Assembly (NCBI RefSeq): GCF_002930645.1
Contig: NZ_PSNW01000006.1
Coordinates: 1-64,000 of the forward strand
DNA: 64,000 nucleotides
Source of the DNA: Solimonas fluminis
GTDB taxonomy: Bacteria; Pseudomonadota; Gammaproteobacteria; Nevskiales; Nevskiaceae
Direction of reading: 5' to 3'
Shown piece by piece: positions 1 through 64,000 of the stretch (its first letter is position 1; the number at the start of each line of letters is the position of its first letter). The notes below the pieces were generated by a model. The model saw only the letters and a list, made by a program, of their open reading frames with translations. It was not told the DNA's origin and did not search any database. A program made the position numbers and the translations under genes.

Positions 1-353
1 GCTGCGCGCTGGACAAGAACTTCATCCTGCGCGGCGTGAAGTTCGAGTTCGACTCCGACCGCCTGACCGAGCCGGCCAAGCTGATCCTCAACGAAGTGGG
101 CGAAACCCTGAAGGCCTACCCGAGCATCCGGGTCGACCTGGAAGGCCACACCGACTCCGTGGGCTCGGACAACTACAACCTGGGCCTGTCGGAGCGCCGT
201 GCCAACGCGGTGAAGACCTACCTGGGCGGCCGCGGCATCCCGGCCAACCGGATGAACCCGGTGGGCTACGGCGAGACCCGCCCGATCGACAGCAACGACA
301 CCGAGGCCGGCCGCGAGGAGAACCGCCGCGTGGAGCTCAAGGTGCTCGAGTAA
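1..353 (+). CDS. OmpA-family outer membrane protein, C-terminal part (5' truncated)
   Basis: The reading frame is open from the window edge and ends in TAA at 351-353. It encodes the peptidoglycan-binding OmpA C-terminal domain. The segments FEFDSDRL, the core 'LEGHTDS' followed by 'N..LSERRA..V', and the closing 'EENRRVE' are the family hallmarks; the Asp and Arg of these motifs normally hold meso-diaminopimelate. The N-terminal part (barrel, repeats or lipobox) lies outside the window, so it cannot be told whether this is OmpA/OprF or a Pal-type lipoprotein. The length to the C-terminus is normal for the domain, so the gene looks intact at its 3' end. Two hairpins follow at once. Confidence 0.9.
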   Translation, partial: CALDKNFILRGVKFEFDSDRLTEPAKLILNEVGETLKAYPSIRVDLEGHTDSVGSDNYNLGLSERRANAVKTYLGGRGIPANRMNPVGYGETRPIDSNDTEAGREENRRVELKVLE

Positions 354-431
354 AGCAAATCTCCGCGTGGAGGGGCCCCGGCGCCAGAGCGCCGGGGATC
401 CTGGCGAAGAGATCTGCGGTTTGATGGACCG

Positions 432-459
432 AACCCCGCCCTGACCGGCGGGGTTTTTT
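432..459 (+). terminator. Rho-independent terminator after the OmpA-family gene
   Basis: A 9-bp GC-rich stem (AACCCCGCC / GGCGGGGTT) with a six-base loop is followed directly by a T run. A first hairpin without a T run (CCCCGGCGC / GCGCCGGGG, 376-397) lies just upstream and may act with it. Confidence 0.85.
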
Positions 460-621
460 CTTTGTCCGGCCCAGGCCTCGCTTGGAGATTCTTGTCGTTG
501 TGCATTGACCGCCAAGTGCCACTTCCAGTCCCTCGTGAGGAACCGCTTTGCGGCGGCGAATCCAAACAGTTCCAGGAGCAGACCTTAAATTGCGCTCGCG
601 CATCGCTTGCTTTCCGGGTGT

Positions 622-1254
622 TCAGCGCAACCCGATGACTAATGCGCGGATCGTCGCGCGCTTGAGTTTGTCAGGATCCCCCCAGGGAAATTCCGGCATC
701 GCGATCAAGCTGACCGCGATGCCCTGCACACCGCATAACAGCACGTTCTGGATTTCCTCAGGGTCTCCGGCGCGCAGTTCGCCGCGCGACTGTGCTTCTG
801 TAATGCCGCGACGAAGGACGGCCATACGCGGCAGCACTTGGGCGCTGTCGACGAAGTAGCGATCCTGCTCGCCTTGCAGTCGGTCCTCAATCATGAAGAT
901 CGCACGGAATTCATCAGGCCGCTGCAGCCAGAAATCGACGAAGGCCAAGCAGACCGCTTCCACACGATACTGCGTGCCACTGGTCGCGTAGGCACTTTCC
1001 AACTGCACCAGTAACTCGGAGAACAGTTCTTCCCAGATGCCGCGCAGCAGTTGGCGCTTGTTGGGGAACAGGGTGTAGAGCGCGGCCGGCGAGCATTGGG
1101 CGATCGCAGCGATCTTCCGCATGGACACGCCCTCATACCCTTCCTCCGCAAACAGCTTGCGGGCGGATTCCACGATCAGGCTGCGGCTGGCCGCGGCCTG
1201 CTGATCGCTGCGCGCGGGCCGGCCGCGCCTTGTTTTTGGTGTGCCGGTCTTCAT
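622..1254 (-). CDS. TetR/AcrR-family transcriptional regulator
   Basis: The product has 210 residues, usual for the family. A basic N-terminal arm (TPKTRRGRPARSD) precedes a helix-turn-helix around residues 45-65 (MRKIAAIAQCSPAALY, then LFPNKRQLL), the standard TetR DNA-binding unit. The C-terminal part is a helical ligand and dimer domain with no recognisable ligand signature. It is transcribed away from the amine oxidase gene, with the two starts 65 bp apart around a perfect 12-bp palindrome. It is therefore inferred to repress itself and the oxidase gene until an inducer, perhaps an amine or a related compound, binds. The gene looks a little less GC-rich than the rest of the window. Confidence 0.88.
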   Translation of the reverse strand: MKTGTPKTRRGRPARSDQQAAASRSLIVESARKLFAEEGYEGVSMRKIAAIAQCSPAALYTLFPNKRQLLRGIWEELFSELLVQLESAYATSGTQYRVEAVCLAFVDFWLQRPDEFRAIFMIEDRLQGEQDRYFVDSAQVLPRMAVLRRGITEAQSRGELRAGDPEEIQNVLLCGVQGIAVSLIAMPEFPWGDPDKLKRATIRALVIGLR

Positions 1255-1266
1255 TGTCTCTTGAAT

Positions 1267-1286
1267 ATAGTGAACGCGTTCATTAT
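1267..1286. promoter_or_regulatory. Putative TetR operator between the divergent regulator and amine oxidase genes
   Basis: TGAACGCGTTCA at 1271-1282 is a perfect 12-bp palindrome. After one mismatched pair on each side, three further complementary pairs extend it to 20 bp. It sits midway between the two start codons, where a TetR dimer would block both promoters. That the neighbouring regulator binds here is inferred from position and symmetry. Confidence 0.7.
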
Positions 1287-1319
1287 TATAAATCCAACAG
1301 TTTTACCGAAGATAAACGC

Positions 1320-2678
1320 ATGGATCATCTGAATTCGACCTGGGATGTGATTGTAGTAGGTGCGGGTCTCGCAGGACTGAAGACCGCCATCGAACTCAGC
1401 GCTGCGGGTCGCAAGGTGTTGGTGCTGGAAGCCCGGGACCGCGTCGGCGGCCGTTCCAAGCCGGGTGAGATCTGTGGCCAGGTGATCGACCTGGGCGGCC
1501 AATGGGTGGGGCCGGGGCAGAAGTCGCTGCTGAAACAGGCCGAGGAGCTGGGCGTGAAGACTTATTCCCAGTACATCCGAGGCAAAGCCCTGATGCGGCT
1601 CGACGGCAAGCTGACGGAATCCAGAACCACCATCCCCAAGCTGCCCTTGTTCTCTTTGCTTGAGGTGGGACTGTTGGAGCAGCGCTGGAAGCGGGAATCC
1701 CGCACGCTCCCGACGGACGCGCCTTGGTCTGCGCCGCGCGCGAGGGAGTGGGACGCGCAGTCGGTGGAGAGCTGGATACTGAAGAACGTGCGCACGCACG
1801 CGGCGCGTGAACTGCTGCGCGCCATCACGCGGACATTGTTCTGCGCAGAGGCATCCCAAGTGTCCTATCTCTGCCTGCTGGAGTTCATGCGGCAGGCCCA
1901 TGGTCTGGAGGTGGCCACCGGCGTCGAGGGCGGAGCGCAGCAGGACAAGTTCGTGGGCGGTGCTTGGCAGATTCCCCGGCGCATGGCGGAGCGCCTGTGT
2001 GGGAGCATCATCTTCGATTCTCCGGTGCAGGAGATCGAACAGCACGAGGATCATGTCCGCGTCACCACACCCGAGGCTCGCTACACGGCCAGGCGCTTGG
2101 TCATGACGGTTCCGCCCGCGCTGGCGGCGCAGGTCCACTATGCCAGGCCGTTGAGTACGCGTCGTCTCGGACTGTTGCAGCGGATGCCAATGGGTTCCGT
2201 GATCAAGATCCATGTCGCCTACGAGTCGCCGTTCTGGCGCAGGCGAGGATTGAGCGGCATGGCGTTCAGCAACGACCTTCATTTCAGCGCGGTCTTCGAT
2301 CAATCACCACCCGACGAAAGCCTGGGCATCTTGGTGGGATTCATGGATGCCGCACATGCCGTGGAGATGAGCGCCCACGGGGAAGAAGCCAGGCGCACGC
2401 AGGCAGTGTCCGACCTGGTGAAGTACTTCGGCGCGGAAGCCGCACAGCCACTGGCATATGTGGACCAGGACTGGACGCAAGACCGCTGGAGCCTGGGCGG
2501 CTACGTCGCGCATATGCCACCGGGCGTGATGACCACGTACGGCAGCGCGCTGCGCGAGCCCTGTGGCCGCATTCACTGGGCGGGATCGGAAACGGCGAAC
2601 GAGTGGGCGGGCTATCTGGATGGCGCCCTGCAATCGGGCATTCGCGCCTCCGGGGAAGTTCTGTTGGCGCAAGGGTAG
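1320..2678 (+). CDS. Flavin-containing amine oxidase (FAD-dependent)
   Basis: The product is about 452 residues from the ATG at 1320. Upstream in-frame codons exist but would run through the operator, so this start is preferred. The N-terminus has the dinucleotide-binding motif VVGAGLAGL followed about 20 residues later by LEARDRVGGRS. The glycine-rich 'LGGQWVGPGQ' and the C-terminal FAD motif 'IHWAGSETA..WAGYLDGA' are typical of monoamine, polyamine or histamine oxidases. It would oxidise an amine to an aldehyde or imine, releasing ammonia and H2O2. The substrate cannot be read from the sequence. The divergent TetR gene suggests substrate-induced expression. Confidence 0.88.
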   Translation: MDHLNSTWDVIVVGAGLAGLKTAIELSAAGRKVLVLEARDRVGGRSKPGEICGQVIDLGGQWVGPGQKSLLKQAEELGVKTYSQYIRGKALMRLDGKLTESRTTIPKLPLFSLLEVGLLEQRWKRESRTLPTDAPWSAPRAREWDAQSVESWILKNVRTHAARELLRAITRTLFCAEASQVSYLCLLEFMRQAHGLEVATGVEGGAQQDKFVGGAWQIPRRMAERLCGSIIFDSPVQEIEQHEDHVRVTTPEARYTARRLVMTVPPALAAQVHYARPLSTRRLGLLQRMPMGSVIKIHVAYESPFWRRRGLSGMAFSNDLHFSAVFDQSPPDESLGILVGFMDAAHAVEMSAHGEEARRTQAVSDLVKYFGAEAAQPLAYVDQDWTQDRWSLGGYVAHMPPGVMTTYGSALREPCGRIHWAGSETANEWAGYLDGALQSGIRASGEVLLAQG

Positions 2679-2963
2679 TTCGCGGGGCTGCGCCTTTTCT
2701 ACAAGGGTCTGCTTCGCGCATACACGACTGCCGTTAGAGGCGATGCCGAGCCTGAGCTGAATGTCTGCTACTCGGCGATCAGTCTTTGAATATCAACTTC
2801 CGCTTCGGGCTGATCTTCAATAACGTCAACCACGCCGTCCCCGCGCCCTTCACCCCAGCCCTCTCCCGGAGGGAGGGCGCCAGGACTCGCGGGTTTGTCC
2901 TGGGATGGGCGTATGGTCTTGCCTTGGGCTCCAGGCGGTCCGCTCCGGTGTGCCGCCAGCAGG
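2679..2963. other. 285-bp intergenic region with a REP-like remnant
   Basis: No convincing gene is seen. Around 2850-2880 there is a CCCTCTCCC / GGGAGGG inverted motif preceded by TTCACCCCAG. This resembles the CACCC-CCTCTCC palindromes found around 29.97-30.5 kb, and probably belongs to the same dispersed repeat family in degenerate form. Confidence 0.4.
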
Positions 2964-3683
2964 CTACTTCTTCTCGCCCGGGAAGCGGATCGGCTCCTGC
3001 GGCAGGTTGTGCTGCACCGACTCCACCGTCAGGCTGAACTTCCGGCTGCCCTCGGTGCCGGTCACCCTGAAGGCCAGCAGGATGCCGTCCACTTCACGGT
3101 AGTCGCCGACATTGGAGATCACCGTCACGGGCGGCTTCTTCGGGTCTTCCTGCTGGCTGCCTTCCATCTGCCTGAGCAGGCCGGTGTCTGCATCGAAGCG
3201 CCAGACCTGGCGGTCGCCGATGTCGGAGATCATTTCCACCACGTGCAGCTTCACGCCGTCCACCTGGGTGTCCGGCAGCAGCCGGCGGGTGGGATACCAC
3301 TGCGCGAAATGGCGGTACCAGTCGAGGCTGTGGCCGCGCAGCATGCGCGTGAGTTCCTTGCCCTGCACGACGGTGACCTTGCTGCCCCGGCGGGTCCAGC
3401 CGGTCTTGCCGTCGTAGCCGCTGCCGCCGCCCTGGCCGAGGATGGAGGCTTGTTCCTCGAAGCGGTTGGGGTGGAGGATGCGCGATGTCAGGCCGAGGCT
3501 CAGCCAGCCCAGCGAGATTTTCGACTCCATGACGCGCGACTGGATGCGTCCCAGCTTTTCATGGCCGCCGAGCGCTTCGATGTAGCGGTCCAGCACCTCG
3601 TCGGCATTCGCGGGCGGCGCGGCGCCTGCTGCCGTGGCGAGCAGCAGCAGGGCGAGGGTACAGGATCGCAGGAGGGCATTCAT
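2964..3683 (-). CDS. Exported protein of the outer-membrane lipoprotein-sorting (LolA-like) fold class
   Basis: Starting at the ATG at 3683, the product has 239 residues with a clear signal peptide (MNALLRSCTLALLLLATAAGA). The longer reading would place 19 residues ahead of that signal. The mature part begins DEVLDRYIEALGGHEKL, the opening seen in periplasmic proteins that track an outer-membrane lipoprotein-sorting fold. It is followed by alternating beta-strand segments with DG and GY turns. No catalytic motif is visible. It may carry or bind a lipid or lipoprotein in the periplasm, but this is inferred only from resemblance. The next gene on the same strand is 78 bp upstream. Confidence 0.55.
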   Translation of the reverse strand: MNALLRSCTLALLLLATAAGAAPPANADEVLDRYIEALGGHEKLGRIQSRVMESKISLGWLSLGLTSRILHPNRFEEQASILGQGGGSGYDGKTGWTRRGSKVTVVQGKELTRMLRGHSLDWYRHFAQWYPTRRLLPDTQVDGVKLHVVEMISDIGDRQVWRFDADTGLLRQMEGSQQEDPKKPPVTVISNVGDYREVDGILLAFRVTGTEGSRKFSLTVESVQHNLPQEPIRFPGEKK

Positions 3684-3761
3684 CGGTTGTCCGGAGGGTG
3701 GAATCCGGCCGCATCCTGAGGCAAGCCCGGCGCCCTGCACACCACCCCGCCTGGCGGGGGA

Positions 3762-4100
3762 TCAGCCCGGGATGGCCGCGGCCGGCAACTGGCGCAGGCG
3801 GCGCTCGCGGAGGACCAGGAACAGGCCCAGGGCGAGGCTGACGAAGACCGTCACCGGCACGAAGAGCCAGGCCCGGCGCATTCCCAGCCGCCGCGATTCG
3901 GCGACGATCCAGATGCCGACGATGGCGTAGGTGAAGCTGAGGTCCGCGAGCGCGGAGGTGGTGGCCGGATTCACCAGGCACTGGCGGATCCAGTCGATCC
4001 AGCCGGGATCCGGCTGCTGCAGGTACTGCAGGTTGTAGTACCAGCCGATCACCGTGGCCGCGAGGGCCAGGAGTCCGTACAGCCATTCACGAATCGACAT
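3762..4100 (-). CDS. DUF2834-type small inner-membrane protein
   Basis: From the ATG at 4100, preceded by a strong GGAGGAGG ribosome site, the product has 112 residues and about three membrane helices. Features fitting DUF2834 are the WYYNLQYLQ segment after helix one, 'VNPATTSALADLSF' in the middle, a helix ending in E-x-RRLGM, and a final helix running into 'LVLRERR'. The family's function is unknown. A second relative lies at 59427-59774. It diverges from the DMT transporter gene. Confidence 0.7.
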   Translation of the reverse strand: MSIREWLYGLLALAATVIGWYYNLQYLQQPDPGWIDWIRQCLVNPATTSALADLSFTYAIVGIWIVAESRRLGMRRAWLFVPVTVFVSLALGLFLVLRERRLRQLPAAAIPG

Positions 4101-4261
4101 CGCAAGCCTCCTCCGCGCTTCTCCCCCGGAGTCCGGTCCCGCTGCCGCAGGGGCCTGCTCCGTCCGGTACCGAGCCTTGCACCCCCTGCGGCGGCCGGCC
4201 TCGCGCAAACGAGTGAGCCGGGCTTTTCCTCCATAATTGCCGCCCGACGAGGAGCCGATCC

Positions 4262-5227
4262 ATTTCCGCTCGCAGCAACACATTCCTGGGCATTGCCTGC
4301 GGTATCGCGGCCGGCGCGCTGTGGGGCCTGGTGTTCGTGGCCCCCGAGGTGGCCAGCAGCTTCAGCCCGATGATGCTGGCGGCGGGCCGCTACCTGACCT
4401 ACGGGTTGTTCGCCGTCGCGCTGATCCTGCCGGCCTGGCGCCGCCTCGCCGCCGGGCTGGCTCCGCGCGACTGGCTGACGCTGGCCTGGCTCAGCCTGCT
4501 CGGCAACACGCTCTACTACGTGCTGTTGGCCAACGCCGTCCAGCTCGGCGGGGTGGCGATGACCTCGCTGGTGATCGGCTTCCTGCCGGTGGCGGTGACG
4601 ATCATCGGCAGCCGCGACCAGGGCGCGGTGCCGCTGCGCCGCCTGGCGCCGTCGCTGCTGCTCAGCGCGGCCGGCGTGCTCTGCATCGGCGCCGAGACGC
4701 TCGGCAAGGCCGGCGCGGAGTCCGGGGGAGGGCAGCGGTTGCTGGGTCTGCTCTGCGCCTTCGGGGCGCTGGCGTCCTGGACCAGCTTCGCGGTCGGCAA
4801 CAGCCGCCAGCTCGCCCGGCTGGACCGCATCTCCTCGCATGACTGGAGCCTGCTGATCGGTGTGGTGACCGGCGTGCAGGGCCTGCTCCTGCTGCTGCCG
4901 GCCCTGCTGCTGGAGACAGGGGCCCACACGCAGGCCGACTGGCTGCGCTACGGCGCGGTCTGCGCCGGCCTCGCCCTGCTGTCCTCGATCGTCGGCAACG
5001 GCCTGTGGAACCAGGCGTCGCGGCTGCTGCCGCTGACGATGGTGGGCCAGATGATCCTGTTCGAGACCCTGTTCGCGCTGCTGTACGGCTTTCTCTGGGA
5101 ACAGCGGGGGCCGACGCTGCTGGAGTCCCTGGCCGTCGGCCTGGTGCTGGCCTCGGTGCTGTCCTGCCTGGCCGCGCACCGGCCCAGCGCGCGGATCACG
5201 ACGGCGATCACGGCGGGGCATGAGTAG
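4262..5227 (+). CDS. DMT-superfamily (EamA-type) transporter, probable ATT start
   Basis: The open frame encodes about ten hydrophobic helices in two EamA repeats; the second contains 'GNGLWNQASRLLPLTMVGQM'. DMT proteins export or import small metabolites across the inner membrane; the substrate here is unknown. The first conventional start codon (GTG 4331) lies inside the first membrane helix and would delete its N-terminal half. The helix continues upstream (FLGIACGIAAGALWGLVF) to an ATT codon at 4262. That codon is placed 8 nt after GAGGAG (4248-4253), and no ATG, GTG or TTG is available in between. The 321-residue product is normal for the family. The 3' end overlaps the next gene by 8 bp. 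Confidence 0.78.
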   Translation: MSARSNTFLGIACGIAAGALWGLVFVAPEVASSFSPMMLAAGRYLTYGLFAVALILPAWRRLAAGLAPRDWLTLAWLSLLGNTLYYVLLANAVQLGGVAMTSLVIGFLPVAVTIIGSRDQGAVPLRRLAPSLLLSAAGVLCIGAETLGKAGAESGGGQRLLGLLCAFGALASWTSFAVGNSRQLARLDRISSHDWSLLIGVVTGVQGLLLLLPALLLETGAHTQADWLRYGAVCAGLALLSSIVGNGLWNQASRLLPLTMVGQMILFETLFALLYGFLWEQRGPTLLESLAVGLVLASVLSCLAAHRPSARITTAITAGHE

Positions 5228-6257
5228 CATGCAGATCGCACAGATTCGCGAACGGCTGCGACAGGCCGGCGCCGCGCCGATCCACGAGCGGCATGTGCTG
5301 CGCCAGTGGGTGCAGGGAGCGGCGCAGACCCGCAAGCGCAATCCAGAGGACTTCCTGCCGCGCAGCCTTCGCGAGGCGCTCCCGGCGCTGCAGGCCGACC
5401 TGGCCGCCCTGGCGGCGCTGCGCTCGGTCCACCCGAGCGAGGACGGTTCGGAACGCCTGCTGCTCGGGCTGCGCGACGGCCAAACCATCGAGAGCGTGCT
5501 GCTGCCCCGCGAGGGGCTGTGCGTGTCCACCCAGGTGGGCTGCGCGGTGGGTTGCGTCTTCTGCATGACCGGACGCACCGGGCTGATCCGCCAGATCGGC
5601 AGCGCCGAGATCGTGGCCCAGGTGGTGCTCGCGCGCCAGCGCCGGCCGGTCCGGAAGGTGGTGTTCATGGGCATGGGCGAGCCGGCGCACAACCTCGATG
5701 CGGTGCTGGAGGCGATCGAACTGCTCGGCACGGGCGGCGCGATCGGCCACAAGAACCTGGTGTTCTCCACGGTGGGCGATCCGCGCGTGTTCGAGCGCCT
5801 GCCGCGGGGACCGGTGAAGCCCGCGCTGGCGCTGTCGCTGCACACCACCGACGCGGCCCTGCGCGAACAGCTGCTGCCGCGCGCGCCGCGCATGGCGCCG
5901 CAGGAACTGGTGGCCCTGGGCGAGGATTACGCGCGCCGCACCGGCTACCCGATCCAGTACCAGTGGACCCTGCTCGACGGGATCAACGACAGCCCGGCGG
6001 AACTCGACGGCATCGTGCGCCTGCTGCGGGGCCGCTATGCCGTACTCAACCTGATTCCCTACAACGCGGTCGACGATCTGCCCTTCAGGCGCCCGAGCTG
6101 GGAGCGTGCCCGCGCGATCGCGCGCGACCTGCACGGGCGCGGCGTGTTGACCAAGCTGCGCCAGTCGGCTGGCCAGGATGTCGAGGGCGGCTGCGGGCAG
6201 CTGCGCGCGCGTGCCGCGCGCCTCAAGGCAGCGGCCACGCCGCCGCCGCGATCGTGA
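5220..6257 (+). CDS. RlmN-type radical SAM RNA methyltransferase
   Basis: This 345-residue protein carries the radical SAM cluster C-x3-C-x2-C in 'GCAVGCVFCMTG' near residue 105. The SAM-binding 'MGMGEPAHNLD' and the C-terminal 'GQDVEGGCGQL', which holds the methyl-carrying cysteine of RlmN/Cfr enzymes, are also present. Such enzymes methylate C2 of adenosine in 23S rRNA (A2503) and, for RlmN, in some tRNAs. It is shorter at the N-terminus than E. coli RlmN (about 384 residues), so it may be the second, short RlmN-like paralogue found in some gammaproteobacteria. It starts within the stop region of the DMT gene (ATGAGTAG), implying translational coupling. A second Met lies three codons downstream. 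Confidence 0.88.
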   Translation: MSSMQIAQIRERLRQAGAAPIHERHVLRQWVQGAAQTRKRNPEDFLPRSLREALPALQADLAALAALRSVHPSEDGSERLLLGLRDGQTIESVLLPREGLCVSTQVGCAVGCVFCMTGRTGLIRQIGSAEIVAQVVLARQRRPVRKVVFMGMGEPAHNLDAVLEAIELLGTGGAIGHKNLVFSTVGDPRVFERLPRGPVKPALALSLHTTDAALREQLLPRAPRMAPQELVALGEDYARRTGYPIQYQWTLLDGINDSPAELDGIVRLLRGRYAVLNLIPYNAVDDLPFRRPSWERARAIARDLHGRGVLTKLRQSAGQDVEGGCGQLRARAARLKAAATPPPRS

Positions 6258-6334
6258 CCGTCCTTCGATGGGTGTCGCCGGCCGCCATCGGATAGGCGCC
6301 GGACCCTCTTGAGGAGTTTCATGTCCTGCGGGCA

Positions 6335-7762
6335 TCAGCCGCCGTGCCGGGAATGGTCCGCCGGCGGCGTGGCCGGCGCCGCCGCGGGTTCCGGGCGCGG
6401 CCCGTAGGGATCGCGCCGCGGCGGGTTGCCGAAATCCGGGTCGCTGGAAACGCGGCGCGCGATCCTGTCCGGCGGATTGCGGTACCAGCCTGGGTCCCGG
6501 TAGTCGCCCGGTGCCTGGTCGTCGCGCACCTTGAGCAGGGTGAACATGCCGCCCATCTCGATCGGGCCGTAGAGCCCTTGCCCGGCCATCATCGGCAACG
6601 TGTTCTCCGGGCCCTTGAGTCCCATGGCGACATGGGCGCCATGCTCGGCCATGCCGTGGCGGCCCATGGCGCCGTAGCCGGGCAATAGCTTGCGGATGTC
6701 GGCTTCGACGCCGCTCTGGTCGACGCCCACCGGGTTGGGGATGCCATGCCCCATCGGGCCCATGGTGTGATGGGCCATGTGGCAATGCAGGGCCCAGTCG
6801 CCGGGCTCGGTGGCGACGAATTCGAGATCGCGGATCTGGCCGACGCCGACGATCTCGGTGACCTCGCGGCGCCACTGGGAGCGAGGCCAGCGTCCGCCGT
6901 CCGAGCCGGTCACCCAGAAGGGATTGCTGTGCAGGTGGATCGGGTGGTTCCACATCGACAGGTTGGCCACGCGGATGCGGGCGCGTTCGCCGGTGCGCAT
7001 CACCAGGTTCTCGATCGCCGGGAAGGTCTTGCTGTTGAACGTCCACAGGTCGAAGTCCTGCATCACGCTGGGATCGGGCCGGTAGGTGCCGGGGTGCAGC
7101 GCCCAGTTGTGCAGCAGGAAGCTGTAGTCACGGTCGATGGGCACGTCCTCGCCCGCCTGGGGATGGATGATGAACATGCCCATCATGCCGAAGGCCATCT
7201 GCGTCATCTCGTCGGCATGCGGGTGGTACATGTGCGAGCCGTGCTGCCTGAGGGTGAACTCGTAGACGTAGGTCTCGCCCGGCTGGATGTGCGGCTGGTT
7301 CAGGCCGCCGACGCCGTCGAAGCCGTTGGGCAGGTCGATGCCGTGCCAGTGCACGGTGGTGGGCTCGCCCAGGCGGTTGGTGACGAAGATGCGCACGCGG
7401 TCGCCCTCCACCGCCTCGAGGGTCGGGCCCGGCGTGGTGCCGTTGTAGCCCCAGCATTTCGCGCGGGAGCCAGGCGCGAATTCGTGCTCGATCTCCTCGG
7501 CCACGAGATGGAACTCCTTCACGCCGCCCTTGAGCGTGTAGGGCAGCGTCCAGCCGTTGAGCGTGCGCACCGGCAGGTAGCCCTGGGGATGGCGCTTGAG
7601 CGTGGCCGGCGCGGGCGCCGGCGCTGCGCGAGGCGGTGCGGCCGCGGCATGATCCATGCCCGCCATGTCGTGTCCTTCGTGCTGGGCGAGGGCCGGCGCG
7701 GCGGCCAGCAGGCCGGCGCCGCCGGCGCCCATCATCTGCAGCAGATCGCGTCGCGTGACCAT
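6335..7762 (-). CDS. Periplasmic multicopper oxidase (copper-resistance type)
   Basis: The product has 475 residues with a Tat-type signal (RRDLLQMMG, then a hydrophobic stretch ending ALA). All copper ligands are visible: HWH 138-140, HPH 180-182, H-x2-H-x-H at 273-278, and the type 1 site HCH-x3-H at 326-332 with a likely axial Met at 337. It would oxidise periplasmic Cu(I) to the less toxic Cu(II) with reduction of O2. A His/Met stretch (HEGHDMAGMDH) follows the signal, and the C-terminus ends in HSRHGG, both plausible extra copper sites. Its start overlaps the stop of the small gene upstream, and it is the last gene of the minus-strand copper unit. Confidence 0.93.
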   Translation of the reverse strand: MVTRRDLLQMMGAGGAGLLAAAPALAQHEGHDMAGMDHAAAAPPRAAPAPAPATLKRHPQGYLPVRTLNGWTLPYTLKGGVKEFHLVAEEIEHEFAPGSRAKCWGYNGTTPGPTLEAVEGDRVRIFVTNRLGEPTTVHWHGIDLPNGFDGVGGLNQPHIQPGETYVYEFTLRQHGSHMYHPHADEMTQMAFGMMGMFIIHPQAGEDVPIDRDYSFLLHNWALHPGTYRPDPSVMQDFDLWTFNSKTFPAIENLVMRTGERARIRVANLSMWNHPIHLHSNPFWVTGSDGGRWPRSQWRREVTEIVGVGQIRDLEFVATEPGDWALHCHMAHHTMGPMGHGIPNPVGVDQSGVEADIRKLLPGYGAMGRHGMAEHGAHVAMGLKGPENTLPMMAGQGLYGPIEMGGMFTLLKVRDDQAPGDYRDPGWYRNPPDRIARRVSSDPDFGNPPRRDPYGPRPEPAAAPATPPADHSRHGG

Positions 7763-8019
7763 CAGTGGCCTCCGTGTTCGGTGGAGGAGGGCTTGGCGCC
7801 GTCCGGCTTCCCGTGGCCCCTGCAGCGCTCGTGCAGGGCCTTCGTCACGGGGTCGTTCGGGTCCATCTCCGACAGGTCCATGCGCTTCATCGAGGCGCAG
7901 TCAGGCCCGGCCTTGGCCGCCGCCGCTTCCCTGGCGTGCTCTGCCGGATCGTGGGACCAGGCGCCCTGGGCGAAAAGCATGGCGGCGGCCGCGAGGGCGC
8001 TGCGGAGGCTCGTGTTCAT
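7762..8019 (-). CDS. Small periplasmic protein of the copper island
   Basis: From the ATG at 8019 the product has 85 residues with a signal peptide (MNTSLRSALAAAAMLFAQGAWS). The mature part starts HDPAEH, contains two cysteines (DCAS and ERCRG) and ends in a His-rich tail (STEHGGH). I do not recognise a named family. Its place between the outer-membrane factor and the multicopper oxidase, its ATGA overlap with the oxidase, and its potential metal ligands suggest a periplasmic copper-binding accessory protein. The open frame extends 36 codons further upstream, but that part lacks a signal and overlaps the outer-membrane gene. Confidence 0.7.
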   Translation of the reverse strand: MNTSLRSALAAAAMLFAQGAWSHDPAEHAREAAAAKAGPDCASMKRMDLSEMDPNDPVTKALHERCRGHGKPDGAKPSSTEHGGH

Positions 8020-8068
8020 CGTGTGACTCCAGTGCGTCTGACGCCGGGGGGCGTCGGGGGATAGGGTG

Positions 8069-9601
8069 TCAGTGGACATGCGGCGGCTCCTGGCCGGCGG
8101 AGGCCGGCGCGGCGTGATGCATGCCATGGCCGGAGTGCTCCGGAGCGCCGTGCTGCGAGTGGTCCATGCCGGGCATGGCGTGCCCGGAGTGGCCGGCGGG
8201 CTCGTCCCGGGGCCGTGTCAGCTCCGCCGGATCGAGCGTCGCCGCGGCGGGCTGGTCGCTGCTGGGCAGGCGGCGTCCCACGGCTTGCGTGAGCACGGCG
8301 CGGGCAACCCAGTAGTCCTGCACCGCTTCGAGATAGCCGGCGTAGGCCTCGTACTCCTGCTGCCTGGCGACCAGCAGCTCGAAGACGCCGACCAGCATGT
8401 AGTTGACCTCTTCCTGCATGCGGGCCACCACGGCCTCGCGCTGAGGGATCAGCTCGTCGCGGTAGCGTGCGGCGCGGCTCCTGGCCGACAGCAGCCGGGC
8501 ATGGGCCAGCTTCACCTCGTTGCCGCTGTCGAGTACCGCGGCGTCGAGATCGGCCTCGGCCTGGGCCAGCGAGGCCCGCGCGGCGGCGACGCGTCCGCCG
8601 CCCCAGTTGAACAGCGGCAGTTCCAGCTCCAGCGTGGGTCCCACGTTGATGCTGCCGTCGAAGTCCTTCTCCCGTTCCACGCCCAGCTGGATGCCGTCGA
8701 TCCAGCGCGTGCGGCGTTCCAGGCCGTAGCGCGCCGACAGGGACTCGGCGTTGCTGCGCGCGCTGGCCACGTCCAGGCGCGAGCCGGCCGCGAGCTGGAG
8801 CAGCGTGTCGAGCTCGTCCTCGTGATGCAGCGGCTCGGCCAGGCGTGCTTCCAGCGTCCAGCCGTCCTGGGCCGCGGGCAGGCCCATCAGGCGCTGCAGG
8901 CGGCTGCGGGCCTCGACCGCCTGGAGCCGGGCGGAGAGCGCATCGAGTCCGGCCTGGCTGGACGAAGCCTGCTCCAGGGCCAGCTCGCGCCGGTTGATGT
9001 TGCCGGCATCGAAGTAGCGCTGGCCCAGGCGGGCCGAGGCATCCGCCGCGCGGGCCACGGCCTCGCGCATCTGGGCGCGCTGCTCGGCGCCGATGGCCTG
9101 GTAGTACGCCGCCTCGACCTCGCCGGCCAGTTCCAGGGTCCTGTGGGCCAGGGACAGCTTGGCGCTCTCGAACTGCGCGCCGGCGAAGCGCGAGTTGGCC
9201 GGCAGGAACAGCAGGTTGACGAAGTTGATGGCGATGCCGAGCGTCAGTTGGGGATTGGCCGCCGCGGGATCGCCGGGCGAAATCCGCGCCGCGCTGAGCA
9301 CGGGATTGGCCAGGCGCCCGGCGTCGTAGACCTGCGCGGCGGCAAAGCCGAGCCCGGCGGTGTCGCGGCGCAGGCCGGGGTTGTGGAGCAGCGCCAGCTG
9401 CACCGCGGTTTCCGCGGTGAGGGGGCGCTGCAGCGCCTGGCGAGTGAAGGCGGCCGCGTCGTCGCCGGCCGGCATCGGGCGGCCATGCGAACGCGCGAGA
9501 TCGGCGACCTGCGAGCGCCCCCAGTCCGACGGGATGCTCGCACAGCCGCTCAGCAGCGCTGCGCACAGCGCCGGTACCAACAGAAATTTTCGGGGAACCA
9601 C
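8069..9601 (-). CDS. TolC-family outer-membrane lipoprotein with His/Met-rich tail (copper efflux)
   Basis: The GTG start at 9601 sits 4 nt after GGGAGG and gives a 510-residue lipoprotein with lipobox LLSGC (Cys 20). The ATG at 9649 has no ribosome site and would bury the signal. Two long helical outer-membrane-efflux repeats follow, with recurrent R-x-L-x-E-A and A-R-x-x-Y patterns as in CusC-type factors. The last 45 or so residues are unusual for the family: HSGHAMPGMDHSQHG, then more His/Met pairs, ending HVH. This looks like a metal-binding extension. No RND pump or membrane fusion protein is in the window, so its partner is unknown. The gene is 104 bp downstream of the CopL-like gene. 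Confidence 0.85.
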   Translation of the reverse strand: MVPRKFLLVPALCAALLSGCASIPSDWGRSQVADLARSHGRPMPAGDDAAAFTRQALQRPLTAETAVQLALLHNPGLRRDTAGLGFAAAQVYDAGRLANPVLSAARISPGDPAAANPQLTLGIAINFVNLLFLPANSRFAGAQFESAKLSLAHRTLELAGEVEAAYYQAIGAEQRAQMREAVARAADASARLGQRYFDAGNINRRELALEQASSSQAGLDALSARLQAVEARSRLQRLMGLPAAQDGWTLEARLAEPLHHEDELDTLLQLAAGSRLDVASARSNAESLSARYGLERRTRWIDGIQLGVEREKDFDGSINVGPTLELELPLFNWGGGRVAAARASLAQAEADLDAAVLDSGNEVKLAHARLLSARSRAARYRDELIPQREAVVARMQEEVNYMLVGVFELLVARQQEYEAYAGYLEAVQDYWVARAVLTQAVGRRLPSSDQPAAATLDPAELTRPRDEPAGHSGHAMPGMDHSQHGAPEHSGHGMHHAAPASAGQEPPHVH

Positions 9602-9705
9602 AAAGCCTCCCAGGAATCCATGAGCGAAGGGCCGCGGCGCTCGGGCCACGGCGGGGCCGCGGGCATGCGGGCAGGGTTCACCTGCGCCGCAGACGCGGCT
9701 TCGAC

Positions 9706-10134
9706 TCAGGACATACTGGGCGGGCGGATCAGGTCGAGGATGTAGGCGCCGGAGGTGGCGGCGGGCGCCGGGAAGGCGCGCAGGCTTTCGGCAGGAGGAA
9801 CGAGAGCGGACAGGGAAAGACCGGCGGCCATGCCGGGGCCGCTGCCGCTGCAGCCGATCATGGCGCAGTCACAGCCGCAGTCGCAGCCGGGTGCCGGGGC
9901 CGTGCCGGAGGCATCGTCCGCGGCCTGGGCCATGACGTGGCCGGCGTGCTCGCCCTGCTGCATGGCAGCGTGGTCGTGATGCATGCCGGCATGGCCGGCG
10001 GGCATCGCTTCGAGCGCCTGCGGCTGCTGCGGCCCCGCGGGATGCCGGCAGGACGAACCCACGACGCCGGCCATAGCCTGGAACGAGAACGTCCAGGCGA
10101 GCAGCAGGGCGAGCAGGGGCTTGAGCAGGGGCAT
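9706..10134 (-). CDS. copL: CopL-like Cys/His-rich exported protein
   Basis: From the ATG at 10134, which has AAGGAAG upstream, the product has 142 residues with a signal peptide (LLKPLLALLLAWTFSFQAMA). It then has a His/Met segment (HAGMHHDHAAM...HAGH) and a cysteine cluster (CDCGCDCAMIGC). This layout matches the CopL proteins encoded upstream of copAB in Xanthomonas, which are needed for copper-inducible expression, although sequence similarity is limited to composition and order. It is the first gene of the minus-strand copper unit and diverges from copZ across the CueR operator. A function in sensing or buffering periplasmic copper is inferred. Confidence 0.62.
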   Translation of the reverse strand: MPLLKPLLALLLAWTFSFQAMAGVVGSSCRHPAGPQQPQALEAMPAGHAGMHHDHAAMQQGEHAGHVMAQAADDASGTAPAPGCDCGCDCAMIGCSGSGPGMAAGLSLSALVPPAESLRAFPAPAATSGAYILDLIRPPSMS

Positions 10135-10258
10135 ATGCGTAGTTTCTTCCTTGCGCTTAGGCGCTGGCAAGGGGAGAAAGTTCACCAGCTGCACCCAGGA
10201 AAAAGGCTTGAGCCTGGAGCCGGCTCCGGGGTTATAGGAGCCTCGACGAGGGTATCGC

Positions 10259-10291
10259 TTGACCTTGCCATCATGGGAAGGTGGAGAGTAT
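10259..10291 (+). promoter_or_regulatory. CueR-type operator/promoter of copZ
   Basis: A -35 element TTGACC (10259-10264) runs into ACCTTGCC-N5-GGGAAGGT (10262-10282), an almost perfect MerR/CueR palindrome, followed by GAGAGTAT as a weak -10. The long spacer of 19 bp or more is the hallmark of MerR-family promoters, which the regulator untwists when Cu(I) binds. It lies 36 bp before the copZ start. It may also influence the divergent copL unit. Confidence 0.88.
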
Positions 10292-10327
10292 CCCCGTCCA
10301 ATGCCGGACCCGAGACGGAGAAGCACC

Positions 10328-10519
10328 ATGTACCAGTTCCATGTTCCCACGATGACCTGCGGCCACTGCGTGGCCCGCGTGACCCGGGCGGTGCAATCCG
10401 CCGACCCGCGTGCGCGGGTGCAGATCGACCTGGCCGGCAAGACGCTGAGCGTGGAGTCCACGGCTTCCGATGCGAGCCTGCGTCAGGCGCTGAGCGAGGC
10501 CGGCTACCCGGCGCGATGA
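10328..10519 (+). CDS. copZ: CopZ-like copper chaperone (HMA domain)
   Basis: This 63-residue single heavy-metal-associated domain has the Cu(I) motif MTCGHC near residues 9-14. The start at 10328 has GGAGAAG 6 nt upstream; longer readings would translate the operator. It should carry Cu(I) in the cytoplasm and deliver it to the N-terminal HMA domains of the CopA ATPase encoded 113 bp downstream. The Met-x-Cys-x2-Cys pair and the C-terminal 'LSEAGYPAR' fit CopZ/Atx1 proteins. Expression is expected to be CueR-dependent from the operator just upstream. Confidence 0.9.
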   Translation: MYQFHVPTMTCGHCVARVTRAVQSADPRARVQIDLAGKTLSVESTASDASLRQALSEAGYPAR

Positions 10520-10563
10520 AGCGCGGCGGGCGGGGCGCCTGCGGGACGCAATCCCCTGGCGCC

Positions 10564-10608
10564 TTGACCTTCCCATCATGGCAAGCCCCAGCCTGCAGTC
10601 CCTAGAGT
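10564..10608 (+). promoter_or_regulatory. Second, imperfect CueR-type site upstream of the copper ATPase gene
   Basis: TTGACC (10564-10569) overlaps ACCTTCCCATCATGGCAAGC. This copies the left half of the copZ operator but has a decayed right half (GCAAGCC for GCAAGGT). A plausible -10 (TAGAGT, 10603-10608) lies much farther from the -35 than in the copZ promoter. It may be a weak independent promoter or a decaying duplicate. Confidence 0.6.
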
Positions 10609-10632
10609 GTCCCCATCCAGTCGAGATTCCCG

Positions 10633-13050
10633 ATGAACAACCCTGCTGCAGCCGAACTCTGGCAGTTCCAGATCGAGGGCATGACCTGTGCCTCCTGCGT
10701 GTCCCGTGTCGAGAAGGCCCTGGCCAAGGTGCCGGGCGTGCGCGAGGCCACGGTCAACCTGGCGATGGAGAACGCCACCGTGAGCGTGGATCACGGTACC
10801 CGGCTCGAATCGCTGCAGGAAGCCGTCCGCGGGGCGGGATACGGCATCGTGGAAAGCACGGTGGAGCTTGCGATCGAGGGCATGACCTGTGCGTCCTGCG
10901 CCGGGCGGGTCGAGAAGGCGCTGCAGCAGGTGCCGGGCGTGCTGGAAGCCTCCGTCAACCTGGCGACCGAGCGCGCGACGGTGAGGGTCAGCGGTGAAGC
11001 GGCCGCGGCTGCGCTCGGCGCGGCGGTGGAGCGCGCGGGCTATGTCGCGCGCCCCGTCAGGGATTCCGCGCCGGCCGCGCAGGCGTCGCGCGGCCGGCCC
11101 GGCTGGGCGCCGGTCGCCGCCGCGGCACTGCTGTCGGCGCCCCTGCTGCTGCCCATGATCGGCATGCTGTCCGGCCATCACTGGATGCTGCCGGCCTGGC
11201 TGCAATGGGCCCTGGCGACGCCGGTGCAGTTCCTGCTTGGCGCGCGCTTCTATCGCGCTGCCTGGAAGGCGCTCAGGGCCGGCGTCGGCAACATGGACCT
11301 GCTGGTGGCGATCGGGACCAGCGCGGCCTATGGCCTGTCGGTGTACCAGGTATTGATGGGGCGGCCGGCCGAAACGCTCTACTTCGAGGCCTCGGCGGTG
11401 GTGATCACGCTGGTGCTGCTCGGCAAGTGGCTGGAAGCCCGGGCCAAGCGGCAGACCACGGAGGCGATCCGCGCCCTGCAGGCGCTGCGCCCGGAGACCG
11501 CGCGCGTGCGCCGCAACGGCGAGGACCGCGAGGTGCCGCTCGCCCAGGTGAAGATCGGTGACCTGGTCGTGATCCGTCCCGGTGAACGCATCCCGGTGGA
11601 TTCGAAGCTGCTGGAAGGCCGCAGCCATGTCGACGAGTCGCTGATCACCGGCGAGAGCATGCCGGTGGCCAAGGAGCCGCAGAGCCGCCTGACGGGCGGA
11701 TCGGTCAACGGCGAGGGGCTGATGGTGGCCGAAACCGTCGCCGTGGGGGCCGAGTCCACCCTGTCGCGTGTCATCCGCATGGTGGAGTCGGCACAGGCCC
11801 GCAAGGCGCCGATCCAGAAACTGGTGGATCGCGTCAGCGCGGTCTTCGTGCCGGTGGTGCTGGCGATTGCCGCGGCGACCTTGCTGGGCTGGGGCCTGGC
11901 CGCGGGCGACTGGGAGGCGGCGATCCTGCATGCCGTGGCGGTACTGGTGATCGCCTGTCCCTGCGCGTTGGGCCTGGCGACGCCGACGGCCATCATGTCC
12001 GGCACTGGCGTGGCGGCGCGGTTCGGCATCCTCATCAAGGACGCCGAGGCACTGGAGCAGGGGCACCGGGTGGATACCGTGGTCTTCGACAAGACCGGGA
12101 CCCTGACCGCCGGCCAGCCCGAGCTCGTTGCGCTGGAAGCCCTGGAAGGGGAGGAGGCGGACAGCCTGTCGGTTGCGGCGGCCCTGCAGTCCGGCAGCGA
12201 GCATCCGCTGGCGCGCGCCGTCATTGCGGCGGCGGAGCAGCGCCACCTGGCTCCCGCTACGGTCAGCGGGTTCCGCGCCTTGCCGGGGCGGGGACTGGAG
12301 GGGGTCGTGGGCGGGCGCAGGCTGGTGCTGGGCAGCACGCGGCTGATGATCGAGCTGGGCCTGCAGGAATCGCAGTTGCAGGAGCGCAGCGCGGCCTTGC
12401 AGGCCCAGGGCCGAACCATCTCCTGGGTCGCCGACATCTCCGCAGCGCCGCGGCTGCTGGCGCTGCTGGCCTTTGGCGATTCCCTGAAGCCGACGGCGCG
12501 GTCCGCGGTGGAAGTGCTGCAACGACAGGGCGTGCGCACGGTCCTGCTGACCGGCGACAACTGGGGCAGCGCGCGGTCGGTGGGCCAGCAGCTGGGCCTT
12601 GACCAGGTCCGCGCCGAGGTCCTGCCGGCGGCCAAGGCGCATGAAGTGCAACTGCTGAAGGAGCAGGGCCGCCGCGTCGCCATGGTGGGCGACGGCATCA
12701 ACGATGCACCCGCGCTGGCGACGGCCGACGTCGGCATCGCCATGGCCACCGGTACCGACGTGGCGATGCACACCGCCGGCATCACGCTGATGCGGGGTGA
12801 TCCGGCCCTGGTGCCGGCCGCCATCGACATCTCGCGCCGCACCTACGCCAAGATCCGCCAGAACCTGTTCTGGGCCTTCCTGTACAACGTGGCGGGCATC
12901 CCGCTGGCGGCGCTGGGTCTGCTGAGCCCGATGGTGGCCGGTGCGGCCATGGCCCTGAGCAGCGTGAGCGTCGTCACCAACGCGCTGACGCTGTCCCGGT
13001 GGCGCCCTGTGGAACAGTTGAAAGGAGGAGACCCGGATGCCCCGCGCTAA
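10633..13050 (+). CDS. copA: Cu(I)-exporting P1B-type ATPase
   Basis: The product is 805 residues, typical for CopA. It has two HMA domains with GMTCASC at residues 16-22 and 83-89. The actuator motif is TGES at 339-342 and the membrane metal site is CPC at 442-444. The phosphorylated Asp of DKTGT is residue 486, followed by SEHP at 522-525 and GDGIND at 686-691, so all catalytic elements are present. It pumps Cu(I) from cytoplasm to periplasm at the expense of ATP, where the multicopper oxidase of this island can oxidise it. The 3' end overlaps cueR by 14 bp, so the regulator is co-transcribed. Confidence 0.97.
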
Positions 13051-13483
13051 GCCAAGCCTGGAGAACGCCGAAGCCCGCAGCAGCGGCTACCACAACATCG
13101 GCCAGGCCGCGGAGGCGACCGGCGTGACGGCCAAGATGATCCGGCACTACGAGTCGCTCGGCCTGCTGAGCCGCGTGGAGCGCACGCTGTCCAACTACCG
13201 CATCTACACCGAACGCGACCTGCACATCCTGCGCTTCATCCGGCGCGGCCGCGGCCTGGGCTTCTCGATGAAGGAGATCGAGGCCCTGCTGGGCCTGTGG
13301 CAGAACAGCCGGCGGCGCAGCGCCGAGGTGCGCCGCCTGGCCGCGCAGCACGTGGAGGAACTGGATGCGCGGATCGCGGAAATGCAGGGCATGCGCGACA
13401 CCCTGGTGCACCTGATCGACGCCTGCCACGGCGATCACCGGCCGGATTGTCCGATCCTGGAGGATCTCGGCGGGCCGCGGTAG
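13037..13483 (+). CDS. cueR: CueR, copper-responsive MerR-family activator
   Basis: This 148-residue MerR protein has an N-terminal winged helix-turn-helix ('[22 protein letters not shown]', residues about 18-39) and a dimerisation helix. The metal loop is C130-x7-C138 (CHGDHRPDC). Two cysteines spaced this way, followed by PIL, are the fingerprint of Cu(I)-sensing CueR rather than Zn or Hg sensors. The N-terminus is about 17 residues longer than in E. coli CueR. It overlaps the copA end, so it is probably made from the same transcript and activates the operators upstream of copZ and copA. Confidence 0.92.
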
Positions 13484-13501
13484 CGGGGGATAGGGCACCG
13501 G

Positions 13502-13531
13502 AAACAAAAAACCCAGCAATTACGCTGGGTT
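13502..13531 (-). terminator. Terminator downstream of tRNA-Met
   Basis: An 8-bp stem AACCCAGC / GCTGGGTT (13510-13531) is followed on the minus strand by a T-rich run. It lies 33 bp after the tRNA 3' end and may also slow transcription arriving from cueR. Confidence 0.75.
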
Positions 13532-13563
13532 ACGGATACCCTGGACATCTTGGGATCGGGATT

Positions 13564-13640
13564 TGGTGGTGATGAGTGGAATCGAACCACCGACCTCAGC
13601 ATTATGAGTGCCGCGCTCTAACCGTCTGAGCTACATCACC
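13564..13640 (-). tRNA. tRNA-Met (CAT), elongator type
   Basis: The minus strand folds into a full 77-nt cloverleaf. It has a 7-bp acceptor stem (GGTGATG / CATCACC), a D-loop with AGCTCAG, the anticodon loop CTCATAA and a GGTTCGATTCC T-arm. Discriminator A is followed by an encoded CCA end. The CAT anticodon with a fully paired acceptor stem argues for elongator Met. A tRNA-Ile with a lysidine-modified CAT cannot be fully excluded. Confidence 0.92.
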
Positions 13641-13722
13641 GGGGGCGCGCATTGTAAGTGGTTGGAAACCCCACGTAAATGCCAAACCGGGGCCAGCCCG
13701 CCAAGGCCGGCCCCGGTGGACC

Positions 13723-15354
13723 TCAGGCCGTCAGCAGGCGCTCGCCGAACTCGTCGCGCAGCTTGTTCTTCTGCACCTTGCCGGTGGCGCCCAGGGGCAG
13801 GGCGTCGACGAAGACCACGTCGTCCGGCGTCCACCACTTGGCGATCTTGCCCTCGTAGAACTTCAGCATCTCGTCGCGGCTCACTTCCGCGCCGGGCTTC
13901 TTCACCACGACCAGCAGCGGGCGCTCGTCCCATTTGGCGTGCTTGGCCGCGATCACGGCGGCCATGGCCACCGCCGGATGCGCCATGGCGATGTTCTCCA
14001 GGTCGATGGAGCCGATCCACTCGCCGCCGGACTTGATCACGTCCTTGCTGCGGTCGGTGATGGTCAGGTAGCCGTCGGAATCCAGCGTGCCGCGGTCGCC
14101 GGTGGGGAACCAGCCGCCCTGCAGCGGGCTCTTGTCGCCCTTGTAGTACTGGTCCACGATCCAGTAGCCGCGCACCAGCAGGTCGCCGGAGGTCTGGCCG
14201 TCGCGCGGCAGTTCCTTGCCGTCCTCGTCCACGATCTTCAGGTCCACGCCGAAGGGCGGCCGGCCCTGCTTGAGCTCGACCTTGAACTGCTCTTCCTTCG
14301 ACAGTTCCAGGTGACGGTTCTTCATCGTGCAGACCGTGCCCAGCGGCGACATTTCCGTCATGCCCCAGGCATGGATCAGCTTGATGCCGTAGTCGCGCTC
14401 GAAGGCCTCCATCAGCGCCGGCGGGCAGGCCGAGCCGCCCACCACCATGCGCTTCACCGTCGAGAGCTTCTTGCCGGTCTGCTTGAGGTGCTGCAGGGCG
14501 CCGAGCCACACGGTGGGCACGCCGGCGCTGAAGGTCACCTTCTCGTTCTCGAACAGTTCGCAGATGCTGGCGCCGTCCAGCGCCGCGCCGGGGAACACCA
14601 GCTTGGCGCCGATCATCGCGCCGACATAGGTCAGCGCCCAGGCGTTGACGTGGAACATCGGCACCACCGGCAGGATCACGTCGCGTGCCGAAAGGTTCAT
14701 CACGTCGGGCAGCGGCACCGCGAAGGTGTGCAGCAGGGTGGAGCGGTGCGAGTACAGCACGCCCTTGGGGTTGCCCGTGGTGCCGGAGGTGTAGCAGAGG
14801 CAGGCGGCGGCGCGCTCGTCGAACTCGGGCCACACGTAGCGGTCATCCTCGGCGCCGATCAGGTCCTCGTAGGACAGCGGCTTGACGTTCTTCATCTCCG
14901 GCAGGTGCGCGCGGTCGGTCAGCGCCACCCAGGTCTTCACGGTCTTGCACTTGGCGGCCACCGCGTCCACCAGCGGCGCGAAGGTGATGTCGAAGAACAG
15001 CACCTGGTCCTCGGCATGGTCGGCGATCCAGGCGACCTGCTCGGGGAACAGGCGCGGATTGATGGTGTGCATCACCGCGCCGGTGCCGGAGATGGCGTAG
15101 TACAGCTCCAGGTGGCGGTAGCCGTTCCAGGCCAGCGTGGCCACGCGGTCGCCCTGGCGGACGCCGAGCCGTTCCAGTGCCTTGGCGGCCTGGCGCGCGC
15201 GGCGCGCCGCCTCGACCCAGGTGTAGCGATGGATGGGGCCCTCGACCGTGCGCGAGACGATCTCGGTGTCGCCATGGAAACGCTCGGCGTGCAGCAGCAG
15301 CGACGAGATCAGCAGGGGGCGGTCCATCATCTGGCCCATGAGCACGGACGACAT
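13723..15354 (-). CDS. AMP-forming acyl-CoA synthetase (AlkK/medium- to long-chain type)
   Basis: The product is 543 residues from the ATG at 15354, which has GAGGAG 9 nt upstream. It carries the P-loop '[12 protein letters not shown]' near residue 188, 'HAWGMTE' in the middle, the hinge region '[25 protein letters not shown]', and the C-terminal Lys motif '[11 protein letters not shown]'. These define the ANL superfamily, and the overall pattern ([17 protein letters not shown]) resembles AlkK-type fatty acid CoA ligases. It activates a fatty acid to acyl-AMP and then to acyl-CoA for beta-oxidation or lipid synthesis; chain length is not readable. It is transcribed alone. Confidence 0.93.
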
Positions 15355-15470
15355 CGTATTCTCCTCAAACGTGACAAAAGACGGGTGGCTGAGCCCCGCG
15401 TCTGGGCGCGGGTATTGCTGAAATCCTTGCCGGTTTTGACGCAAAGGGCAATAGACGGATGCCTGGAAAC

Positions 15471-15500
15471 GAAAAAGGCCCGCTTGCGCGGGCCCTTTTT
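15471..15500 (-). terminator. Terminator after ychF
   Basis: GGCCCGC-TTGC-GCGGGCC (15477-15494) is flanked by an A run on one side and a T run on the other. It can therefore terminate minus-strand transcripts leaving ychF. Confidence 0.85.
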
Positions 15501-15517
15501 CCTACACGTTGACCGGT

Positions 15518-16612
<1,095 letters not shown>

Positions 16613-16629
16613 GGTGTCCTTTGCTTCGC

Positions 16630-17214
16630 TTATTTCGTTGCGGTGTGGAGCTGGGTCAGCGCCCGCTCCCAACCCTTGGTGAACCAGGTCTCGATCGCGT
16701 CCGCGGCGAGGCTGATCCCGTTGAGGATGGCATCCTCGTCCGCCTTGGAGGCGCGGTTGAGGACGTAGTTGTGCACCAGGCTCTTGTCGCCCGGATGACC
16801 GATGCCGACGCGCAGGCGCTGGTAGCCCTCGCCGAACACCTTGTGCAGGTCGCGCAGCCCGTTGTGGCCGCCATGGCCGCCGCCGGACTTGAGCTTCATC
16901 GTGCCCACCGGCAGGTCCAGTTCGTCATGCGCGGCGAGGATGTCGGCCGGCTGCAGCTTGTAGAACTGCGCCAGCGCCTGGGCCGCCTGGCCGCTGCGGT
17001 TCATGTAGGTGGACGGCTTGAGCAGCAGCGTGTCCTGCCCGGCGATCTTCACGCGCGCCAGTTCGCCGTGGAACTTCGACTCCACCCGGAACGTACCGCC
17101 ATGGCGGCGCGCCAGTTCGTCGACGAACCAGAAGCCGGCGTTGTGGCGCGTGCGCGCGTAGTCCGGCCCGGGATTGCCGAGACCGACGATGGCGCGAAGG
17201 GCGGGAGAGGACAT
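16630..17214 (-). CDS. pth: Peptidyl-tRNA hydrolase
   Basis: This 194-residue enzyme releases peptides from dropped-off peptidyl-tRNA. Diagnostic segments are '[23 protein letters not shown]' with the catalytic His 24, '[10 protein letters not shown]', the catalytic Asp in '[11 protein letters not shown]', and '[11 protein letters not shown]'. Its start follows the rplY terminator, so it may have its own promoter, and ychF follows after 17 bp. Length and motifs are complete. Confidence 0.96.
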
Positions 17215-17225
17215 GGCGGTTCAAC

Positions 17226-17260
17226 AAAAAACCCGTCCGGCCAAAGCGGACGGACGGGTC
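17226..17260 (-). terminator. Terminator between rplY and pth
   Basis: ACCCGTCCG / CGGACGGGT (17232-17260) forms a 9-bp stem. On the minus strand it is followed by TTTTTTG, 19 bp beyond the rplY stop codon. Confidence 0.85.
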
Positions 17261-17278
17261 TGTTCAGTCCAGACGGCC

Positions 17279-17977
17279 TTACTTCTTTTTCGGGGCAGCA
17301 GCCTTCGGAGCGGCGGCGGCGGCCTTGGCATCCGGAGCCTTCTGGTTCGCAGCCGGGACTTCGGCGGCGGCAGGGGCGGCGGCGACCTCTTCTTCCTTGG
17401 CGGCGCGCGGCAGATGGATCACGACCACGCTCTGGTCGTTGCCATGCTTCAGCTCGGCCAGGGAGACGCCTTCCGGCAGCTTGATCTGCGACAGGTGCAC
17501 CACGTCGTTCAGTTCCAGGCCCGAGAGGTCGATCTCCAGGAACTCCGGCAGGTCCTTCGGCAGGCACTCGACATCCACCTGGTTGAGGTGATGCTCGACG
17601 ATGCCGCCGCCGATCTTCACGCCCGGGGCCACGTCGGCGCCCTTGAAGTGCAGCGGCACGGCGCGACGCAGGATCTGGTCGGCCAGGATGCGCTGGAAGT
17701 CGATGTGGATCAGGGTCTCGTCGACCGGGTGACGCTGGAGGGCCTTGAGCACCACCTGCTGCGACTGGCCGTCGAGCGTCAGGGTCAGGATGTGCGAGTA
17801 GAAGGCTTCAACCTTCAGGCTCTTCCACATCTCGTTGTGCGAGACGGCGATGCTCTGGGCCTTGTCCTTGCCACCATAGAGGACGGCGGGAACCTTGCCC
17901 TCGCGACGGAGGCGGCGGCTCGCACCTTTGCCTTCGTCCGCGCGGGTTTCGGCGATGACGGTAAAGTTCTGTTTCAT
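17279..17977 (-). CDS. rplY: 50S ribosomal protein L25 (general stress protein Ctc type)
   Basis: From the ATG at 17977 (GAGAGA upstream) the product has 232 residues, the long Ctc form with an N-terminal 5S rRNA-binding domain (residues about 1-95) and a C-terminal beta domain. Typical segments are 'GKGASRRLRREGKVPAVLYGG', 'HPVDETLIHIDFQRI' and the later 'LSGLELNDVVHLSQIKLPEGV'. The C-terminal 45 residues are a low-complexity Ala/Lys/Pro tail. It lies upstream of pth and ychF as usual, but here it is separated from prs by the ECF41 module. Confidence 0.95.
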   Translation of the reverse strand: MKQNFTVIAETRADEGKGASRRLRREGKVPAVLYGGKDKAQSIAVSHNEMWKSLKVEAFYSHILTLTLDGQSQQVVLKALQRHPVDETLIHIDFQRILADQILRRAVPLHFKGADVAPGVKIGGGIVEHHLNQVDVECLPKDLPEFLEIDLSGLELNDVVHLSQIKLPEGVSLAELKHGNDQSVVVIHLPRAAKEEEVAAAPAAAEVPAANQKAPDAKAAAAAPKAAAPKKK

Positions 17978-18064
17978 GGAAATCTCTCGAAAAATCAATG
18001 GGCTTCCGCCCGCGACCAGACGGAAGGGCGCAAATTGTACTGGAACCGGCCCCGCGCCGCGAGT

Positions 18065-18979
18065 TCAGGCCTGCCCGGCGGGCTGCAGCCGGGCCAGTTT
18101 CTCGGGATTGCGCGTCACGTAGACCGCCGCGATGCGGCCGTCGCGGATGTCCAGCGCATAGGTCTGGGCCAGGCGCCCGGCCATGTACAGCAGGATGCCC
18201 GGCATGCCGTTGATGCTGGCCAGCCGCAGGTTCAGGGGGCCGGAGACCAGGCGCCGGGCGATCTTCGGCTTGCGCACCAGCCCGGTCAGGAAGCGCGCGA
18301 TGCGCTCGGCACCCCGCACCGGCTTGAGCGCCGCGGGCACCTTGCCGCCGCCGTCGGAGTAGAACACGGCGTCGTCCGCCAGCACCTGCTTCAGGCCCTC
18401 GATGTCGCCGCCGCCCAGGGCCATCACGAAGGCCTGCGTCAGCCGCGCCGACTCCTCGGCGGAGGGGCGGAAGCGCGGCCGCTCGCGCCGCACCTGGCTG
18501 CGGGCGCGCGAGGCCAGCTGGCGGCAGGCCTCCTCGCTGCGGCGCAGGGTGCGTGCCACCTCGGGGTAGTCCAGGTCGAAGACGTCGTGCATCAGGAAGG
18601 CGGCGCGTTCCAGGGGCGACAGGCGCTCCAGGGTCAGCAGCAGCGCCACCGACAGGTCATCCGCGTACTCGCTGGCGGCGTCCGGCGCCAGGGCCGCGTC
18701 GTCGAGCAGCGGCTCCGGCAGCCAGGGGCCGATGTACTCCTCGCGCTGCAGCCGCGCCGACTTGAGCTGGTCCAGGCACAGCCGCGTCACCGTGCGGGCG
18801 AGAAAGGCGCGCGGCTGCTCCACCGCCGCGCGGTCCGCCGCGTGCCAGCGCAGGTAGGCGTCCTGCACCGCGTCCTCGGCCTCCGCTCGCGAGCCGAGCA
18901 TGCGGTAGGCCAGGCCCAGCAGGGAGCCCCGGTGGGGCTCGAAGCTGGCGGCCGGATCGGGCTGGGCGCTGGCGGACAT
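18065..18979 (-). CDS. ECF41-group RNA polymerase sigma factor with SnoaL-like C-terminal domain
   Basis: The product is 304 residues. Sigma2 (about 15-80, 'LLGLAYRMLGSRAEAEDAVQDAYLRW') and sigma4 (about 115-165, 'LSPLERAAFLMHDVFDLDYPEVA') are followed by a C-terminal domain of about 120 residues. That domain carries the DGGGK motif (near 220) and a terminal NPEKL, the two signatures of the ECF41 regulatory extension. In this group the fused domain replaces an anti-sigma factor and modulates activity. The gene is last in a unit with a CxxC carboxymuconolactone-decarboxylase-like gene, the usual ECF41 partner. An ECF41 promoter lies upstream of the unit, so autoregulation is likely. Confidence 0.93.
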   Translation of the reverse strand: MSASAQPDPAASFEPHRGSLLGLAYRMLGSRAEAEDAVQDAYLRWHAADRAAVEQPRAFLARTVTRLCLDQLKSARLQREEYIGPWLPEPLLDDAALAPDAASEYADDLSVALLLTLERLSPLERAAFLMHDVFDLDYPEVARTLRRSEEACRQLASRARSQVRRERPRFRPSAEESARLTQAFVMALGGGDIEGLKQVLADDAVFYSDGGGKVPAALKPVRGAERIARFLTGLVRKPKIARRLVSGPLNLRLASINGMPGILLYMAGRLAQTYALDIRDGRIAAVYVTRNPEKLARLQPAGQA

Positions 18980-18989
18980 GGCGCGCGGG

Positions 18990-19532
18990 TCAGGCCGTCT
19001 GCGTCACGGCCTGCGGCCGCCCGCCCACTTCCACGCGCAGGCAGGTCTTGCCGTAGCCCAGGGCGTACTTCAGCGTCGGGAAGATGCGTGCCGCCACCAG
19101 GGCGAAGGCGATCGACACCAGCGCGCGCCGGCCCCATCGCTGCAGGACCTGCTCGCGCAGCGGATCGGCCTCCGGGCTGCGGGCCAGCGAGGCCTCGGCG
19201 AAGCGGTAGGCCAGCCGGGCATCGGGCGGCAGCTGCTCCGGCCTGCGGCCGACCACGGCACGCAGGGTTTCGGCCGGCACGCCGGCCTGCTCGGCCATGC
19301 GCACCACCAGTTGCGTGCAGGGACCGCAGTCCTCGTGCAGGCCGCCGACGATCTTGGCGGTGAACCAGGCATCTACCGGGATGTCGCGGTGGTATTTCGC
19401 CAGGGGCATGACCTTGTTGAAGAGCAGCACGGCCTTCAGGTCGGCGGCGAGCAGTTCGCGGGCGTAGGACATGTCGTAATCGTACGCGCGCTCGAACTTC
19501 GAGATCTGGCTGTTGATGAGGGGCTTGATCAT
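18990..19532 (-). CDS. Carboxymuconolactone decarboxylase/AhpD-like protein, ECF41 partner
   Basis: This 180-residue helical protein contains a redox-type CxxC in 'HEDCGPCTQLVVRMAEQAGV', placed as in AhpD-like members of the carboxymuconolactone decarboxylase superfamily. Such genes are the most frequent neighbours and targets of ECF41 sigma factors, often as oxidoreductases of unknown substrate. It is 12 bp downstream of a small membrane protein gene and 10 bp upstream of the sigma gene, so all three are probably one transcript. The C-terminal stretch 'RIFPTLKYALGYGKTC' contains a third cysteine. Confidence 0.85.
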   Translation of the reverse strand: MIKPLINSQISKFERAYDYDMSYARELLAADLKAVLLFNKVMPLAKYHRDIPVDAWFTAKIVGGLHEDCGPCTQLVVRMAEQAGVPAETLRAVVGRRPEQLPPDARLAYRFAEASLARSPEADPLREQVLQRWGRRALVSIAFALVAARIFPTLKYALGYGKTCLRVEVGGRPQAVTQTA

Positions 19533-19544
19533 GGCGGCGGTTCC

Positions 19545-19937
19545 TCAGGCGTAACGGGCGGCGGGGGCGGCCTTGCGCGGCCAGGACAGGGCCAGCGCCG
19601 CCAGGGCGGGGACCACGACCAGCAGGGCGTCATTGAGCAGGTGGCCCGCGGCGACGCGGCCCTGCAGGGCGTCGAAGACATGGATCAGGGCATGCAGCAG
19701 CTGGAACGCGCTGCCGGCGATGGCGGCCGGCCAGGCCTGGGGCCAGCGCAGCAGGGCGAGCAGGCCGGCACCGGAGACGCTGTAGGCGGCACCGATGTCG
19801 CGGATGAAGTGGGGGTTGTAGGGCCCGGTGGCGCTGACGCCGGGCACCGCCGGATACCAGGACGCTGGCGCCAGCAGCATGAACAGGCCGTTGGCCAGCA
19901 GGCCGAGGCCCAGGACGGCCAGGATCGGGTTTCGCAT
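19545..19937 (-). CDS. Small polytopic membrane protein, first gene of the ECF41 unit
   Basis: From the ATG at 19937 (CGGAG upstream) the product has 130 residues and probably four membrane helices. A conserved-looking loop follows the first helix ('YNPHFIRDIGAAYSVSGAGLL'), and 'LLHALIHVFDAL' lies in the third. I do not recognise a named family beyond DoxX-like general architecture. It is the promoter-proximal gene of the module, directly after the ECF41-type promoter, so it is probably the most strongly induced product. Its presence as a third component is not part of the usual two-gene description. Confidence 0.72.
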   Translation of the reverse strand: MRNPILAVLGLGLLANGLFMLLAPASWYPAVPGVSATGPYNPHFIRDIGAAYSVSGAGLLALLRWPQAWPAAIAGSAFQLLHALIHVFDALQGRVAAGHLLNDALLVVVPALAALALSWPRKAAPAARYA

Positions 19938-19972
19938 CGCTCGTGTGCTCCGGTGAGGGGGTTCACGGACAA

Positions 19973-19999
19973 GACGAGCCGGCTGCGCAGGTTGTGACA
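19973..19999 (-). promoter_or_regulatory. ECF41-type promoter (TGTCACA-N16-CGTC)
   Basis: On the minus strand TGTCACA (19999-19993) is followed after exactly 16 bp by CGTC (19976-19973), 36 bp before the first start codon of the unit. This is the known target motif of ECF41 sigma factors, so the unit is predicted to be transcribed by its own last gene product. Confidence 0.88.
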
Positions 20000-20020
20000 T
20001 GACACGGCGTGCCATGCAGC

Positions 20021-20068
20021 AGCCAGCTTGCTGGCGACCGGGTGCGAGAGGTCGCCGGCAAGCTGGCT
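20021..20068. repeat. REP-like palindromic element
   Basis: An 18-bp arm AGCCAGCTTGCTGGCGAC and its reverse complement with one mismatch are separated by 12 bp. A second copy of the same family lies at 29096-29143. Palindromes built on 'GGAGCCAGCTTGCTGGC' are widespread REP elements in pseudomonad and xanthomonad intergenic DNA. Confidence 0.85.
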
Positions 20069-20101
20069 CCTGCATGAATACCCCTGTATCCCCGGAAAGC
20101 A

Positions 20102-20128
20102 GAAAGCCCCTCGCAGGGAGGGGCTTTC
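20102..20128 (-). terminator. Terminator after prs
   Basis: GAAAGCCCCT / AGGGGCTTTC form a 10-bp stem with a 7-nt loop, 19 bp beyond the prs stop codon. The A/T-rich stem ends allow use from the minus strand. Confidence 0.75.
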
Positions 20129-20147
20129 GCTTGAAACCCGCCGCGGC

Positions 20148-21146
20148 TCAATCCACGTACAGCGAGCTCACCGACTCCTCCGCGCTGATGCGGCGGATGG
20201 TCTCGGCCAGCAGGCCGCCGATGGACAGCTGGCGGATCTTGGGGCAGGCCTTGGCGGCGTCGGAGAGGGGGATGGTGTCGGTCACCACCAGCTCGTCCAG
20301 CACCGACTTGCTGATGTTGCTGATCGCCGGGCCCGAGAGTACCGGGTGGGTGATGTAGGCCACCACCTTGATCGCGCCGGCTTCCTTCAGGGCCTCGGCG
20401 GCCTTGCAGAGGGTGCCGGCGGTGTCGGCGAGGTCGTCCACCAGCACGCAGGTGCGGCCGGTGACGTCGCCGATGATGTTCATCACGCGCGATTCGTTGG
20501 GCTTGGGCCGGCGCTTGTCGATGATCGCGAGGTCCGCGTCGTCCAGGCGCTTGGCCACGGCGCGGGCGCGCACCACGCCGCCGACGTCCGGGGCCACCAC
20601 GATCAGGTTCTCGTACTTCTGGCGCCAGATCTCGCCCAGCAGCACGGGGCTGGCGTAGACGTTGTCCACGGCGATGTCGAAGAAGCCCTGGATCTGGTCG
20701 GCGTGGAGGTCCACCGTCAGCACGCGGTTGGCGCCGCACTCGCCGATCATGTCGGCCACCACCTTGGCCGAGATCGGCACGCGCGTGGAGCGCGGGCGGC
20801 GGTCCTGGCGGGCGTAGCCGAAGTAGGGGATCACCGCCGTGATGCGGCCGGCCGAGGCGCGCTTGAGCGCGTCCAGCATCAGCAGCAGCTCCATCACGTT
20901 GTCATTGGTCGGCGCGCAGGTCGGCTGGATCACGAACACGTCCTTGCCGCGCACGTTCTCCTGGATCTCGATCTGGATCTCGCCGTCGGAGAACTGCGAG
21001 ATCACCGCCTGGCCCAGCGGCTGCTTCAGGTAATTGGCAATGTCCTGCGAAAGCTTGGGATTCGCATTACCCGAGAACAGCATCAGCTTGGAGTCGGCCA
21101 TGTAAACGTTCGCCTCTGCGGTGGCGCTGTCGGAATAGGAGTTCAT
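20148..21146 (-). CDS. prs: Ribose-phosphate pyrophosphokinase
   Basis: The 332-residue reading makes PRPP from ribose 5-phosphate and ATP for nucleotide, His and Trp synthesis. '[24 protein letters not shown]', '[12 protein letters not shown]', the metal-binding '[12 protein letters not shown]' and the PRPP loop '[15 protein letters not shown]' are all present. The common last motif is VDDMxDTAGT, so DLADTAGT is a mild variant. A start at the internal Met (21101, [15 protein letters not shown]) would match the usual 315-residue length and may be the true one. It follows tRNA-Gln and ispE on the same strand. Confidence 0.96.
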
Positions 21147-21191
21147 GCAGCGCCCCGTCGATCCTGGCTAGAAAGAAAGGAAGTAAGAAAC

Positions 21192-21215
21192 GGCTGGGGC
21201 GGATGGATTCGAACC
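21192..21215 (-). repeat. 24-bp partial duplicate of the tRNA-Gln 3' end
   Basis: These 24 bases repeat 21270-21293 exactly, that is, nearly all of the T-arm and acceptor 3' half of the neighbouring tRNA-Gln. The rest of the cloverleaf is absent. Such tRNA 3'-end copies are left by site-specific integration or by tRNA gene duplication and decay. Confidence 0.8.
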
Positions 21216-21268
21216 TCGCCCCGATGATCGGGATCGTTCGGTTGCCAGCTGCCGGCCATTCGAAACTG

Positions 21269-21343
21269 TGGCTGGGGCGGATGGATTCGAACCACCGAAT
21301 GGCGGGATCAAAACCCGCTGCCTTACCGCTTGGCGACGCCCCA
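21269..21343 (-). tRNA. tRNA-Gln (TTG)
   Basis: A complete 75-nt cloverleaf lies on the minus strand. It has the acceptor TGGGGC pairing with GCCCCA, the short D-arm (GCCAAGCGGTAAGGC) typical of tRNA-Gln, the anticodon loop TTTTGAT with anticodon TTG, a GGTTCGAATCC T-arm, discriminator G and an encoded CCA. It lies between ispE and prs, its usual site in many gammaproteobacteria. Confidence 0.96.
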
Positions 21344-21346
21344 ACA

Positions 21347-22207
21347 TCACAGGCCGCGCATTATACCGGTGAGCGGTGAGTGATTCAGCCCGCGCGCAAC
21401 AAAACTCTTCCACGCGGCCGGAACCTGCTTCTGGGCGGCGCTGGCGAGCGCGCGTTCGGCAAAGCTGACGAAGACCGAGGCGCCGGTGCCGGACATCTGC
21501 GCCGGGCCCTGGCCGCGGGCCCAGTCCAGGGCGGCCTTGACCTGGGGATAGCGGGCGGTGGTGACCGGCTCGCAGACGTTGCCGGTGCGGCCGGCGAGGT
21601 AGTCGTCCAGCGTGACGCGGGGGCAGTCGCGCTTCAGCTCGGGCGCCTGGAAGATCTCCTGGGTGCTGACCGAGACGTCGGGCACCACCACCAGGTACCA
21701 GGGCTCCGGCATCTCCACCGGGGCCAGCCGCTCGCCCACGCCCTCGGCCCAGCTGGCCAGCCCGCGGACGAACACCGGGACGTCGGCGCCCAGCTGCAGG
21801 CCGATCTCGGCCAGTTCGGCGGTGGTGAACCCGGTGTTCCACAGCCGGTTCAGCGCCACCAGGGTGGTGGCGGCATTGCTGGAGCCGCCGCCGAGCCCGC
21901 CGCCGATGGGCAGGCGCTTCTCGATGCGGATGTCCGCGCCGAGGCCGGCGCCGCTGAGCCGGCCCAGCAGCCGGGCGGCCCGCACCGCCAGGTCCTGCTC
22001 CGGGTCGATGCCCGGCAGGGCGTTCTGGCGGACCACCTGGCCGTCGCCGCGCGGGACGAAGAACAGGCTGTCGCCGTGGTCCAGGAACTGGAACAGGGTC
22101 TGCAGCTCGTGGTAGCCGTCCTTGCGGCGGCCGGTGACGTGCAGGAACAGGTTCAGCTTGGCCGGAGCCGGCCAGGGGAATTCGTTGGTGAAGGGAGCGA
22201 GGGTCAT
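21347..22207 (-). CDS. ispE: 4-diphosphocytidyl-2-C-methyl-D-erythritol kinase
   Basis: This 286-residue GHMP kinase of the non-mevalonate isoprenoid pathway phosphorylates CDP-methylerythritol. The N-terminal 'PAPAKLNLFLHVTGRRKDGYHELQ', the ATP loop 'LPIGGGLGGGSSNAAT' near residue 105, the Asp in 'LGADVPVF' and the C-terminal 'AQMSGTGASVF' are complete. The stop codon lies 3 bp from tRNA-Gln, so mRNA and tRNA are likely on one precursor. It follows lolB as in many relatives. Confidence 0.96.
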   Translation of the reverse strand: MTLAPFTNEFPWPAPAKLNLFLHVTGRRKDGYHELQTLFQFLDHGDSLFFVPRGDGQVVRQNALPGIDPEQDLAVRAARLLGRLSGAGLGADIRIEKRLPIGGGLGGGSSNAATTLVALNRLWNTGFTTAELAEIGLQLGADVPVFVRGLASWAEGVGERLAPVEMPEPWYLVVVPDVSVSTQEIFQAPELKRDCPRVTLDDYLAGRTGNVCEPVTTARYPQVKAALDWARGQGPAQMSGTGASVFVSFAERALASAAQKQVPAAWKSFVARGLNHSPLTGIMRGL

Positions 22208-22255
22208 TGGTCTTGTTGATGGGCAGGGCGGGAGGTCCGTCTCCGGCCGTTCTCG

Positions 22256-22888
22256 TTATTGTACCGGGGGAGCGTCCGGCGCTTCGGCGCCCGGCAGGCC
22301 TTCCCAGCGGTCGGCCACCAGCTTGATCGTCACGTCCGGGCTGGCCAGCTGGAAGCGCCGCGGCAGCGTCACCGGGCCTGCCGGCTGGTATTCGTCGTAT
22401 TCCAGGCGCCAGCCATCCTGCTCCAGGGCAGCGATCTCGCCCTCGGCGTCCAGCTCGATCCGGGCGGGCGAGGCGGGGGCGGGCAGGCCCAGGGCCCAGT
22501 AGCGCAGCCCGGCGATCGGCAGGGTCCAGCCCAGCTTGCGCCGCAGCCAGGCTTCCGGGTCCGCCGTGACCTGGCTGCCTTCGCGGCTGCGCACCTCCAC
22601 CACCGAGGGATTGCCGGCGATGCTCAGTGCGCCGACGCCGAAGGGGCCCGCCAGGCGCAGGTCGAAGCTGTCATCCGGGTTCTGCTGCCAGCGCAGTTCG
22701 CCCTTCATGCCCAGGCTGCCGCTGCTGGCGACGCGGGCTTGCAGGCTGAAGCGGTCGATCCGCTCCAGCGCCGCCTTGCGCTCCTGCCAGCGTGCTTCGG
22801 AGGGGGGCTGCGGCATGTCCGGACCCTTGAACAGGGCGCAGCCCGCCAGCAGGCTGGCGGCGGCAACGCCGCACCATGCGAGCCTCAT
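22256..22888 (-). CDS. lolB: Outer-membrane lipoprotein receptor LolB
   Basis: The product is 210 residues from the ATG at 22888, with a lipoprotein signal ending SLLAGC. The start overlaps the stop of the TPR gene (ATGA). The mature part has the LolB pattern: 'ARWQERKAALERIDRFSLQARVAS', 'GELRWQQNPDDSFDLRLAGPFG', and 'LGWTLPIAGLRYWALGLPAP'. LolB takes lipoproteins from LolA and inserts them in the outer membrane. The position directly before ispE supports the call. Confidence 0.93.
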   Translation of the reverse strand: MRLAWCGVAAASLLAGCALFKGPDMPQPPSEARWQERKAALERIDRFSLQARVASSGSLGMKGELRWQQNPDDSFDLRLAGPFGVGALSIAGNPSVVEVRSREGSQVTADPEAWLRRKLGWTLPIAGLRYWALGLPAPASPARIELDAEGEIAALEQDGWRLEYDEYQPAGPVTLPRRFQLASPDVTIKLVADRWEGLPGAEAPDAPPVQ

Positions 22889-24561
22889 CGGGCGAGCCGC
22901 TGCACCGTTTCCTTCAGCACACGGTGGTCGGGATCGTCGGCGAGGGCCTTGTCCCAGATGTCGCGGGCACGATCCTTCTCGCCCAGGGCCCACAGCACCT
23001 CGCCCAGGTGGGCGGCGACTTCGGGGTCGGGGAATTTATCGTAGGCCTGTTGCAGCCAGGTGAGCGCCTCCCGGGTACGGCCGCGCTTGTACTCGGCCCA
23101 GCCCAGGCTGTCGATGATCGCGGCATCCTCGGGCTCCAGCGTATGCGCGCGCCGGATCATCTCGGTGGCTTCGTCCAGGCGCTTGGTGTGGACCAGCAGC
23201 ATGTAGCCCAGTCCGTTGAGCGCGCGGGCGTCGTCCGGGTTCTCCGCCAGCAGGCTGCGCAGGTCCTTCTCCGCCAGCGGCAGCTGGCCCAGGCGCTCGT
23301 GCACCAGGGAGCGGCTGTAGACCAGGTCGCCATCCTCCGGATAGTCGCCCACCGCTTCGTCGAGCAGCTTCAGGGCCTCGGCATTCTCATTGGCGTCGAT
23401 CAGGATCTCGGCCTCGGCGCGGTAGAAGCGCGGCCCCAGCGGCGGCAACTGGTCCCGTGCCTGCGCCAGCAGCGAGCGGGCGGCGGCCATCTGGCCGTTC
23501 TCCGCCAGCACGGAGGCGCGGCGCATCAGCGCCTCCACCGCCGGCATGCCGGTGGTGACCTTGGCGTAGTAAGCCAGGGCCTGAGCCCAGTTCTTGCGCG
23601 ATTCCTCCATGCGGCCGAGCTGCAGGGCGGCCTCCTGGACGCGCTCGCCCTGCATCAGCGGCTGCAGGTACTTCTCCGCCTCGGCGTACTGCTGGTCGCT
23701 GACGGCCAGCACGCCCAGCGCGAAGCGGGCCTCGTCCATCTTCGGATTGGCGGCCAGCGTCTTCTGCAGCTGGCTGCGCGCGGCGTCGCGCTGCTCGGCT
23801 TCCAGCAGCAGGCGGGCGTAGGCGTAGCGGATGGTGGCGCCCTTGGTTCCGGCGGCCAGCTTGTCTATCAGGGCCGTGGCCTCGTCCAGCTTCTTCTGGC
23901 GCACCAGCACGCCGGCCAGCAGCAGGGTCTCTTCCTCGGCCCCCTTGGACAGCTCCACGGCCTTGCGCGCCGAGGTCTCGGCCAGCGGCAGGTCTTCATA
24001 GCGCAGGGCCACCAGGGCCAGCGCGTGCTGGGCGCCGGCACGCTGGGGCTCGCGCCCGGCCAGGGGCTTCATGACCTCCAGCACGGCGGGGCCCTGCTCG
24101 TTTCCGGCCTGGGCCAGCAACAGGGCCACGTGGCGGTAGCCGTCGTCCCGGCCGCCGGCGTGGCCCTCCACGATGGCCTCGGCCTGGCGCTGCACCTCGG
24201 CCTTGTCGCCGGCTTCCAGGGCCAGCCGGGCGATGACCTCGCGGGCCTCCAGGGCATTGGGTTCCACCACCAGCCAGCGCTGCGCGGCCTGCATCGCCAG
24301 CCCCGCGTCCTTGGCCAGCAGCGCCAGCTGGGTGGCGCGCTGGGCCAGGTCCGGATCGGGGGTGATGGCCAGGGCCTTGAGGAATTCCTGGGCCGCCACG
24401 GCGGGCTGCTGGCGGTTGGCCGCCATCTCGCCGGCCATGACGTGGAACTGGGCGTTGGCCTCCTGGGAGGCGAAGGGAGCCGTCTGCGCGGTCCTGGCTT
24501 GCTCGGCCGCCAGGGTCTGGACGGAAACCAGCAGGAGGGCGCTCAGGCCCAGGAGTTGCAT
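22885..24561 (-). CDS. Exported tetratricopeptide-repeat protein
   Basis: From the ATG at 24561 the product has 558 residues with a signal peptide (MQLLGLSALLLVSVQTLAA); a GTG seven codons upstream is also possible. The body is a chain of TPR helices. These are clearest at the C-terminus, where 'A..LNGLGYMLLVHTKRLDEA', 'IIDSLGWAEYKRGRTREAL' and 'EVAAHLGEVLWALGEKDRA' form three consecutive canonical repeats. Such proteins lie upstream of lolB in Pseudomonas-like genomes and probably act as periplasmic scaffolds in envelope assembly; the partner is unknown. It is the first gene of the lolB-ispE unit and diverges from hemA. Confidence 0.88.
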   Translation of the reverse strand: MQLLGLSALLLVSVQTLAAEQARTAQTAPFASQEANAQFHVMAGEMAANRQQPAVAAQEFLKALAITPDPDLAQRATQLALLAKDAGLAMQAAQRWLVVEPNALEAREVIARLALEAGDKAEVQRQAEAIVEGHAGGRDDGYRHVALLLAQAGNEQGPAVLEVMKPLAGREPQRAGAQHALALVALRYEDLPLAETSARKAVELSKGAEEETLLLAGVLVRQKKLDEATALIDKLAAGTKGATIRYAYARLLLEAEQRDAARSQLQKTLAANPKMDEARFALGVLAVSDQQYAEAEKYLQPLMQGERVQEAALQLGRMEESRKNWAQALAYYAKVTTGMPAVEALMRRASVLAENGQMAAARSLLAQARDQLPPLGPRFYRAEAEILIDANENAEALKLLDEAVGDYPEDGDLVYSRSLVHERLGQLPLAEKDLRSLLAENPDDARALNGLGYMLLVHTKRLDEATEMIRRAHTLEPEDAAIIDSLGWAEYKRGRTREALTWLQQAYDKFPDPEVAAHLGEVLWALGEKDRARDIWDKALADDPDHRVLKETVQRLAR

Positions 24562-24713
24562 CGGGAAAGTTCTGGAAATCACGGGGAAAACCGGCGCGGG
24601 CGATGGATCACAGACATTATCACCCCGCCGGGGTTCAGTTCGTGAGGTCGGTAGCCAGGCAGGCAGCAGATTCGCGAACCCGTTAAAATTGCTGAATTGT
24701 TTCCGGTAGCCCC

Positions 24714-25976
24714 ATGGCCTTAATCACACTGGGTCTCAGCCACCATCTCGCGCCGGTCGAGGCGCGCGAACGCATGGCCTTTGCAGAAGCCGACCTGCCG
24801 GCGGCCCTGACGCGCCTGCGTGCCCTGCCGGGCGTGGCCGAGGCCGCCATCCTGTCCACCTGCAACCGCACCGAGATCATGGCGGTGGCCGAACTGGGGG
24901 AGGAGTCGCGCCTGCTGGAGTGGTGGCGCCGCGAGCGCCAGGCCCCCGAGGGCTACGTCGAGAAGTACCTGTATTCGCACCGCGACCTGGGCAGCGTCAC
25001 GCACAGCCTGCGGGTCGCCTCCGGGCTCGATTCCATGGTGCTGGGCGAGCCCCAGATCCTGGGCCAGATGAAGCAATCCTTCGCCCTGGCCAGCGAGATC
25101 AAGTCCCTGGGCCCGGTGCTGGGGCGCCTGTTCCAGCACGCCTTCGCCGTTGCCAAGCTGGTGCGCAGCCAGACCCAGGTCGGCGCCCATCCGGTGTCCG
25201 TGGCCTACGCCGCCGTGCAGATGGCGCGGCGCATCTTCGCCGACCTGTCCGGCCAGACCGTGCTGCTGATCGGCGCCGGCGAGATGACCCAACTGCTGGC
25301 CCGCCACCTGCAGCAGCATGGCGTCGGCCGCATCGTGGTGGCCAACCGCAGCCTGGAGCGCGCCGAGAAACTGGCGCGCGAGGTCCACGGCTACGCCATC
25401 AGCCTCAACGACCTGCCGAACTACCTGGCGGATGCCGACCTGATCGTGTCCTGCACCGCCGCGCGCGGCACCATCCTGCACAAGGAAGTGATGCAGCGCG
25501 CGGTCAAGAGCCGCCGCCGCAAGCCGGTGTTCATGATCGACCTCGCCGTGCCGCGCGACATCGACCCGCGCATCGCCGACCTCGAGGACATCTATCTCTA
25601 CACGGTGGACGACCTGCGCGCCGTGGTGGCGGAGAACCTCAAGCTGCGCGAGGAGGCCGCCAAGCAGGCCGAGGTGCTGATCCAGTCGCAGGCACTGGAA
25701 TTCGGCCGCTGGCTGGAGACGCGCGATGCCGGCGCCACCATCCAGCAGATCCGTGCCCGTGCCCGCAGCGTGCGCGACGAGGTTCTGGACAAGGCCCACC
25801 GCAAGCTCGCTTCCGGCGAGAAGCCGGAAGAGGTGATGGCCTTCATCGCCGACACGCTGGCCAACAAGCTGCTGCATGCCCCGTCCAGCGCGCTCAAGCG
25901 CGCCGACGCCGTCGAACAGGCGCTGCTGCTGAACGCGGCGCGCAAGCTGTTCGACCTTCCCGACGACCAGGCCTAG
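24714..25976 (+). CDS. hemA: Glutamyl-tRNA reductase
   Basis: The 420-residue enzyme makes glutamate-1-semialdehyde from Glu-tRNA, the first step of tetrapyrrole synthesis. The catalytic cysteine lies in 'LSTCNRTEI' (near residue 50) and the active-site 'GLDSMVLGEPQILGQMK' follows. The NADPH fold 'LLIGAGEMTQLLARHL' and the C-terminal dimer helices are in place. It diverges from the TPR-lolB-ispE unit and precedes prfA and prmC, the classic gammaproteobacterial order. Confidence 0.97.
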   Translation: MALITLGLSHHLAPVEARERMAFAEADLPAALTRLRALPGVAEAAILSTCNRTEIMAVAELGEESRLLEWWRRERQAPEGYVEKYLYSHRDLGSVTHSLRVASGLDSMVLGEPQILGQMKQSFALASEIKSLGPVLGRLFQHAFAVAKLVRSQTQVGAHPVSVAYAAVQMARRIFADLSGQTVLLIGAGEMTQLLARHLQQHGVGRIVVANRSLERAEKLAREVHGYAISLNDLPNYLADADLIVSCTAARGTILHKEVMQRAVKSRRRKPVFMIDLAVPRDIDPRIADLEDIYLYTVDDLRAVVAENLKLREEAAKQAEVLIQSQALEFGRWLETRDAGATIQQIRARARSVRDEVLDKAHRKLASGEKPEEVMAFIADTLANKLLHAPSSALKRADAVEQALLLNAARKLFDLPDDQA

Positions 25977-26033
25977 CGGCCCTGCGGCCGTGCCGGCAAG
26001 CGCCGGCCGGTCGCCATTCCCGTTGATCCGCAC

Positions 26034-27113
26034 ATGAAAGCCTCACTACTGACCAAGCTGGAAGGACTCGCTGAGCGCCGCGAGGAGATTGCGGGGGAGC
26101 TGTCCGACCCCGACGTGATCGGCAACGTCGAGAAGTTCCGCCGCCTGTCGCAGGAGTACGCGCAGCTCGGCCCCCTGGCCGAGGCCTTCGCCGGCTACCG
26201 CGACACGCAGAAGGAAATCGCGGGCCTGATCGACATGCGCAACGAGTCGGACCGCGAATTGCGCGAGATGGCCGAACTCGAGCTGCCGGCGGCCGAGGAA
26301 CGCCTGGCGGCGCTGGAGAAGACCCTGCAGGGCTATCTGGTGCCCAAGGACCCGCTGGACAACAACAACGTCTTCCTCGAAATCCGTGCCGGCACCGGCG
26401 GCGATGAGGCGGCGATCTTCGCCGGCGACCTGTTCCGCATGTACTCGCGCTGGGCCGAGGGACGCGGCTGGACCGTGGAGGTGCTGTCGCAGAGCGAGGG
26501 CGAGCACGGCGGATTCAAGGAGATCATCTCGCGCGTGGCCGGGTTCGGCGCCTACTCGCAGATGAAGTTCGAGTCCGGCGCGCATCGCGTGCAGCGCGTG
26601 CCCGAGACCGAGGCGCAGGGGCGCATCCACACTTCCGCCGCCACCGTCGCCGTGCTGCCGGAGATCGAGGAAAGCCAGATCACGATCAACCCGGCGGACC
26701 TGAAGATCGACACCTTCCGCTCCGGCGGCGCCGGCGGCCAGCACGTCAACAAGACCGAGTCCGCGATCCGCATCACCCACGTGCCCACCGGCGTGGTGGT
26801 GGAGTGCCAGGAAGAGCGCTCCCAGCACAAGAACCGCGCCAAGGCCATGGCCCTGCTGTCGGCGCGCCTGATCGACGCCGAGCGGGCCAAGCAGTCCGCC
26901 GACATGGCGGCCGAACGCAAGAAGCTGGTCGGCAGCGGCGACCGTTCCGAGCGCATCCGCACCTACAACTTCCCGCAGGGCCGCGTCACCGACCACCGCA
27001 TCAACCTGACGCTGTACCAGCTCGAGCGGGTGATCCAGGGCGATCTGGATCCGGTGATCCAGCCGCTGCTGGCGGAGCACCAGGCCGAGATGCTGGCCGA
27101 GATCGGCGAGTGA
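26034..27113 (+). CDS. prfA: Peptide chain release factor 1
   Basis: The 359-residue RF1 terminates translation at UAA and UAG. The catalytic GGQ lies near residue 234 in '[19 protein letters not shown]'. The codon-recognition tripeptide reads PET ('[15 protein letters not shown]') rather than the P-A-T of E. coli, a variation known among RF1 proteins. The GGQ glutamine is expected to be methylated by the PrmC encoded immediately downstream, whose start overlaps this stop codon (GTGA). Confidence 0.97.
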
Positions 27114-27940
27114 CCCTGACCGAGGCGCTGGCCTGGGCGACGCAGCGCATCGGCGCCGCCAGCGACAGCCCGCGCCAGGACGCCGAGATCCTGCTGGCCC
27201 ACCAGCTGGGCCTGAGCCGCGGCCAGTTGTTCACGCGCCTGCGCGAGCCGCTGCGGGCCGCCGACGCCGAGGCCTTCGAGGATCTGGTGGCGCGCCGCGC
27301 GCGCCAATTGCCGGTGGCCTATCTCACCGGCGAGAAGGGTTTCTGGACACTGCTGCTGAAGGTCACGCCGGCCGTGCTGGTGCCTCGGCCGGAGACCGAG
27401 CTGCTGGTGGAGTGGGGGCTGGAATGCCTGCAGGCCTGCGAGCTGCCCCAGGTGGCCGATCTCGGGACCGGCAGCGGCGCCATCGCGCTGGCGCTGGCCA
27501 GCGAACGCCCGGAGGCGGCCGTGATCGCCACCGATGCATCGGCCGAGGCCCTGGCCGTGGCCCGCGGCAACGCCGCCGACCTGGGCCTGGAGCGCGTGCA
27601 GTTCCGCTGCGGCCATTGGTGCGCCCCGCTGGAGGGCGGGCGCTTCGACCTGATCGTCTCCAACCCGCCCTACATCCGCGCCGCCGACGAGCACCTGCCG
27701 GCACTGCGGCACGAGCCGCTGTCCGCGCTCACCGACGGCGCCGACGGCCTGCAATGCCTGCGCGAGATCGCGGCCACGGCGCCGGTCCTGCTGCGGCCGG
27801 GTGGCTGGCTGCTGCTGGAACACGGCTATGATCAGGGCGAGGCCGTGCGCGGACTGCTGCGGCAGGCCGGGCTGGCCGATATCGCCACCCGCCGTGACCT
27901 CGGCGGCCAGGAACGCGCCACCGGAGGGCGCCAGCCTTGA
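27110..27940 (+). CDS. prmC: Release-factor glutamine methyltransferase
   Basis: From the GTG at 27110, which overlaps the prfA stop, the product has 276 residues. It carries an N-terminal helical domain, the SAM loop '[16 protein letters not shown]' and the catalytic 'LIVSNPPYI' (NPPY) that places the amide of the GGQ glutamine. '[13 protein letters not shown]' is a further family marker. It modifies RF1 and RF2. The frame runs farther upstream, but only as an antiphase reading inside prfA. The 3' end overlaps the next gene in TTGA. Confidence 0.96.
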
Positions 27941-28668
27941 GCAACTTCGCCCGCTATGCCCGGCAGGTGATCCTGCCGGAGGTCGGCGTCAACGGCCAGC
28001 AGCTGCTGCGCGACTCCAGCGCCCTGGTCGTGGGCCTGGGCGGCCTGGGCTCCATCGCCGCCGCCTACCTTGCCGGCGCCGGGCTGGGCCGCCTGGTGCT
28101 GGCCGACCGCGACCGCGTCGAGGCCAGCAACCTGCAGCGCCAGCTGCTGTACCGCCAGGCCGATATCGGCCGCGCCAAGACCGAGGCCGCGCGAGCCCAG
28201 CTCGCCGCGCTGAACCCCGAGGTGGAGATCGAACTCCGCGACGCCGGGACCTGGCCGCAGGCGGTCCCCGCCGTGGACCTGGTGCTCGACTGCACCGACA
28301 ACTTTCCCGCGCGCTTCGCGATCAACCGTGCCTGCGTCGCCGCACGCAAGCCGCTGGTATCCGGTGCCGCCATCCGCATGGAAGGGCAGCTCGCCGTGTT
28401 CGACCTGCGCCGCGGCGGCCCCTGCTATGCCTGCCTCTATCCGGACCACGGCGAGGCCGCAGAGACCTGCGAGGAGGCCGGCATCCTCGGCCCGGTGGTG
28501 GGCTCCGTCGGGGCCATGCAGGCCCTGGCGGCGCTGCAGCTGCTGCTGGGCATCGGCGAGGCGGGGCGTCTCCAGGTGTGGGACGCGCGCCAGATGCGGT
28601 GGCGTTCGCATAAGATGACGCGCGATCCCAATTGCCCCGTATGTGGAGCACAACAAGATGGTCACTGA
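27937..28668 (+). CDS. moeB: MoeB/ThiF/HesA-family E1-like adenylyltransferase
   Basis: This 243-residue protein begins at a TTG (27937) within the prmC stop, with GGAGGG upstream. The ATP-binding 'VVGLGGLGSIAAAYLAGAGLG', 'LADRDRVEASNLQRQLLY', the 'DCTDNF' loop, the 'ETCEEAGILGPVVG' segment with the candidate active-site cysteine, and the zinc pairs CYAC and CPVC are all present. It should adenylate the C-terminus of a small ubiquitin-like sulfur carrier (MoaD, ThiS or similar). No carrier gene is in the window. The JAMM-like gene that follows and overlaps by 11 bp points to a ubiquitin-like processing pair. Confidence 0.92.
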   Translation: MSNFARYARQVILPEVGVNGQQLLRDSSALVVGLGGLGSIAAAYLAGAGLGRLVLADRDRVEASNLQRQLLYRQADIGRAKTEAARAQLAALNPEVEIELRDAGTWPQAVPAVDLVLDCTDNFPARFAINRACVAARKPLVSGAAIRMEGQLAVFDLRRGGPCYACLYPDHGEAAETCEEAGILGPVVGSVGAMQALAALQLLLGIGEAGRLQVWDARQMRWRSHKMTRDPNCPVCGAQQDGH

Positions 28669-29077
28669 AGCCGCCCTGATCCTGCCTCGCCGCCTGGTCC
28701 TGCGCATTCTTGCCGCCGCCCAGAATTCGGCGCCGAACCGCATGGGGGGCGTCGTCGGCCATGACGCCGACGGTCCGGTGGCCTTCATGCAGTTGCGCAA
28801 CGGTGCGCCGCAGCCGGAGACGCAGCTGGTGCATGCCAGCGGCGACATCCAGGCGGCCCGCTTCGGCCTGGACGGCCGCGGCCTGGGCCTCTGGGCCTAT
28901 GTGGTCTCGTACCCGGCCAGCGCCGCCGAACCCAAGGCCGAGGATTTCCGCAACAGCCCGTACCCGGATGCGCTGCACCTTGTGATCTCGCTGTCCACCA
29001 AGGGCGTCCTGGAAATGCGTGCCTGGAGGCGGCTGGGCACCGAGCCGCACGAGTGCGTGCTGAAGATCAAGGACTGA
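28658..29077 (+). CDS. Mov34/JAMM-like protein with degenerate metal site
   Basis: Starting at ATG 28658 (GGAG upstream), the product has 139 residues and overlaps the E1 gene by 11 bp. Its order of segments follows JAMM deubiquitinase-like folds: an N-terminal helix, 'PNRMGGVVGHDADG' where active enzymes have E-x-CG-x-L-x-G, and 'GLWAYVVSYPASAAEPKAEDF' where they have HSHP-x7-PS-x2-D. A strand 'DALHLVISLS' then matches the usual 'YLIVS'. The two metal His and the catalytic Glu are thus replaced, while the final Asp position (ED) is retained. An inactive, binding-only role beside the E1 is inferred. The family assignment rests on this pattern and the neighbour. Confidence 0.6.
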   Translation: MVTEAALILPRRLVLRILAAAQNSAPNRMGGVVGHDADGPVAFMQLRNGAPQPETQLVHASGDIQAARFGLDGRGLGLWAYVVSYPASAAEPKAEDFRNSPYPDALHLVISLSTKGVLEMRAWRRLGTEPHECVLKIKD

Positions 29078-29095
29078 GTCCGTTTGCCCTACAGT

Positions 29096-29143
29096 AGCCA
29101 GCCTGCTGGCGACCCGCAGGGACCTGTCGCCAGCAAGCTGGCT
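29096..29143. repeat. REP-like palindromic element, second copy
   Basis: Arms AGCCAGCCTGCTGGCGAC and GTCGCCAGCAAGCTGGCT pair with one mismatch around a 12-bp loop. It is the same family as 20021-20068, with identical spacing. Confidence 0.85.
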
Positions 29144-29173
29144 CCTACAACTACAATCCGGAGGAGACCCCCG

Positions 29174-29962
29174 ATGTCCGAGCAGAAGATCGTCACCGAG
29201 AAGCGCGGCCATGTGCTGCTGATCGGCTTCAACCGCCCGCAGAAGTACAACGCCTTCGATCTCGAGATGTTCATGCAGCTGGCCGATGCCTACGGCCAGC
29301 TCAACGCCGATCCGGATCTGCGCGTCGGTCTGGTGCACGGCAACGGCAAGCATTTCCATGCCGGCCTGGAACTGCCCACCTGGGGCAATACCTTCTCCGC
29401 CGGCAAGTGGCTGGACTTCGCGCCGCACCAGTGCGATCCCTGCGGGCTGACGCCGGACCGTCGCCTCAACAAGCCGATCGTCATGGCGATCCACGGCATC
29501 TGCTTCACCTCGGGTATCGAACTGGCGCTGGCTGCCGACATCCGCGTCGTCGGCGACGACGCCCGCTTCGGGCAGATCGAGATCAAGCGCGGCATCTACC
29601 CGGTGTTCGGTGCCACGGTGCGCATGGTGCAGGAATTCGGCTGGGGCAATGCCCAGCGCTACCTGCTGACCGGCGACGAATTCAACGCCGCCGAGGCGCA
29701 TCGCATCGGCCTGGCGCAGGAGGTGGTGCCGGCGGGGCAGCAGTTCGACCGCGCACTGGAGATCGCGCAGCGCATCGCCAAGCAGGCGCCGCTGGGCGTC
29801 TACGCCAGCCTCAAGTCCTCGCGCATCACCCTGGAAAAGGGTTTCGCCCAGGCCGTGGCGGCGCTGATGCCGGACCTGCAGCCGATCATGGGCAGCGAGG
29901 ACGCGAAGGAAGGCGTGGCTTCGTTTGTCGAGCGGCGCGAGGCGAACTTCAAGGGGCGCTAG
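29174..29962 (+). CDS. Crotonase-family enoyl-CoA hydratase/isomerase
   Basis: From ATG 29174, preceded by GGAGGAG, the product has 262 residues. The oxyanion-hole segments 'GNGKHFHAGLEL' and 'HGICFTSGIELALAADIRV' and the family signature around 'GIYPVFGATVRMVQEFG' are present. The second active-site Glu position of hydratases reads 'GIYPVFG', so the catalytic pair is not the classical Glu-Glu of hydratases. Isomerase or a specialised activity is possible. It acts on acyl-CoA thioesters in the cytoplasm. It stands alone between two repeat elements. Confidence 0.88.
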   Translation: MSEQKIVTEKRGHVLLIGFNRPQKYNAFDLEMFMQLADAYGQLNADPDLRVGLVHGNGKHFHAGLELPTWGNTFSAGKWLDFAPHQCDPCGLTPDRRLNKPIVMAIHGICFTSGIELALAADIRVVGDDARFGQIEIKRGIYPVFGATVRMVQEFGWGNAQRYLLTGDEFNAAEAHRIGLAQEVVPAGQQFDRALEIAQRIAKQAPLGVYASLKSSRITLEKGFAQAVAALMPDLQPIMGSEDAKEGVASFVERREANFKGR

Positions 29963-29971
29963 CCAGCAAAG

Positions 29972-30004
29972 CCTCTCCCCGCAAGCGGGGAGAGGGGTGA
30001 GGGG
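29972..30004. repeat. CCTCTCCCCGC palindrome, copy 1
   Basis: CCTCTCCCCGC-AA-GCGGGGAGAGG followed by GGTGAGGGG. It lies just after the crotonase stop and 25 bp before the DUF559 gene, with the GGTGAGGGG tail pointing to that gene. Confidence 0.85.
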
Positions 30005-30029
30005 TAGCGCGCCAAACTGAGGCAAGGCC

Positions 30030-30374
30030 ATGCGTGGCCCGGACGCCAAGACCACCACACGCTCTCGATCCCTGCGGCGCAATCAAACGGATGCCGAGAT
30101 GCGTCTCTGGCACGCCTTGCGAGATCGCAGACTGGCCGGCTGCAAGTTCCGTCGCCAGTTTTCTCTAGGTCCCCATTTCGCTGACTTTGCCTGCCCCGAG
30201 AAGCGGCTGGTCGTCGAATTGGATGGCGGGCAGCATGCGGATCGGTTCGAGCAGGATGCGGAGCGGAGCGCCTATCTGCGAGATCAGGGATTCACCGTGC
30301 TGCGCTTCTGGAATGATCAGGTGTTGCTTGAGACCGATGCGGTGCTGGAGGAAATCCTGCGGCATCTCGTTTGA
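30030..30374 (+). CDS. DUF559 protein, predicted Vsr-like endonuclease
   Basis: The 114-residue protein matches the DUF559 layout: 'LRRNQTDAEMRLWHALRDRRLAGCKFRRQ', then 'FADFACPEKRLVVELDGGQH' with the acidic E-x-D/H site, and 'AYLRDQGFTVLRFWNDQVL'. This is a restriction-endonuclease-like fold related to very-short-patch repair nucleases. No partner methylase is nearby. The gene is sandwiched between inverted copies of one palindrome family (29972-30004 and 30383-30421), with a third copy at 30474-30512. The gene plus repeats may therefore move or amplify as a unit; this is inference. Confidence 0.85.
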   Translation: MRGPDAKTTTRSRSLRRNQTDAEMRLWHALRDRRLAGCKFRRQFSLGPHFADFACPEKRLVVELDGGQHADRFEQDAERSAYLRDQGFTVLRFWNDQVLLETDAVLEEILRHLV

Positions 30375-30382
30375 GGGCGCTG

Positions 30383-30421
30383 CCCCTCACCCCCACCCTC
30401 TCCCCGCAGGCGGGGAGAGGG
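30383..30421. repeat. CCCTCTCCCCGC palindrome, copy 2 (inverted)
   Basis: CCCCTCAC-CCCCA precedes CCCTCTCCCCGC-AG-GCGGGGAGAGGG. Relative to copy 1 the CCCCTCACC tail is on the left, so the two copies face the DUF559 gene as an inverted pair. Confidence 0.85.
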
Positions 30422-30473
30422 AGCTATCGAGGCGAGTCTTCACACCATTGTTTTTTGCCCATGCCATCCTGCC

Positions 30474-30512
30474 CCCTCTGCCCGCCTGCGGGGAGAGGGT
30501 AGGGGTGAGGGG
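30474..30512. repeat. CCCTCTGCCCGC palindrome, copy 3
   Basis: CCCTCTGCCCGC-CT-GCGGGGAGAGGG followed by TAGGGGTGAGGGG, in the same orientation as copy 1. One base differs in the left arm. It ends 28 bp before the stop codon of the convergent PHP gene and may also act as a transcript end. Confidence 0.8.
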
Positions 30513-30540
30513 CTGCTTTCTCCGATTCGGGAACAAAAAC

Positions 30541-32982
30541 TCAGGGCGACTGAAGCAAGAACACCTGCTGCGTCCGGTCCCGCTGCATCCGCTGCGCGTG
30601 GCGCGTGCTGGCGAACACGATGGCGCCGCCGTCGGTCGCCGGCCAGGTGTTCACGCCGCGCGAGTTGAGCAGCTTCGCGTCCTGCCAGGCCCCGGATACC
30701 CAGCGCGCCGTCATCACGCGCCAGCGCCAGTCGGCCGAGCGCGAGTCATACCAGACGGCGCGCAGGCTGCCGTCGGCCGCTGCGCCCAGTTCCGGGTACT
30801 GGCTCATCGCCGGGCCCGCGGCGATCGGGGCGGGCGCGCCGAAGGTCTTGAGATCCGCATCGGAGATCGCCGCCAGCACCTCGGTGTTGACGCCGGAGGA
30901 ACGCAGTTCCTTGCTGTCCCAGGCCAGCACGAGGCGGCCTGCGCCATCGAAGGCCAGCGCGGGATGCCGGTCGGCACGGTCGTCGGCGCCGACGCTCAGC
31001 GCCGTGCCCCAGTCGCCGCCGGCGGGGCGGGTGGCTACCTGGATCTGCCAGTTGTCCGGGTCGGTGCCTTCGCCGCGGCCGGTCTCGCCGGTCCACAGCG
31101 GGTCCTCATCCGTGCGGTTGTCCTGCCAGCTCACCGCCATCAGGCCGTCGCCGCGCACGGCGACGCGCGGCCGCACCGAGGCCGGGTAGCGCGCCGAGCG
31201 GCTGTCCACCAGCAGCGCGGCGCGCACGGTCTTGCCCTCGCGCGTCAGGTTGCGCGGCTCGGCATCCACGCCGACCCATTGCGCCCAGATGTCGAAGGGC
31301 TGCTGCGCGCGGATTTCCTGCCAGGCCACCAGCGGGCGGCCCTGCGGGTCGAGCGCGAGGTCCGGCCGCTCGGCGCGGCCCTCGACGGCGCGCAGCGTCT
31401 GAGCGGCCTGCCAGGTGGTGCCGCCATCGCTGGAGTGGCGCAGGCGGATCGCCGGCCGCCGCGGTTGCTGGCCGGCGATTTCGTCCTGCCAGGCGACCCA
31501 GACGTCCTTGCCGCGGGCTGCCACGCGCGGGAAGCGCGCGCTGGCGGAGTCCGGGGCCAGGCTCACCGGCTCGCTCCAGCGGCTGCCGCTGCGGCGGCGG
31601 TAGACCACGCGCGTCGCGGCCGGCTCGTGCAATTCCGCCACCAGATGCGTCGCGCCCTCGCTGAGGGCCAGGTCCGGGAACCCGCCGAACTGTCCCGGCG
31701 CGCCCAGCGCCAGCAGGGCGCCGTCGTCGCCGCCGGCGTCGGCCGGCAGCGCAATCTCCGGCTGCGCCTCCACCGGTGCGGTGGAGACGAAGATCGGGGA
31801 GGTGGCGGCCCGCAGGGTGTCCGGGATTTCGGCCAGGAAGGGGAGCAGGCCCCCGGGCAGCAGTTCGGCCAGGTTGATGCCGGCCGGGATGCCGGCACCG
31901 CGCGCTTCCAGGCGGTACCAGGCCGGCTCCGCGCCCACCTCGATCTCCACCGTGTGCTGTTCGTCGAACAGGCCGGGGCGGAAGGTCTGCAGCGGTCCGG
32001 CGCTGCGGCCCGGCGAGCGGTACAGCAGCACCTGCGTGCCCAGGGCGTTGCGGATGCCGATGCGCAGCTTGCCCTTGCGTCCGGCGGGGGCGAAGACCTC
32101 GTCGCCGGCGATGGCCTCGAAGATGCCGTCGTCCTGCAGGTCCGCTTCCAGCGTCAGCTCCGGTGCCAGCGCCGACTCGGTGATGCGCGTGCGGCCGCCC
32201 CACAGCGCCTGCAGCAGCGCTCGCTCGCTGCGGTCGGCGGCAAACACGGAAGTGATCGGCTGGCCGGGGCCGGCCAGCAACCACAGCTCGCGGAAATGAT
32301 TGTCGCTGCCGCCGTTGACGCCGAAGCGGAAGCCGGCGTTCCAGCGGTTCTCTCCGTAGTCGATCTCGGTGTCCGGGCTGCTGGCGCGGTTCCAGGCCTC
32401 GATCGAATCCACGCCCTGGGCGCTGGCGCGTGCATTGGGCTGGCCGTCGTCGAACACGCCGTCATCGGGGTGCGCGATCACCCAGACGGCACCCTGGCTA
32501 TGGGCGTCCCAGATGCTCCACTGCAGCGGCACGAAGTCGGGCTGTCCCTCGGGCTGCGCGCCCTGCACGATGGTGTCGGTGGCGCCGTGCACGGTGGAGT
32601 GGGGGCTGCCGTTGGCTTCCTCGCCGGGGACCAGCAGCAGGTCGGCGGACTCCCAGCCGGGGTCGTAATGCTGGTCGTAGGTGCGGTGGTCGGTCAGCGG
32701 CAGGAATTCCAGGCCCATGCGCACGGCCTGGGCGATCTGGTCGGACACGGAAACGTTGCCGGGTCCCTTGTCGTCGCCGAGCTGGCGCAGCAGGCTGCCG
32801 TCGGAGGAATGGTCGTCGTGGACGTGCATGTCGCCGGCCAGCCAGAGGCCGGCCGGCGCGGCGGGCGGCTGTTCGGGCTCGGGTGGCTCGGACGGATGGG
32901 CGGCGCCCTGCGGGTCGCTGCGGCTGCAGCCGGCCAGGAGCAGGCCCAGGCCCAGGAACAGGCCGTATATGGTGCGCTTCAT
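30541..32982 (-). CDS. PHP-domain (CehA/McbA-like) lipoprotein with C-terminal beta-propeller-like region
   Basis: The 813-residue protein has a lipoprotein signal (LLLAGC, Cys 19) and a Pro/Glu-rich linker. A PHP metallohydrolase domain of about 250 residues follows, with the metal motifs 'DMHVHDDHSSDG' (near 51), 'LPLTDHRTYDQH', 'IAHPDDG' and 'GSDNHF'. After a middle beta region, residues from about 480 on hold several exposed repeats of the type 'LRHSSDGGTTWQ', 'PDLALDPQGRPLVAWQ' and 'HPALAFDGAGRLVLAWDS'. These resemble sialidase-type propeller blades with Asp boxes. The domain pair suggests an envelope-anchored hydrolase of a phosphate or carbonyl ester; the substrate is unknown. Confidence 0.82.
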   Translation of the reverse strand: MKRTIYGLFLGLGLLLAGCSRSDPQGAAHPSEPPEPEQPPAAPAGLWLAGDMHVHDDHSSDGSLLRQLGDDKGPGNVSVSDQIAQAVRMGLEFLPLTDHRTYDQHYDPGWESADLLLVPGEEANGSPHSTVHGATDTIVQGAQPEGQPDFVPLQWSIWDAHSQGAVWVIAHPDDGVFDDGQPNARASAQGVDSIEAWNRASSPDTEIDYGENRWNAGFRFGVNGGSDNHFRELWLLAGPGQPITSVFAADRSERALLQALWGGRTRITESALAPELTLEADLQDDGIFEAIAGDEVFAPAGRKGKLRIGIRNALGTQVLLYRSPGRSAGPLQTFRPGLFDEQHTVEIEVGAEPAWYRLEARGAGIPAGINLAELLPGGLLPFLAEIPDTLRAATSPIFVSTAPVEAQPEIALPADAGGDDGALLALGAPGQFGGFPDLALSEGATHLVAELHEPAATRVVYRRRSGSRWSEPVSLAPDSASARFPRVAARGKDVWVAWQDEIAGQQPRRPAIRLRHSSDGGTTWQAAQTLRAVEGRAERPDLALDPQGRPLVAWQEIRAQQPFDIWAQWVGVDAEPRNLTREGKTVRAALLVDSRSARYPASVRPRVAVRGDGLMAVSWQDNRTDEDPLWTGETGRGEGTDPDNWQIQVATRPAGGDWGTALSVGADDRADRHPALAFDGAGRLVLAWDSKELRSSGVNTEVLAAISDADLKTFGAPAPIAAGPAMSQYPELGAAADGSLRAVWYDSRSADWRWRVMTARWVSGAWQDAKLLNSRGVNTWPATDGGAIVFASTRHAQRMQRDRTQQVFLLQSP

Positions 32983-33214
32983 TGGTTTTCCCCCGGTCCG
33001 TACTCTTGAGGTTTAGCCCCGGTTCGGCGGGCAGCGGTCGGACTTCGCGGGAATTCTAGGTTGCATGGCCGGGGGCAGGCTGTAGGAGAATCGCAGGGTA
33101 TCCGGCAGTTTCCGGGCCCTTGGCGGAGTCTAGAAGGGCTGGATGACAGCCAGAATGCAGCCTTGTGCCGCGCCAGCGACTACAATCCGCGGCTCACCAG
33201 AGAAATCGAACCCC
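32983..33214. other. Intergenic region between the PHP lipoprotein and proS
   Basis: These 232 bp separate divergent genes and should hold both promoters. TACAAT at 33181-33186 is a good -10 candidate for proS, about 28 bp before its ATG, but no matching -35 at 17 bp is evident. No small gene is seen. Confidence 0.4.
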
Positions 33215-34915
33215 ATGCGCCTTTCCAAGTTCCCCCTGCACACGGCCAAGGAAACCCCGGCCGACGCCGAAGTCGTCTCGCACCAGCTGATGCTGCGCGC
33301 CGGCTACATCCGCAAGCTGGGCGCCGGTCTCTACAGCTGGCTGCCGCTGGGGCTGCGCACCCTGGGCAAGATCTCCCAGATCGTGCGCGAGGAAATGAAC
33401 GCGGCGGGCGCGCTGGAACTGCTGATGCCGGCGGTGCAGCCGGCCGAGCTGTGGCAGGAATCGGGCCGCTGGGGCGTGATGGGCGACGAGATGCTGCGCT
33501 TCAAGGACCGTCACAAGAACGACTTCTGCTACGGCCCCACGCACGAGGAAGTCATCTGCCACCACGTCAAGCAGGACTTCCGCAGCTACAAGCAGCTGCC
33601 GGTCAACTTCTACCAGATCCAGACCAAGTTCCGCGACGAGCGCCGCCCGCGCTTCGGCGTGATGCGCGCCCGCGAGTTCCTGATGAAGGATGCCTACTCC
33701 TTCCACCTGGATACGGCGGACCTGGAGCGCGAGTACTACAACATGCGCGGCGCCTACACGCGCATCTTCACCCGCATCGGCGCCGACTTCCGCGTGGTCA
33801 AGGCCGACAGCGGCAACATCGGCGGCGCCATGTCCGAGGAGTTCCATATCCTGGCGGGGTCCGGCGAAGACCTGCTGGCCGTGGCCGAGGGCGGCACCTA
33901 CGCCGCCAACGTCGAGGCGGCCGAGACCCGTCCCTCCGGCCAGCCGCGCGCCGCGGCCTCCGCCGCGCTGGAGAAGGTTTCCACGCCCGGCCAGAAGACC
34001 TGCGAGCAGGTGTCGAAATTCATGAACGTGCCGCTGACCGGCAAGGTCAAGCTGCTGGTGGTGAAGGCCGCCGGCGGCGGCCTGATCGGCATCGCGCTGC
34101 GCGGCGACCACGAGCTCAACGAGATCAAGGCCGCCAAGCACCCGAAGATCGCCAGCCCCTTCGAGATGGCCAAGCCGGAGGACGTGCAGAAGGCCTTCGG
34201 CTGCGAGGTCGGCTACCTGGGCCCCGTGGGCTGCCCGATCCCGGTGATCGCCGACCATGCGGCGGTGGAGTTCGCCGACTTCGTCTGCGGCGCCAACGAC
34301 AACGACCATCACTACAAGGGCGCCAACTGGGGCCGCGACTGCGCCGAGCCCGAGACTGCCGACCTGCGCCAGGTCTGCGAGGGCGACCCGAGCCCGGACG
34401 GCAAGGGCGTCATCAAGTTCTACCGCGGCATCGAGGGCGGCCATATCTTCCAGCTGGGCCAGAAGTACACCAAGGCGATGAGCCTGTCGGTGCTCGACGC
34501 GCAGGGACAGGCGGTGACGCCGGAGATGGGCTGCTACGGCATCGGCGTGTCGCGCATGGCGGCCGCGGTGATCGAGCAGTCGCATGACGCCAACGGCATC
34601 ATCTGGCCGGACGCCATCGCGCCGTTCCGCGTGCTGATCTGCCCGATCGGCATGGACAAGTCGGCGGCGGTGAAGGAGGCGGCGGAGTCGCTCTACGCGG
34701 CGCTGACGCAGGCCGGCATCGAGGCGGCGCTGGACGATCGCGGCCAGCGTCCGGGCGCCATGTTCGCCGACGCCGACCTGATCGGCATCCCGCACCGCGT
34801 GGTCATCGGCGACAAGGGCCTGGCGAACGCGCAGTTCGAGTACAAGCACCGCCGCGCCGCCAGTGCCGAGATGATTCCGGCCACCGCCGAGGCGGTGCTG
34901 GAGAAGCTGCGCTGA
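33215..34915 (+). CDS. proS: Prolyl-tRNA synthetase (bacterial type)
   Basis: From ATG 33215 the product has 566 residues, normal for the bacterial form. The longer reading adds 24 residues with no family match. It begins 'MRLSKFPLHTAKETPADAEVVSHQLMLRAGYIRK', has class II motif 2 'KFRDERRPRFGVMRAREFLMKDAYSF', the editing insertion (about 225-400) and the motif 3 region 'MGCYGIGVSRM'. It charges tRNA-Pro. The C-terminal anticodon domain is complete. It is transcribed alone, divergent from the PHP lipoprotein. Confidence 0.96.
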   Translation: MRLSKFPLHTAKETPADAEVVSHQLMLRAGYIRKLGAGLYSWLPLGLRTLGKISQIVREEMNAAGALELLMPAVQPAELWQESGRWGVMGDEMLRFKDRHKNDFCYGPTHEEVICHHVKQDFRSYKQLPVNFYQIQTKFRDERRPRFGVMRAREFLMKDAYSFHLDTADLEREYYNMRGAYTRIFTRIGADFRVVKADSGNIGGAMSEEFHILAGSGEDLLAVAEGGTYAANVEAAETRPSGQPRAAASAALEKVSTPGQKTCEQVSKFMNVPLTGKVKLLVVKAAGGGLIGIALRGDHELNEIKAAKHPKIASPFEMAKPEDVQKAFGCEVGYLGPVGCPIPVIADHAAVEFADFVCGANDNDHHYKGANWGRDCAEPETADLRQVCEGDPSPDGKGVIKFYRGIEGGHIFQLGQKYTKAMSLSVLDAQGQAVTPEMGCYGIGVSRMAAAVIEQSHDANGIIWPDAIAPFRVLICPIGMDKSAAVKEAAESLYAALTQAGIEAALDDRGQRPGAMFADADLIGIPHRVVIGDKGLANAQFEYKHRRAASAEMIPATAEAVLEKLR

Positions 34916-35005
34916 AATGCGGGCAGCGGGCGCTCCCCTTCGCAGGATCACCCGCGGCTGCCGTTTGCTCTACCATGTAGCCGTTCCGGGCTTCGCTACG
35001 CCGTC

Positions 35006-37958
<2,953 letters not shown>

Positions 37959-37965
37959 GAAAACC

Positions 37966-38487
37966 ATGATCCGATCCGCCCGGCTGATCCTTGCGCTGTC
38001 GGCCACGCTCCTGCTCGGCGCCTGCCTGAGCAGCAAGGAATACTTTCCTCCCGCCGCCGTGCCGCTGGCACGGGTGGTCTTCCTGTCCCTGGATCGCGGC
38101 TCCTACGGCGTCGAATTCCTCGAGGACGAGAAGTGGAAGCTGATGAAGCGCCGCGCCAGCGAGCATCGGGCCGGAGCCGGCTCCTTCTTCAACGACATGA
38201 GCGAGGCCGACACCCACATCCTGGCGGGCCAGCCGGTGACGTTCCGCCTGCGCTACCAGGGCCCGGCGGTGGGTGAGCTGCCGGCACTGGCCTGCGATCC
38301 GCAGATCACGATCTGCGCGGTGGCGGGAGCGCACTACGAGCTGCAGCTCGAGACCGCCAGCGGTCGTTGCGAGGTGGTGCTCCGCAAGCAGTATTTCAGC
38401 GGCACGGGCTCCTTGCGCCGCGAGACCCTGGACCTGGCCGAAGTGGCGACCTGTCCGAAGCCGCAGGAGCAGGGGGCGCAGCAGTGA
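37966..38487 (+). CDS. Hypothetical lipoprotein
   Basis: The 173-residue product has a lipoprotein signal (ILALSATLLLGAC, Cys near 20) and a mature part rich in beta strands. Segments such as 'LARVVFLSLDRGSYGVEFLEDEKWKL', 'GQPVTFRLRYQGP' and 'AHYELQLETASGRCEVVLRKQYF' suggest a small sandwich domain. Three cysteines in the mature part could form a disulfide. I do not recognise a family. It is joined to the next gene by a GTGA overlap, so the two are probably co-translated. Confidence 0.75.
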   Translation: MIRSARLILALSATLLLGACLSSKEYFPPAAVPLARVVFLSLDRGSYGVEFLEDEKWKLMKRRASEHRAGAGSFFNDMSEADTHILAGQPVTFRLRYQGPAVGELPALACDPQITICAVAGAHYELQLETASGRCEVVLRKQYFSGTGSLRRETLDLAEVATCPKPQEQGAQQ

Positions 38488-38825
38488 AGCCCAGCGTCCC
38501 GATGCACGCGCTGGCCGTCGCCTGCCACCTCGCGCTGACCGCCGGCCTGCTGCACTTCGGTGAAGGGCGGCTGTCCCTGCTGTTCGGCCTGCTGCTGTTC
38601 CTGCCGCTGCCGGGCCTGCTGCGCGGCCGCGAGCGCACCCATGCCTGGAACAGCATGATGATCTCGTTCTACTGCGCGGCGTTCGCATCCAACGCGTACT
38701 CGTCCGGCGCGGAGATGCGGACGCTGTGGTTCGTGCTGGCGACGCTGGCCGCGCTGGAGTTCACCGCCAACCTGCTGTTCGTGCGGCTTCGCGCACGCGA
38801 ACGCCGGGTCGCCGCCGCGGCCTGA
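38484..38825 (+). CDS. DUF2069-type inner-membrane protein
   Basis: Starting at the GTG overlapping the previous stop, the product has 113 residues; an ATG six codons later is an alternative. It has about four membrane helices. The segments 'LLLFLPLPGLLRGRERTHAWNSMM' and 'FYCAAFASNAYSS' in order with a final helix and basic tail fit DUF2069, a family found near hda or wrbA in Pseudomonas relatives. Function unknown. Its stop lies 4 bp from the convergent hda stop. Confidence 0.78.
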   Translation: MKPSVPMHALAVACHLALTAGLLHFGEGRLSLLFGLLLFLPLPGLLRGRERTHAWNSMMISFYCAAFASNAYSSGAEMRTLWFVLATLAALEFTANLLFVRLRARERRVAAAA

Positions 38826-38829
38826 GGGC

Positions 38830-39495
38830 TCAGCCTTCGAGCACGGACTGCACGAACGGCAGCGTCAGCCGCCGCTTCGCCGCCAGCGCCGCGCGATCCA
38901 GCCGCTCCAGGGCTTCCAGCAGGCTCGGGATGTCGCGGGCGCGGTGGTTGATGATCCAGCGCCCCACGTCGTCCGGCAGGTCCAGGCCGCGCGCCCTGGC
39001 CCGTTCGCGCAGCAGTTCGCGGCGCTCCTCGTCGCTGAGGGGCTTCAGGCCGAAGCGGCTGCAGGCGCCCAGGCGCGTGCGCAGGTCGGGCAGGGCGAGG
39101 TCCAGGCGTTCGGGCGGCGCGTCGGCGGCGAAGGCGTAGCCGGCTCCGCGGGCGCGCAGCTGGTCGGCCAGGCGCAGCAGGGCGATGCACCACTCTCGCT
39201 GCGCCGCGACCTGCTCCAGGTCGTCGATGCAGACGGCGGGCGCGCCTTCCAGTCCTTCGAGCAGGGAAGGACCATGCGCCGACAGCTCCGCCAGCGGCAG
39301 GTAGGCGGCGCGGTGATGCCTGGCGGCCGCCTGCAGCAGGTGCGTGCGGCCGCTGCCGCGAGGGCCGTAGAGCAGCACGGGCACCGCCAGGGACTGCAGG
39401 GCCTGCACGGCATCGCCGTTGGGGCCGGGGTAATAGCTCTCGAAGCTGGCCGATTCGCGCAATTGCACGGCCAGCGGCAGTTGCGCGCCGATCAT
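38830..39495 (-). CDS. hda: DnaA-homologue regulator Hda
   Basis: From ATG 39495, overlapping the permease stop (ATGA), the product has 221 residues, short and lacking the DnaA DNA-binding domain. It opens '[25 protein letters not shown]', has a Walker A-like 'LLYGPRGSGRTHLLQAAA', Walker B 'VCIDDLEQVA', and the sensor region 'DLRTRLGACSRFGLKPLSDEE'. With the sliding clamp it stimulates ATP hydrolysis by DnaA and prevents re-initiation. The N-terminal QLPL contributes to clamp binding. The DUF2066-perM-hda order is conserved in gammaproteobacteria. Confidence 0.93.
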   Translation of the reverse strand: MIGAQLPLAVQLRESASFESYYPGPNGDAVQALQSLAVPVLLYGPRGSGRTHLLQAAARHHRAAYLPLAELSAHGPSLLEGLEGAPAVCIDDLEQVAAQREWCIALLRLADQLRARGAGYAFAADAPPERLDLALPDLRTRLGACSRFGLKPLSDEERRELLRERARARGLDLPDDVGRWIINHRARDIPSLLEALERLDRAALAAKRRLTLPFVQSVLEG

Positions 39496-40658
39496 GGCAG
39501 CGGGCTGGTCGGCTCGTCGGAGGCCGGAGGCTGGGCCGGTGCGGCAGGCAAGGACTGCGGCGTGCCGGCGCGGTACAGCGGGCTCAGCAGCCATTGCCGC
39601 TTGGTGTGGCGCATCATCACCGCCAGCACCGCGGCCACCGGCAGGGCCAGCAGCACGCCGACGAAGCCGAACAGCTGGCCGCCCGCCATCACCGCGAAGA
39701 TCACCGCCACCGGGTGCAGGCCGATGCGGTCGCCCACCAGCCAGGGCGTGAGCACATTGCCTTCCAGGAACTGGCCGATGCCGAACACCACCGCGATCCA
39801 GATCAGGGAGGTGGGGTCCTGCGTCTGCACCAGCATCGCGATCACGGCGATCAGCACGCCGACGATGCTGCCGAGATAGGGGATGAAGCTGATCAGGCCG
39901 ACGATCAGGCCCACCACCAGCGCCAGGTCCAGCCCGGCCGCCCACAGCGCCACGGCGTAGTACAGGGCCAGGGCCGCCATGACCGAGAGCTGGCCGCGGA
40001 TGAAGGCGCCCAGCACCCCGTCCGCCTCGCCGGCGAGTTCGCCGACCTTGGGCAGGTAGCGCGGCGGGATCACGCCGCGGATCCAGGCGATCAGGTCGTC
40101 CCAGTCGCGCAGCAGGTAGAAGCTGACCACCGGGATCAGCAGCAGGTTGGCGACCGTGATCAGCAGCAGCTTGCCGGACTGCGAGACGCGTTCCCAGGCC
40201 GCCTGCACGAAGCCGCCCGCTTCGGACCAGTGCTGGGTGACGATGGCCTTGAGACCCTCAGCATCCAGTTGCACGCCGGCCGGCAGCGCGACGCCCAGCC
40301 GCGGCAACGCCTGGGTTTGCAGCCAGACCAGCCAGTCCGGGATGTTGCGCAGCAGGGCCAGGAACTGGTGATAGACCATCGGCGCCAGCAGCAGCAGCGC
40401 CGCAAGGCCCGCCAGCGTCAGCGCCGTGAAGACCACGCAGACCGCGGCGGTGCGCGACAGGCGCAGGCGCTGCAGGCGGTCCACGATGGGATCGCCGACA
40501 TACGCCAGGCCAGCGCCCACCACGAAGGGCATCAGGATCGGGCCGAGCATCACCGCCAGCAGCAGCAGGCCGGCGCCCACCAGCAGCCAGGGCCAGTGCT
40601 CACGCAGATGGAAGCGGACGTAGTCCTCGGCCGTGCCGGGTACGGGATCGGTGTTCAT
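39492..40658 (-). CDS. perM: AI-2E-family permease (PerM-like)
   Basis: From ATG 40658, overlapping the DUF2066 stop, the product has 388 residues and eight or so membrane helices. It shows the family hallmark regions '[20 protein letters not shown]' and '[15 protein letters not shown]', then '[21 protein letters not shown]' and '[33 protein letters not shown]'. Proteins of this family export small solutes or ions; the role of PerM in this position is not established. The C-terminus is Pro-rich. A second family member lies at 49274-50404. Confidence 0.9.
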
Positions 40659-41278
40659 GGCGTCGCGGCCGGAGCCGTCGCGGCGGGGGCGAGGCTGTAG
40701 ACGAAGGCGCCGCCGGCGTCGGCCTGGCGCTGCAGCAGGGGACTGCTGGCGCCGGTCAGCGTGGCCGCTCCGCCCTCGACGCGGGCGCGCAGCAGCAGGC
40801 GGCTGCCGTCGGCGCCCAGCACCGCGATGCCGCGCACGCCCGGCAGGCTGCGCAGCGCCACCAGCGCGCGGCTGTAGTCGCCGATGCCCTGCAGGCCATC
40901 GATGCTCAGGGGCAGGTCCTCGGTCACCGCCGGCACCTGGCCCCAGACCGGCAGGCCGGCGCTGGACAGGGCGGCATCCACCGCGCGGCGATCGAAGCCG
41001 GCCACCAGCATCAGCTGGCCGCTGGCGGGGTCGCGCTCGTAGCTGAACCGCTGCAACAGCCGCGGCGCCCTCGCCAGCGTGGGCTGCAGCCGGGGCTGGC
41101 TGGCCAGGGGCTGTCCTCCGGCACGCTCCAGCACCTGCGTCAGGGCCTCGCCCAGGGCGGCCGTGCGGGCGGCCTCCGACTGGTCCGCCACGGCCACGCG
41201 GCCGAGGTAGCCGTCGGCGGGCGCCTGGGCCAGGACCAGGGTCGGCAGCAGCATCAATACGAGCAGAAACAGGCGCAT
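40655..41278 (-). CDS. DUF2066 exported protein
   Basis: The 207-residue reading from ATG 41278 has a signal peptide ([15 protein letters not shown]). The mature part begins '[32 protein letters not shown]', the DUF2066 opening, and ends in an Ala/Pro-rich tail. The family has no assigned biochemical role. It stands at the head of the perM-hda unit, divergent from purM, the same arrangement as in Pseudomonas. Its C-terminus is shorter than some relatives. Confidence 0.85.
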
Positions 41279-41362
41279 GGGTGGATCGCAGGGGGGCATG
41301 GAGGGAGCCGTAAAGGTAGAATAGCAGCCGTTCCCGCACTCTTCCGAGATTTCCAAGGCTTT

Positions 41363-42394
41363 ATGGCTGCCAAGACCCCGCTGACCTACCGCGACGCCGG
41401 TGTGGACATCGACGCCGGCGACGCGCTGGTGGATGACATCAAGAAAATTGTCAAATCGACCCATCGCCCCGAAGTGCTGGGCGGCGTCGGCGGTTTCGGC
41501 GCCCTGGTGTCGATCCCCAAGAAGTACAAGAACCCGGTGCTGGTCAGCGGCACCGACGGCGTGGGCACCAAGCTCAAGCTCGGCATCGAGACCGGCCGCG
41601 TGCAGGGCCTGGGCCAGGACCTGGTCGGCATGTGCGTCAACGACGTGCTGGTCAACGGCGCCGAGCCGCTGTTCTTCCTCGACTACTACGCCACCGGCAA
41701 GCTCGACAACCGCGTCGCGGCGCAGGTCATCAAGGGCATCGCCCAGGGCTGCAAGCTGGCCGGCTGCGCCCTGGTGGGCGGCGAGACCGCCGAGATGCCG
41801 GGCCTCTATGCCGGCGGCGACTTCGACCTGGCCGGCTTCACCGTGGCCGTGGTCGAGAAGAAGAAGATCATCGACGGCAGCAAGATCAAGCCCGGCGACG
41901 TGCTGATCGGCCTGCCGTCCTCGGGTCCGCACTCCAACGGCTACTCGCTGGTGCGCAAGATCCTGGCGGTGAGCAAGGCCAAGCTGGACCAGCCGCTGGG
42001 CAAGGGCACGCTGGTCGACGCGCTGATGGCGCCCACCAGCATCTACGTCAAGCCGGTGCTCAAGCTGCTGGCGGCCGGCATCGACGTGCGCGGCATGGCG
42101 CACATCACCGGCGGCGGCATCGTCGGCAACCTGCCGCGCTGCTTCCCCAAGAAGACCGCCGCGGTGGTCGATACCCAGAGCTGGACGCGTCCGGAGGTCT
42201 TCGACTGGCTGCAGGCCCAGGGCAAGGTCGAGCAGGACGAGATGTGGCGCGTGTTCAACTGCGGCGTCGGCTTCGTGATGGTGGTGCCGCGCCTGCAGGC
42301 CGACAAGGCCCTGGCGCAGCTGCGCCGCGACCGGCTCAAGCCCTTCCTGATGGGCGAGATCGTCCGCGGCAACCAGGACGTGCGCTTCGCGTGA
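41363..42394 (+). CDS. purM: Phosphoribosylformylglycinamidine cyclo-ligase
   Basis: The 343-residue AIR synthetase closes the imidazole ring in purine synthesis. It opens '[21 protein letters not shown]', continues with '[20 protein letters not shown]', '[21 protein letters not shown]', '[21 protein letters not shown]' and '[13 protein letters not shown]', all conserved. PurN is encoded in a GTGA overlap directly downstream. A PurR-type operator was not seen upstream. Confidence 0.97.
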
Positions 42395-43050
42395 AACGCG
42401 TCGTCGTCCTGATCTCGGGCGGCGGGCGCAACCTGCAGGCATTGCTGGACGCCGGCGCCGACGGGCGCCTGGGCGCGCACATCGTCGCGGTCGTCAGCAA
42501 CCGGGCCGATGCCTACGGACTGGAACGTGCACGCCGTGCCGGCGTGCCGGCCCAGGTGCTGCCGCACGCGGATTTCCCCAGCCGCGAGGCCTTCGACGCC
42601 GCCCTGGCGGAGCTCATCGAGGGCTACCGTCCCGACATCGTCGTGATGGCCGGGTTCATGCGCGTGGTGGGCGCCGCCTTCGTGCGGCGCTTCCTGGGCC
42701 GCATGATCAACATCCACCCCTCGCTGCTGCCGCGCCACCCGGGCCTGAAGACCCACCAGAAGGTGGTGGAGGCGGGCGACCGGGAGCACGGCGCCACGGT
42801 GCATTTCGTCACCGAGGAACTGGACGGCGGCCCGGCGATCATTCAGGGCCAATTCAGTGTGACGGCCCAAGATACGCCGGAGACCCTCGCCGAGCGTGTC
42901 ATGCAGGATGTCGAGCTGAAGATCTATCCTCAGGCGGTGGCCTGGATGGCGCGCGGCCGCATCGGCCTGCGCGACGGCCGGGTCTGGTCCGACGGCAGGC
43001 CGCTGGCCGCGCCGCGGGGGCTCGACGATCTGGAGACGGAGTTCCGATGA
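42391..43050 (+). CDS. purN: Phosphoribosylglycinamide formyltransferase
   Basis: From the GTG at 42391 the product has 219 residues. '[17 protein letters not shown]' starts the Rossmann domain. The catalytic motif '[15 protein letters not shown]' with the His, the folate loop '[20 protein letters not shown]' with the catalytic Asp, and the C-terminal helix are present. It transfers a formyl group from 10-formyl-THF to GAR. Overlaps at both ends (GTGA with purM, ATGA with DUF3108) indicate a translationally coupled operon. Confidence 0.97.
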
Positions 43051-43751
43051 ACAAGCTTCTGGCAGGGCTGGTACTGCTGGCCGCTGCGCTGTCCGCGCAG
43101 GCGGCTCCCACGGTGTTCGCGCCGCGCTCGGACCAGTACGACGTGTCCTGGGGCTCCATCGGCCTGGGCGACGGGACGATCTCGCTGTCGCCGCTGCAGG
43201 GCAATTGCTACCGCTACGAGTCGGCCACCCATCCGATGGCGATCGTGCGCTGGACCTATGGCTCCCCGAAGGAAACCAGCGAGTTCTGCGTGGTGGACGG
43301 CCGCATCGTGCCCAAGCGCTTCGTCTACGCCAACGACAAGCGTGCCAAGGACGGCTTCACGCTGGATTTCGACTGGGCGGCGCACCAGGTCAAGACCATC
43401 AAGGGCGGCGAGGTCAGCCTGCGCGAGCTGCCCGACGGCACCTACGACCGCTTCCTCATCCAGCTGGCCGTGCGCCAGTGGGTGATCCAGAACGCCGGCA
43501 AGGACAGCGTGCCGCCGCTGGAGGTGAAGGTCGTGGATCACCGGCGCATCAAGGCCTACCGCTTCGTCATGGCCGGGCGGGAGAAGCTGCAGACGCCGGC
43601 CGGGACCTTCGACACCCTGCTGGTGGAGCGTGTCGACAAGCCCGGAGACTCCCTGCGCTTCTGGGTTTCCCCGGAACGCGGCTATATTCCGGTGAAGGTG
43701 CAGCAGATCGACGACGGCGAACTCAAGCTGCAGATGCTGCTCCGGAAATAA
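43047..43751 (+). CDS. DUF3108 exported protein
   Basis: The 234-residue product has a signal peptide (LLAGLVLLAAALSAQA) and a beta-rich mature part. Its typical segments are 'YDVSWGSIGLGDGTISLSP', 'DFDWAAHQVKTIKGGEVSL', 'YDRFLIQLAVRQWVIQ' and the closing 'GYIPVKVQQIDDGELKLQMLL'. This is the DUF3108 pattern, and the gene follows purMN in Pseudomonas as it does here. A periplasmic role is likely but undefined. Its start overlaps the purN stop. Confidence 0.87.
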   Translation: MNKLLAGLVLLAAALSAQAAPTVFAPRSDQYDVSWGSIGLGDGTISLSPLQGNCYRYESATHPMAIVRWTYGSPKETSEFCVVDGRIVPKRFVYANDKRAKDGFTLDFDWAAHQVKTIKGGEVSLRELPDGTYDRFLIQLAVRQWVIQNAGKDSVPPLEVKVVDHRRIKAYRFVMAGREKLQTPAGTFDTLLVERVDKPGDSLRFWVSPERGYIPVKVQQIDDGELKLQMLLRK

Positions 43752-43760
43752 GGGGGCGAC

Positions 43761-43994
43761 ATGAAGAACGCACTGACCACCGCGCTGGTACTGGCTGTCC
43801 TGCTGGCGGGCTGCAGCAAGCCCGAGGAACCGGTGGCCGACCGCAAGCCGGAAGGCCGCGAGGAAACGCGCGGCATCCGCAACACCGAGGCGATCGGCTA
43901 CTCCGGCGGCGCCATCGCCGACAAGGTGGATGGCGCGCTCGACGCCAGCGACGCGCGCAAGTCGCAGCTGGACGAGCAGATCAACGCCCAGTAG
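43761..43994 (+). CDS. Small hypothetical lipoprotein
   Basis: The 77-residue product has a lipoprotein signal (VLAVLLAGCS) and a short charged mature part (KPEEPVADRKPEGREETRGIR) followed by 'GGAIADKVDGALDASDARK'. No family is recognised. The start has GGGGG-ACATG spacing 9 bp after the DUF3108 stop, so it belongs to the pur unit. Its last 14 bp overlap the convergent Nudix-MBL gene. Confidence 0.7.
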   Translation: MKNALTTALVLAVLLAGCSKPEEPVADRKPEGREETRGIRNTEAIGYSGGAIADKVDGALDASDARKSQLDEQINAQ

Positions 43995-45354
43995 GCGCCG
44001 CCGCCAGCCGGCCTTCCTCGCGCAGCTTGTCGAGGTGTCCCTCGATGTTCATGCGCGCCAGCGGCCACAGTGACTGGTCGACGCCCTCGTAGACGATCGG
44101 CAGCATCTCGTCGACGCTGCGTCCCTGCTGGTGCAGGCCGAGGATCTGCAGTTCGCGGGCCTGGCGGTGCTTCAGCGTCTCCGACAGCCGGTAGACGGTG
44201 CCCAGCGACGTGCCGTGCGAGGGCACGATGACCTTCGGATCCAGCGCGATGATGCGCCGCAGGGACTCGAAGTAGCGGCCCATGTGTCCCTCCGGCTTGG
44301 CGATCACCACCGTGCCCAGGCCCTGGATCAGGTCGCCCACCAGGCACCAGGCGCGGCTGTCCGGCATCAGCGCCAGTTGCCCCTGGTCGTGTCCCGGCAC
44401 CTCCAGCACCCGCACCGGCTGGCCCATCCAGCGGCACAGCACGTCGCCTTCGCGGTAGAGGTTGACGGTCGGCAGGCCCTCGAAGAAGCGTCCCTCGGTG
44501 CGGTCCCAGATGCGCCCCCGCGTGTCGTCCGACATGCCGATGGGGATCTGCAGGCGCCGCGCCATCACGTCGGCGCGCTCGCGGTGGTCGTGGTGGTGAT
44601 GGGTCAGGAAGATCTCGTGCACGCCGTAGCGCTGCGCCATCGCCAGCAGCTTCTCCATCTCGGCGTCGTCGGCCGGGGACGGGTCCACCAGCACCCGGTG
44701 CGACTGCATGTCGCCCAGGATGAAGGCATTGGTGTGCTGCGCCGGAGGGATGGTGTGCGAGCGCACCCAGACATGCCGCAGGCCGCAGACCTGTTCGATC
44801 ATCGGCAGTTCGTCGTCGCTGCGGAATTCGAAGTGCAGGCGCGCCACCTGCCGGGCCCCGATGTCGGCGGCCAGGGCCTTGAGGGTTTCCAGCGAGGGCG
44901 GGGCGATCAGCATCTCGCCGGCCTCGTAGCGCCGCACCAGTTCGGCCGGCGGCGCCCAGAAGGCTTCCGCCACCTCGTTGTGGTCGATGGTGAGTGCCGG
45001 ACGTTCGCGCAGGTCCACACGGTAGAAATGCGTGTTGAAGCGCACCGGGAACACCGGCGGCGTCAGCGCCGTGCCCAGCAGGCTGGCGCCCGCGACCAGG
45101 CCGGCGTCGCAGGCCGCCGGCAGGTCCCAGCCCAGTTCCTCGGCCAGTTCGCGCGCCAGCGCCTCGGCCTGGCGCGGTTCGACGCCGGCCAGCGAGCGGC
45201 AGCCTGGCGCATTCTGGCCGTCGGTCTTGTCGATCTTGCCGCCGGGAAAGGCATTGAACCCCGGGAAGGCGGACAGCCAGGGCTGCCGCCGCATCAGCAG
45301 CACCTCGCCGTCATGGACCAGCACGGCGGTCACGGCATCGAGGATCCTCGACAT
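43981..45354 (-). CDS. Nudix-metallo-beta-lactamase fusion hydrolase
   Basis: The 457-residue protein joins two domains. Residues about 1-190 form a Nudix domain ('AVLVHDGEVLLMRRQPW', 'NAFPGGKIDK', then 'ARELAEELGWDL') with an insertion of some 20-30 residues inside the Nudix box, as in RP2-type members. Residues about 200-457 form an MBL domain with 'FLTHHHHDHRE', 'VPGHDQGQLAL', 'CLVGDLIQG' and 'VPSHG' metal ligands, resembling LACTB2-type hydrolases. A nucleoside-diphosphate or CoA-type substrate for one half and a thioester or nucleic acid for the other are possible. Its start shares one base with the upstream stop (TGATG). Confidence 0.87.
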   Translation of the reverse strand: MSRILDAVTAVLVHDGEVLLMRRQPWLSAFPGFNAFPGGKIDKTDGQNAPGCRSLAGVEPRQAEALARELAEELGWDLPAACDAGLVAGASLLGTALTPPVFPVRFNTHFYRVDLRERPALTIDHNEVAEAFWAPPAELVRRYEAGEMLIAPPSLETLKALAADIGARQVARLHFEFRSDDELPMIEQVCGLRHVWVRSHTIPPAQHTNAFILGDMQSHRVLVDPSPADDAEMEKLLAMAQRYGVHEIFLTHHHHDHRERADVMARRLQIPIGMSDDTRGRIWDRTEGRFFEGLPTVNLYREGDVLCRWMGQPVRVLEVPGHDQGQLALMPDSRAWCLVGDLIQGLGTVVIAKPEGHMGRYFESLRRIIALDPKVIVPSHGTSLGTVYRLSETLKHRQARELQILGLHQQGRSVDEMLPIVYEGVDQSLWPLARMNIEGHLDKLREEGRLAAAPTGR

Positions 45355-45626
45355 CAGGGCTGTACCGCGTCGATGTGCTTGATCACCACGGTGTCGCCGC
45401 CGTAGCTGACCTGGACCACGTGCTTGCGGCCCTTCCAGGTTTCGGTGGAAACGGAAAGGCCGCCGAAGCCGCCCCCGGACACCTCGTCGGGCTGCCCGAG
45501 GATGGCGTGGACGTCCTCGCGCTTCATGCCGGCCTCGACGCGCTCGTAGTTTTCCGGGGTGACCCGGGAGCAGGCCGCCAGCACCAAGGTAGCCAGGGCC
45601 AGGGCGGCGAGGAAGCGGGGGGACAT
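45354..45626 (-). CDS. Small BamE/OmlA-like lipoprotein (DUF3862 type)
   Basis: From ATG 45626 (GGAGAG upstream) the product has 90 residues with a lipoprotein signal (LATLVLAAC). The mature part carries 'ENYERVEAGMKREDVHAILGQPDEVSGGG', the 'V..GM....V...LG.P' pattern of the SmpA/OmlA/BamE fold, and then 'TETWKGRKHVVQVSY', which fits the DUF3862 branch. BamE proper assists outer-membrane protein assembly; this small relative may only share the fold. It is directly upstream of, and probably co-transcribed with, the Nudix-MBL gene. Confidence 0.78.
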   Translation of the reverse strand: MSPRFLAALALATLVLAACSRVTPENYERVEAGMKREDVHAILGQPDEVSGGGFGGLSVSTETWKGRKHVVQVSYGGDTVVIKHIDAVQP

Positions 45627-45749
45627 GGTTCTCTCCGGCAAAGGGTGTTGTCTGACGGGCAGATTACAACAGCGGGCCCGGGCGAGCAGAGCGTCACTTC
45701 ACAGCGGCGCCAACGGGTGCATAATCGGCAAAAGCCCTGGGAGGGGAAC

Positions 45750-46154
45750 ATGTCGCAGCAGCTGGATTCCAAGCGTGTCCGCGATTACATGGCGCGCAAC
45801 CTGGTGACCTTCACGCCGGACACCGAGGTGCTCAGCGCCATCCACCAGATCGTCAAGCACCGCATCTCCGGGGCGCCGGTGGTGGACCGCGACGGCAAGC
45901 TGGTGGGCATGCTGTCGGAGAAGGACTGCCTCAAGGTCGCCCTGGTGGCGGGCGCCGAGGGCGTCCCCGCCGGGCTGGTGGAGGACTTCATGTCGCGCAA
46001 CGCCTCCACCGTGGATGTGGATGACGGCCTGCTCGACATCGCCAACCGCTTCATCGACGCGCCGTTCAAGCGCTTCCCGGTGCTGGAGAACGGCAAGCTG
46101 GTCGGGCAGATCTCCCGCTCCGACATCCTGCGCGCGATCGACGAGCTGTACTGA
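45750..46154 (+). CDS. Two-CBS-domain protein
   Basis: From ATG 45750, with GGGAGGGG upstream, the product has 134 residues made of two CBS motifs: 'VRDYMARNLVTFTPDTEVLSAIHQIVKHRISGAPVVDRDGKLVGMLSEKD' and 'VEDFMSRNASTVDVDDGLLDIANRFIDAPFKRFPVLENGKLVGQISRSDI'. The pair forms a Bateman module that binds adenine nucleotides. No effector domain is attached, so it may regulate another protein in trans. The longer frame upstream has no support. Confidence 0.9.
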   Translation: MSQQLDSKRVRDYMARNLVTFTPDTEVLSAIHQIVKHRISGAPVVDRDGKLVGMLSEKDCLKVALVAGAEGVPAGLVEDFMSRNASTVDVDDGLLDIANRFIDAPFKRFPVLENGKLVGQISRSDILRAIDELY

Positions 46155-46168
46155 GTCCGCCGCAGCCC

Positions 46169-47485
46169 TCAGGCCGCGGTCGGTGCGTAGAGCTGGTGGC
46201 TGTGGTGGGTCTTGGGTTCCCACAGCTCGATGCCGCGCTGGACTTCCTCCGCCGCGATCACCTGTCCGGCGGGTCCCGTGGTGGTATCCACGAACGCCGC
46301 TTCCAGCACGCGCACCAGGCCGCGCACGTTGCCGTGCCAGCGGCAGTTGCGGATCAGTTCCCAGGCCGGGCCGCTCAGGCCCGTCGGCGCCTTCCAGCTG
46401 GTGCACTTGGAGCCCAGCTTGGCCAGCACGGTGCCCATGATCGCGATCATGTCCTCTTCGCGCGCGGACAGCTCCGGTACCTGGAGCACGGCGGCGCCCA
46501 TGCGGGTGAACTCGTCCAGGTTCACGGCGTTCTGCAGGTAGGTCCAGCTGCGGTTGGTGGCGAACAGCACCGCGCAATCGATCTGGCGCTTGGCGGTGGC
46601 GCCGTAGGGCAGGTACTGCCCGTTGTCCAGCGCCTCCATCAGCACCTCCATCACCGGGCCGGAGATGTCGTGGCTCTCGTCGATGAAGGTGACGCCATCG
46701 CGGGCCTGGGTGAAGGCGCCGGTGCGCGCGGAGGCTCCGGGGAAGGCGCCGGCCACGTGGCCGCAGAGCAGCGACTTGATGGCGGCCTTGTCGCGGGTGT
46801 TCTCGGCCAGCAAGTTGACCGAGACGAAGTTGCCGAGGCCGCGTACCAGGTAGTAGTAGTAGGCCATCGAGGTCTTGCCGCTGCCCGGGCCGCCGAGCAG
46901 GCAGGCGCGGCTGACGCCGTTCTGGGCGAAGCCGCGGATGCGGTGCACCAGCTGGTGCGTCTCGGGGCTGATGACGAACAGGTTGCGCATCGGGCTGTTC
47001 TCCACCTCGGTGGAGGTCGGCGTGCGGATGACGTTGTCACCCTCGGTGTGCTGCAGGCGCTGGGGCAGGCGCCGCGCGACGTCCGCCACCGTCTCTTCCA
47101 GCATCAGGCGGATGCCGCCCAGGCGGTTCTGTACCGCGCGCCGCTCCAGCCACTGGCCCAGCGCCACCAGGCGGTCGCCGGTGATGGCGATCACCAGCGT
47201 CATGGCGCGGCCCGCGCTGCGCTGCGCCAGCACCAGGTCGGCCAGGGGGTCCAGGTCGGCCGGGTTGGGGAACAGGCTCAGCAGGAATTCGCTTTCCGGC
47301 GAGACGCCGGCCGCCGCCGAGGCCGGCTGGATCTCGCAGCGCCGTCCCTCCGGGACGCAGGCATGCAGGGCATCCAGCTGCTCCGCCTGGTGCAGCAGGT
47401 CCTGCGGGACGAACACGGTCAGGAAGGCCGGGGGAATGCGGTCCAGGGTGGGGATCGCAGCAGGCTTCTTCTTGATGTTGAACAT
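46169..47485 (-). CDS. Orphan sigma54-activator-like AAA+ ATPase with GAFPGA loop and no DNA-binding domain
   Basis: The 438-residue protein has an unassigned N-terminal part of about 170 residues and a sigma54-interaction-type AAA+ domain. That domain has Walker A GGPGSGKT (198-205), 'SLLCGHVAGAFPGA' (238-251), 'RTGAFTQARDGVTFIDE' with Walker B (265-270), ATNR (309-312), 'FTRMGAAVLQVPELSAREEDM' and sensor II 'WHGNVRGL'. The loop that touches sigma54 reads GAFPGA instead of GAFTGA, and no Fis-type helix-turn-helix or receiver domain is present. It is therefore probably not a classical activator. It lies alone between a CBS gene and transaldolase. Confidence 0.83.
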   Translation of the reverse strand: MFNIKKKPAAIPTLDRIPPAFLTVFVPQDLLHQAEQLDALHACVPEGRRCEIQPASAAAGVSPESEFLLSLFPNPADLDPLADLVLAQRSAGRAMTLVIAITGDRLVALGQWLERRAVQNRLGGIRLMLEETVADVARRLPQRLQHTEGDNVIRTPTSTEVENSPMRNLFVISPETHQLVHRIRGFAQNGVSRACLLGGPGSGKTSMAYYYYLVRGLGNFVSVNLLAENTRDKAAIKSLLCGHVAGAFPGASARTGAFTQARDGVTFIDESHDISGPVMEVLMEALDNGQYLPYGATAKRQIDCAVLFATNRSWTYLQNAVNLDEFTRMGAAVLQVPELSAREEDMIAIMGTVLAKLGSKCTSWKAPTGLSGPAWELIRNCRWHGNVRGLVRVLEAAFVDTTTGPAGQVIAAEEVQRGIELWEPKTHHSHQLYAPTAA

Positions 47486-47675
47486 GGAGCGCTCGCAGGG
47501 TGGGGGCGGTGGGGTATCACACTACCGCAAGGCTAGGCGGTCGGGGATGCCCCGGTCACCTGTCCGCCGACAAAACGGGATGGCGCGCGGATCAACGGTG
47601 CCCGGTCCGGCCCGGGTGGATGCCTTCGGCCGCGTTCCGGGCGATACTCCCGGCTTCTCCAACCCTGCGAATCCC

Positions 47676-48794
47676 ATGAGCGCGCTCAAGGCAATCAGCG
47701 AATACGGCCAGTCGGTCTGGCTCGACTACATCCGCCGCGACCTGCTGGAGTCCGGCGGCCTGCGCAAGCTGATCGTCGAGGACGGCCTGCTCGGGCTGAC
47801 CTCCAACCCGGCCATCTTCGAGAAGGCCATCGGCGGCAGCGCCGACTACGACCGGGCGCTGCAGGCCCTGGTGGCCGGCGGCCTGCGCGACCCGGCGGCC
47901 CTGTTCGAGCGCCTGGCGATCGAGGACATCCAGCAGGCGGCAGACATCTTCCGCCCGGTCTGGGAGGCCAGCGGCGGCGTGGACGGCTACGTCAGCCTGG
48001 AAGTGGCCCCGGGACTGGCTTACGACACGGCCGGAACCCTGGCCGACGCCCGCCGCCTCTGGGCCGCGGTCGGACGCCCCAACCTGATGATCAAGGTGCC
48101 GGGCACGGCCGAGGGCGCCGCGGCGATCCGCCAGCTGATCGCCGAGGGCCTCAACGTCAACGTCACCCTGCTGTTCTCCCGTCCGGCCTACCGGGCGGTG
48201 GCCGAGGCCTATCTCGCCGGGCTGGAGGCGCGCCGGGCGGCCGGCGGGCCCATCGAACGCATCGCCAGCGTCGCCAGCTTCTTCATCAGCCGCATCGACA
48301 CGGCGATGGACGCCGAGATCGCCGCCCGCGGCGGCGAGGCGCTGGCGCTGACCGGCAAGGTCGCCATCGCCAACGCCAAGCTGGCCTACGAGGACTACCG
48401 GGCGCTGAGCGCTAGCCCGCGCTGGCAGGCCCTGGCGGCGCAGGGCGCGCGTCCGCAACGCCTGCTCTGGGCCAGCACCGGCACCAAGAACCCTGCCTAC
48501 CGCGACGTGCTCTATGTCGAGGAGCTGATCGGCCCGGACACGGTGGACACCATCCCGCCCGCCACCATGGATGCCTTCCGCGACCATGGCCGGCCGCGCC
48601 GCAGCCTCGACGAGGGCACGGCCGAGGCTGCCGCGGTGATCGCCGCGGTGGCGCGCCTGGATCTGCCGCTGGATGCGATCACCACGCGGCTGGTGGCCGA
48701 GGGCGTCAAGCTGTTCGTGGATGCGCACGACCAGTTGCTGGCGGCGGTGGCGCGCAAGCGCGACGCGCTGGCGCCGCAGGCACAGCCGGCCTGA
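47676..48794 (+). CDS. tal: Transaldolase
   Basis: From ATG 47676 the product has 372 residues, the length of the longer Tal subfamily. It has 'YGQSVWLDYIRRDLLESGGL', 'GLTSNPAIFEKAI', the Schiff-base lysine in 'NLMIKVPGTAEG', 'NVNVTLLFS' and 'LLWASTGTKNP', all conserved. It moves a dihydroxyacetone unit between sugar phosphates in the non-oxidative pentose phosphate pathway. The frame extends upstream but that part is antisense to the AAA+ gene. Confidence 0.96.
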   Translation: MSALKAISEYGQSVWLDYIRRDLLESGGLRKLIVEDGLLGLTSNPAIFEKAIGGSADYDRALQALVAGGLRDPAALFERLAIEDIQQAADIFRPVWEASGGVDGYVSLEVAPGLAYDTAGTLADARRLWAAVGRPNLMIKVPGTAEGAAAIRQLIAEGLNVNVTLLFSRPAYRAVAEAYLAGLEARRAAGGPIERIASVASFFISRIDTAMDAEIAARGGEALALTGKVAIANAKLAYEDYRALSASPRWQALAAQGARPQRLLWASTGTKNPAYRDVLYVEELIGPDTVDTIPPATMDAFRDHGRPRRSLDEGTAEAAAVIAAVARLDLPLDAITTRLVAEGVKLFVDAHDQLLAAVARKRDALAPQAQPA

Positions 48795-48877
48795 GCCGGA
48801 CCGGCGGCGGATTCATGGTGGATTCAGCGCCATGCAGGCAGGATAACCGTCCGTTTCCGTCTCGCAAGGATTGCATC

Positions 48878-49207
48878 ATGCTGGCCAGAAACCTGCTGCT
48901 GGCTGCCGCCGTCGCCCTGTCCGGGGCGGCCGCCGCCAGCGTCCAGGCCGAAATCCCGGTCTCCGACGCCGACGCCGACCAATACCTGAGCGACGCCGCC
49001 GTCACCGCCGACGTCAAGCGTGCCCTGATCGAGCAGAAGAACCTCGATGCCCTGGAGATCAAGGTCAGTACCCGCAAGGGCGTGGTGCAGCTCTCGGGGT
49101 TTGCAGGCACTTCGGCGCAGATCAGCCAGGCCATCGACGTGGCGCGCAAGGTTCGCGGCGTGCGCGAGGTCAAGAACGAATTGCGCCTGAAGATCGAGAA
49201 GCCCTAG
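48878..49207 (+). CDS. Exported BON-domain protein
   Basis: From ATG 48878 (AGGA upstream) the product has 109 residues with a signal peptide (ARNLLLAAAVALSGAAAA). The single BON domain reads 'DAAVTADVKRALIEQKNLDALEIKVSTRKGVVQLSGFAG', then 'AIDVARKVRGVREVKNELRL'. BON domains bind phospholipid or outer-membrane surfaces, as in OsmY. A close relative lies at 54691-55032. The promoter is not evident. Confidence 0.88.
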   Translation: MLARNLLLAAAVALSGAAAASVQAEIPVSDADADQYLSDAAVTADVKRALIEQKNLDALEIKVSTRKGVVQLSGFAGTSAQISQAIDVARKVRGVREVKNELRLKIEKP

Positions 49208-49273
49208 AAAGGTGCTGGCGGCGCTGGCGCCGCCGCCTTAACCTCAAGGTCCCGCCCAGGAGACCACAGCGCC

Positions 49274-50404
49274 GTGGCCGAACTCCCCGAGCAGCAGATT
49301 CCCGACCAGCCTCCGGAGCGCCGTTTCGAGCGCTTCTTCCAGTACGTCTTCATGCTGGCCCTGGTCGCCGGCTGCCTGACCATCCTGCTGCCGTTCTTCA
49401 CCGCGATCCTGTTCTCGATGGTGATCGCGATCTCCACCTGGCCGTACTACCGCTGGCTCAAGGGCAAGCTGCGCGGCGCCGTGCCGGCAGCCCTGGTCGG
49501 CTGCCTGGCCGTGACGCTGCTGATCATCGGTCCGGCCGTTCTGCTGTCGCTGTCGGGGGTCCAGGGCGTGGCCTGGCTGTCCGACGCCGCGCGCGGCTGG
49601 TTCGCCAACGGTCCGCCGCCGCCGCCGGAATGGCTGCTGCGCATCCCCTGGTTCGGCGACGACCTGCAGGCGACCTGGCGCCGCCTGGCCAGCAACACCG
49701 GCGAGCTGCAGCAACTCCTGGCGCGCTACTTCGAGCCGCTGCGGCATTTCGCGGTGAGCGCCGGCAAGGTCTTCGGGGCGGGGCTGCTGCAGATCGGCTT
49801 CGCCATCTTCCTGCTGTTCTTCATGTACCGCGATGGCGAGCGCCTGGGCGGCTGGCTCCAGACCGCCGCGCAGCGCATCGCCGGCCCGCCGGCGATGGAG
49901 CTGGTGGAGACCGGCCAGAACACCATCGTCGGCGTCATGATCGGCGTGCTCGGCACGGCACTGGCGCAGGCCATGGTGGCGGCGCTGGGCTTCCTCGTCG
50001 CCGGCGTGCCGGGAGCGATCCTGCTGGCCACGCTGACCTTCGTGCTGTCGATGGTGCCGGTGGGTCCGCCGCTGGTCTGGGGCGGCGCGGCGATCTGGCT
50101 GTTCAACCAGGGGCAGCCGGGCTGGGCGGTGTTCATGGTGGTCTACGGCCTATTCGCGATCAGCGCCGTGGACAACGTCATCAAGCCCTACCTGATCTCG
50201 CGTTCCAGCCACCTGCCGTTCGCCCTGACGCTGATGGGCGTGATCGGCGGCGTGCTGAGCTTCGGCTTCATGGGCGTCTTCATCGGCCCGACGCTGCTGG
50301 CGCTGGCGATCAGCATCGGCGGGCGTTGGCTGGCCCCGCCGCCTGCCGCCGTGCCGGCATCGCCGCAGGGCGCGGAGGGAGCGGGCACGGCCGTGCAGGG
50401 GTAA
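49274..50404 (+). CDS. AI-2E-family permease (YdiK-like)
   Basis: The 376-residue product starts at GTG 49274, with AGGAGA upstream, and has about eight membrane helices. 'FLLFFMYRDGERLGGWLQTAAQRI', 'ETGQNTIVGVMIGVLGTALAQAMVAALGFLVAG', 'LSMVPVGPPLVWGGAAIWLFNQG' and 'DNVIKPYLISRSSHLPFALTLMGVIGGVLSFGFMGVFIGPTLL' place it in the permease superfamily and nearer YdiK than PerM. The substrate is unknown. The N-terminus is Glu/Pro-rich and cytoplasmic. The haemoglobin gene follows after 12 bp. Confidence 0.9.
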   Translation: MAELPEQQIPDQPPERRFERFFQYVFMLALVAGCLTILLPFFTAILFSMVIAISTWPYYRWLKGKLRGAVPAALVGCLAVTLLIIGPAVLLSLSGVQGVAWLSDAARGWFANGPPPPPEWLLRIPWFGDDLQATWRRLASNTGELQQLLARYFEPLRHFAVSAGKVFGAGLLQIGFAIFLLFFMYRDGERLGGWLQTAAQRIAGPPAMELVETGQNTIVGVMIGVLGTALAQAMVAALGFLVAGVPGAILLATLTFVLSMVPVGPPLVWGGAAIWLFNQGQPGWAVFMVVYGLFAISAVDNVIKPYLISRSSHLPFALTLMGVIGGVLSFGFMGVFIGPTLLALAISIGGRWLAPPPAAVPASPQGAEGAGTAVQG

Positions 50405-50416
50405 GATGCGCGCCGC

Positions 50417-50809
50417 ATGAACGCCGTACTTCCCAGTTTCTACGAGCAGCTCGGCGGCGAGGCCGTGATCCGCCGCCTGGTGGACCGCTTCTACGACCAC
50501 ATGGACAGCGATCCGGCCTACGCCGGCATCCGCGCCCTGCACCCCCCGCAGCTCACGGGCTCGCGGGACAAGACCTTCTGGTTCCTCTGCGGCTGGAGCG
50601 GCGGTCCCAACTACTACATCGAGCGCTTCGGGCATCCGCGCCTGCGGGCGCGGCACCTGCCGTTTCCCATCGGCGTGTCCGAGCGCGACCAGTGGCTGAG
50701 CTGCATGGCGAGGGCGCTGGTCGACAGCGGGATTCCCGAGCCGCTGCAGCGCCAGCTGCTCGGCAGCCTGTCCGGCACGGCGGACTGGATGCGGAACCGG
50801 GAAGGCTAG
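50417..50809 (+). CDS. Group II truncated haemoglobin
   Basis: The 130-residue protein opens 'FYEQLGGEAVIRRLVDRFYDHMDSDPAY', has 'KTFWFLCGWSGGPNYYIERFGHPRLRARHLPFPIG' in the middle, and 'DQWLSCMARAL' with the conserved Trp. The His of 'RARHLPFPI' is the proximal haem ligand, and the Gly/Trp pattern marks the trHbO group. It binds O2 or NO at haem in the cytoplasm, perhaps in nitrosative or oxidative defence. It is 12 bp downstream of the permease gene. Confidence 0.93.
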   Translation: MNAVLPSFYEQLGGEAVIRRLVDRFYDHMDSDPAYAGIRALHPPQLTGSRDKTFWFLCGWSGGPNYYIERFGHPRLRARHLPFPIGVSERDQWLSCMARALVDSGIPEPLQRQLLGSLSGTADWMRNREG

Positions 50810-50813
50810 GGCC

Positions 50814-50861
50814 TGCACCGCGGCTGCACACGGTTCCGCAGCTTTTGCACGAATGCTGCGC
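50814..50861 (+). promoter_or_regulatory. Phased TGCAC-N6-TGCAC repeats upstream of creD (candidate CreB-like tags)
   Basis: TGCAC at 50814-50818 and 50825-50829 have a six-base spacer; TGCAC at 50846-50850 and TGCGC at 50857-50861 repeat this. Starts are 11, 21 and 11 bp apart, so all half-sites lie on one face of the helix. The architecture equals the cre/blr tag TTCAC-N6-TTCAC of CreB/BlrB regulons, with one changed base per half-site. It lies 56-103 bp before creD. Confidence 0.5.
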
Positions 50862-50916
50862 AGCGGCTGCGGGATCGCGGCCTAGGCTGGGAGGCTCCCC
50901 TACCCAGGAGCTTTCC

Positions 50917-52305
50917 ATGGATAACGAAGTCCCTTCGCCGCCGGCGCCACCGGCACGCCCCTCCCTGGTCGCCGGACTGTTCCGGAGTCCCGGCGGCCGC
51001 CTCGCCCTGATCGGGCTGCTGCTGTTCCTGCTGATGATCCCGGTGCAGATGATCCGCGACGTGGTGCAGGAGCGGGCGGCGCGGCGCGACGAGGCGGCCG
51101 CGGGCATCGTCGCCTCCTGGGGCGGTGCCCAGCGGCTGCTGGGACCGGTGCTGCGCGTACCCTTCAAGTGGCGCGAGCCGGGCACCGATGCCAAGGGCCG
51201 GCCGGTCGTGAACTTCCACGAGGACGCGGCCTACCTGCTGCCGCGCGACCTGAAGATCGAGGCCGAGCTCGGCACCCAGTTGCTGCGCCGCGGCATGTTC
51301 GAGGTGCCGGTCTACCAGGCCGGCCTCGTGCTGCGCGGGCACTTCGTCGAGCCGGACCTGTCGCGCTGGAACGTCCAGCCGCAGGACATCGATTGGCGCG
51401 CAGCCGAGCTGATCGTCAGCCTGAGCGAACCGCGCGCACTGCAGGCCGATGCCGCGCTGGAGTGGAACGGCAAGGTCCTGCGCTTCCGCCCGTCCACCGG
51501 CAGCGGCCGCATCGGCAAGCTTCCCGGCATCCATGCCTCGCTGGGCGAGGCCGCTCCCGGCCTGTTCGCCAAGGGTGAGGCCGCCTTCACGATCGCCCTC
51601 AAGGCCCGCGGCGCACAGCAGCTGTTCTTTGCGCCCACGGCGGAGGAGACCACGGTGAACCTGCGCTCCGACTGGCCCCATCCCAGCTTCCAGGGGGATT
51701 GGCTGCCGTCGAGCCGGCAGGTCGGCGGCTCGGGTTCCAGCGCGGACTGGTCGGTTTCCTGGCTCGGCCGCGACTATCCGCAGCTCTGGCGCGGGACGGA
51801 CGCCGTGGATGACGCGCGGTTGCAGGCGGGCTTCGGCGTGGGCCTGGAGGTGCCGGTGGATCCCTACATGCTGGCCGAGCGCATCAGCAAGTATGCGCTG
51901 CTGACCCTGGTCTGCAGCTTCGCGGTGATCTGGCTGACCGAGCTACTGTCGGGCCGCCGCGTGCATGCGATCCAGTACGGTTTCGTCGGCGCCGGCCTCT
52001 GCCTGTTCGGCCTGCTGCAGCTGTCGGTCGCCGAGCATTTCGGCTTCAGCTTCGCCTATGTGGTCGCGGCGCTGGCGGTGACGCTGATGGTGACCCTGTA
52101 CAGCCGCAGCCTGCTGGGGGGCTGGCGGGCACTGGCGGTGGGTGCCGTGCTGGCGGGGCTCTACGGGTACCTGTACATGATCCTGCGGGCCGAGGACTAC
52201 GCCCTGCTGGGCGGGGCGGTGGCGCTGTTCCTGGGGCTGGCGCTGGCCATGTATCTCACCCGCCGGTTCGACTGGTTCGGCGGCGGCAGGGAGGGGTTGG
52301 GCTGA
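50917..52305 (+). CDS. creD: CreD-family inner-membrane protein
   Basis: From ATG 50917 (AGGAG upstream) the product has 462 residues. One N-terminal helix ('RLALIGLLLFLLMIPVQMI') is followed by a large periplasmic part and then five or six helices at the C-terminus, the CreD layout. 'AYLLPRDLKIEAELGTQLLRRGMFEVPVYQA' and 'VPVDPYMLAERISKYALLTLVCSFAVIWLTELL' match the family core. CreD is induced by the CreBC system on cell-wall damage or beta-lactams and affects envelope integrity. No creBC genes are in the window. The very long open frame upstream is an antiphase reading. Confidence 0.93.
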   Translation: MDNEVPSPPAPPARPSLVAGLFRSPGGRLALIGLLLFLLMIPVQMIRDVVQERAARRDEAAAGIVASWGGAQRLLGPVLRVPFKWREPGTDAKGRPVVNFHEDAAYLLPRDLKIEAELGTQLLRRGMFEVPVYQAGLVLRGHFVEPDLSRWNVQPQDIDWRAAELIVSLSEPRALQADAALEWNGKVLRFRPSTGSGRIGKLPGIHASLGEAAPGLFAKGEAAFTIALKARGAQQLFFAPTAEETTVNLRSDWPHPSFQGDWLPSSRQVGGSGSSADWSVSWLGRDYPQLWRGTDAVDDARLQAGFGVGLEVPVDPYMLAERISKYALLTLVCSFAVIWLTELLSGRRVHAIQYGFVGAGLCLFGLLQLSVAEHFGFSFAYVVAALAVTLMVTLYSRSLLGGWRALAVGAVLAGLYGYLYMILRAEDYALLGGAVALFLGLALAMYLTRRFDWFGGGREGLG

Positions 52306-52311
52306 GCCCAA

Positions 52312-52336
52312 AAAAATGGGCCGCCCGGAGGCGGCC
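52312..52336 (-). terminator. Candidate terminator on the minus strand between creD and the MocR gene
   Basis: GGCCGCC-CGGA-GGCGGCC (52319-52336) is flanked on the left by six A residues, so the minus-strand transcript ends in a T run. It lies about 200 bp beyond the MocR stop codon. The stretch between (52337-52536) shows no gene. Confidence 0.65.
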
Positions 52337-52536
52337 TTGGGGAGTTCGCGGGCCTGGGGTTCCGCGGACTCCCTCGCTGCGCCCCCACGCCTGCGTCAGG
52401 ATTCCGCTGGTCACCGCCAGGCTGCGCCGTCGTTCAAAAAACGCTGCGAGTCGCCGGGGCTAGAGGACCCCGGTCGAGTCAGACTAGCGGGTCGCTTCGC
52501 CCACCGCGCCCCCCATACAGGTGGTGCCGGCGGGTC

Positions 52537-54015
52537 TCAGGCGCGCCGCGCCTGCCAGCTGGCGATGCGGCCCAGGGTGGCGATGGCCTGCTCGATCTCG
52601 GCGGACCAGGGCAGGGCGCAGTTGATGCGCAGGTAGTTCTGGTAGCTGCCGTTGGCGGAGAAGATCACGCCGGGATTGACCGAGATGCGCTCGCGCGCGG
52701 CGCGCTGGAACAGCTCCAGGCCGTCCACGTTGCGAGGCAACTCGATCCACAGCACGAAACCGCCCTGCGGCCGCGACACCGCGGTCTGCGGCGGGAAGTG
52801 CCGCAGCACCGCTTCCGAGAACCGCGCCACCGAGCGCGCCAGCGTGGCGCGCAGCGTGCGCAGGTGGCGGTCGTAGGCACTGGATTCCAGGAATGCCCCC
52901 GCGATCATCTGCGACAGCGAATTGGTGGCGGTGGACAGGGTGAACTTGTGCCGGATGAGCTCGCGGCGCCAGCGGTGGCTGGCGACCCAGCCCACGCGCA
53001 GGCCCGGCGACAGCGTCTTGGACAGCGAGGAGCAGTGCAGCACCATGTCGGCCTCGTCGTAGGCCTTCAGCGGCGTGGCGCGGCCGCAGGCGTAGCCCAG
53101 CTCGCCGTAGATGTCGTCCTCGATCAGCGGCACGCCGTGGCCGTTGAGGGTCTGCACGATGTCGCGCTTGGCCTCCTCGGGCAGCAGCGAGCCGGTGGGG
53201 TTGTTGAAGTTCTGCACGAACAGCGCCGCCGCCACGCGGTGGCGGCGGATCGCGCGGCGCAGGTCGTCCGGGTCGATGCCGTGCTGGGGGTGATTGGGCA
53301 ATTCCACCACGCGCAGGCGCATCTCCTCGGCCACCTGCAGCAGGCCCGAGTAGGTGGGCGATTCCATCAGGATGGTGTCGCCGGCACAGCACAGCAGCCG
53401 CAGGCAGAGATTGATCGCCTCCAGGCTGCCGGTGGTGATGACGATGTCGTCCGGCGAGACCTCGCAGCGATGCCCTGCCAGCCGCCGCGCGATCTGCTGG
53501 CGCAGGCCGGCATGGCCGGGCGGCATCAGGTAGCCCGCGGCGGTGTCGGGATCCTCGCGCAGCAGGCGGCGCGTCAGGTGATGCAACTGCGCCACCGGCA
53601 GCAGTTCCGGAGCCGGGGAGGCATGCGCCAGCGGCACCAGGCCCGGGCGGCTGACGGTCTCCAGCACGCTGGAAATCACGTCGGCCGAGATCAGGCTGGC
53701 AGGTCCGGGCGGGATCTCCAGGGTCTGCGGCAGGGCCTGGGCCCTGGCCGGCTCCAGCCGTACGAAGTAGCCCGAGCGCGGCCGCGACTCGATCGCGCCC
53801 AGGGCTTCCAGGTGCTCGTAGGCTTTCAGCGCCGTGGTGATGCTGTAGCCGGTCTTGCGGCTGAGTTCGCGTACCGAGGGAACGCGGTCACCCGGCCGCA
53901 GGGCGCCGACGTCGATCTGCGCCAGCAGGCGGCGCGCCACGGTTTCGTAGAGCGGATCGCCTCCATGGGCTTCCGCGGACGGGGCTGTAGGGGTGTCGCT
54001 GTCGAGGCTGGCCAT
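52537..54015 (-). CDS. MocR/PdxR-subfamily GntR regulator with aminotransferase domain
   Basis: From ATG 54015 the product has 492 residues. Residues about 20-90 form a GntR winged helix ('YETVARRLLAQIDVGALRPGDRVPSVRELSRKTGYS'). The rest is a fold-type I aminotransferase with 'QNFNNPTGSLLPEE', 'LIEDDIYGELGY' and the PLP-lysine segment 'SSLSKTLSPGLRVGW'. Such proteins use PLP-bound ligands to control amino acid, vitamin B6 or GABA genes. No obvious target is adjacent; fxsA lies upstream on the same strand. Confidence 0.9.
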   Translation of the reverse strand: MASLDSDTPTAPSAEAHGGDPLYETVARRLLAQIDVGALRPGDRVPSVRELSRKTGYSITTALKAYEHLEALGAIESRPRSGYFVRLEPARAQALPQTLEIPPGPASLISADVISSVLETVSRPGLVPLAHASPAPELLPVAQLHHLTRRLLREDPDTAAGYLMPPGHAGLRQQIARRLAGHRCEVSPDDIVITTGSLEAINLCLRLLCCAGDTILMESPTYSGLLQVAEEMRLRVVELPNHPQHGIDPDDLRRAIRRHRVAAALFVQNFNNPTGSLLPEEAKRDIVQTLNGHGVPLIEDDIYGELGYACGRATPLKAYDEADMVLHCSSLSKTLSPGLRVGWVASHRWRRELIRHKFTLSTATNSLSQMIAGAFLESSAYDRHLRTLRATLARSVARFSEAVLRHFPPQTAVSRPQGGFVLWIELPRNVDGLELFQRAARERISVNPGVIFSANGSYQNYLRINCALPWSAEIEQAIATLGRIASWQARRA

Positions 54016-54129
54016 GTGTGCCCCCGAAAACCGCCCAGGAAACGGTCGGCCGGACCATTCTCTGCCCCGCCTGTGCTCCTGGCAATGCACAGATGCTCCA
54101 TCTGTGCCCTGGTTCTGTGCCCTGCGGGA

Positions 54130-54558
54130 TCAGCGCTCCGGCGGCAGGGCTGGGGGCGGGCGGGTGGTTTCGCGGTATTCGCCTTCGATGACCACCGGGC
54201 GGCGCAGGTCCGGGCGGGCGGCCGCCATGCGGCGGTCGATCTGCCGCGCCAGGCGGCGGCGCAGGGCCAGCAGCAGCAGCGCCAGTCCGTCGGACAGCAG
54301 GCCGGGCAGGATCAGCAGCAGGCCGGCGGCAAAGCCCAGCAGGCCCTCCATCATGGCGATGGCGGGCAGTTCGCCGCGCGACAGGGCGGCCCGCACCTGC
54401 TGCATCGCGGCCAGGCCATGGCGGCGCATCACCAGGACGCCGGCGGCCGCGCTGGCCAGCAGGTAGAGCAGCAGCCAGCCGCCGCCAAGGCCGCGGCCCA
54501 GGCGCAGCAGCAACAGGGTCTCGAGGAAGGTCCAGGCCAGCAGCAGGAGCAGGGGCAT
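54130..54558 (-). CDS. fxsA: FxsA-family membrane protein
   Basis: The 142-residue product has an N-terminal helix pair ('LLLLAWTFLETLLLLRLG', 'LLLYLLASAAAGVLVMRRHG'), 'AIAMMEGLLGFAAGLLLILPGLLSDGLALLLL', the FxsA core with its 'PG..SD' turn, and a basic C-terminal tail. FxsA relieves exclusion of phage T7 in E. coli when overproduced; its normal role is unclear. It follows the MocR gene in the same direction. Confidence 0.88.
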   Translation of the reverse strand: MPLLLLLAWTFLETLLLLRLGRGLGGGWLLLYLLASAAAGVLVMRRHGLAAMQQVRAALSRGELPAIAMMEGLLGFAAGLLLILPGLLSDGLALLLLALRRRLARQIDRRMAAARPDLRRPVVIEGEYRETTRPPPALPPER

Positions 54559-54690
54559 CGTCAGAAAAATCCGTGGGCGGTCGCCACTGTAGCGTAAGTG
54601 GCTGATTCAGTATGGGTTAAGGGCTCATCCATGATGATGGTATGACCGGGCAGGAGCCCGGCGAGTTTCCCACCACACGGAGAGTGAACC

Positions 54691-55032
54691 ATGAAGCTGA
54701 AAGCCGCCATTGTGGCCGCCACCATCGGTCTGACCGGCCTCCCTCTGGCCGCCATGGCCGAGTCCAATGCCTCCAGCACGGCCAAGGAAGTGAAGGCCGA
54801 TACGCAGCGCTACGCCAGCGACGCCAGCATCACCGGCAAGGTCAAGGCAGCGCTGATCCGCGAGAAGGACCTGAGCGCGATGGACGTCAACGTCGAGACC
54901 CAGAACGGCACGGTCCAGCTGTCGGGCTTCGTCGATACCAAGGACCAGCAGGATCGCGCCGAGAAGGTCGCCAAGTCGGTGACCGGCGTCAAGGACGTCA
55001 AGAACGATCTGCGCCTGAAGTCCGGGTCGTAA
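54691..55032 (+). CDS. Exported BON-domain protein, second copy
   Basis: The 113-residue product has a signal peptide (AAIVAATIGLTGLPLAAMA) and one BON domain: 'DASITGKVKAALIREKDLSAMDVNVETQNGTVQLSGFVDT', then 'KVAKSVTGVKDVKNDLRLK'. It aligns along its length with 48878-49207 (same order, clearly related), so the two are probably diverged duplicates about 5.5 kb apart. It may stabilise the envelope under osmotic stress as OsmY does. The start has GGAGAG upstream. Confidence 0.88.
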   Translation: MKLKAAIVAATIGLTGLPLAAMAESNASSTAKEVKADTQRYASDASITGKVKAALIREKDLSAMDVNVETQNGTVQLSGFVDTKDQQDRAEKVAKSVTGVKDVKNDLRLKSGS

Positions 55033-55086
55033 GTCCGGCGGGGCCGGGAGGAGGCCGCCCGTTCGCCGCGGGTGGCTCCTCCCGGC

Positions 55087-56271
55087 TCAGTCGTAGCGTT
55101 CGCCGAAGGGCAGTTCCAGCCCGAAGCCGATGCCGAAGGAGCCCTCGCGCTCCTGCGAGCGAAGTTCGCGCGGGAAGGTGTAGCCCAGCACCCATTCGCC
55201 CCAGAGGCGCTCGTGCATGATGGGGTGGCGCAGGATGGTCTGGACGCCGTACTCCTTCAGCGGGACCTCCGCTCCGGTGGAGCCGCGGACGAAGCCCTCG
55301 TAGGCGATGGCGCGCCGCTTCTCCAGCGCCTTGTAGTGGATCAGCGCGCTGTGCCAGTCCACGCCCTCGGATTCCTGCGTGACGGTGGAGACGTTGGCCC
55401 AGCGCAGCAGGCGGGTATCGCTCAGCACCTTGCTGAAGTCGAAGCCGGTGGTGAAGCCGAAGCCGTCGTCGGTGTTCCAGAAGGGCGTGGCGCGCAGGTA
55501 CAGCAGGTGTTCGTCATTGGACCAGGGGATGTAGCCCACGCGGTTCTGCACGAACAGCATCGGTGATCCCAGGCCGCGCACGCCGACGCGGAAGTCCGAG
55601 CGGAAGTTGCGGTTGCCCGGCAGCGAGTAGCCCAGGCCGGCCAGCCAGGCGTCGTCGCCCTCCAGGCTGGGGAACTGCGAGCGCAGGCCGAAGCGCTCCG
55701 TGCGGTCGCGCAGGAAGGCGTCGCTGTCGTCGCGCCCGAAGAAGCCCGAGAGTCCGTGCTTGATGTTGGGAAAGTCGGCGCGCACGTTGAGGCGCACGCG
55801 CGTCTTGTTGCCGTAGAACTCCGACCAGTCGTGCGACAGCTGCAGCCGGCCGTTGGCCTGGCGCGCGGTCCCGACGTGGTACTCGTCGCCGAACAGTCCG
55901 TCGATCCACATCGCGGTGGCGCAGGTCATTTCCTCCAGGCGCCGGCGTGCGAGATCCACACGCACCTCGTCCTCCGGCGGCTCCTGGTCGCAGGCGGTGT
56001 TGGGCTTCACCTCGTCCTTGCCGACCACCACGTCCGGCGCGGTGCCGCCCGAGCCCGGCAGCACCGGGTCGCTGGTGAAGACGCGCTCGGGCGGTTGCGG
56101 CGCCGTGGCGGGCGCGATCTTGTCGATGGTGGCGGACGCGGCAGCCAGGGGCGGCGGCGCTTCGGCCGGCTTCTGCGGATTGCCGGCGCAGCCCGTCATG
56201 GCGCCAAAGGCCAGCAGCAGGAATGCGGGGCGCGGGCAGCTTCGCCCGCGCGGGCTCCGGACGGTATTCAT
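55087..56271 (-). CDS. Outer-membrane lipoprotein, phospholipase A1-like (PldA-type) barrel possible
   Basis: From ATG 56271, with AGGGAAGGGG upstream, the product has 394 residues. The N-terminus has a lipobox (LLLAFGAMTGC, about Cys 28) and a Pro/Ala-rich linker. The rest alternates short aromatic strands and turns ('LQLSHDWSEFYGNKTRVRLNVRADFPNIKHGLSGFFGRDD', 'RNFRSDFRVGVRGLG', 'GYIPWSNDEHLLYLRATPFWNTDDGFGFTTGFDF', 'LWGEWVLGYTFPRE'), which looks like a barrel of 10-12 strands ending in the aromatic-poor 'LELPFGERYD'. No PldA catalytic His/Ser motif was found, so an enzymatic role is not supported. Divergent from the thioesterase gene. Confidence 0.6.
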   Translation of the reverse strand: MNTVRSPRGRSCPRPAFLLLAFGAMTGCAGNPQKPAEAPPPLAAASATIDKIAPATAPQPPERVFTSDPVLPGSGGTAPDVVVGKDEVKPNTACDQEPPEDEVRVDLARRRLEEMTCATAMWIDGLFGDEYHVGTARQANGRLQLSHDWSEFYGNKTRVRLNVRADFPNIKHGLSGFFGRDDSDAFLRDRTERFGLRSQFPSLEGDDAWLAGLGYSLPGNRNFRSDFRVGVRGLGSPMLFVQNRVGYIPWSNDEHLLYLRATPFWNTDDGFGFTTGFDFSKVLSDTRLLRWANVSTVTQESEGVDWHSALIHYKALEKRRAIAYEGFVRGSTGAEVPLKEYGVQTILRHPIMHERLWGEWVLGYTFPRELRSQEREGSFGIGFGLELPFGERYD

Positions 56272-56419
56272 CGACCCCTTCCCTGGGTTGTCCAATCGGT
56301 CCATCGCAATGACCGTGGCCCGGGGCTTCCGGTTCCTCGGGCGGCTCGCCAGCCGCCAGGCAATCGCTGACAATCCCGCATCAGCTTTTTATTCATGCTT
56401 TTCTCCTCGGGAGCTTTGT

Positions 56420-57211
56420 ATGCGATTTTCGGAAATCCTGCAGGCCATGGCCGGCAGCGGCGGTGCGTGGACCGCGAGCGTCGGCGAAGAGTGGCTGCAG
56501 GGGCGCACCGTGTTCGGCGGCCTGCAGGCAGCGATCGCGGTGAAGGCGATGCGCGGCCTGGTGCCGGCAGGCTTGCCCCTGCGCACCTTGCAGACCAGCT
56601 TCATCGCGCCGCTGGGCGCGGGCAGCTTCCGCGCCGAGGCGCGCGTGCTGCGCAGCGGCAAGTCCGCCACGCAGGTGGAGGCGCGGCTCTACGACGGAGA
56701 ACAGGTGGCCTGCCATGCATTGGGCATCTTCGGCAGTTCGCGCGAGTCGGCAGTCCATGTCGAGCTGCCCTATCCGGAGGTGCCGAAGGATTTCGACGGC
56801 GCCCGCGAGATCCCCTTCATCCCCGGTGCCACGCCGGTGTTCACCCGGAATGTGCGCATGCGCTGGGCCAGCGGCACCTTTCCGTTCCAGGGTTCCACCG
56901 TGCCCCGGACGCAGATCTACGTCAGCCTGCGCGACGAGCCTTCCTGCGACGAGTTGCTGCTGATCGGACTGGCCGACATCATCCCGAGCCCGGGCCTGTC
57001 GCTGCTGAAGAAGCCGGCCCCGGCCAGCTCGCTGACCTGGACGCTGGAACTCTTCAGCGAGGAGTACGACGGCAGCGCCGCCGATCCCTTCCTGGTGGAT
57101 GCCGAGGTAGTGAGCGCCGCCAACGGCTACATCAGCCACAGCACCACGGTCTGGAGTCCGGCGAAGCGCCTGCTCGGCCTGAGCCGCCAGAGCGTCGTGG
57201 TCTTCGGCTAG
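56420..57211 (+). CDS. Acyl-CoA thioesterase-family protein (double hotdog)
   Basis: From ATG 56420 the product has 263 residues forming two hotdog folds. The first has 'WLQGRTVFGGLQAAIAVKAMRGLV' with the helix and 'LRTLQTSFIAPLGAGSFRAEARVLRSGKSATQVEARLYDGEQVAC'. The second has 'FPFQGSTVPRTQIYVSLRDEPSCDELLLIGLADIIPSP' and 'LTWTLELF'. This is the TesB-like thioesterase layout, cleaving acyl-CoA to acid and CoA. The substrate is unknown. The patatin gene follows after 15 bp, a likely lipid-hydrolysing pair. Confidence 0.85.
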   Translation: MRFSEILQAMAGSGGAWTASVGEEWLQGRTVFGGLQAAIAVKAMRGLVPAGLPLRTLQTSFIAPLGAGSFRAEARVLRSGKSATQVEARLYDGEQVACHALGIFGSSRESAVHVELPYPEVPKDFDGAREIPFIPGATPVFTRNVRMRWASGTFPFQGSTVPRTQIYVSLRDEPSCDELLLIGLADIIPSPGLSLLKKPAPASSLTWTLELFSEEYDGSAADPFLVDAEVVSAANGYISHSTTVWSPAKRLLGLSRQSVVVFG

Positions 57212-57226
57212 CCGCGGAGCATCGAC

Positions 57227-58156
57227 ATGCGAGAAGACGGCATTCCCAACGTGGTCGGCGTGGCGCTGGGCAGCGGCTCCGCGCGCGGCTGGGCGCATAT
57301 CGGCGTGCTGCAGGGTCTTGAGGCCATCGGCGTGCGGCCCCAGGTAGTGGCCGGCACCTCCATCGGCGCCTTGGTCGGCGCGGTCTACGTCTCGGGCCAG
57401 CTCGACGAGTTCGCCGAGTGGGTGCAGACGCTCAGCGCCCGCGACGTCTTCAACCTGATGGACTTCACGCTGTCCGGCGGCGTGGTCAAGGGCGAGCGCC
57501 TGTTCGGCTTCTTCGAGGAGAGGCACAAGAATCCCGAGATCAAGTCGCTGGAGCAGCGCTACGTCAGCGTCGCCACCGAGATGAAGAGCGGGCGCGAGGT
57601 CTGGATCACCCATGGCCCGATCCTGCCGGCGGCGCGTGCGTCCTGCGCGCTGCCCGGCGTGTTCCCGCCGGTGAAGTTCGACGGGCGCTGGATGCTCGAT
57701 GGCGGCCTGGTCAACCCGGTACCGGTATCCGCGGCGCGCGCGCTCGGCGCCGACGTGGTGATCGCGGTGAACCTCAACGCCCAGCTGGTCGGCGCGCACC
57801 TGGCGCGTCCGCCGCCGGAGGAGCCCGAGGTGGAAACACCGGCCAAGGTCGAGCGCACGCTGTGGCAGCGCGCGGTGACCTACCTCTCCAGCGGGGACGG
57901 CGAGAACCCGAGCTTCTTCGATGTGGTGGGCGCCAGCGTCAACATCATGCAGGACCGCATCACGCGCAGCCGCATGGCCGGCGACCCGGCGGAGATCACG
58001 CTGGCACCCGCGCTCGACGACTACGCGCTGATGGACTTCCACCGCGCCGGCCAGGCCATCGCCGAGGGGCGCCGCCTGGTCGAGGAGAATGCCGCGATGA
58101 TCCGGGCCTGGGCCGGACTGCCGGCCCTGGAAGAGGATGCGCCCGAGAGCGACTAG
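57227..58156 (+). CDS. Patatin-like phospholipase
   Basis: The 309-residue protein has the oxyanion loop 'GVALGSGSARGWAHIGVL' near residue 12, the nucleophile in 'VVAGTSIGALVGA' (G-T-S-I-G) near residue 46, and the catalytic Asp in 'MLDGGLVNPVPV', so both members of the Ser-Asp dyad are present. The C-terminal third is helical, ending in an acidic tail. It is closer to RssA than to plant patatins. It should release fatty acids from phospholipids at the inner membrane face. It follows the thioesterase gene by 15 bp. Confidence 0.92.
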   Translation: MREDGIPNVVGVALGSGSARGWAHIGVLQGLEAIGVRPQVVAGTSIGALVGAVYVSGQLDEFAEWVQTLSARDVFNLMDFTLSGGVVKGERLFGFFEERHKNPEIKSLEQRYVSVATEMKSGREVWITHGPILPAARASCALPGVFPPVKFDGRWMLDGGLVNPVPVSAARALGADVVIAVNLNAQLVGAHLARPPPEEPEVETPAKVERTLWQRAVTYLSSGDGENPSFFDVVGASVNIMQDRITRSRMAGDPAEITLAPALDDYALMDFHRAGQAIAEGRRLVEENAAMIRAWAGLPALEEDAPESD

Positions 58157-58189
58157 GCCTGCCGGTGCTACCGCGGCGGCGGTGATTGC

Positions 58190-59119
58190 CTAGCGGGCCG
58201 GGTTGACCTCGACGGTCACGTGGACCAGCTCCTCGTGTATGGCGAGCTGGCGGCGGAAATCCTCGGGCAGCGCCGGCGAGGCGGTAGTCACGCCGAGGAT
58301 GCAGGCGAACCTGTCGCGGCCCACGCGCCAGACGTGCAGGTCGCTGATCTCCGCCGGGATCGGGCTGTCGCGCACGGCCTCGCGGATTTCCTCGACCACC
58401 GGTGCGTCCATCTCCGCATCGAGCAGGGCGCGGCCCGACTCGCGCAACAGGCCCGCGGCCCAGACCGACACCAGCGCCGCGCCGACCAGGCCCATCGCCG
58501 GGTCCAGCCAGCCCCAGGCCCAGTATTTGCCGCCCAGCAGGGCCGCGATGGCCAGCACCGAGGTGGCGGCGTCGGCCACCACGTGCAGGTAGGCCGCACG
58601 CAGATTGATATCGTGATGGTGGTGGCCGTGCTCACGCCCATGTCCATGTCCGTGGTCATGGCCGTGATGGTGGTGGTCATGGCTGTCGCGCAGCAGCCAG
58701 GCGCAGGCCAGGTTCACCAGCAGGCCGGCGACGGCGATGGGGATCGCCTCGTCGTAGCGGATGGGAGCCGGTTCGATGAAGCGCGCAAGGGACTGCCAAG
58801 CCATGGAAACGGCCACCAGCAGCAGGAGCACGGCGCTGGTATAGCCGGCCAGTACTTCGATCTTCCAGGTTCCGAAGGCGAAGCGCGAGTCGCGCGCCAG
58901 GCGCCGCGCCATGACGTAGGCGAACACCGACAATCCCAGCGCCAGCGCATGCGAACTCATGTGCCAGCCATCCGCCAGCAGGGCCATCGAATTGAAGCGC
59001 CAGCCGGCCGCGATCTCCACGACCATGGCCGTGGCGGTCAGCACCGTGGCCCACAGCGTGCGGCTTTCCGCTCCCCGGTGGCTGTCGTTGAAGGCATGGG
59101 AATGGGCGGGGGCATTCAT
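58190..59119 (-). CDS. dmeF: DmeF-type cation diffusion facilitator (Co/Ni efflux)
   Basis: From ATG 59119 the product has 310 residues with six membrane helices. It shows the DmeF markers: N-terminal 'HSHAFNDSHRGAESRT', 'MALLADGWHMSSHALALGLSVFAYVMARRLA', 'RFAFGTWKIEVLAGYTSAVLLLLVA', and the metal-rich loop 'HDHHHHGHDHGHGHGREHGHHHH' between helices four and five, followed by 'AYLHVVADAATSVLAI'. It exchanges cytoplasmic Co, Ni or Zn for protons. It diverges from the RcnR-type regulator gene over a 49-bp gap holding the operator. Confidence 0.94.
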   Translation of the reverse strand: MNAPAHSHAFNDSHRGAESRTLWATVLTATAMVVEIAAGWRFNSMALLADGWHMSSHALALGLSVFAYVMARRLARDSRFAFGTWKIEVLAGYTSAVLLLLVAVSMAWQSLARFIEPAPIRYDEAIPIAVAGLLVNLACAWLLRDSHDHHHHGHDHGHGHGREHGHHHHDINLRAAYLHVVADAATSVLAIAALLGGKYWAWGWLDPAMGLVGAALVSVWAAGLLRESGRALLDAEMDAPVVEEIREAVRDSPIPAEISDLHVWRVGRDRFACILGVTTASPALPEDFRRQLAIHEELVHVTVEVNPAR

Positions 59120-59135
59120 CGGGCAATCTCTTGTA

Positions 59136-59150
59136 TACTCCCCCCTAGTA
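59136..59150. promoter_or_regulatory. RcnR/CsoR-type operator between dmeF and dmeR
   Basis: The 15-bp site reads TACT-C6-T-AGTA, which on the other strand is TACT-A-G6-AGTA. This is the known RcnR half-palindrome, TACT-G6-N-AGTA or its inverse. It sits midway between the divergent starts, 17 bp before each start codon region. Confidence 0.9.
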
Positions 59151-59167
59151 TATAGGAGGATCGGGTC

Positions 59168-59434
59168 ATGGCGCATATCGCGCGTGATGCCAAGGCGCTG
59201 ACGGCGCGCATCCGGCGCATCAGGGGGCAGCTGGGCAGCCTCGAGGAGGCCCTGGCGGGAGATGCCGACTGCGTGGCCGTGCTGCAGCAGATCGCCGCCG
59301 TCCGCGGCGCGGTGAACGGGCTGATGGCCAAGGTGCTGGAGGATCACCTGCGCGAGCATTTCGCGCCGGTGGAGGGAACGGACGCCGACGAGATGGAGCA
59401 GCTCGTCGGGATCATCGGCTCCTACCTCAAGTAG
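59168..59434 (+). CDS. dmeR: RcnR/DmeR-type Ni/Co-sensing repressor
   Basis: The 88-residue CsoR/RcnR-family protein keeps the Ni/Co sensing set of RcnR in exact register: His 3, Cys 35, His 60 and His 64. '[40 protein letters not shown]' is the family core. The absence of the second Cu(I) cysteine argues against CsoR, and the His 3/His 60/His 64 set against FrmR. It should repress dmeF and itself until Ni or Co binds. The start has AGGAGG 9 bp upstream. Confidence 0.93.
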
Positions 59435-59774
59435 GAGGGCTGCCCGGAGCCGCGCCGGGCTGCTGCCGGAGCCGCAGCAGCAGGTAGAAGGCGAAGCCGG
59501 TGGCTACCCCGGGGGCAATGCCCAGCAGCAGCGCGATCCAGCCGTGGCGGATGCCGAGCGTGCTGCGCTCCCAGGCGACCCAGCTGGCCAGCACGCACCA
59601 GCACAGGATCGCGTCCAGCGCATAGCCCGATGCATAGGGATTGACGAAGCCGGCGGCGAACCCGCCCAGGATGTCGCCGTCGCGCAGCAGGGCCGGCATC
59701 ACGACGAGGTTGAAGGCGACGGCGAAGCCGAGGCCGAACACCCACAGCAGCGCCTGGTAGAGGTTACGGCTCAT
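59427..59774 (-). CDS. DUF2834-type small inner-membrane protein, second copy
   Basis: From ATG 59774 the product has 115 residues and three membrane helices. It shares with the protein at 3762-4100 the order first helix, '[16 protein letters not shown]', '[36 protein letters not shown]', which fits DUF2834. Function unknown. The last 8 bp overlap the dmeR stop region, convergent. It diverges from dinB by 51 bp. Confidence 0.7.
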
Positions 59775-59825
59775 CGGATTCTCCTGGATTTGCGCATCGG
59801 CCGGACCGATCTTAGCCTGAGCGCC

Positions 59826-60890
59826 GTGCGCAAGATCATTCACGTCGACATGGACGCGTTCTACGCCTCGGTGGAGCAGCGCGACGATGCCTCGCTGCGC
59901 GGCCGGCCCGTGGTCGTGGCTTGGCGCGGCAACCGTTCCGTGGTCTGCGCCGCCTCCTACGAGGCCCGCAAGTTCGGCGTGCGTTCCGCGATGCCGGCGG
60001 TGCGCGCCGAGCGCCTGTGCCCGGACGCGGTCTTCGTGCCGCCGGACTTCACGCGCTACCGCACTGTGTCGCGCCAGGTGCGCGAGATCATGCGCCGGCA
60101 TACGGACCTGGTGGAGCCGCTGTCGCTGGATGAGGCCTACCTGGACGTCACCGTCAACAAGCAGGGCCTGCCCAGCGCCACCGACGTGGCCAAGGCGATC
60201 CGCGAGGCGATCCGCGAGGAACTGCAGCTCACCGCCTCGGCCGGCGTGGCGCCCAACAAGTTCCTGGCCAAGCTCGCTTCGGACATGCGCAAGCCCGACG
60301 GCCTGTTCGTGATCCGTCCGGCCGATATCGATACCGTGCTGCCGCCGCTGCCGGCGGCGCGCATCCCCGGCATCGGCAAGGTGACCGACAGGCGCCTGGA
60401 GCAGATCGGCGTACGCAGCATCGCGCAGTTGCGCGAGTTGACCCTGGGGCAGCTGGTGCAGCAGTTCGGGCGCTACGGACAGCGGTTGTATGAACTGGCG
60501 CGCGGCGTCGACGAGGAGCCGGTGGTGCCCGACCGGCCTCTGCAATCGATCTCGGCGGAGGACACCTTCGAGCGCGACGTGTCGCTGGCGGAGACCGAAG
60601 CCGCGATCCGGCGGCTGGCGGAAAAGACCTGGGCCGGTACGCGCAAGACGCAGCGCGTCGGCCGCACGGTGGTCCTGAAGCTCAAGACCGCGGACTTCCG
60701 CATCCTCACGCGCAGCCACACACCGGCGTCGCCGCCGTCATCGGCCGAGGAGCTGACGAGCATCGCGCTGTCGCTGCGCGAGCGCGTCACTGGCGAGGAG
60801 AAGACCCTGTACCGGCTGGTGGGTGTTGGGCTGTCGAACTTCCGGGAGCAGGAGCCTGCCGATCAACAGGCGGCCTTCGTGCTGGAGTGA
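59826..60890 (+). CDS. dinB: DNA polymerase IV (Y family)
   Basis: From the GTG at 59826 the product has 354 residues. 'IIHVDMDAFYASVEQR' and 'LSLDEAYLDVT' hold the catalytic acidic residues, 'ASAGVAPNKFLAKLASDMRKPDG' and 'IPGIGKVTDRRL' follow, and the little-finger domain 'ERDVSLAETEAAIRRLAEKTW' is present. It performs error-prone translesion synthesis. The C-terminal clamp-binding peptide is not obvious in 'EQEPADQQAAFVLE'. No LexA box was found in the 51-bp gap upstream. Confidence 0.94.
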   Translation: MRKIIHVDMDAFYASVEQRDDASLRGRPVVVAWRGNRSVVCAASYEARKFGVRSAMPAVRAERLCPDAVFVPPDFTRYRTVSRQVREIMRRHTDLVEPLSLDEAYLDVTVNKQGLPSATDVAKAIREAIREELQLTASAGVAPNKFLAKLASDMRKPDGLFVIRPADIDTVLPPLPAARIPGIGKVTDRRLEQIGVRSIAQLRELTLGQLVQQFGRYGQRLYELARGVDEEPVVPDRPLQSISAEDTFERDVSLAETEAAIRRLAEKTWAGTRKTQRVGRTVVLKLKTADFRILTRSHTPASPPSSAEELTSIALSLRERVTGEEKTLYRLVGVGLSNFREQEPADQQAAFVLE

Positions 60891-61101
60891 CGGAGATGTC
60901 TGCTTCCAGCCCAATGCCGCCAGTCGGCACTCACGATTTACCTTCCCAGAAGCGGACGTTGAACTTGCGGATTGGCCCGGCGATAGTGCAGACACAAGCA
61001 TAAGAAATCAGGGCCTTGCGGATGGCTCCGCTGACAAAAGCCGCCGAACTGCAGCGGTTAATTTCCGCTACTACGCATTGGGACCAAAAGAACTGGCAGC
61101 T
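60891..61101. other. Lower-GC intergenic stretch with short repeats upstream of the CbrC gene
   Basis: This 211-bp stretch has clearly more A/T than the flanks. GGACGTTGAAC at 60954-60964 recurs at 61896-61906 beyond the CbrC gene, and CCAGAAGCGG at 60946-60955 recurs inverted at 61934-61943. An in-frame open extension of the CbrC gene exists here but has no family resemblance. Confidence 0.5.
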
Positions 61102-61830
61102 ATGACTAAAACTTTTGAGGCGCTTGGCATACCGTTTCCTCTGTTCGCGGCTCCAGTCACCCAAGCAAGGGGGTACATCAACCAGGGCCAATGCACAGTC
61201 TGCAACTCCTCAGCTGAGCACTGTTTTCGCCTCGGCATCGGCTGTTTCGTAGTAGTGCCGTGCTCACACTGCAATACAGCCGTGGGTTTGGATGCTGACG
61301 ATCGAGTATCCGGTACTTGTCCGGAGTGTGGCGTGACCGTGCCATTTCCAAAGGCAGAGGGGAATATCACTACCTGTTACTCGTGTCTGCGCCAAGGTAG
61401 AGCTGCCATCGGAAAGGATTCTGCGTTCGGAATGATTTCTTGGCAGCAGGCTATGGAGGGTGTCACGCACGGCGCTCCTGAGCTAGAAGCCCAAGGTTAC
61501 GAACTCATTGATAAGGGCGATGATTGGTATGGAGTAAGGCTGCCCAAAGAACTCATGCTTGAACTGCTGCGGACGCCGAGTTACGTCACTTGGCAGGGCG
61601 ATGTATGGCAATTCTGCTGCGGTGCTCCAATGTCCTTCATTGGCGAGTGGAGCAAAGCAGACTTCAACAACGCCGCCCAGGACGGAGCTGGCAGGGCCCT
61701 GTTCGCACAGGTGATGTCTGAGGACGCGCTCATGGTGTGGGACCGTAATGATCTTGGTGAGGGTTCTTACTGCTACGTCTTTCGATGTCCGGGCTGCAAA
61801 GCTCTAAAGGCTCACATGGATATGTCGTGA
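61102..61830 (+). CDS. CbrC-family (UPF0167) protein
   Basis: From ATG 61102 the product has 242 residues with two cysteine-rich zinc-ribbon-like parts. 'GYINQGQCTVCNSSAEHCF' with 'CSHCNT' and 'GTCPECGVTVPFP' form the first. The second part runs 'TCYSCLRQGRAAIGKDSAFGMISWQQAMEGV', then 'TPSYVTWQGDVWQFCCGAPMSFIGEWSKADF', the CbrC core. The N-terminus starts 'FEALGIPFPLFAAPVTQARGY'. E. coli CbrC is linked to colicin tolerance through CreBC regulation; here no function is shown. The gene is markedly lower in GC than its neighbours and is bracketed by repeats, suggesting transfer. Confidence 0.72.
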   Translation: MTKTFEALGIPFPLFAAPVTQARGYINQGQCTVCNSSAEHCFRLGIGCFVVVPCSHCNTAVGLDADDRVSGTCPECGVTVPFPKAEGNITTCYSCLRQGRAAIGKDSAFGMISWQQAMEGVTHGAPELEAQGYELIDKGDDWYGVRLPKELMLELLRTPSYVTWQGDVWQFCCGAPMSFIGEWSKADFNNAAQDGAGRALFAQVMSEDALMVWDRNDLGEGSYCYVFRCPGCKALKAHMDMS

Positions 61831-62064
61831 TGCTTGGAGTCAGAAAATGCTTGCAGTGGGACGTCCTCGCCTTCAGCGAGGCTGCCCCTGGAGCTGGACG
61901 TTGAACAGCCCAGGAGCTGACGTTCGCGACCTGCCGCTTCTGGCACTTGGTGGCCGGCCGCTGGCAACGGATGCCAATCCGGAAGCCGCCCGCTGCTGCG
62001 CCGGCTGAAGCTACGAATCCTCCATTCCCACGCCACAAGCTCGTGAATCTGATGAGGCTCCTGC
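61831..62064. other. Intergenic stretch downstream of the CbrC gene
   Basis: These 234 bp hold the second copies of the repeats described upstream of the CbrC gene and a CCTCGC-CTTCA-GCGAGG hairpin (61865-61881) without a T run. GC content returns to the regional level within it. No gene is supported. Confidence 0.4.
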
Positions 62065-62481
62065 TCAAGCGGCGCTGTTCGCGGCGTAGGCCGGAGCGGC
62101 GGAGCGCGGCTCCCGCGTGCTCCACCAGATGCAGGCCAGCAGCGCCACCTGGATCACCAGGCGTGCCCACAAGGCTGCCGGCGGGAAGTCCGGGTACAGC
62201 TCCGGGTTCAGCGTCATGTGGACGTTGGCCGGCGTCACGCAGAGCGTCAGCAGGAACAGGCCGTTGCCGGCCCATTGCCGGACCTGCGGGATCAGGATGC
62301 CCACCGCGCCCAGGATCTCGAAGGCGCCGCTGAGGTAGACCAGCAGGCGCGGGTCCGCGGGAATCCAGGGCGGCACGATGCCGGCGAAAAAGTCGGTGAT
62401 GACGAAATGCCCGATTCCGCCGAAGAAGAACCAGCAGAAGACGATGCCCAGGCCGATCTTGCGCAGCAGGTCGCGATCCAT
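62065..62481 (-). CDS. DoxX-family membrane protein
   Basis: From ATG 62481 the product has 138 residues and four membrane helices. 'FFFGGIGHFVITDFFAGIVPPWIPADPRLLVYLSGAFEILGAVGILIPQVRQWAGNGLFLLTLCVTPANVHM' is the DoxX-like core, with the 'PANV' turn seen in a large branch of the family. Members affect redox or respiratory functions in some bacteria; this one is uncharacterised. It is 8 bp downstream of a small lipoprotein gene on the same strand. Confidence 0.87.
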   Translation of the reverse strand: MDRDLLRKIGLGIVFCWFFFGGIGHFVITDFFAGIVPPWIPADPRLLVYLSGAFEILGAVGILIPQVRQWAGNGLFLLTLCVTPANVHMTLNPELYPDFPPAALWARLVIQVALLACIWWSTREPRSAAPAYAANSAA

Positions 62482-62489
62482 GGGGATTC

Positions 62490-62744
62490 TCAGAGCGGGC
62501 GGGTGGCGCGGCGCAGCTGGTAGAGGTCCTCGACGCCGTCGCGGCAGCCGTCGATGAAGGCCTCCGGATACTGGCCGTTGCAGGGGGTGGCGTCCACCAA
62601 GTTGGCGCGCTGGGCCCACTGGTAGCCGTCTTCGTGGCTGCTGCAGTTGCCTTGGCAGGCGGAGGAGACGGTGGTCTGCCCGGGGGCGGTGGCGCAGCCG
62701 GCTAGCAGGGCCAGCGGCAGGACGAGCGGGACGAATTTTTTCAT
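62490..62744 (-). CDS. Small Cys-rich lipoprotein
   Basis: From ATG 62744 the product has 84 residues with a lipoprotein signal (LVLPLALLAGC). Four further cysteines lie in 'SSACQGNCSSHEDGYQWA', 'ATPCNGQY' and 'DGCRDG', probably paired by disulfides in the periplasm. No family is recognised. It lies between the DoxX and SDR genes with short gaps, so all three may be co-transcribed. Confidence 0.72.
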   Translation of the reverse strand: MKKFVPLVLPLALLAGCATAPGQTTVSSACQGNCSSHEDGYQWAQRANLVDATPCNGQYPEAFIDGCRDGVEDLYQLRRATRPL

Positions 62745-62758
62745 GTCGGGATTCCGGT

Positions 62759-63817
62759 TCAGCGGCGGCGCATCAGGCCGTCGTCGATCATCTGCTGGAA
62801 ATGCTCGACCACGGTCTGGTCGATCGGGCGGTAGCTCAGGCCCAGCTTCTCGCGGCTGCGGCGGTTGTCGATGCGCAGCGGCAGGCCGACGTTCTGCCTG
62901 ACGAAGCTGCGCTGCAGGCGCGCTAGCGGCGCCACCAGCCAGACCAGGAAGGTGGGCGTTTCCTTGCGCGGGAAGGGGTATTGAGGGAATTTGCCGCGCA
63001 GCACGGTGCCGAGTTGCAGCAGGCTGCGCTCGCCGGCACAGACGATATGGCGGCCTTCGGCGGCGGGGTTGTAGCCGGCCAGGATGTGGGCCTGGGCCAC
63101 GTCGCGCACGTCCACCACGCCCATCACCAGCTTGGGCGCGCCGGCGCGCATGGTGCCGTTGCCCAGCTGCTTCATGGTGCTGATGCTGGTGGAGGCGCTG
63201 CTGCGGGCCAGCGAGGGGCCCAGCACCAGGGCCGGGTTGATCGTGACCAGGTCCCAGCGCGACTGCGCCTTCTGGATCTTCCAGGCCTCGCGCTCCGCGG
63301 CGACCTTGGAGTAGGAGTAGGGCTGGTGGCTGACGCTGCTGCTGGTGTTCCAGTGCTCCTCGGTGAACACGCCGCCGGGGACCGCCTTCAGGTCGGCGTT
63401 GTCGCCGAAGATGCCGGCAACGCTGCTGGTCAGCACGACGCGCTTGACACTGGATACGCGGTTGCAGGCTTCCAGCACGTTGCGCGTGCCCTCCACGGCG
63501 GGGCGCACCAGGGCCTGGTTGGCGTCGGTGAAGCCGGTGATGATGAAGGGCGAGGCGGTATGCATCACCAGCTCGCAGCCCTGCATGGCGGCGTCGTAGG
63601 CACCGGGCGTCAGCAGGTCGGCCTTGAACAGCTTCAGCTGGCCGGGATGGGCGTCGGACAGCGCCTTGAGATGCTCCAGGCCCTTGGGCTTGGCCGGATC
63701 TCGCACCGTGCCGTGCACGGTATGGCCGGCTTCCAGCAGGTATTTGACGATCCAGCCGGCGATGTAGCCGCTGGCGCCGGTGACCAGCACGGGGGCGGTC
63801 TTGGAGATTTCGGTCAT
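62759..63817 (-). CDS. Extended SDR, dihydroflavonol-4-reductase-like NAD(P)-dependent epimerase/reductase
   Basis: From ATG 63817 the product has 352 residues. 'VLVTGASGYIAGWIVKYLLEAGHTVHGTVRD' binds the nucleotide, and the active site is 'VVLTSSVAGIFGD' with Tyr-x3-Lys in 'PYSYSKVAAE' near residue 165. 'ALVLGPSLA' and 'VDVRDVAQAHILAG' complete the extended SDR pattern of the dihydroflavonol reductase or sterol dehydrogenase type. The substrate is not readable. It is the upstream gene of the run containing the lipoprotein and DoxX genes. Confidence 0.9.
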   Translation of the reverse strand: MTEISKTAPVLVTGASGYIAGWIVKYLLEAGHTVHGTVRDPAKPKGLEHLKALSDAHPGQLKLFKADLLTPGAYDAAMQGCELVMHTASPFIITGFTDANQALVRPAVEGTRNVLEACNRVSSVKRVVLTSSVAGIFGDNADLKAVPGGVFTEEHWNTSSSVSHQPYSYSKVAAEREAWKIQKAQSRWDLVTINPALVLGPSLARSSASTSISTMKQLGNGTMRAGAPKLVMGVVDVRDVAQAHILAGYNPAAEGRHIVCAGERSLLQLGTVLRGKFPQYPFPRKETPTFLVWLVAPLARLQRSFVRQNVGLPLRIDNRRSREKLGLSYRPIDQTVVEHFQQMIDDGLMRRR

Positions 63818-63884
63818 GGCAGGGTCTTGTTGTCGTGCTTGAGGCCGGCATGGTGCCATGGCCGCCCCCGCCCTGCATTGACCC

Positions 63885-64000
63885 TCAGGCGTCGAGAAAG
63901 TGCAGTCCGGTCATGCGCTCCGACCAGGCCCAAAGGCGGTCGGCCGCGGAGGGGTCGCGGGCCTCGGGGCGGCAGGCGGCCTTCTTGGGGTAGCCGGTCA
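63885..64000 (-). CDS. C-terminal end of an SDR-family oxidoreductase (5' truncated by window)
   Basis: The minus-strand frame is open from the window edge to the TGA at 63887-63885 and encodes 38 residues, including 'GYPKKAACRPEARDPSAADRL' and 'LWAWSERMTGL'. The phrase 'ARDPSAADRLWAWSE' is typical of the C-terminus of retinol-dehydrogenase-like or protochlorophyllide-reductase-like SDR proteins. The rest of the gene, including the cofactor and catalytic motifs, lies outside the window, so the assignment is tentative. Confidence 0.5.
   Translation of the reverse strand, partial: TGYPKKAACRPEARDPSAADRLWAWSERMTGLHFLDA

Follow-up and report, generated by a model that had tools for sequence, protein, structure and literature searches.

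A membrane protein and a divergent AhpD-like CxxC protein as a candidate second output of ECF41 sigma factors in Solimonas fluminis and other bacteria

The promoter motif of ECF41 sigma factors and their control by a C-terminal extension are described in the accessible part of the study by Wecke et al. (2012; PMC3426412). That part also states that no inducing condition for ECF41 was known and mentions hypothetical genes at some ECF41 loci. In the accessible part of a table of mapped promoters of S. meliloti, an ECF41-type promoter stands before a gene of the carboxymuconolactone decarboxylase (CMD) type (PMC6180224). The locus described here resembles the systems Ecf41Bli/ydfG and Ecf41Rsp/RSP_0606, as far as the 2012 excerpt presents them (PMC3426412), in the architecture of the sigma factor, in the WLPEP and extension motifs, and in the promoter sequence TGTCACA-N16-CGTC. 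As in the ECF41 COE systems of the same excerpt, the targets lie 5' of the sigma gene and are co-directional with it, and a target carries a CxxC motif. It differs from these systems in that the CxxC target is a divergent 180-residue protein of predicted CMD fold without a Pfam match, and in that a gene for a membrane protein, here called mem, is placed ahead of it.

The window analysed, meaning the whole stretch of 64,000 nucleotides from contig NZ_PSNW01000006.1 of Solimonas fluminis (GCF_002930645.1, positions 1 to 64,000), contains three genes on the minus strand, in the order mem, cmd-like and ECF41 sigma, between prs and rplY (Table 1). The intergenic gaps measure 12 nt between mem and cmd-like and 10 nt between cmd-like and sigma. 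The first-pass annotation, made from the letters of this DNA, had described a three-gene ECF41 module between prs and rplY with a REP element at its outer end; gene calls, the NF007214 match of the sigma factor and the flanking genes agree with this description, and a REP-like inverted repeat was found at the place named. The hairpin 3' of prs was the sole site returned by a scan for terminator-like structures (mean in shuffles 0.7), and an Rfam search gave four rows, each under its gathering score. The likely start of rplY is the ATG at 17977. Within the genus, Ka/Ks was 0.24-0.50 for mem, 0.20-0.41 for cmd-like and 0.06-0.28 for the sigma gene, values that indicate real genes under selection.

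Table 1 Features of the ECF41 module and its flanks in the window
Feature	Position	Strand	Description
mem	19545..19937	-	130 aa, ATG at 19937, end 19545; predicted four-helix membrane protein
cmd-like	18990..19532	-	180 aa, EDCGPC (C69, C72); AhpD/CMD fold by prediction
ECF41 (SigJ-type) sigma factor	18065..18979	-	304 aa, C-terminal SnoaL-like extension; NF007214
ECF41-type promoter TGTCACA-N16-CGTC	19973..19999	-	TGTCACAACCTGCGCAGCCGGCTCGTC; exact match
rplY (L25)	17279..17998	-	Downstream neighbour, PF01386 3.4e-27, PF14693 6.6e-26; outside module
prs	20148..21146	-	Upstream neighbour, PF13793 5.2e-53; outside module
Terminator-like hairpin 3' of prs	20102..20128	-	11-bp perfect inverted repeat
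REP-like inverted repeat	20013..20076	.	27-nt arms, 93% complementary; between prs hairpin and module promoter
Possible -10 (TACAAT) of rplY's own promoter	18034..18039	-	By eye; downstream of module

The sigma factor scored 372.2 bits against the SigJ model NF007214 (cut-off 271), and matches to PF04542 and PF08281 (regions 2 and 4) were above cut-off, with SnoaL_2 reaching 24.5 bits, below its cut-off of 27. Its profile matched SigJ in PDB 5xe7 over positions 5-288 (E 3.9e-73). The motifs WLPEP, DGGGK and RNPEKL can all be read in the sequence, and W86, P88, E89, P90, D209-G211, N291, P292, K294 and L295 were invariant in 17 aligned sigma factors. Both hallmarks of ECF41 are present, the WLPEP linker motif and a C-terminal extension of about 100 residues with conserved motifs, and the ECF41 identity assigned at first sight is correct. 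A single other match to the sigma factor was found in its own genome, and this match was partial (E 1.1e-4). The promoter, which had been proposed as self-directed, matched exactly with a spacer of 16 and was the sole match in the 4.67-Mb assembly; the reversed control gave 0 matches and dinucleotide shuffles of the window a mean of 0.01. Its last base is separated by 35 nt from the ATG of mem. Sigma factor and promoter are of the ordinary, known ECF41 kind, and the two companions are the point of interest.

For the window's CMD-like protein no match was obtained in Pfam or NCBIfam at E<=1, and none to PF02627 that could reach its gathering score. Weak matches to PF02627 appeared in 12 of 49 relatives (best E 5.8e-5), the other 37 having none at E<=0.01. 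A profile search matched PDB 2gmy (E=0.001). The AF2 model of the protein (pLDDT 96.5) had AhpD as its best PDB row in Foldseek (E 0.014, prob 1.00), and structure comparison of this predicted model aligned it with AhpD 6e8l at a Z of 14.3 (164 aligned, rmsd 3.6). In the PDB comparison the top 19 rows ran from Z 14.3 to 5.5, followed by a row at 3.3; by title, ten of them were AhpD/alkylperoxidase or CMD, four peroxidase-related or antioxidant and two debrominase Bmp8, and three had no function in the title. The protein is therefore predicted to adopt an AhpD/CMD-like helical fold. The earlier label "CMD-like" stands on the profile, the predicted fold and the weak PF02627 matches of relatives, but no sequence library attaches it to the window protein itself. 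Four plasmid records with partial matches were all annotated as "hypothetical protein".

The predicted fold and the CxxC motif are shared with the AhpD/CMD family (PF02627), whereas the window family has DCGPCxQ in place of CxxCxxxH, additional invariant C164 and K155, and a membrane protein that it adjoins or is fused to. Residues D68, C69, G70, P71, C72, Q74, K155 and C164, among others, were invariant in 49 CMD-like sequences, C164 being a third invariant cysteine. AhpD carries a histidine four residues after the second cysteine (CxxCxxxH). This histidine was present in 10 canonical ECF41 CMD proteins and absent from 11 aligned CMD-like proteins. Since the histidine after CxxC is missing, peroxidase chemistry is uncertain, and the name "AhpD-type peroxidase" is left unclaimed.

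The AF2 model of Mem (mean pLDDT 93.6) consists of four long helices and, together with the sequence, matches the four-helix membrane protein that the first-pass annotation had placed on the same presumed transcript. The family carries the signature TGPxNxHF..DIG and H82xxxH86, and W27, G38, N41, H43, F44, G49, H82 and H86 were invariant across 68 Mem sequences, solo ones included. No cysteine was invariant in these 68 sequences, so that a thiol relay through Mem is unsupported. The loop after helix 1 holds 0 charged residues and the C-terminal tail three K/R, a pattern that suggests that both ends of Mem are cytoplasmic; a CMD domain fused to it would then be cytoplasmic as well.

Neither Pfam nor NCBIfam has a dedicated model for the Mem family. 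The window's Mem scored 18.7 bits against DUF4345 (PF14248), under the cut-off of 26.5, and nine of 68 relatives matched DUF4345 at E<=0.01. Comparison with a DUF4345 profile (22 relatives) gave P 3e-4 and prob 40 over 129 columns, nearly the whole length. DUF4345 is a possible distant relative on these profile scores, from which Mem differs in its own set of invariant residues. Against 28 DoxX relatives the profile comparison gave no match (P 0.62), and four of the 68 Mem relatives matched DoxX_2 weakly at E<=0.01. Searching PDB sequences with the Mem profile returned one row (E 1.9), and Foldseek gave no significant match (best E 0.31, NACHO/TMEM35A). Tetraspanins, VKOR and other bundles reached Z <=10.7, a level common for helical bundles, and no fold claim is made from them. 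Searches of sequence libraries gave nothing above cut-off for the window's Mem or CMD-like protein, and the matches of their relatives were weak, scattered or none.

A survey of 58 genomes of the family found the sigma factor in 16 (17 loci), the CMD-like protein in 11 and Mem in 18, with all three genes together in nine genomes. Two loci had cmd-like and sigma without an adjacent mem, and six loci in five genomes had the sigma gene without mem or cmd-like. Two peptide patterns derived from a profile of nine module and four solo Mem proteins identified 194 relatives in a scan of named genomes, and the best 80 were kept. These 80 loci include the window's own family, many close species and many Bradyrhizobium or Phenylobacterium and are not independent; their titles assign them to the alpha-, beta- and gammaproteobacteria, the Acidobacteria, the Myxococcales and further groups. 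Among these best 80 of 194, mem adjoined an ECF41 gene in 62, contrary to the lack of co-occurrence that the first-pass annotation had named as grounds for refutation. Sixty were triads with the genes ordered as in the window, and in two of these mem and cmd-like were fused; many close species among the 60 mean that they do not count as 60 independent cases. Further loci of the best 80 had mem and sigma without cmd-like (L161 and L173; L184, from outside these 80, is another such locus), mem and cmd-like without sigma (L109 and L131, both from Acidobacteria), a cut-off before sigma (two loci), or mem alone (14, one of them cut off).

A sample of 249 genomes from the phylum, own genome included, was scored by the best candidates per genome, so that its counts are lower bounds. 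Mem was found in at least 14 genomes (15 hits), the CMD-like protein in at least 12 and the sigma factor in at least 37 (49 hits). They formed at least 10 triads, one mem-sigma pair and one mem-CMD fusion, with one cmd-like gene and three mem hits standing alone. The CMD-like gene adjoined or was fused to mem in 11 of 12 genomes and was accompanied by sigma in 10 of 12. Judged by gene neighbourhood, Mem is a recurrent partner and not a local oddity.

The promoter travels with the triads. It was exact in all nine family triads, 30-44 nt ahead of the start codon. Of the 60 triads in the named set (best 80 of 194), 45 had the exact sequence and the other 15 differed from it at one position; several genomes belong to both sets. 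The spacer was 16 in all of these 60 triads, with 15 and 17 also permitted. Both named loci that were cut off before sigma had an exact promoter, and one of the 16 loci without sigma (best 80 of 194) had a promoter within one mismatch. As a background, 10 of 900 random pieces from 15 named loci contained the motif with at most one mismatch, some of which may overlap a true site. Of the 17 sigma loci in the family survey, 16 had the promoter ahead of the sigma gene or of the operon containing it, the exception being L069 with the motif at the end of the sigma gene, and no ECF41 promoter was found in four family stretches having mem without sigma. In the phylum sample, no ECF41 motif was found 5' of sigma on its strand in 13 of 35 loci without a mem or cmd-like gene. 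The distance from promoter to sigma was 501-545 bp in ten loci with canonical CMD, 943-1,012 bp in nine phylum-sample triads outside the window, and 24-122 bp where the motif directly precedes sigma.

The phylum sample also allowed the neighbours of ECF41 factors to be compared at 46 of the 49 sigma hits, three partial hits being left out. Canonical CMD, counted as a profile match anywhere in the stretch, was present at 33 of these loci, the pair of mem and cmd-like at 10, mem only at one, neither at two and both at 0. The profile was built from 10 of the 33 loci, which match by construction and were confirmed with PF02627, and the other 23 were assigned by the profile alone; the stretch searched was about 4 kb at most loci without the pair and 2.7-3.4 kb at most triads, longer in five. 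No canonical CMD was found in the 61 labelled mem-sigma loci of the best 80 of 194. From this alternation the pair of Mem and CMD-like protein seems to replace the usual ECF41 output, canonical CMD. A single clade of triad sigma factors was rejected by a tree made with a quick method from 105 of 123 rows (6 duplicates and 12 near-identical rows dropped), which needs 11 changes of the triad label, at least 5 of them forced by starred branches. These changes point to repeated gain, loss or exchange of the pair, in a number that long branches leave unsure.

Mem and CMD-like protein are natural fusions at some loci. One stop-to-stop frame encodes both at L148 and L162, Bradyrhizobium MAG loci that each have promoter and sigma, and at L183. 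Among 199 genomes of the family of L183, 21 had a match and 10, from six genera, had a single-frame mem-CMD protein with 302-307 residues matched and no internal stop. No ECF41 promoter was found within 1.5 kb of these ten fusions. At L200 a divergent Rrf2 regulator gene (PF02082, 2.1e-29) lies beside the mem-CMD fusion. Frames of similar appearance, putatively for the same kind of regulator, were seen at L197 and L202. Proteins stably fused elsewhere usually act together. On these grounds it is quite improbable that co-regulation is all that links Mem and the CMD-like protein, as two stress proteins without a common mechanism: nine further genomes hold full-length fusions 47-99% identical to the query, and the CMD-like gene is next to or fused with mem in nearly every genome of the phylum sample that has it. 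Such independence would account for the 14 of the best 80 of 194 loci with mem alone and for the two family loci of cmd-like and sigma without adjacent mem. It would also suit L204, where four bases are shared by mem and an NAD-binding, NmrA/epimerase-like gene; this locus and those with mem alone indicate that Mem can do without this CMD. A gene of the same kind lies about 0.5 kb beyond the mem-sigma pair of L184, on the other strand, and these neighbours recall the epimerase-type targets of ECF41.

The main rival is a different assignment of roles, in which Mem would control ECF41, as a membrane sensor or in the manner of an anti-sigma factor, and the CMD-like protein would be the effector. 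The promoter-proximal position of mem is in keeping with this, as are its place beside sigma in most of the best 80 of 194 named loci and in 11 of 15 phylum-sample hits, and the three loci L161, L173 and L184 with mem and sigma and no CMD-like gene. Eleven of the 15 hits also had the CMD-like gene as a neighbour of mem, so that adjacency alone does not favour one partner over the other, but the fusions do: a scan with all three profiles found Mem joined to CMD and none joined to sigma. Mem and CMD also occur without an adjacent sigma (L109, L131 and the fusions of L183's family), and 35 of 46 ECF41 loci in the phylum sample have no mem. In the accessible part of the 2012 study, moreover, the sigma factor was active in a host lacking ECF41 partners, where its own extension restrained it (PMC3426412). 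We consider a sensor role of Mem rather unlikely. The earlier suggestion that the module may act at or sense the membrane accordingly fared in two ways, action at the membrane gaining from the natural fusions with a CxxC domain and sensing for the sigma factor not being favoured.

We regard it as somewhat probable that mem, cmd-like and the sigma gene are a single transcription unit under ECF41 autoregulation, and that this unit produces an AhpD-like redox unit of two parts, bound to the membrane. What leads to this reading is a CxxC protein of predicted AhpD fold that is tied to a small membrane protein and controlled by a self-regulating ECF41 factor. Sequence supplies the gene order, the promoter, the conservation, the natural fusions and the alternation with canonical CMD; the AhpD fold and the four helices come from structure prediction. 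Until a signal comes, the sigma factor would be restrained by the SnoaL-like extension that it carries, and we infer that a ligand would release it. The freed sigma factor would start transcription at TGTCACA-N16-CGTC, presumably of a single transcript, and Mem, the CxxC protein and more of the sigma factor would be made. Mem would keep the CxxC protein anchored to the inner membrane face, the unfused proteins forming a complex with the CMD domain in the cytoplasm, and Mem would probably supply a substrate or cofactor site through the invariant N41, H43, H82 and H86. By thiol chemistry the CxxC protein might then reduce an oxidant or reactive electrophile, the presumed kind of substrate, that reaches or forms in the membrane. 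Going further, we tentatively propose as plausible that Mem and the DCGPC protein are an undescribed membrane-embedded two-module redox enzyme, a second ECF41 output that takes the place of canonical CMD and that at other loci is a single fused protein encoded beside another regulator (Rrf2).

The place of the module in the chromosome is a separate matter. In the genus the module adjoins rplY in four of four genomes, own genome included, and prs lies on its other side in three of them, the contig ending first in the fourth. In other genera of the family prs was within 1.5 kb of rplY at 20 of 26 rplY loci, and the module was present at 0 of 26. That the module parts prs from rplY, as had been noted from the sequence, is right, but its reach is one genus of the family. 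We read the position as a local insertion, apparently with the prs hairpin on one side and the native promoter of rplY on the other. The TACAAT and leader before rplY also occur in three other genomes of the genus, and seven rplY loci of other genera have TACAAT, TATAAT or less similar words at the same place (all by eye); a sigma-70 scan gave no site around the TACAAT of the window. The insertion would matter in itself if the ECF41 promoter drove rplY-pth-ychF under stress by read-through, and the sigma gene, which shares its strand with rplY, does end 66-87 bp short of it; the scan detected no terminator-like site in the interval. With the module at prs-rplY in one genus only, and TACAAT and leader seemingly kept after the module, such read-through is highly improbable. 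A location seen in a single genus of this family is probably a poor guide to function.

Two described systems may work in a similar way. In the accessible account of DoxX-SseA-SodA of M. tuberculosis (PMC6930017), a membrane protein and a thiol-oxidoreductase act in oxidant defence; the likeness is one of working only. By profile Mem did not match DoxX relatives, and the partners differ. RclX of P. aeruginosa, as the accessible text presents it (PMC7950407), is a CxxC protein of the AhpD type that thiol-reactive oxidants induce by way of a neighbouring regulator, but this regulator is RclR instead of a sigma factor and that text notes no membrane partner. Both would be parallels of working and not of descent.

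No description of the pair of Mem and CMD-like protein was found in the literature searched, mostly papers accessible without subscription, so that a prior mention is possible; the hypothetical genes at some ECF41 loci in the accessible part of the 2012 study mean that single cases may have been seen. By its distribution the pair appears to be an unannotated, conserved variant of ECF41 output, and it largely escapes Pfam annotation, given that no model is dedicated to Mem and that most CMD-like relatives lack a PF02627 match at E<=0.01. The natural fusions offer material for structural work, and the invariant residues offer targets for mutation. ECF41 factors are widespread, and the pair would give them a concrete, testable second output with a membrane location. 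If the proposed redox function is true, detoxifying oxidants or electrophiles at the membrane would account for some of the ECF41 physiology that is still unexplained.

A distant mem paralogue, the second mem copy in the Solimonas fluminis genome, was found on contig C34 (loci L024 and L187), where it lies divergent to a gene of the DUF4345 family (Pfam PF14248). This divergent pair was also present in all three other genomes of the genus. A solo mem without an adjoining sigma gene (locus L177) was preceded by a near-perfect ECF41 motif with one mismatch and a spacer of 16. In locus L127, two tandem mem-like genes were located downstream of a putative fabI, recognised by eye. In Acidobacteria, a mem-CMD pair occurred without ECF41, and the gene divergent to it resembled, by eye, an ordinary ECF sigma factor.

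Two loci each carried two ECF41 motifs. In genome G006 they were arranged back-to-back, one ahead of the sigma gene and the other in the opposite direction; in genome G056, the second motif was found directly past the end of the sigma gene. The REP-like repeat beside the module had a shorter word match elsewhere in the window, and inspection by eye showed such an inverted repeat to be present in genome G050 and absent from genome G048.

Coordinates of the features described in the text
Feature	Sequence or locus	Position (strand)	Remark
REP-like inverted repeat	window	20013-20076	27-nt arms; between prs and module
Shorter word match to repeat	window	29128	
Gene divergent to mem-CMD pair	L109	5283-5981 (-)	
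ECF41 motifs	L068 (G006)	6498 (+), 6466 (-)	
ECF41 motifs	L066 (G056)	5356, 6369	reversed-locus coordinates
Tandem mem-like genes (two)	L127	2300-3048	
Distant mem paralogue	G000:C34	60148-60522
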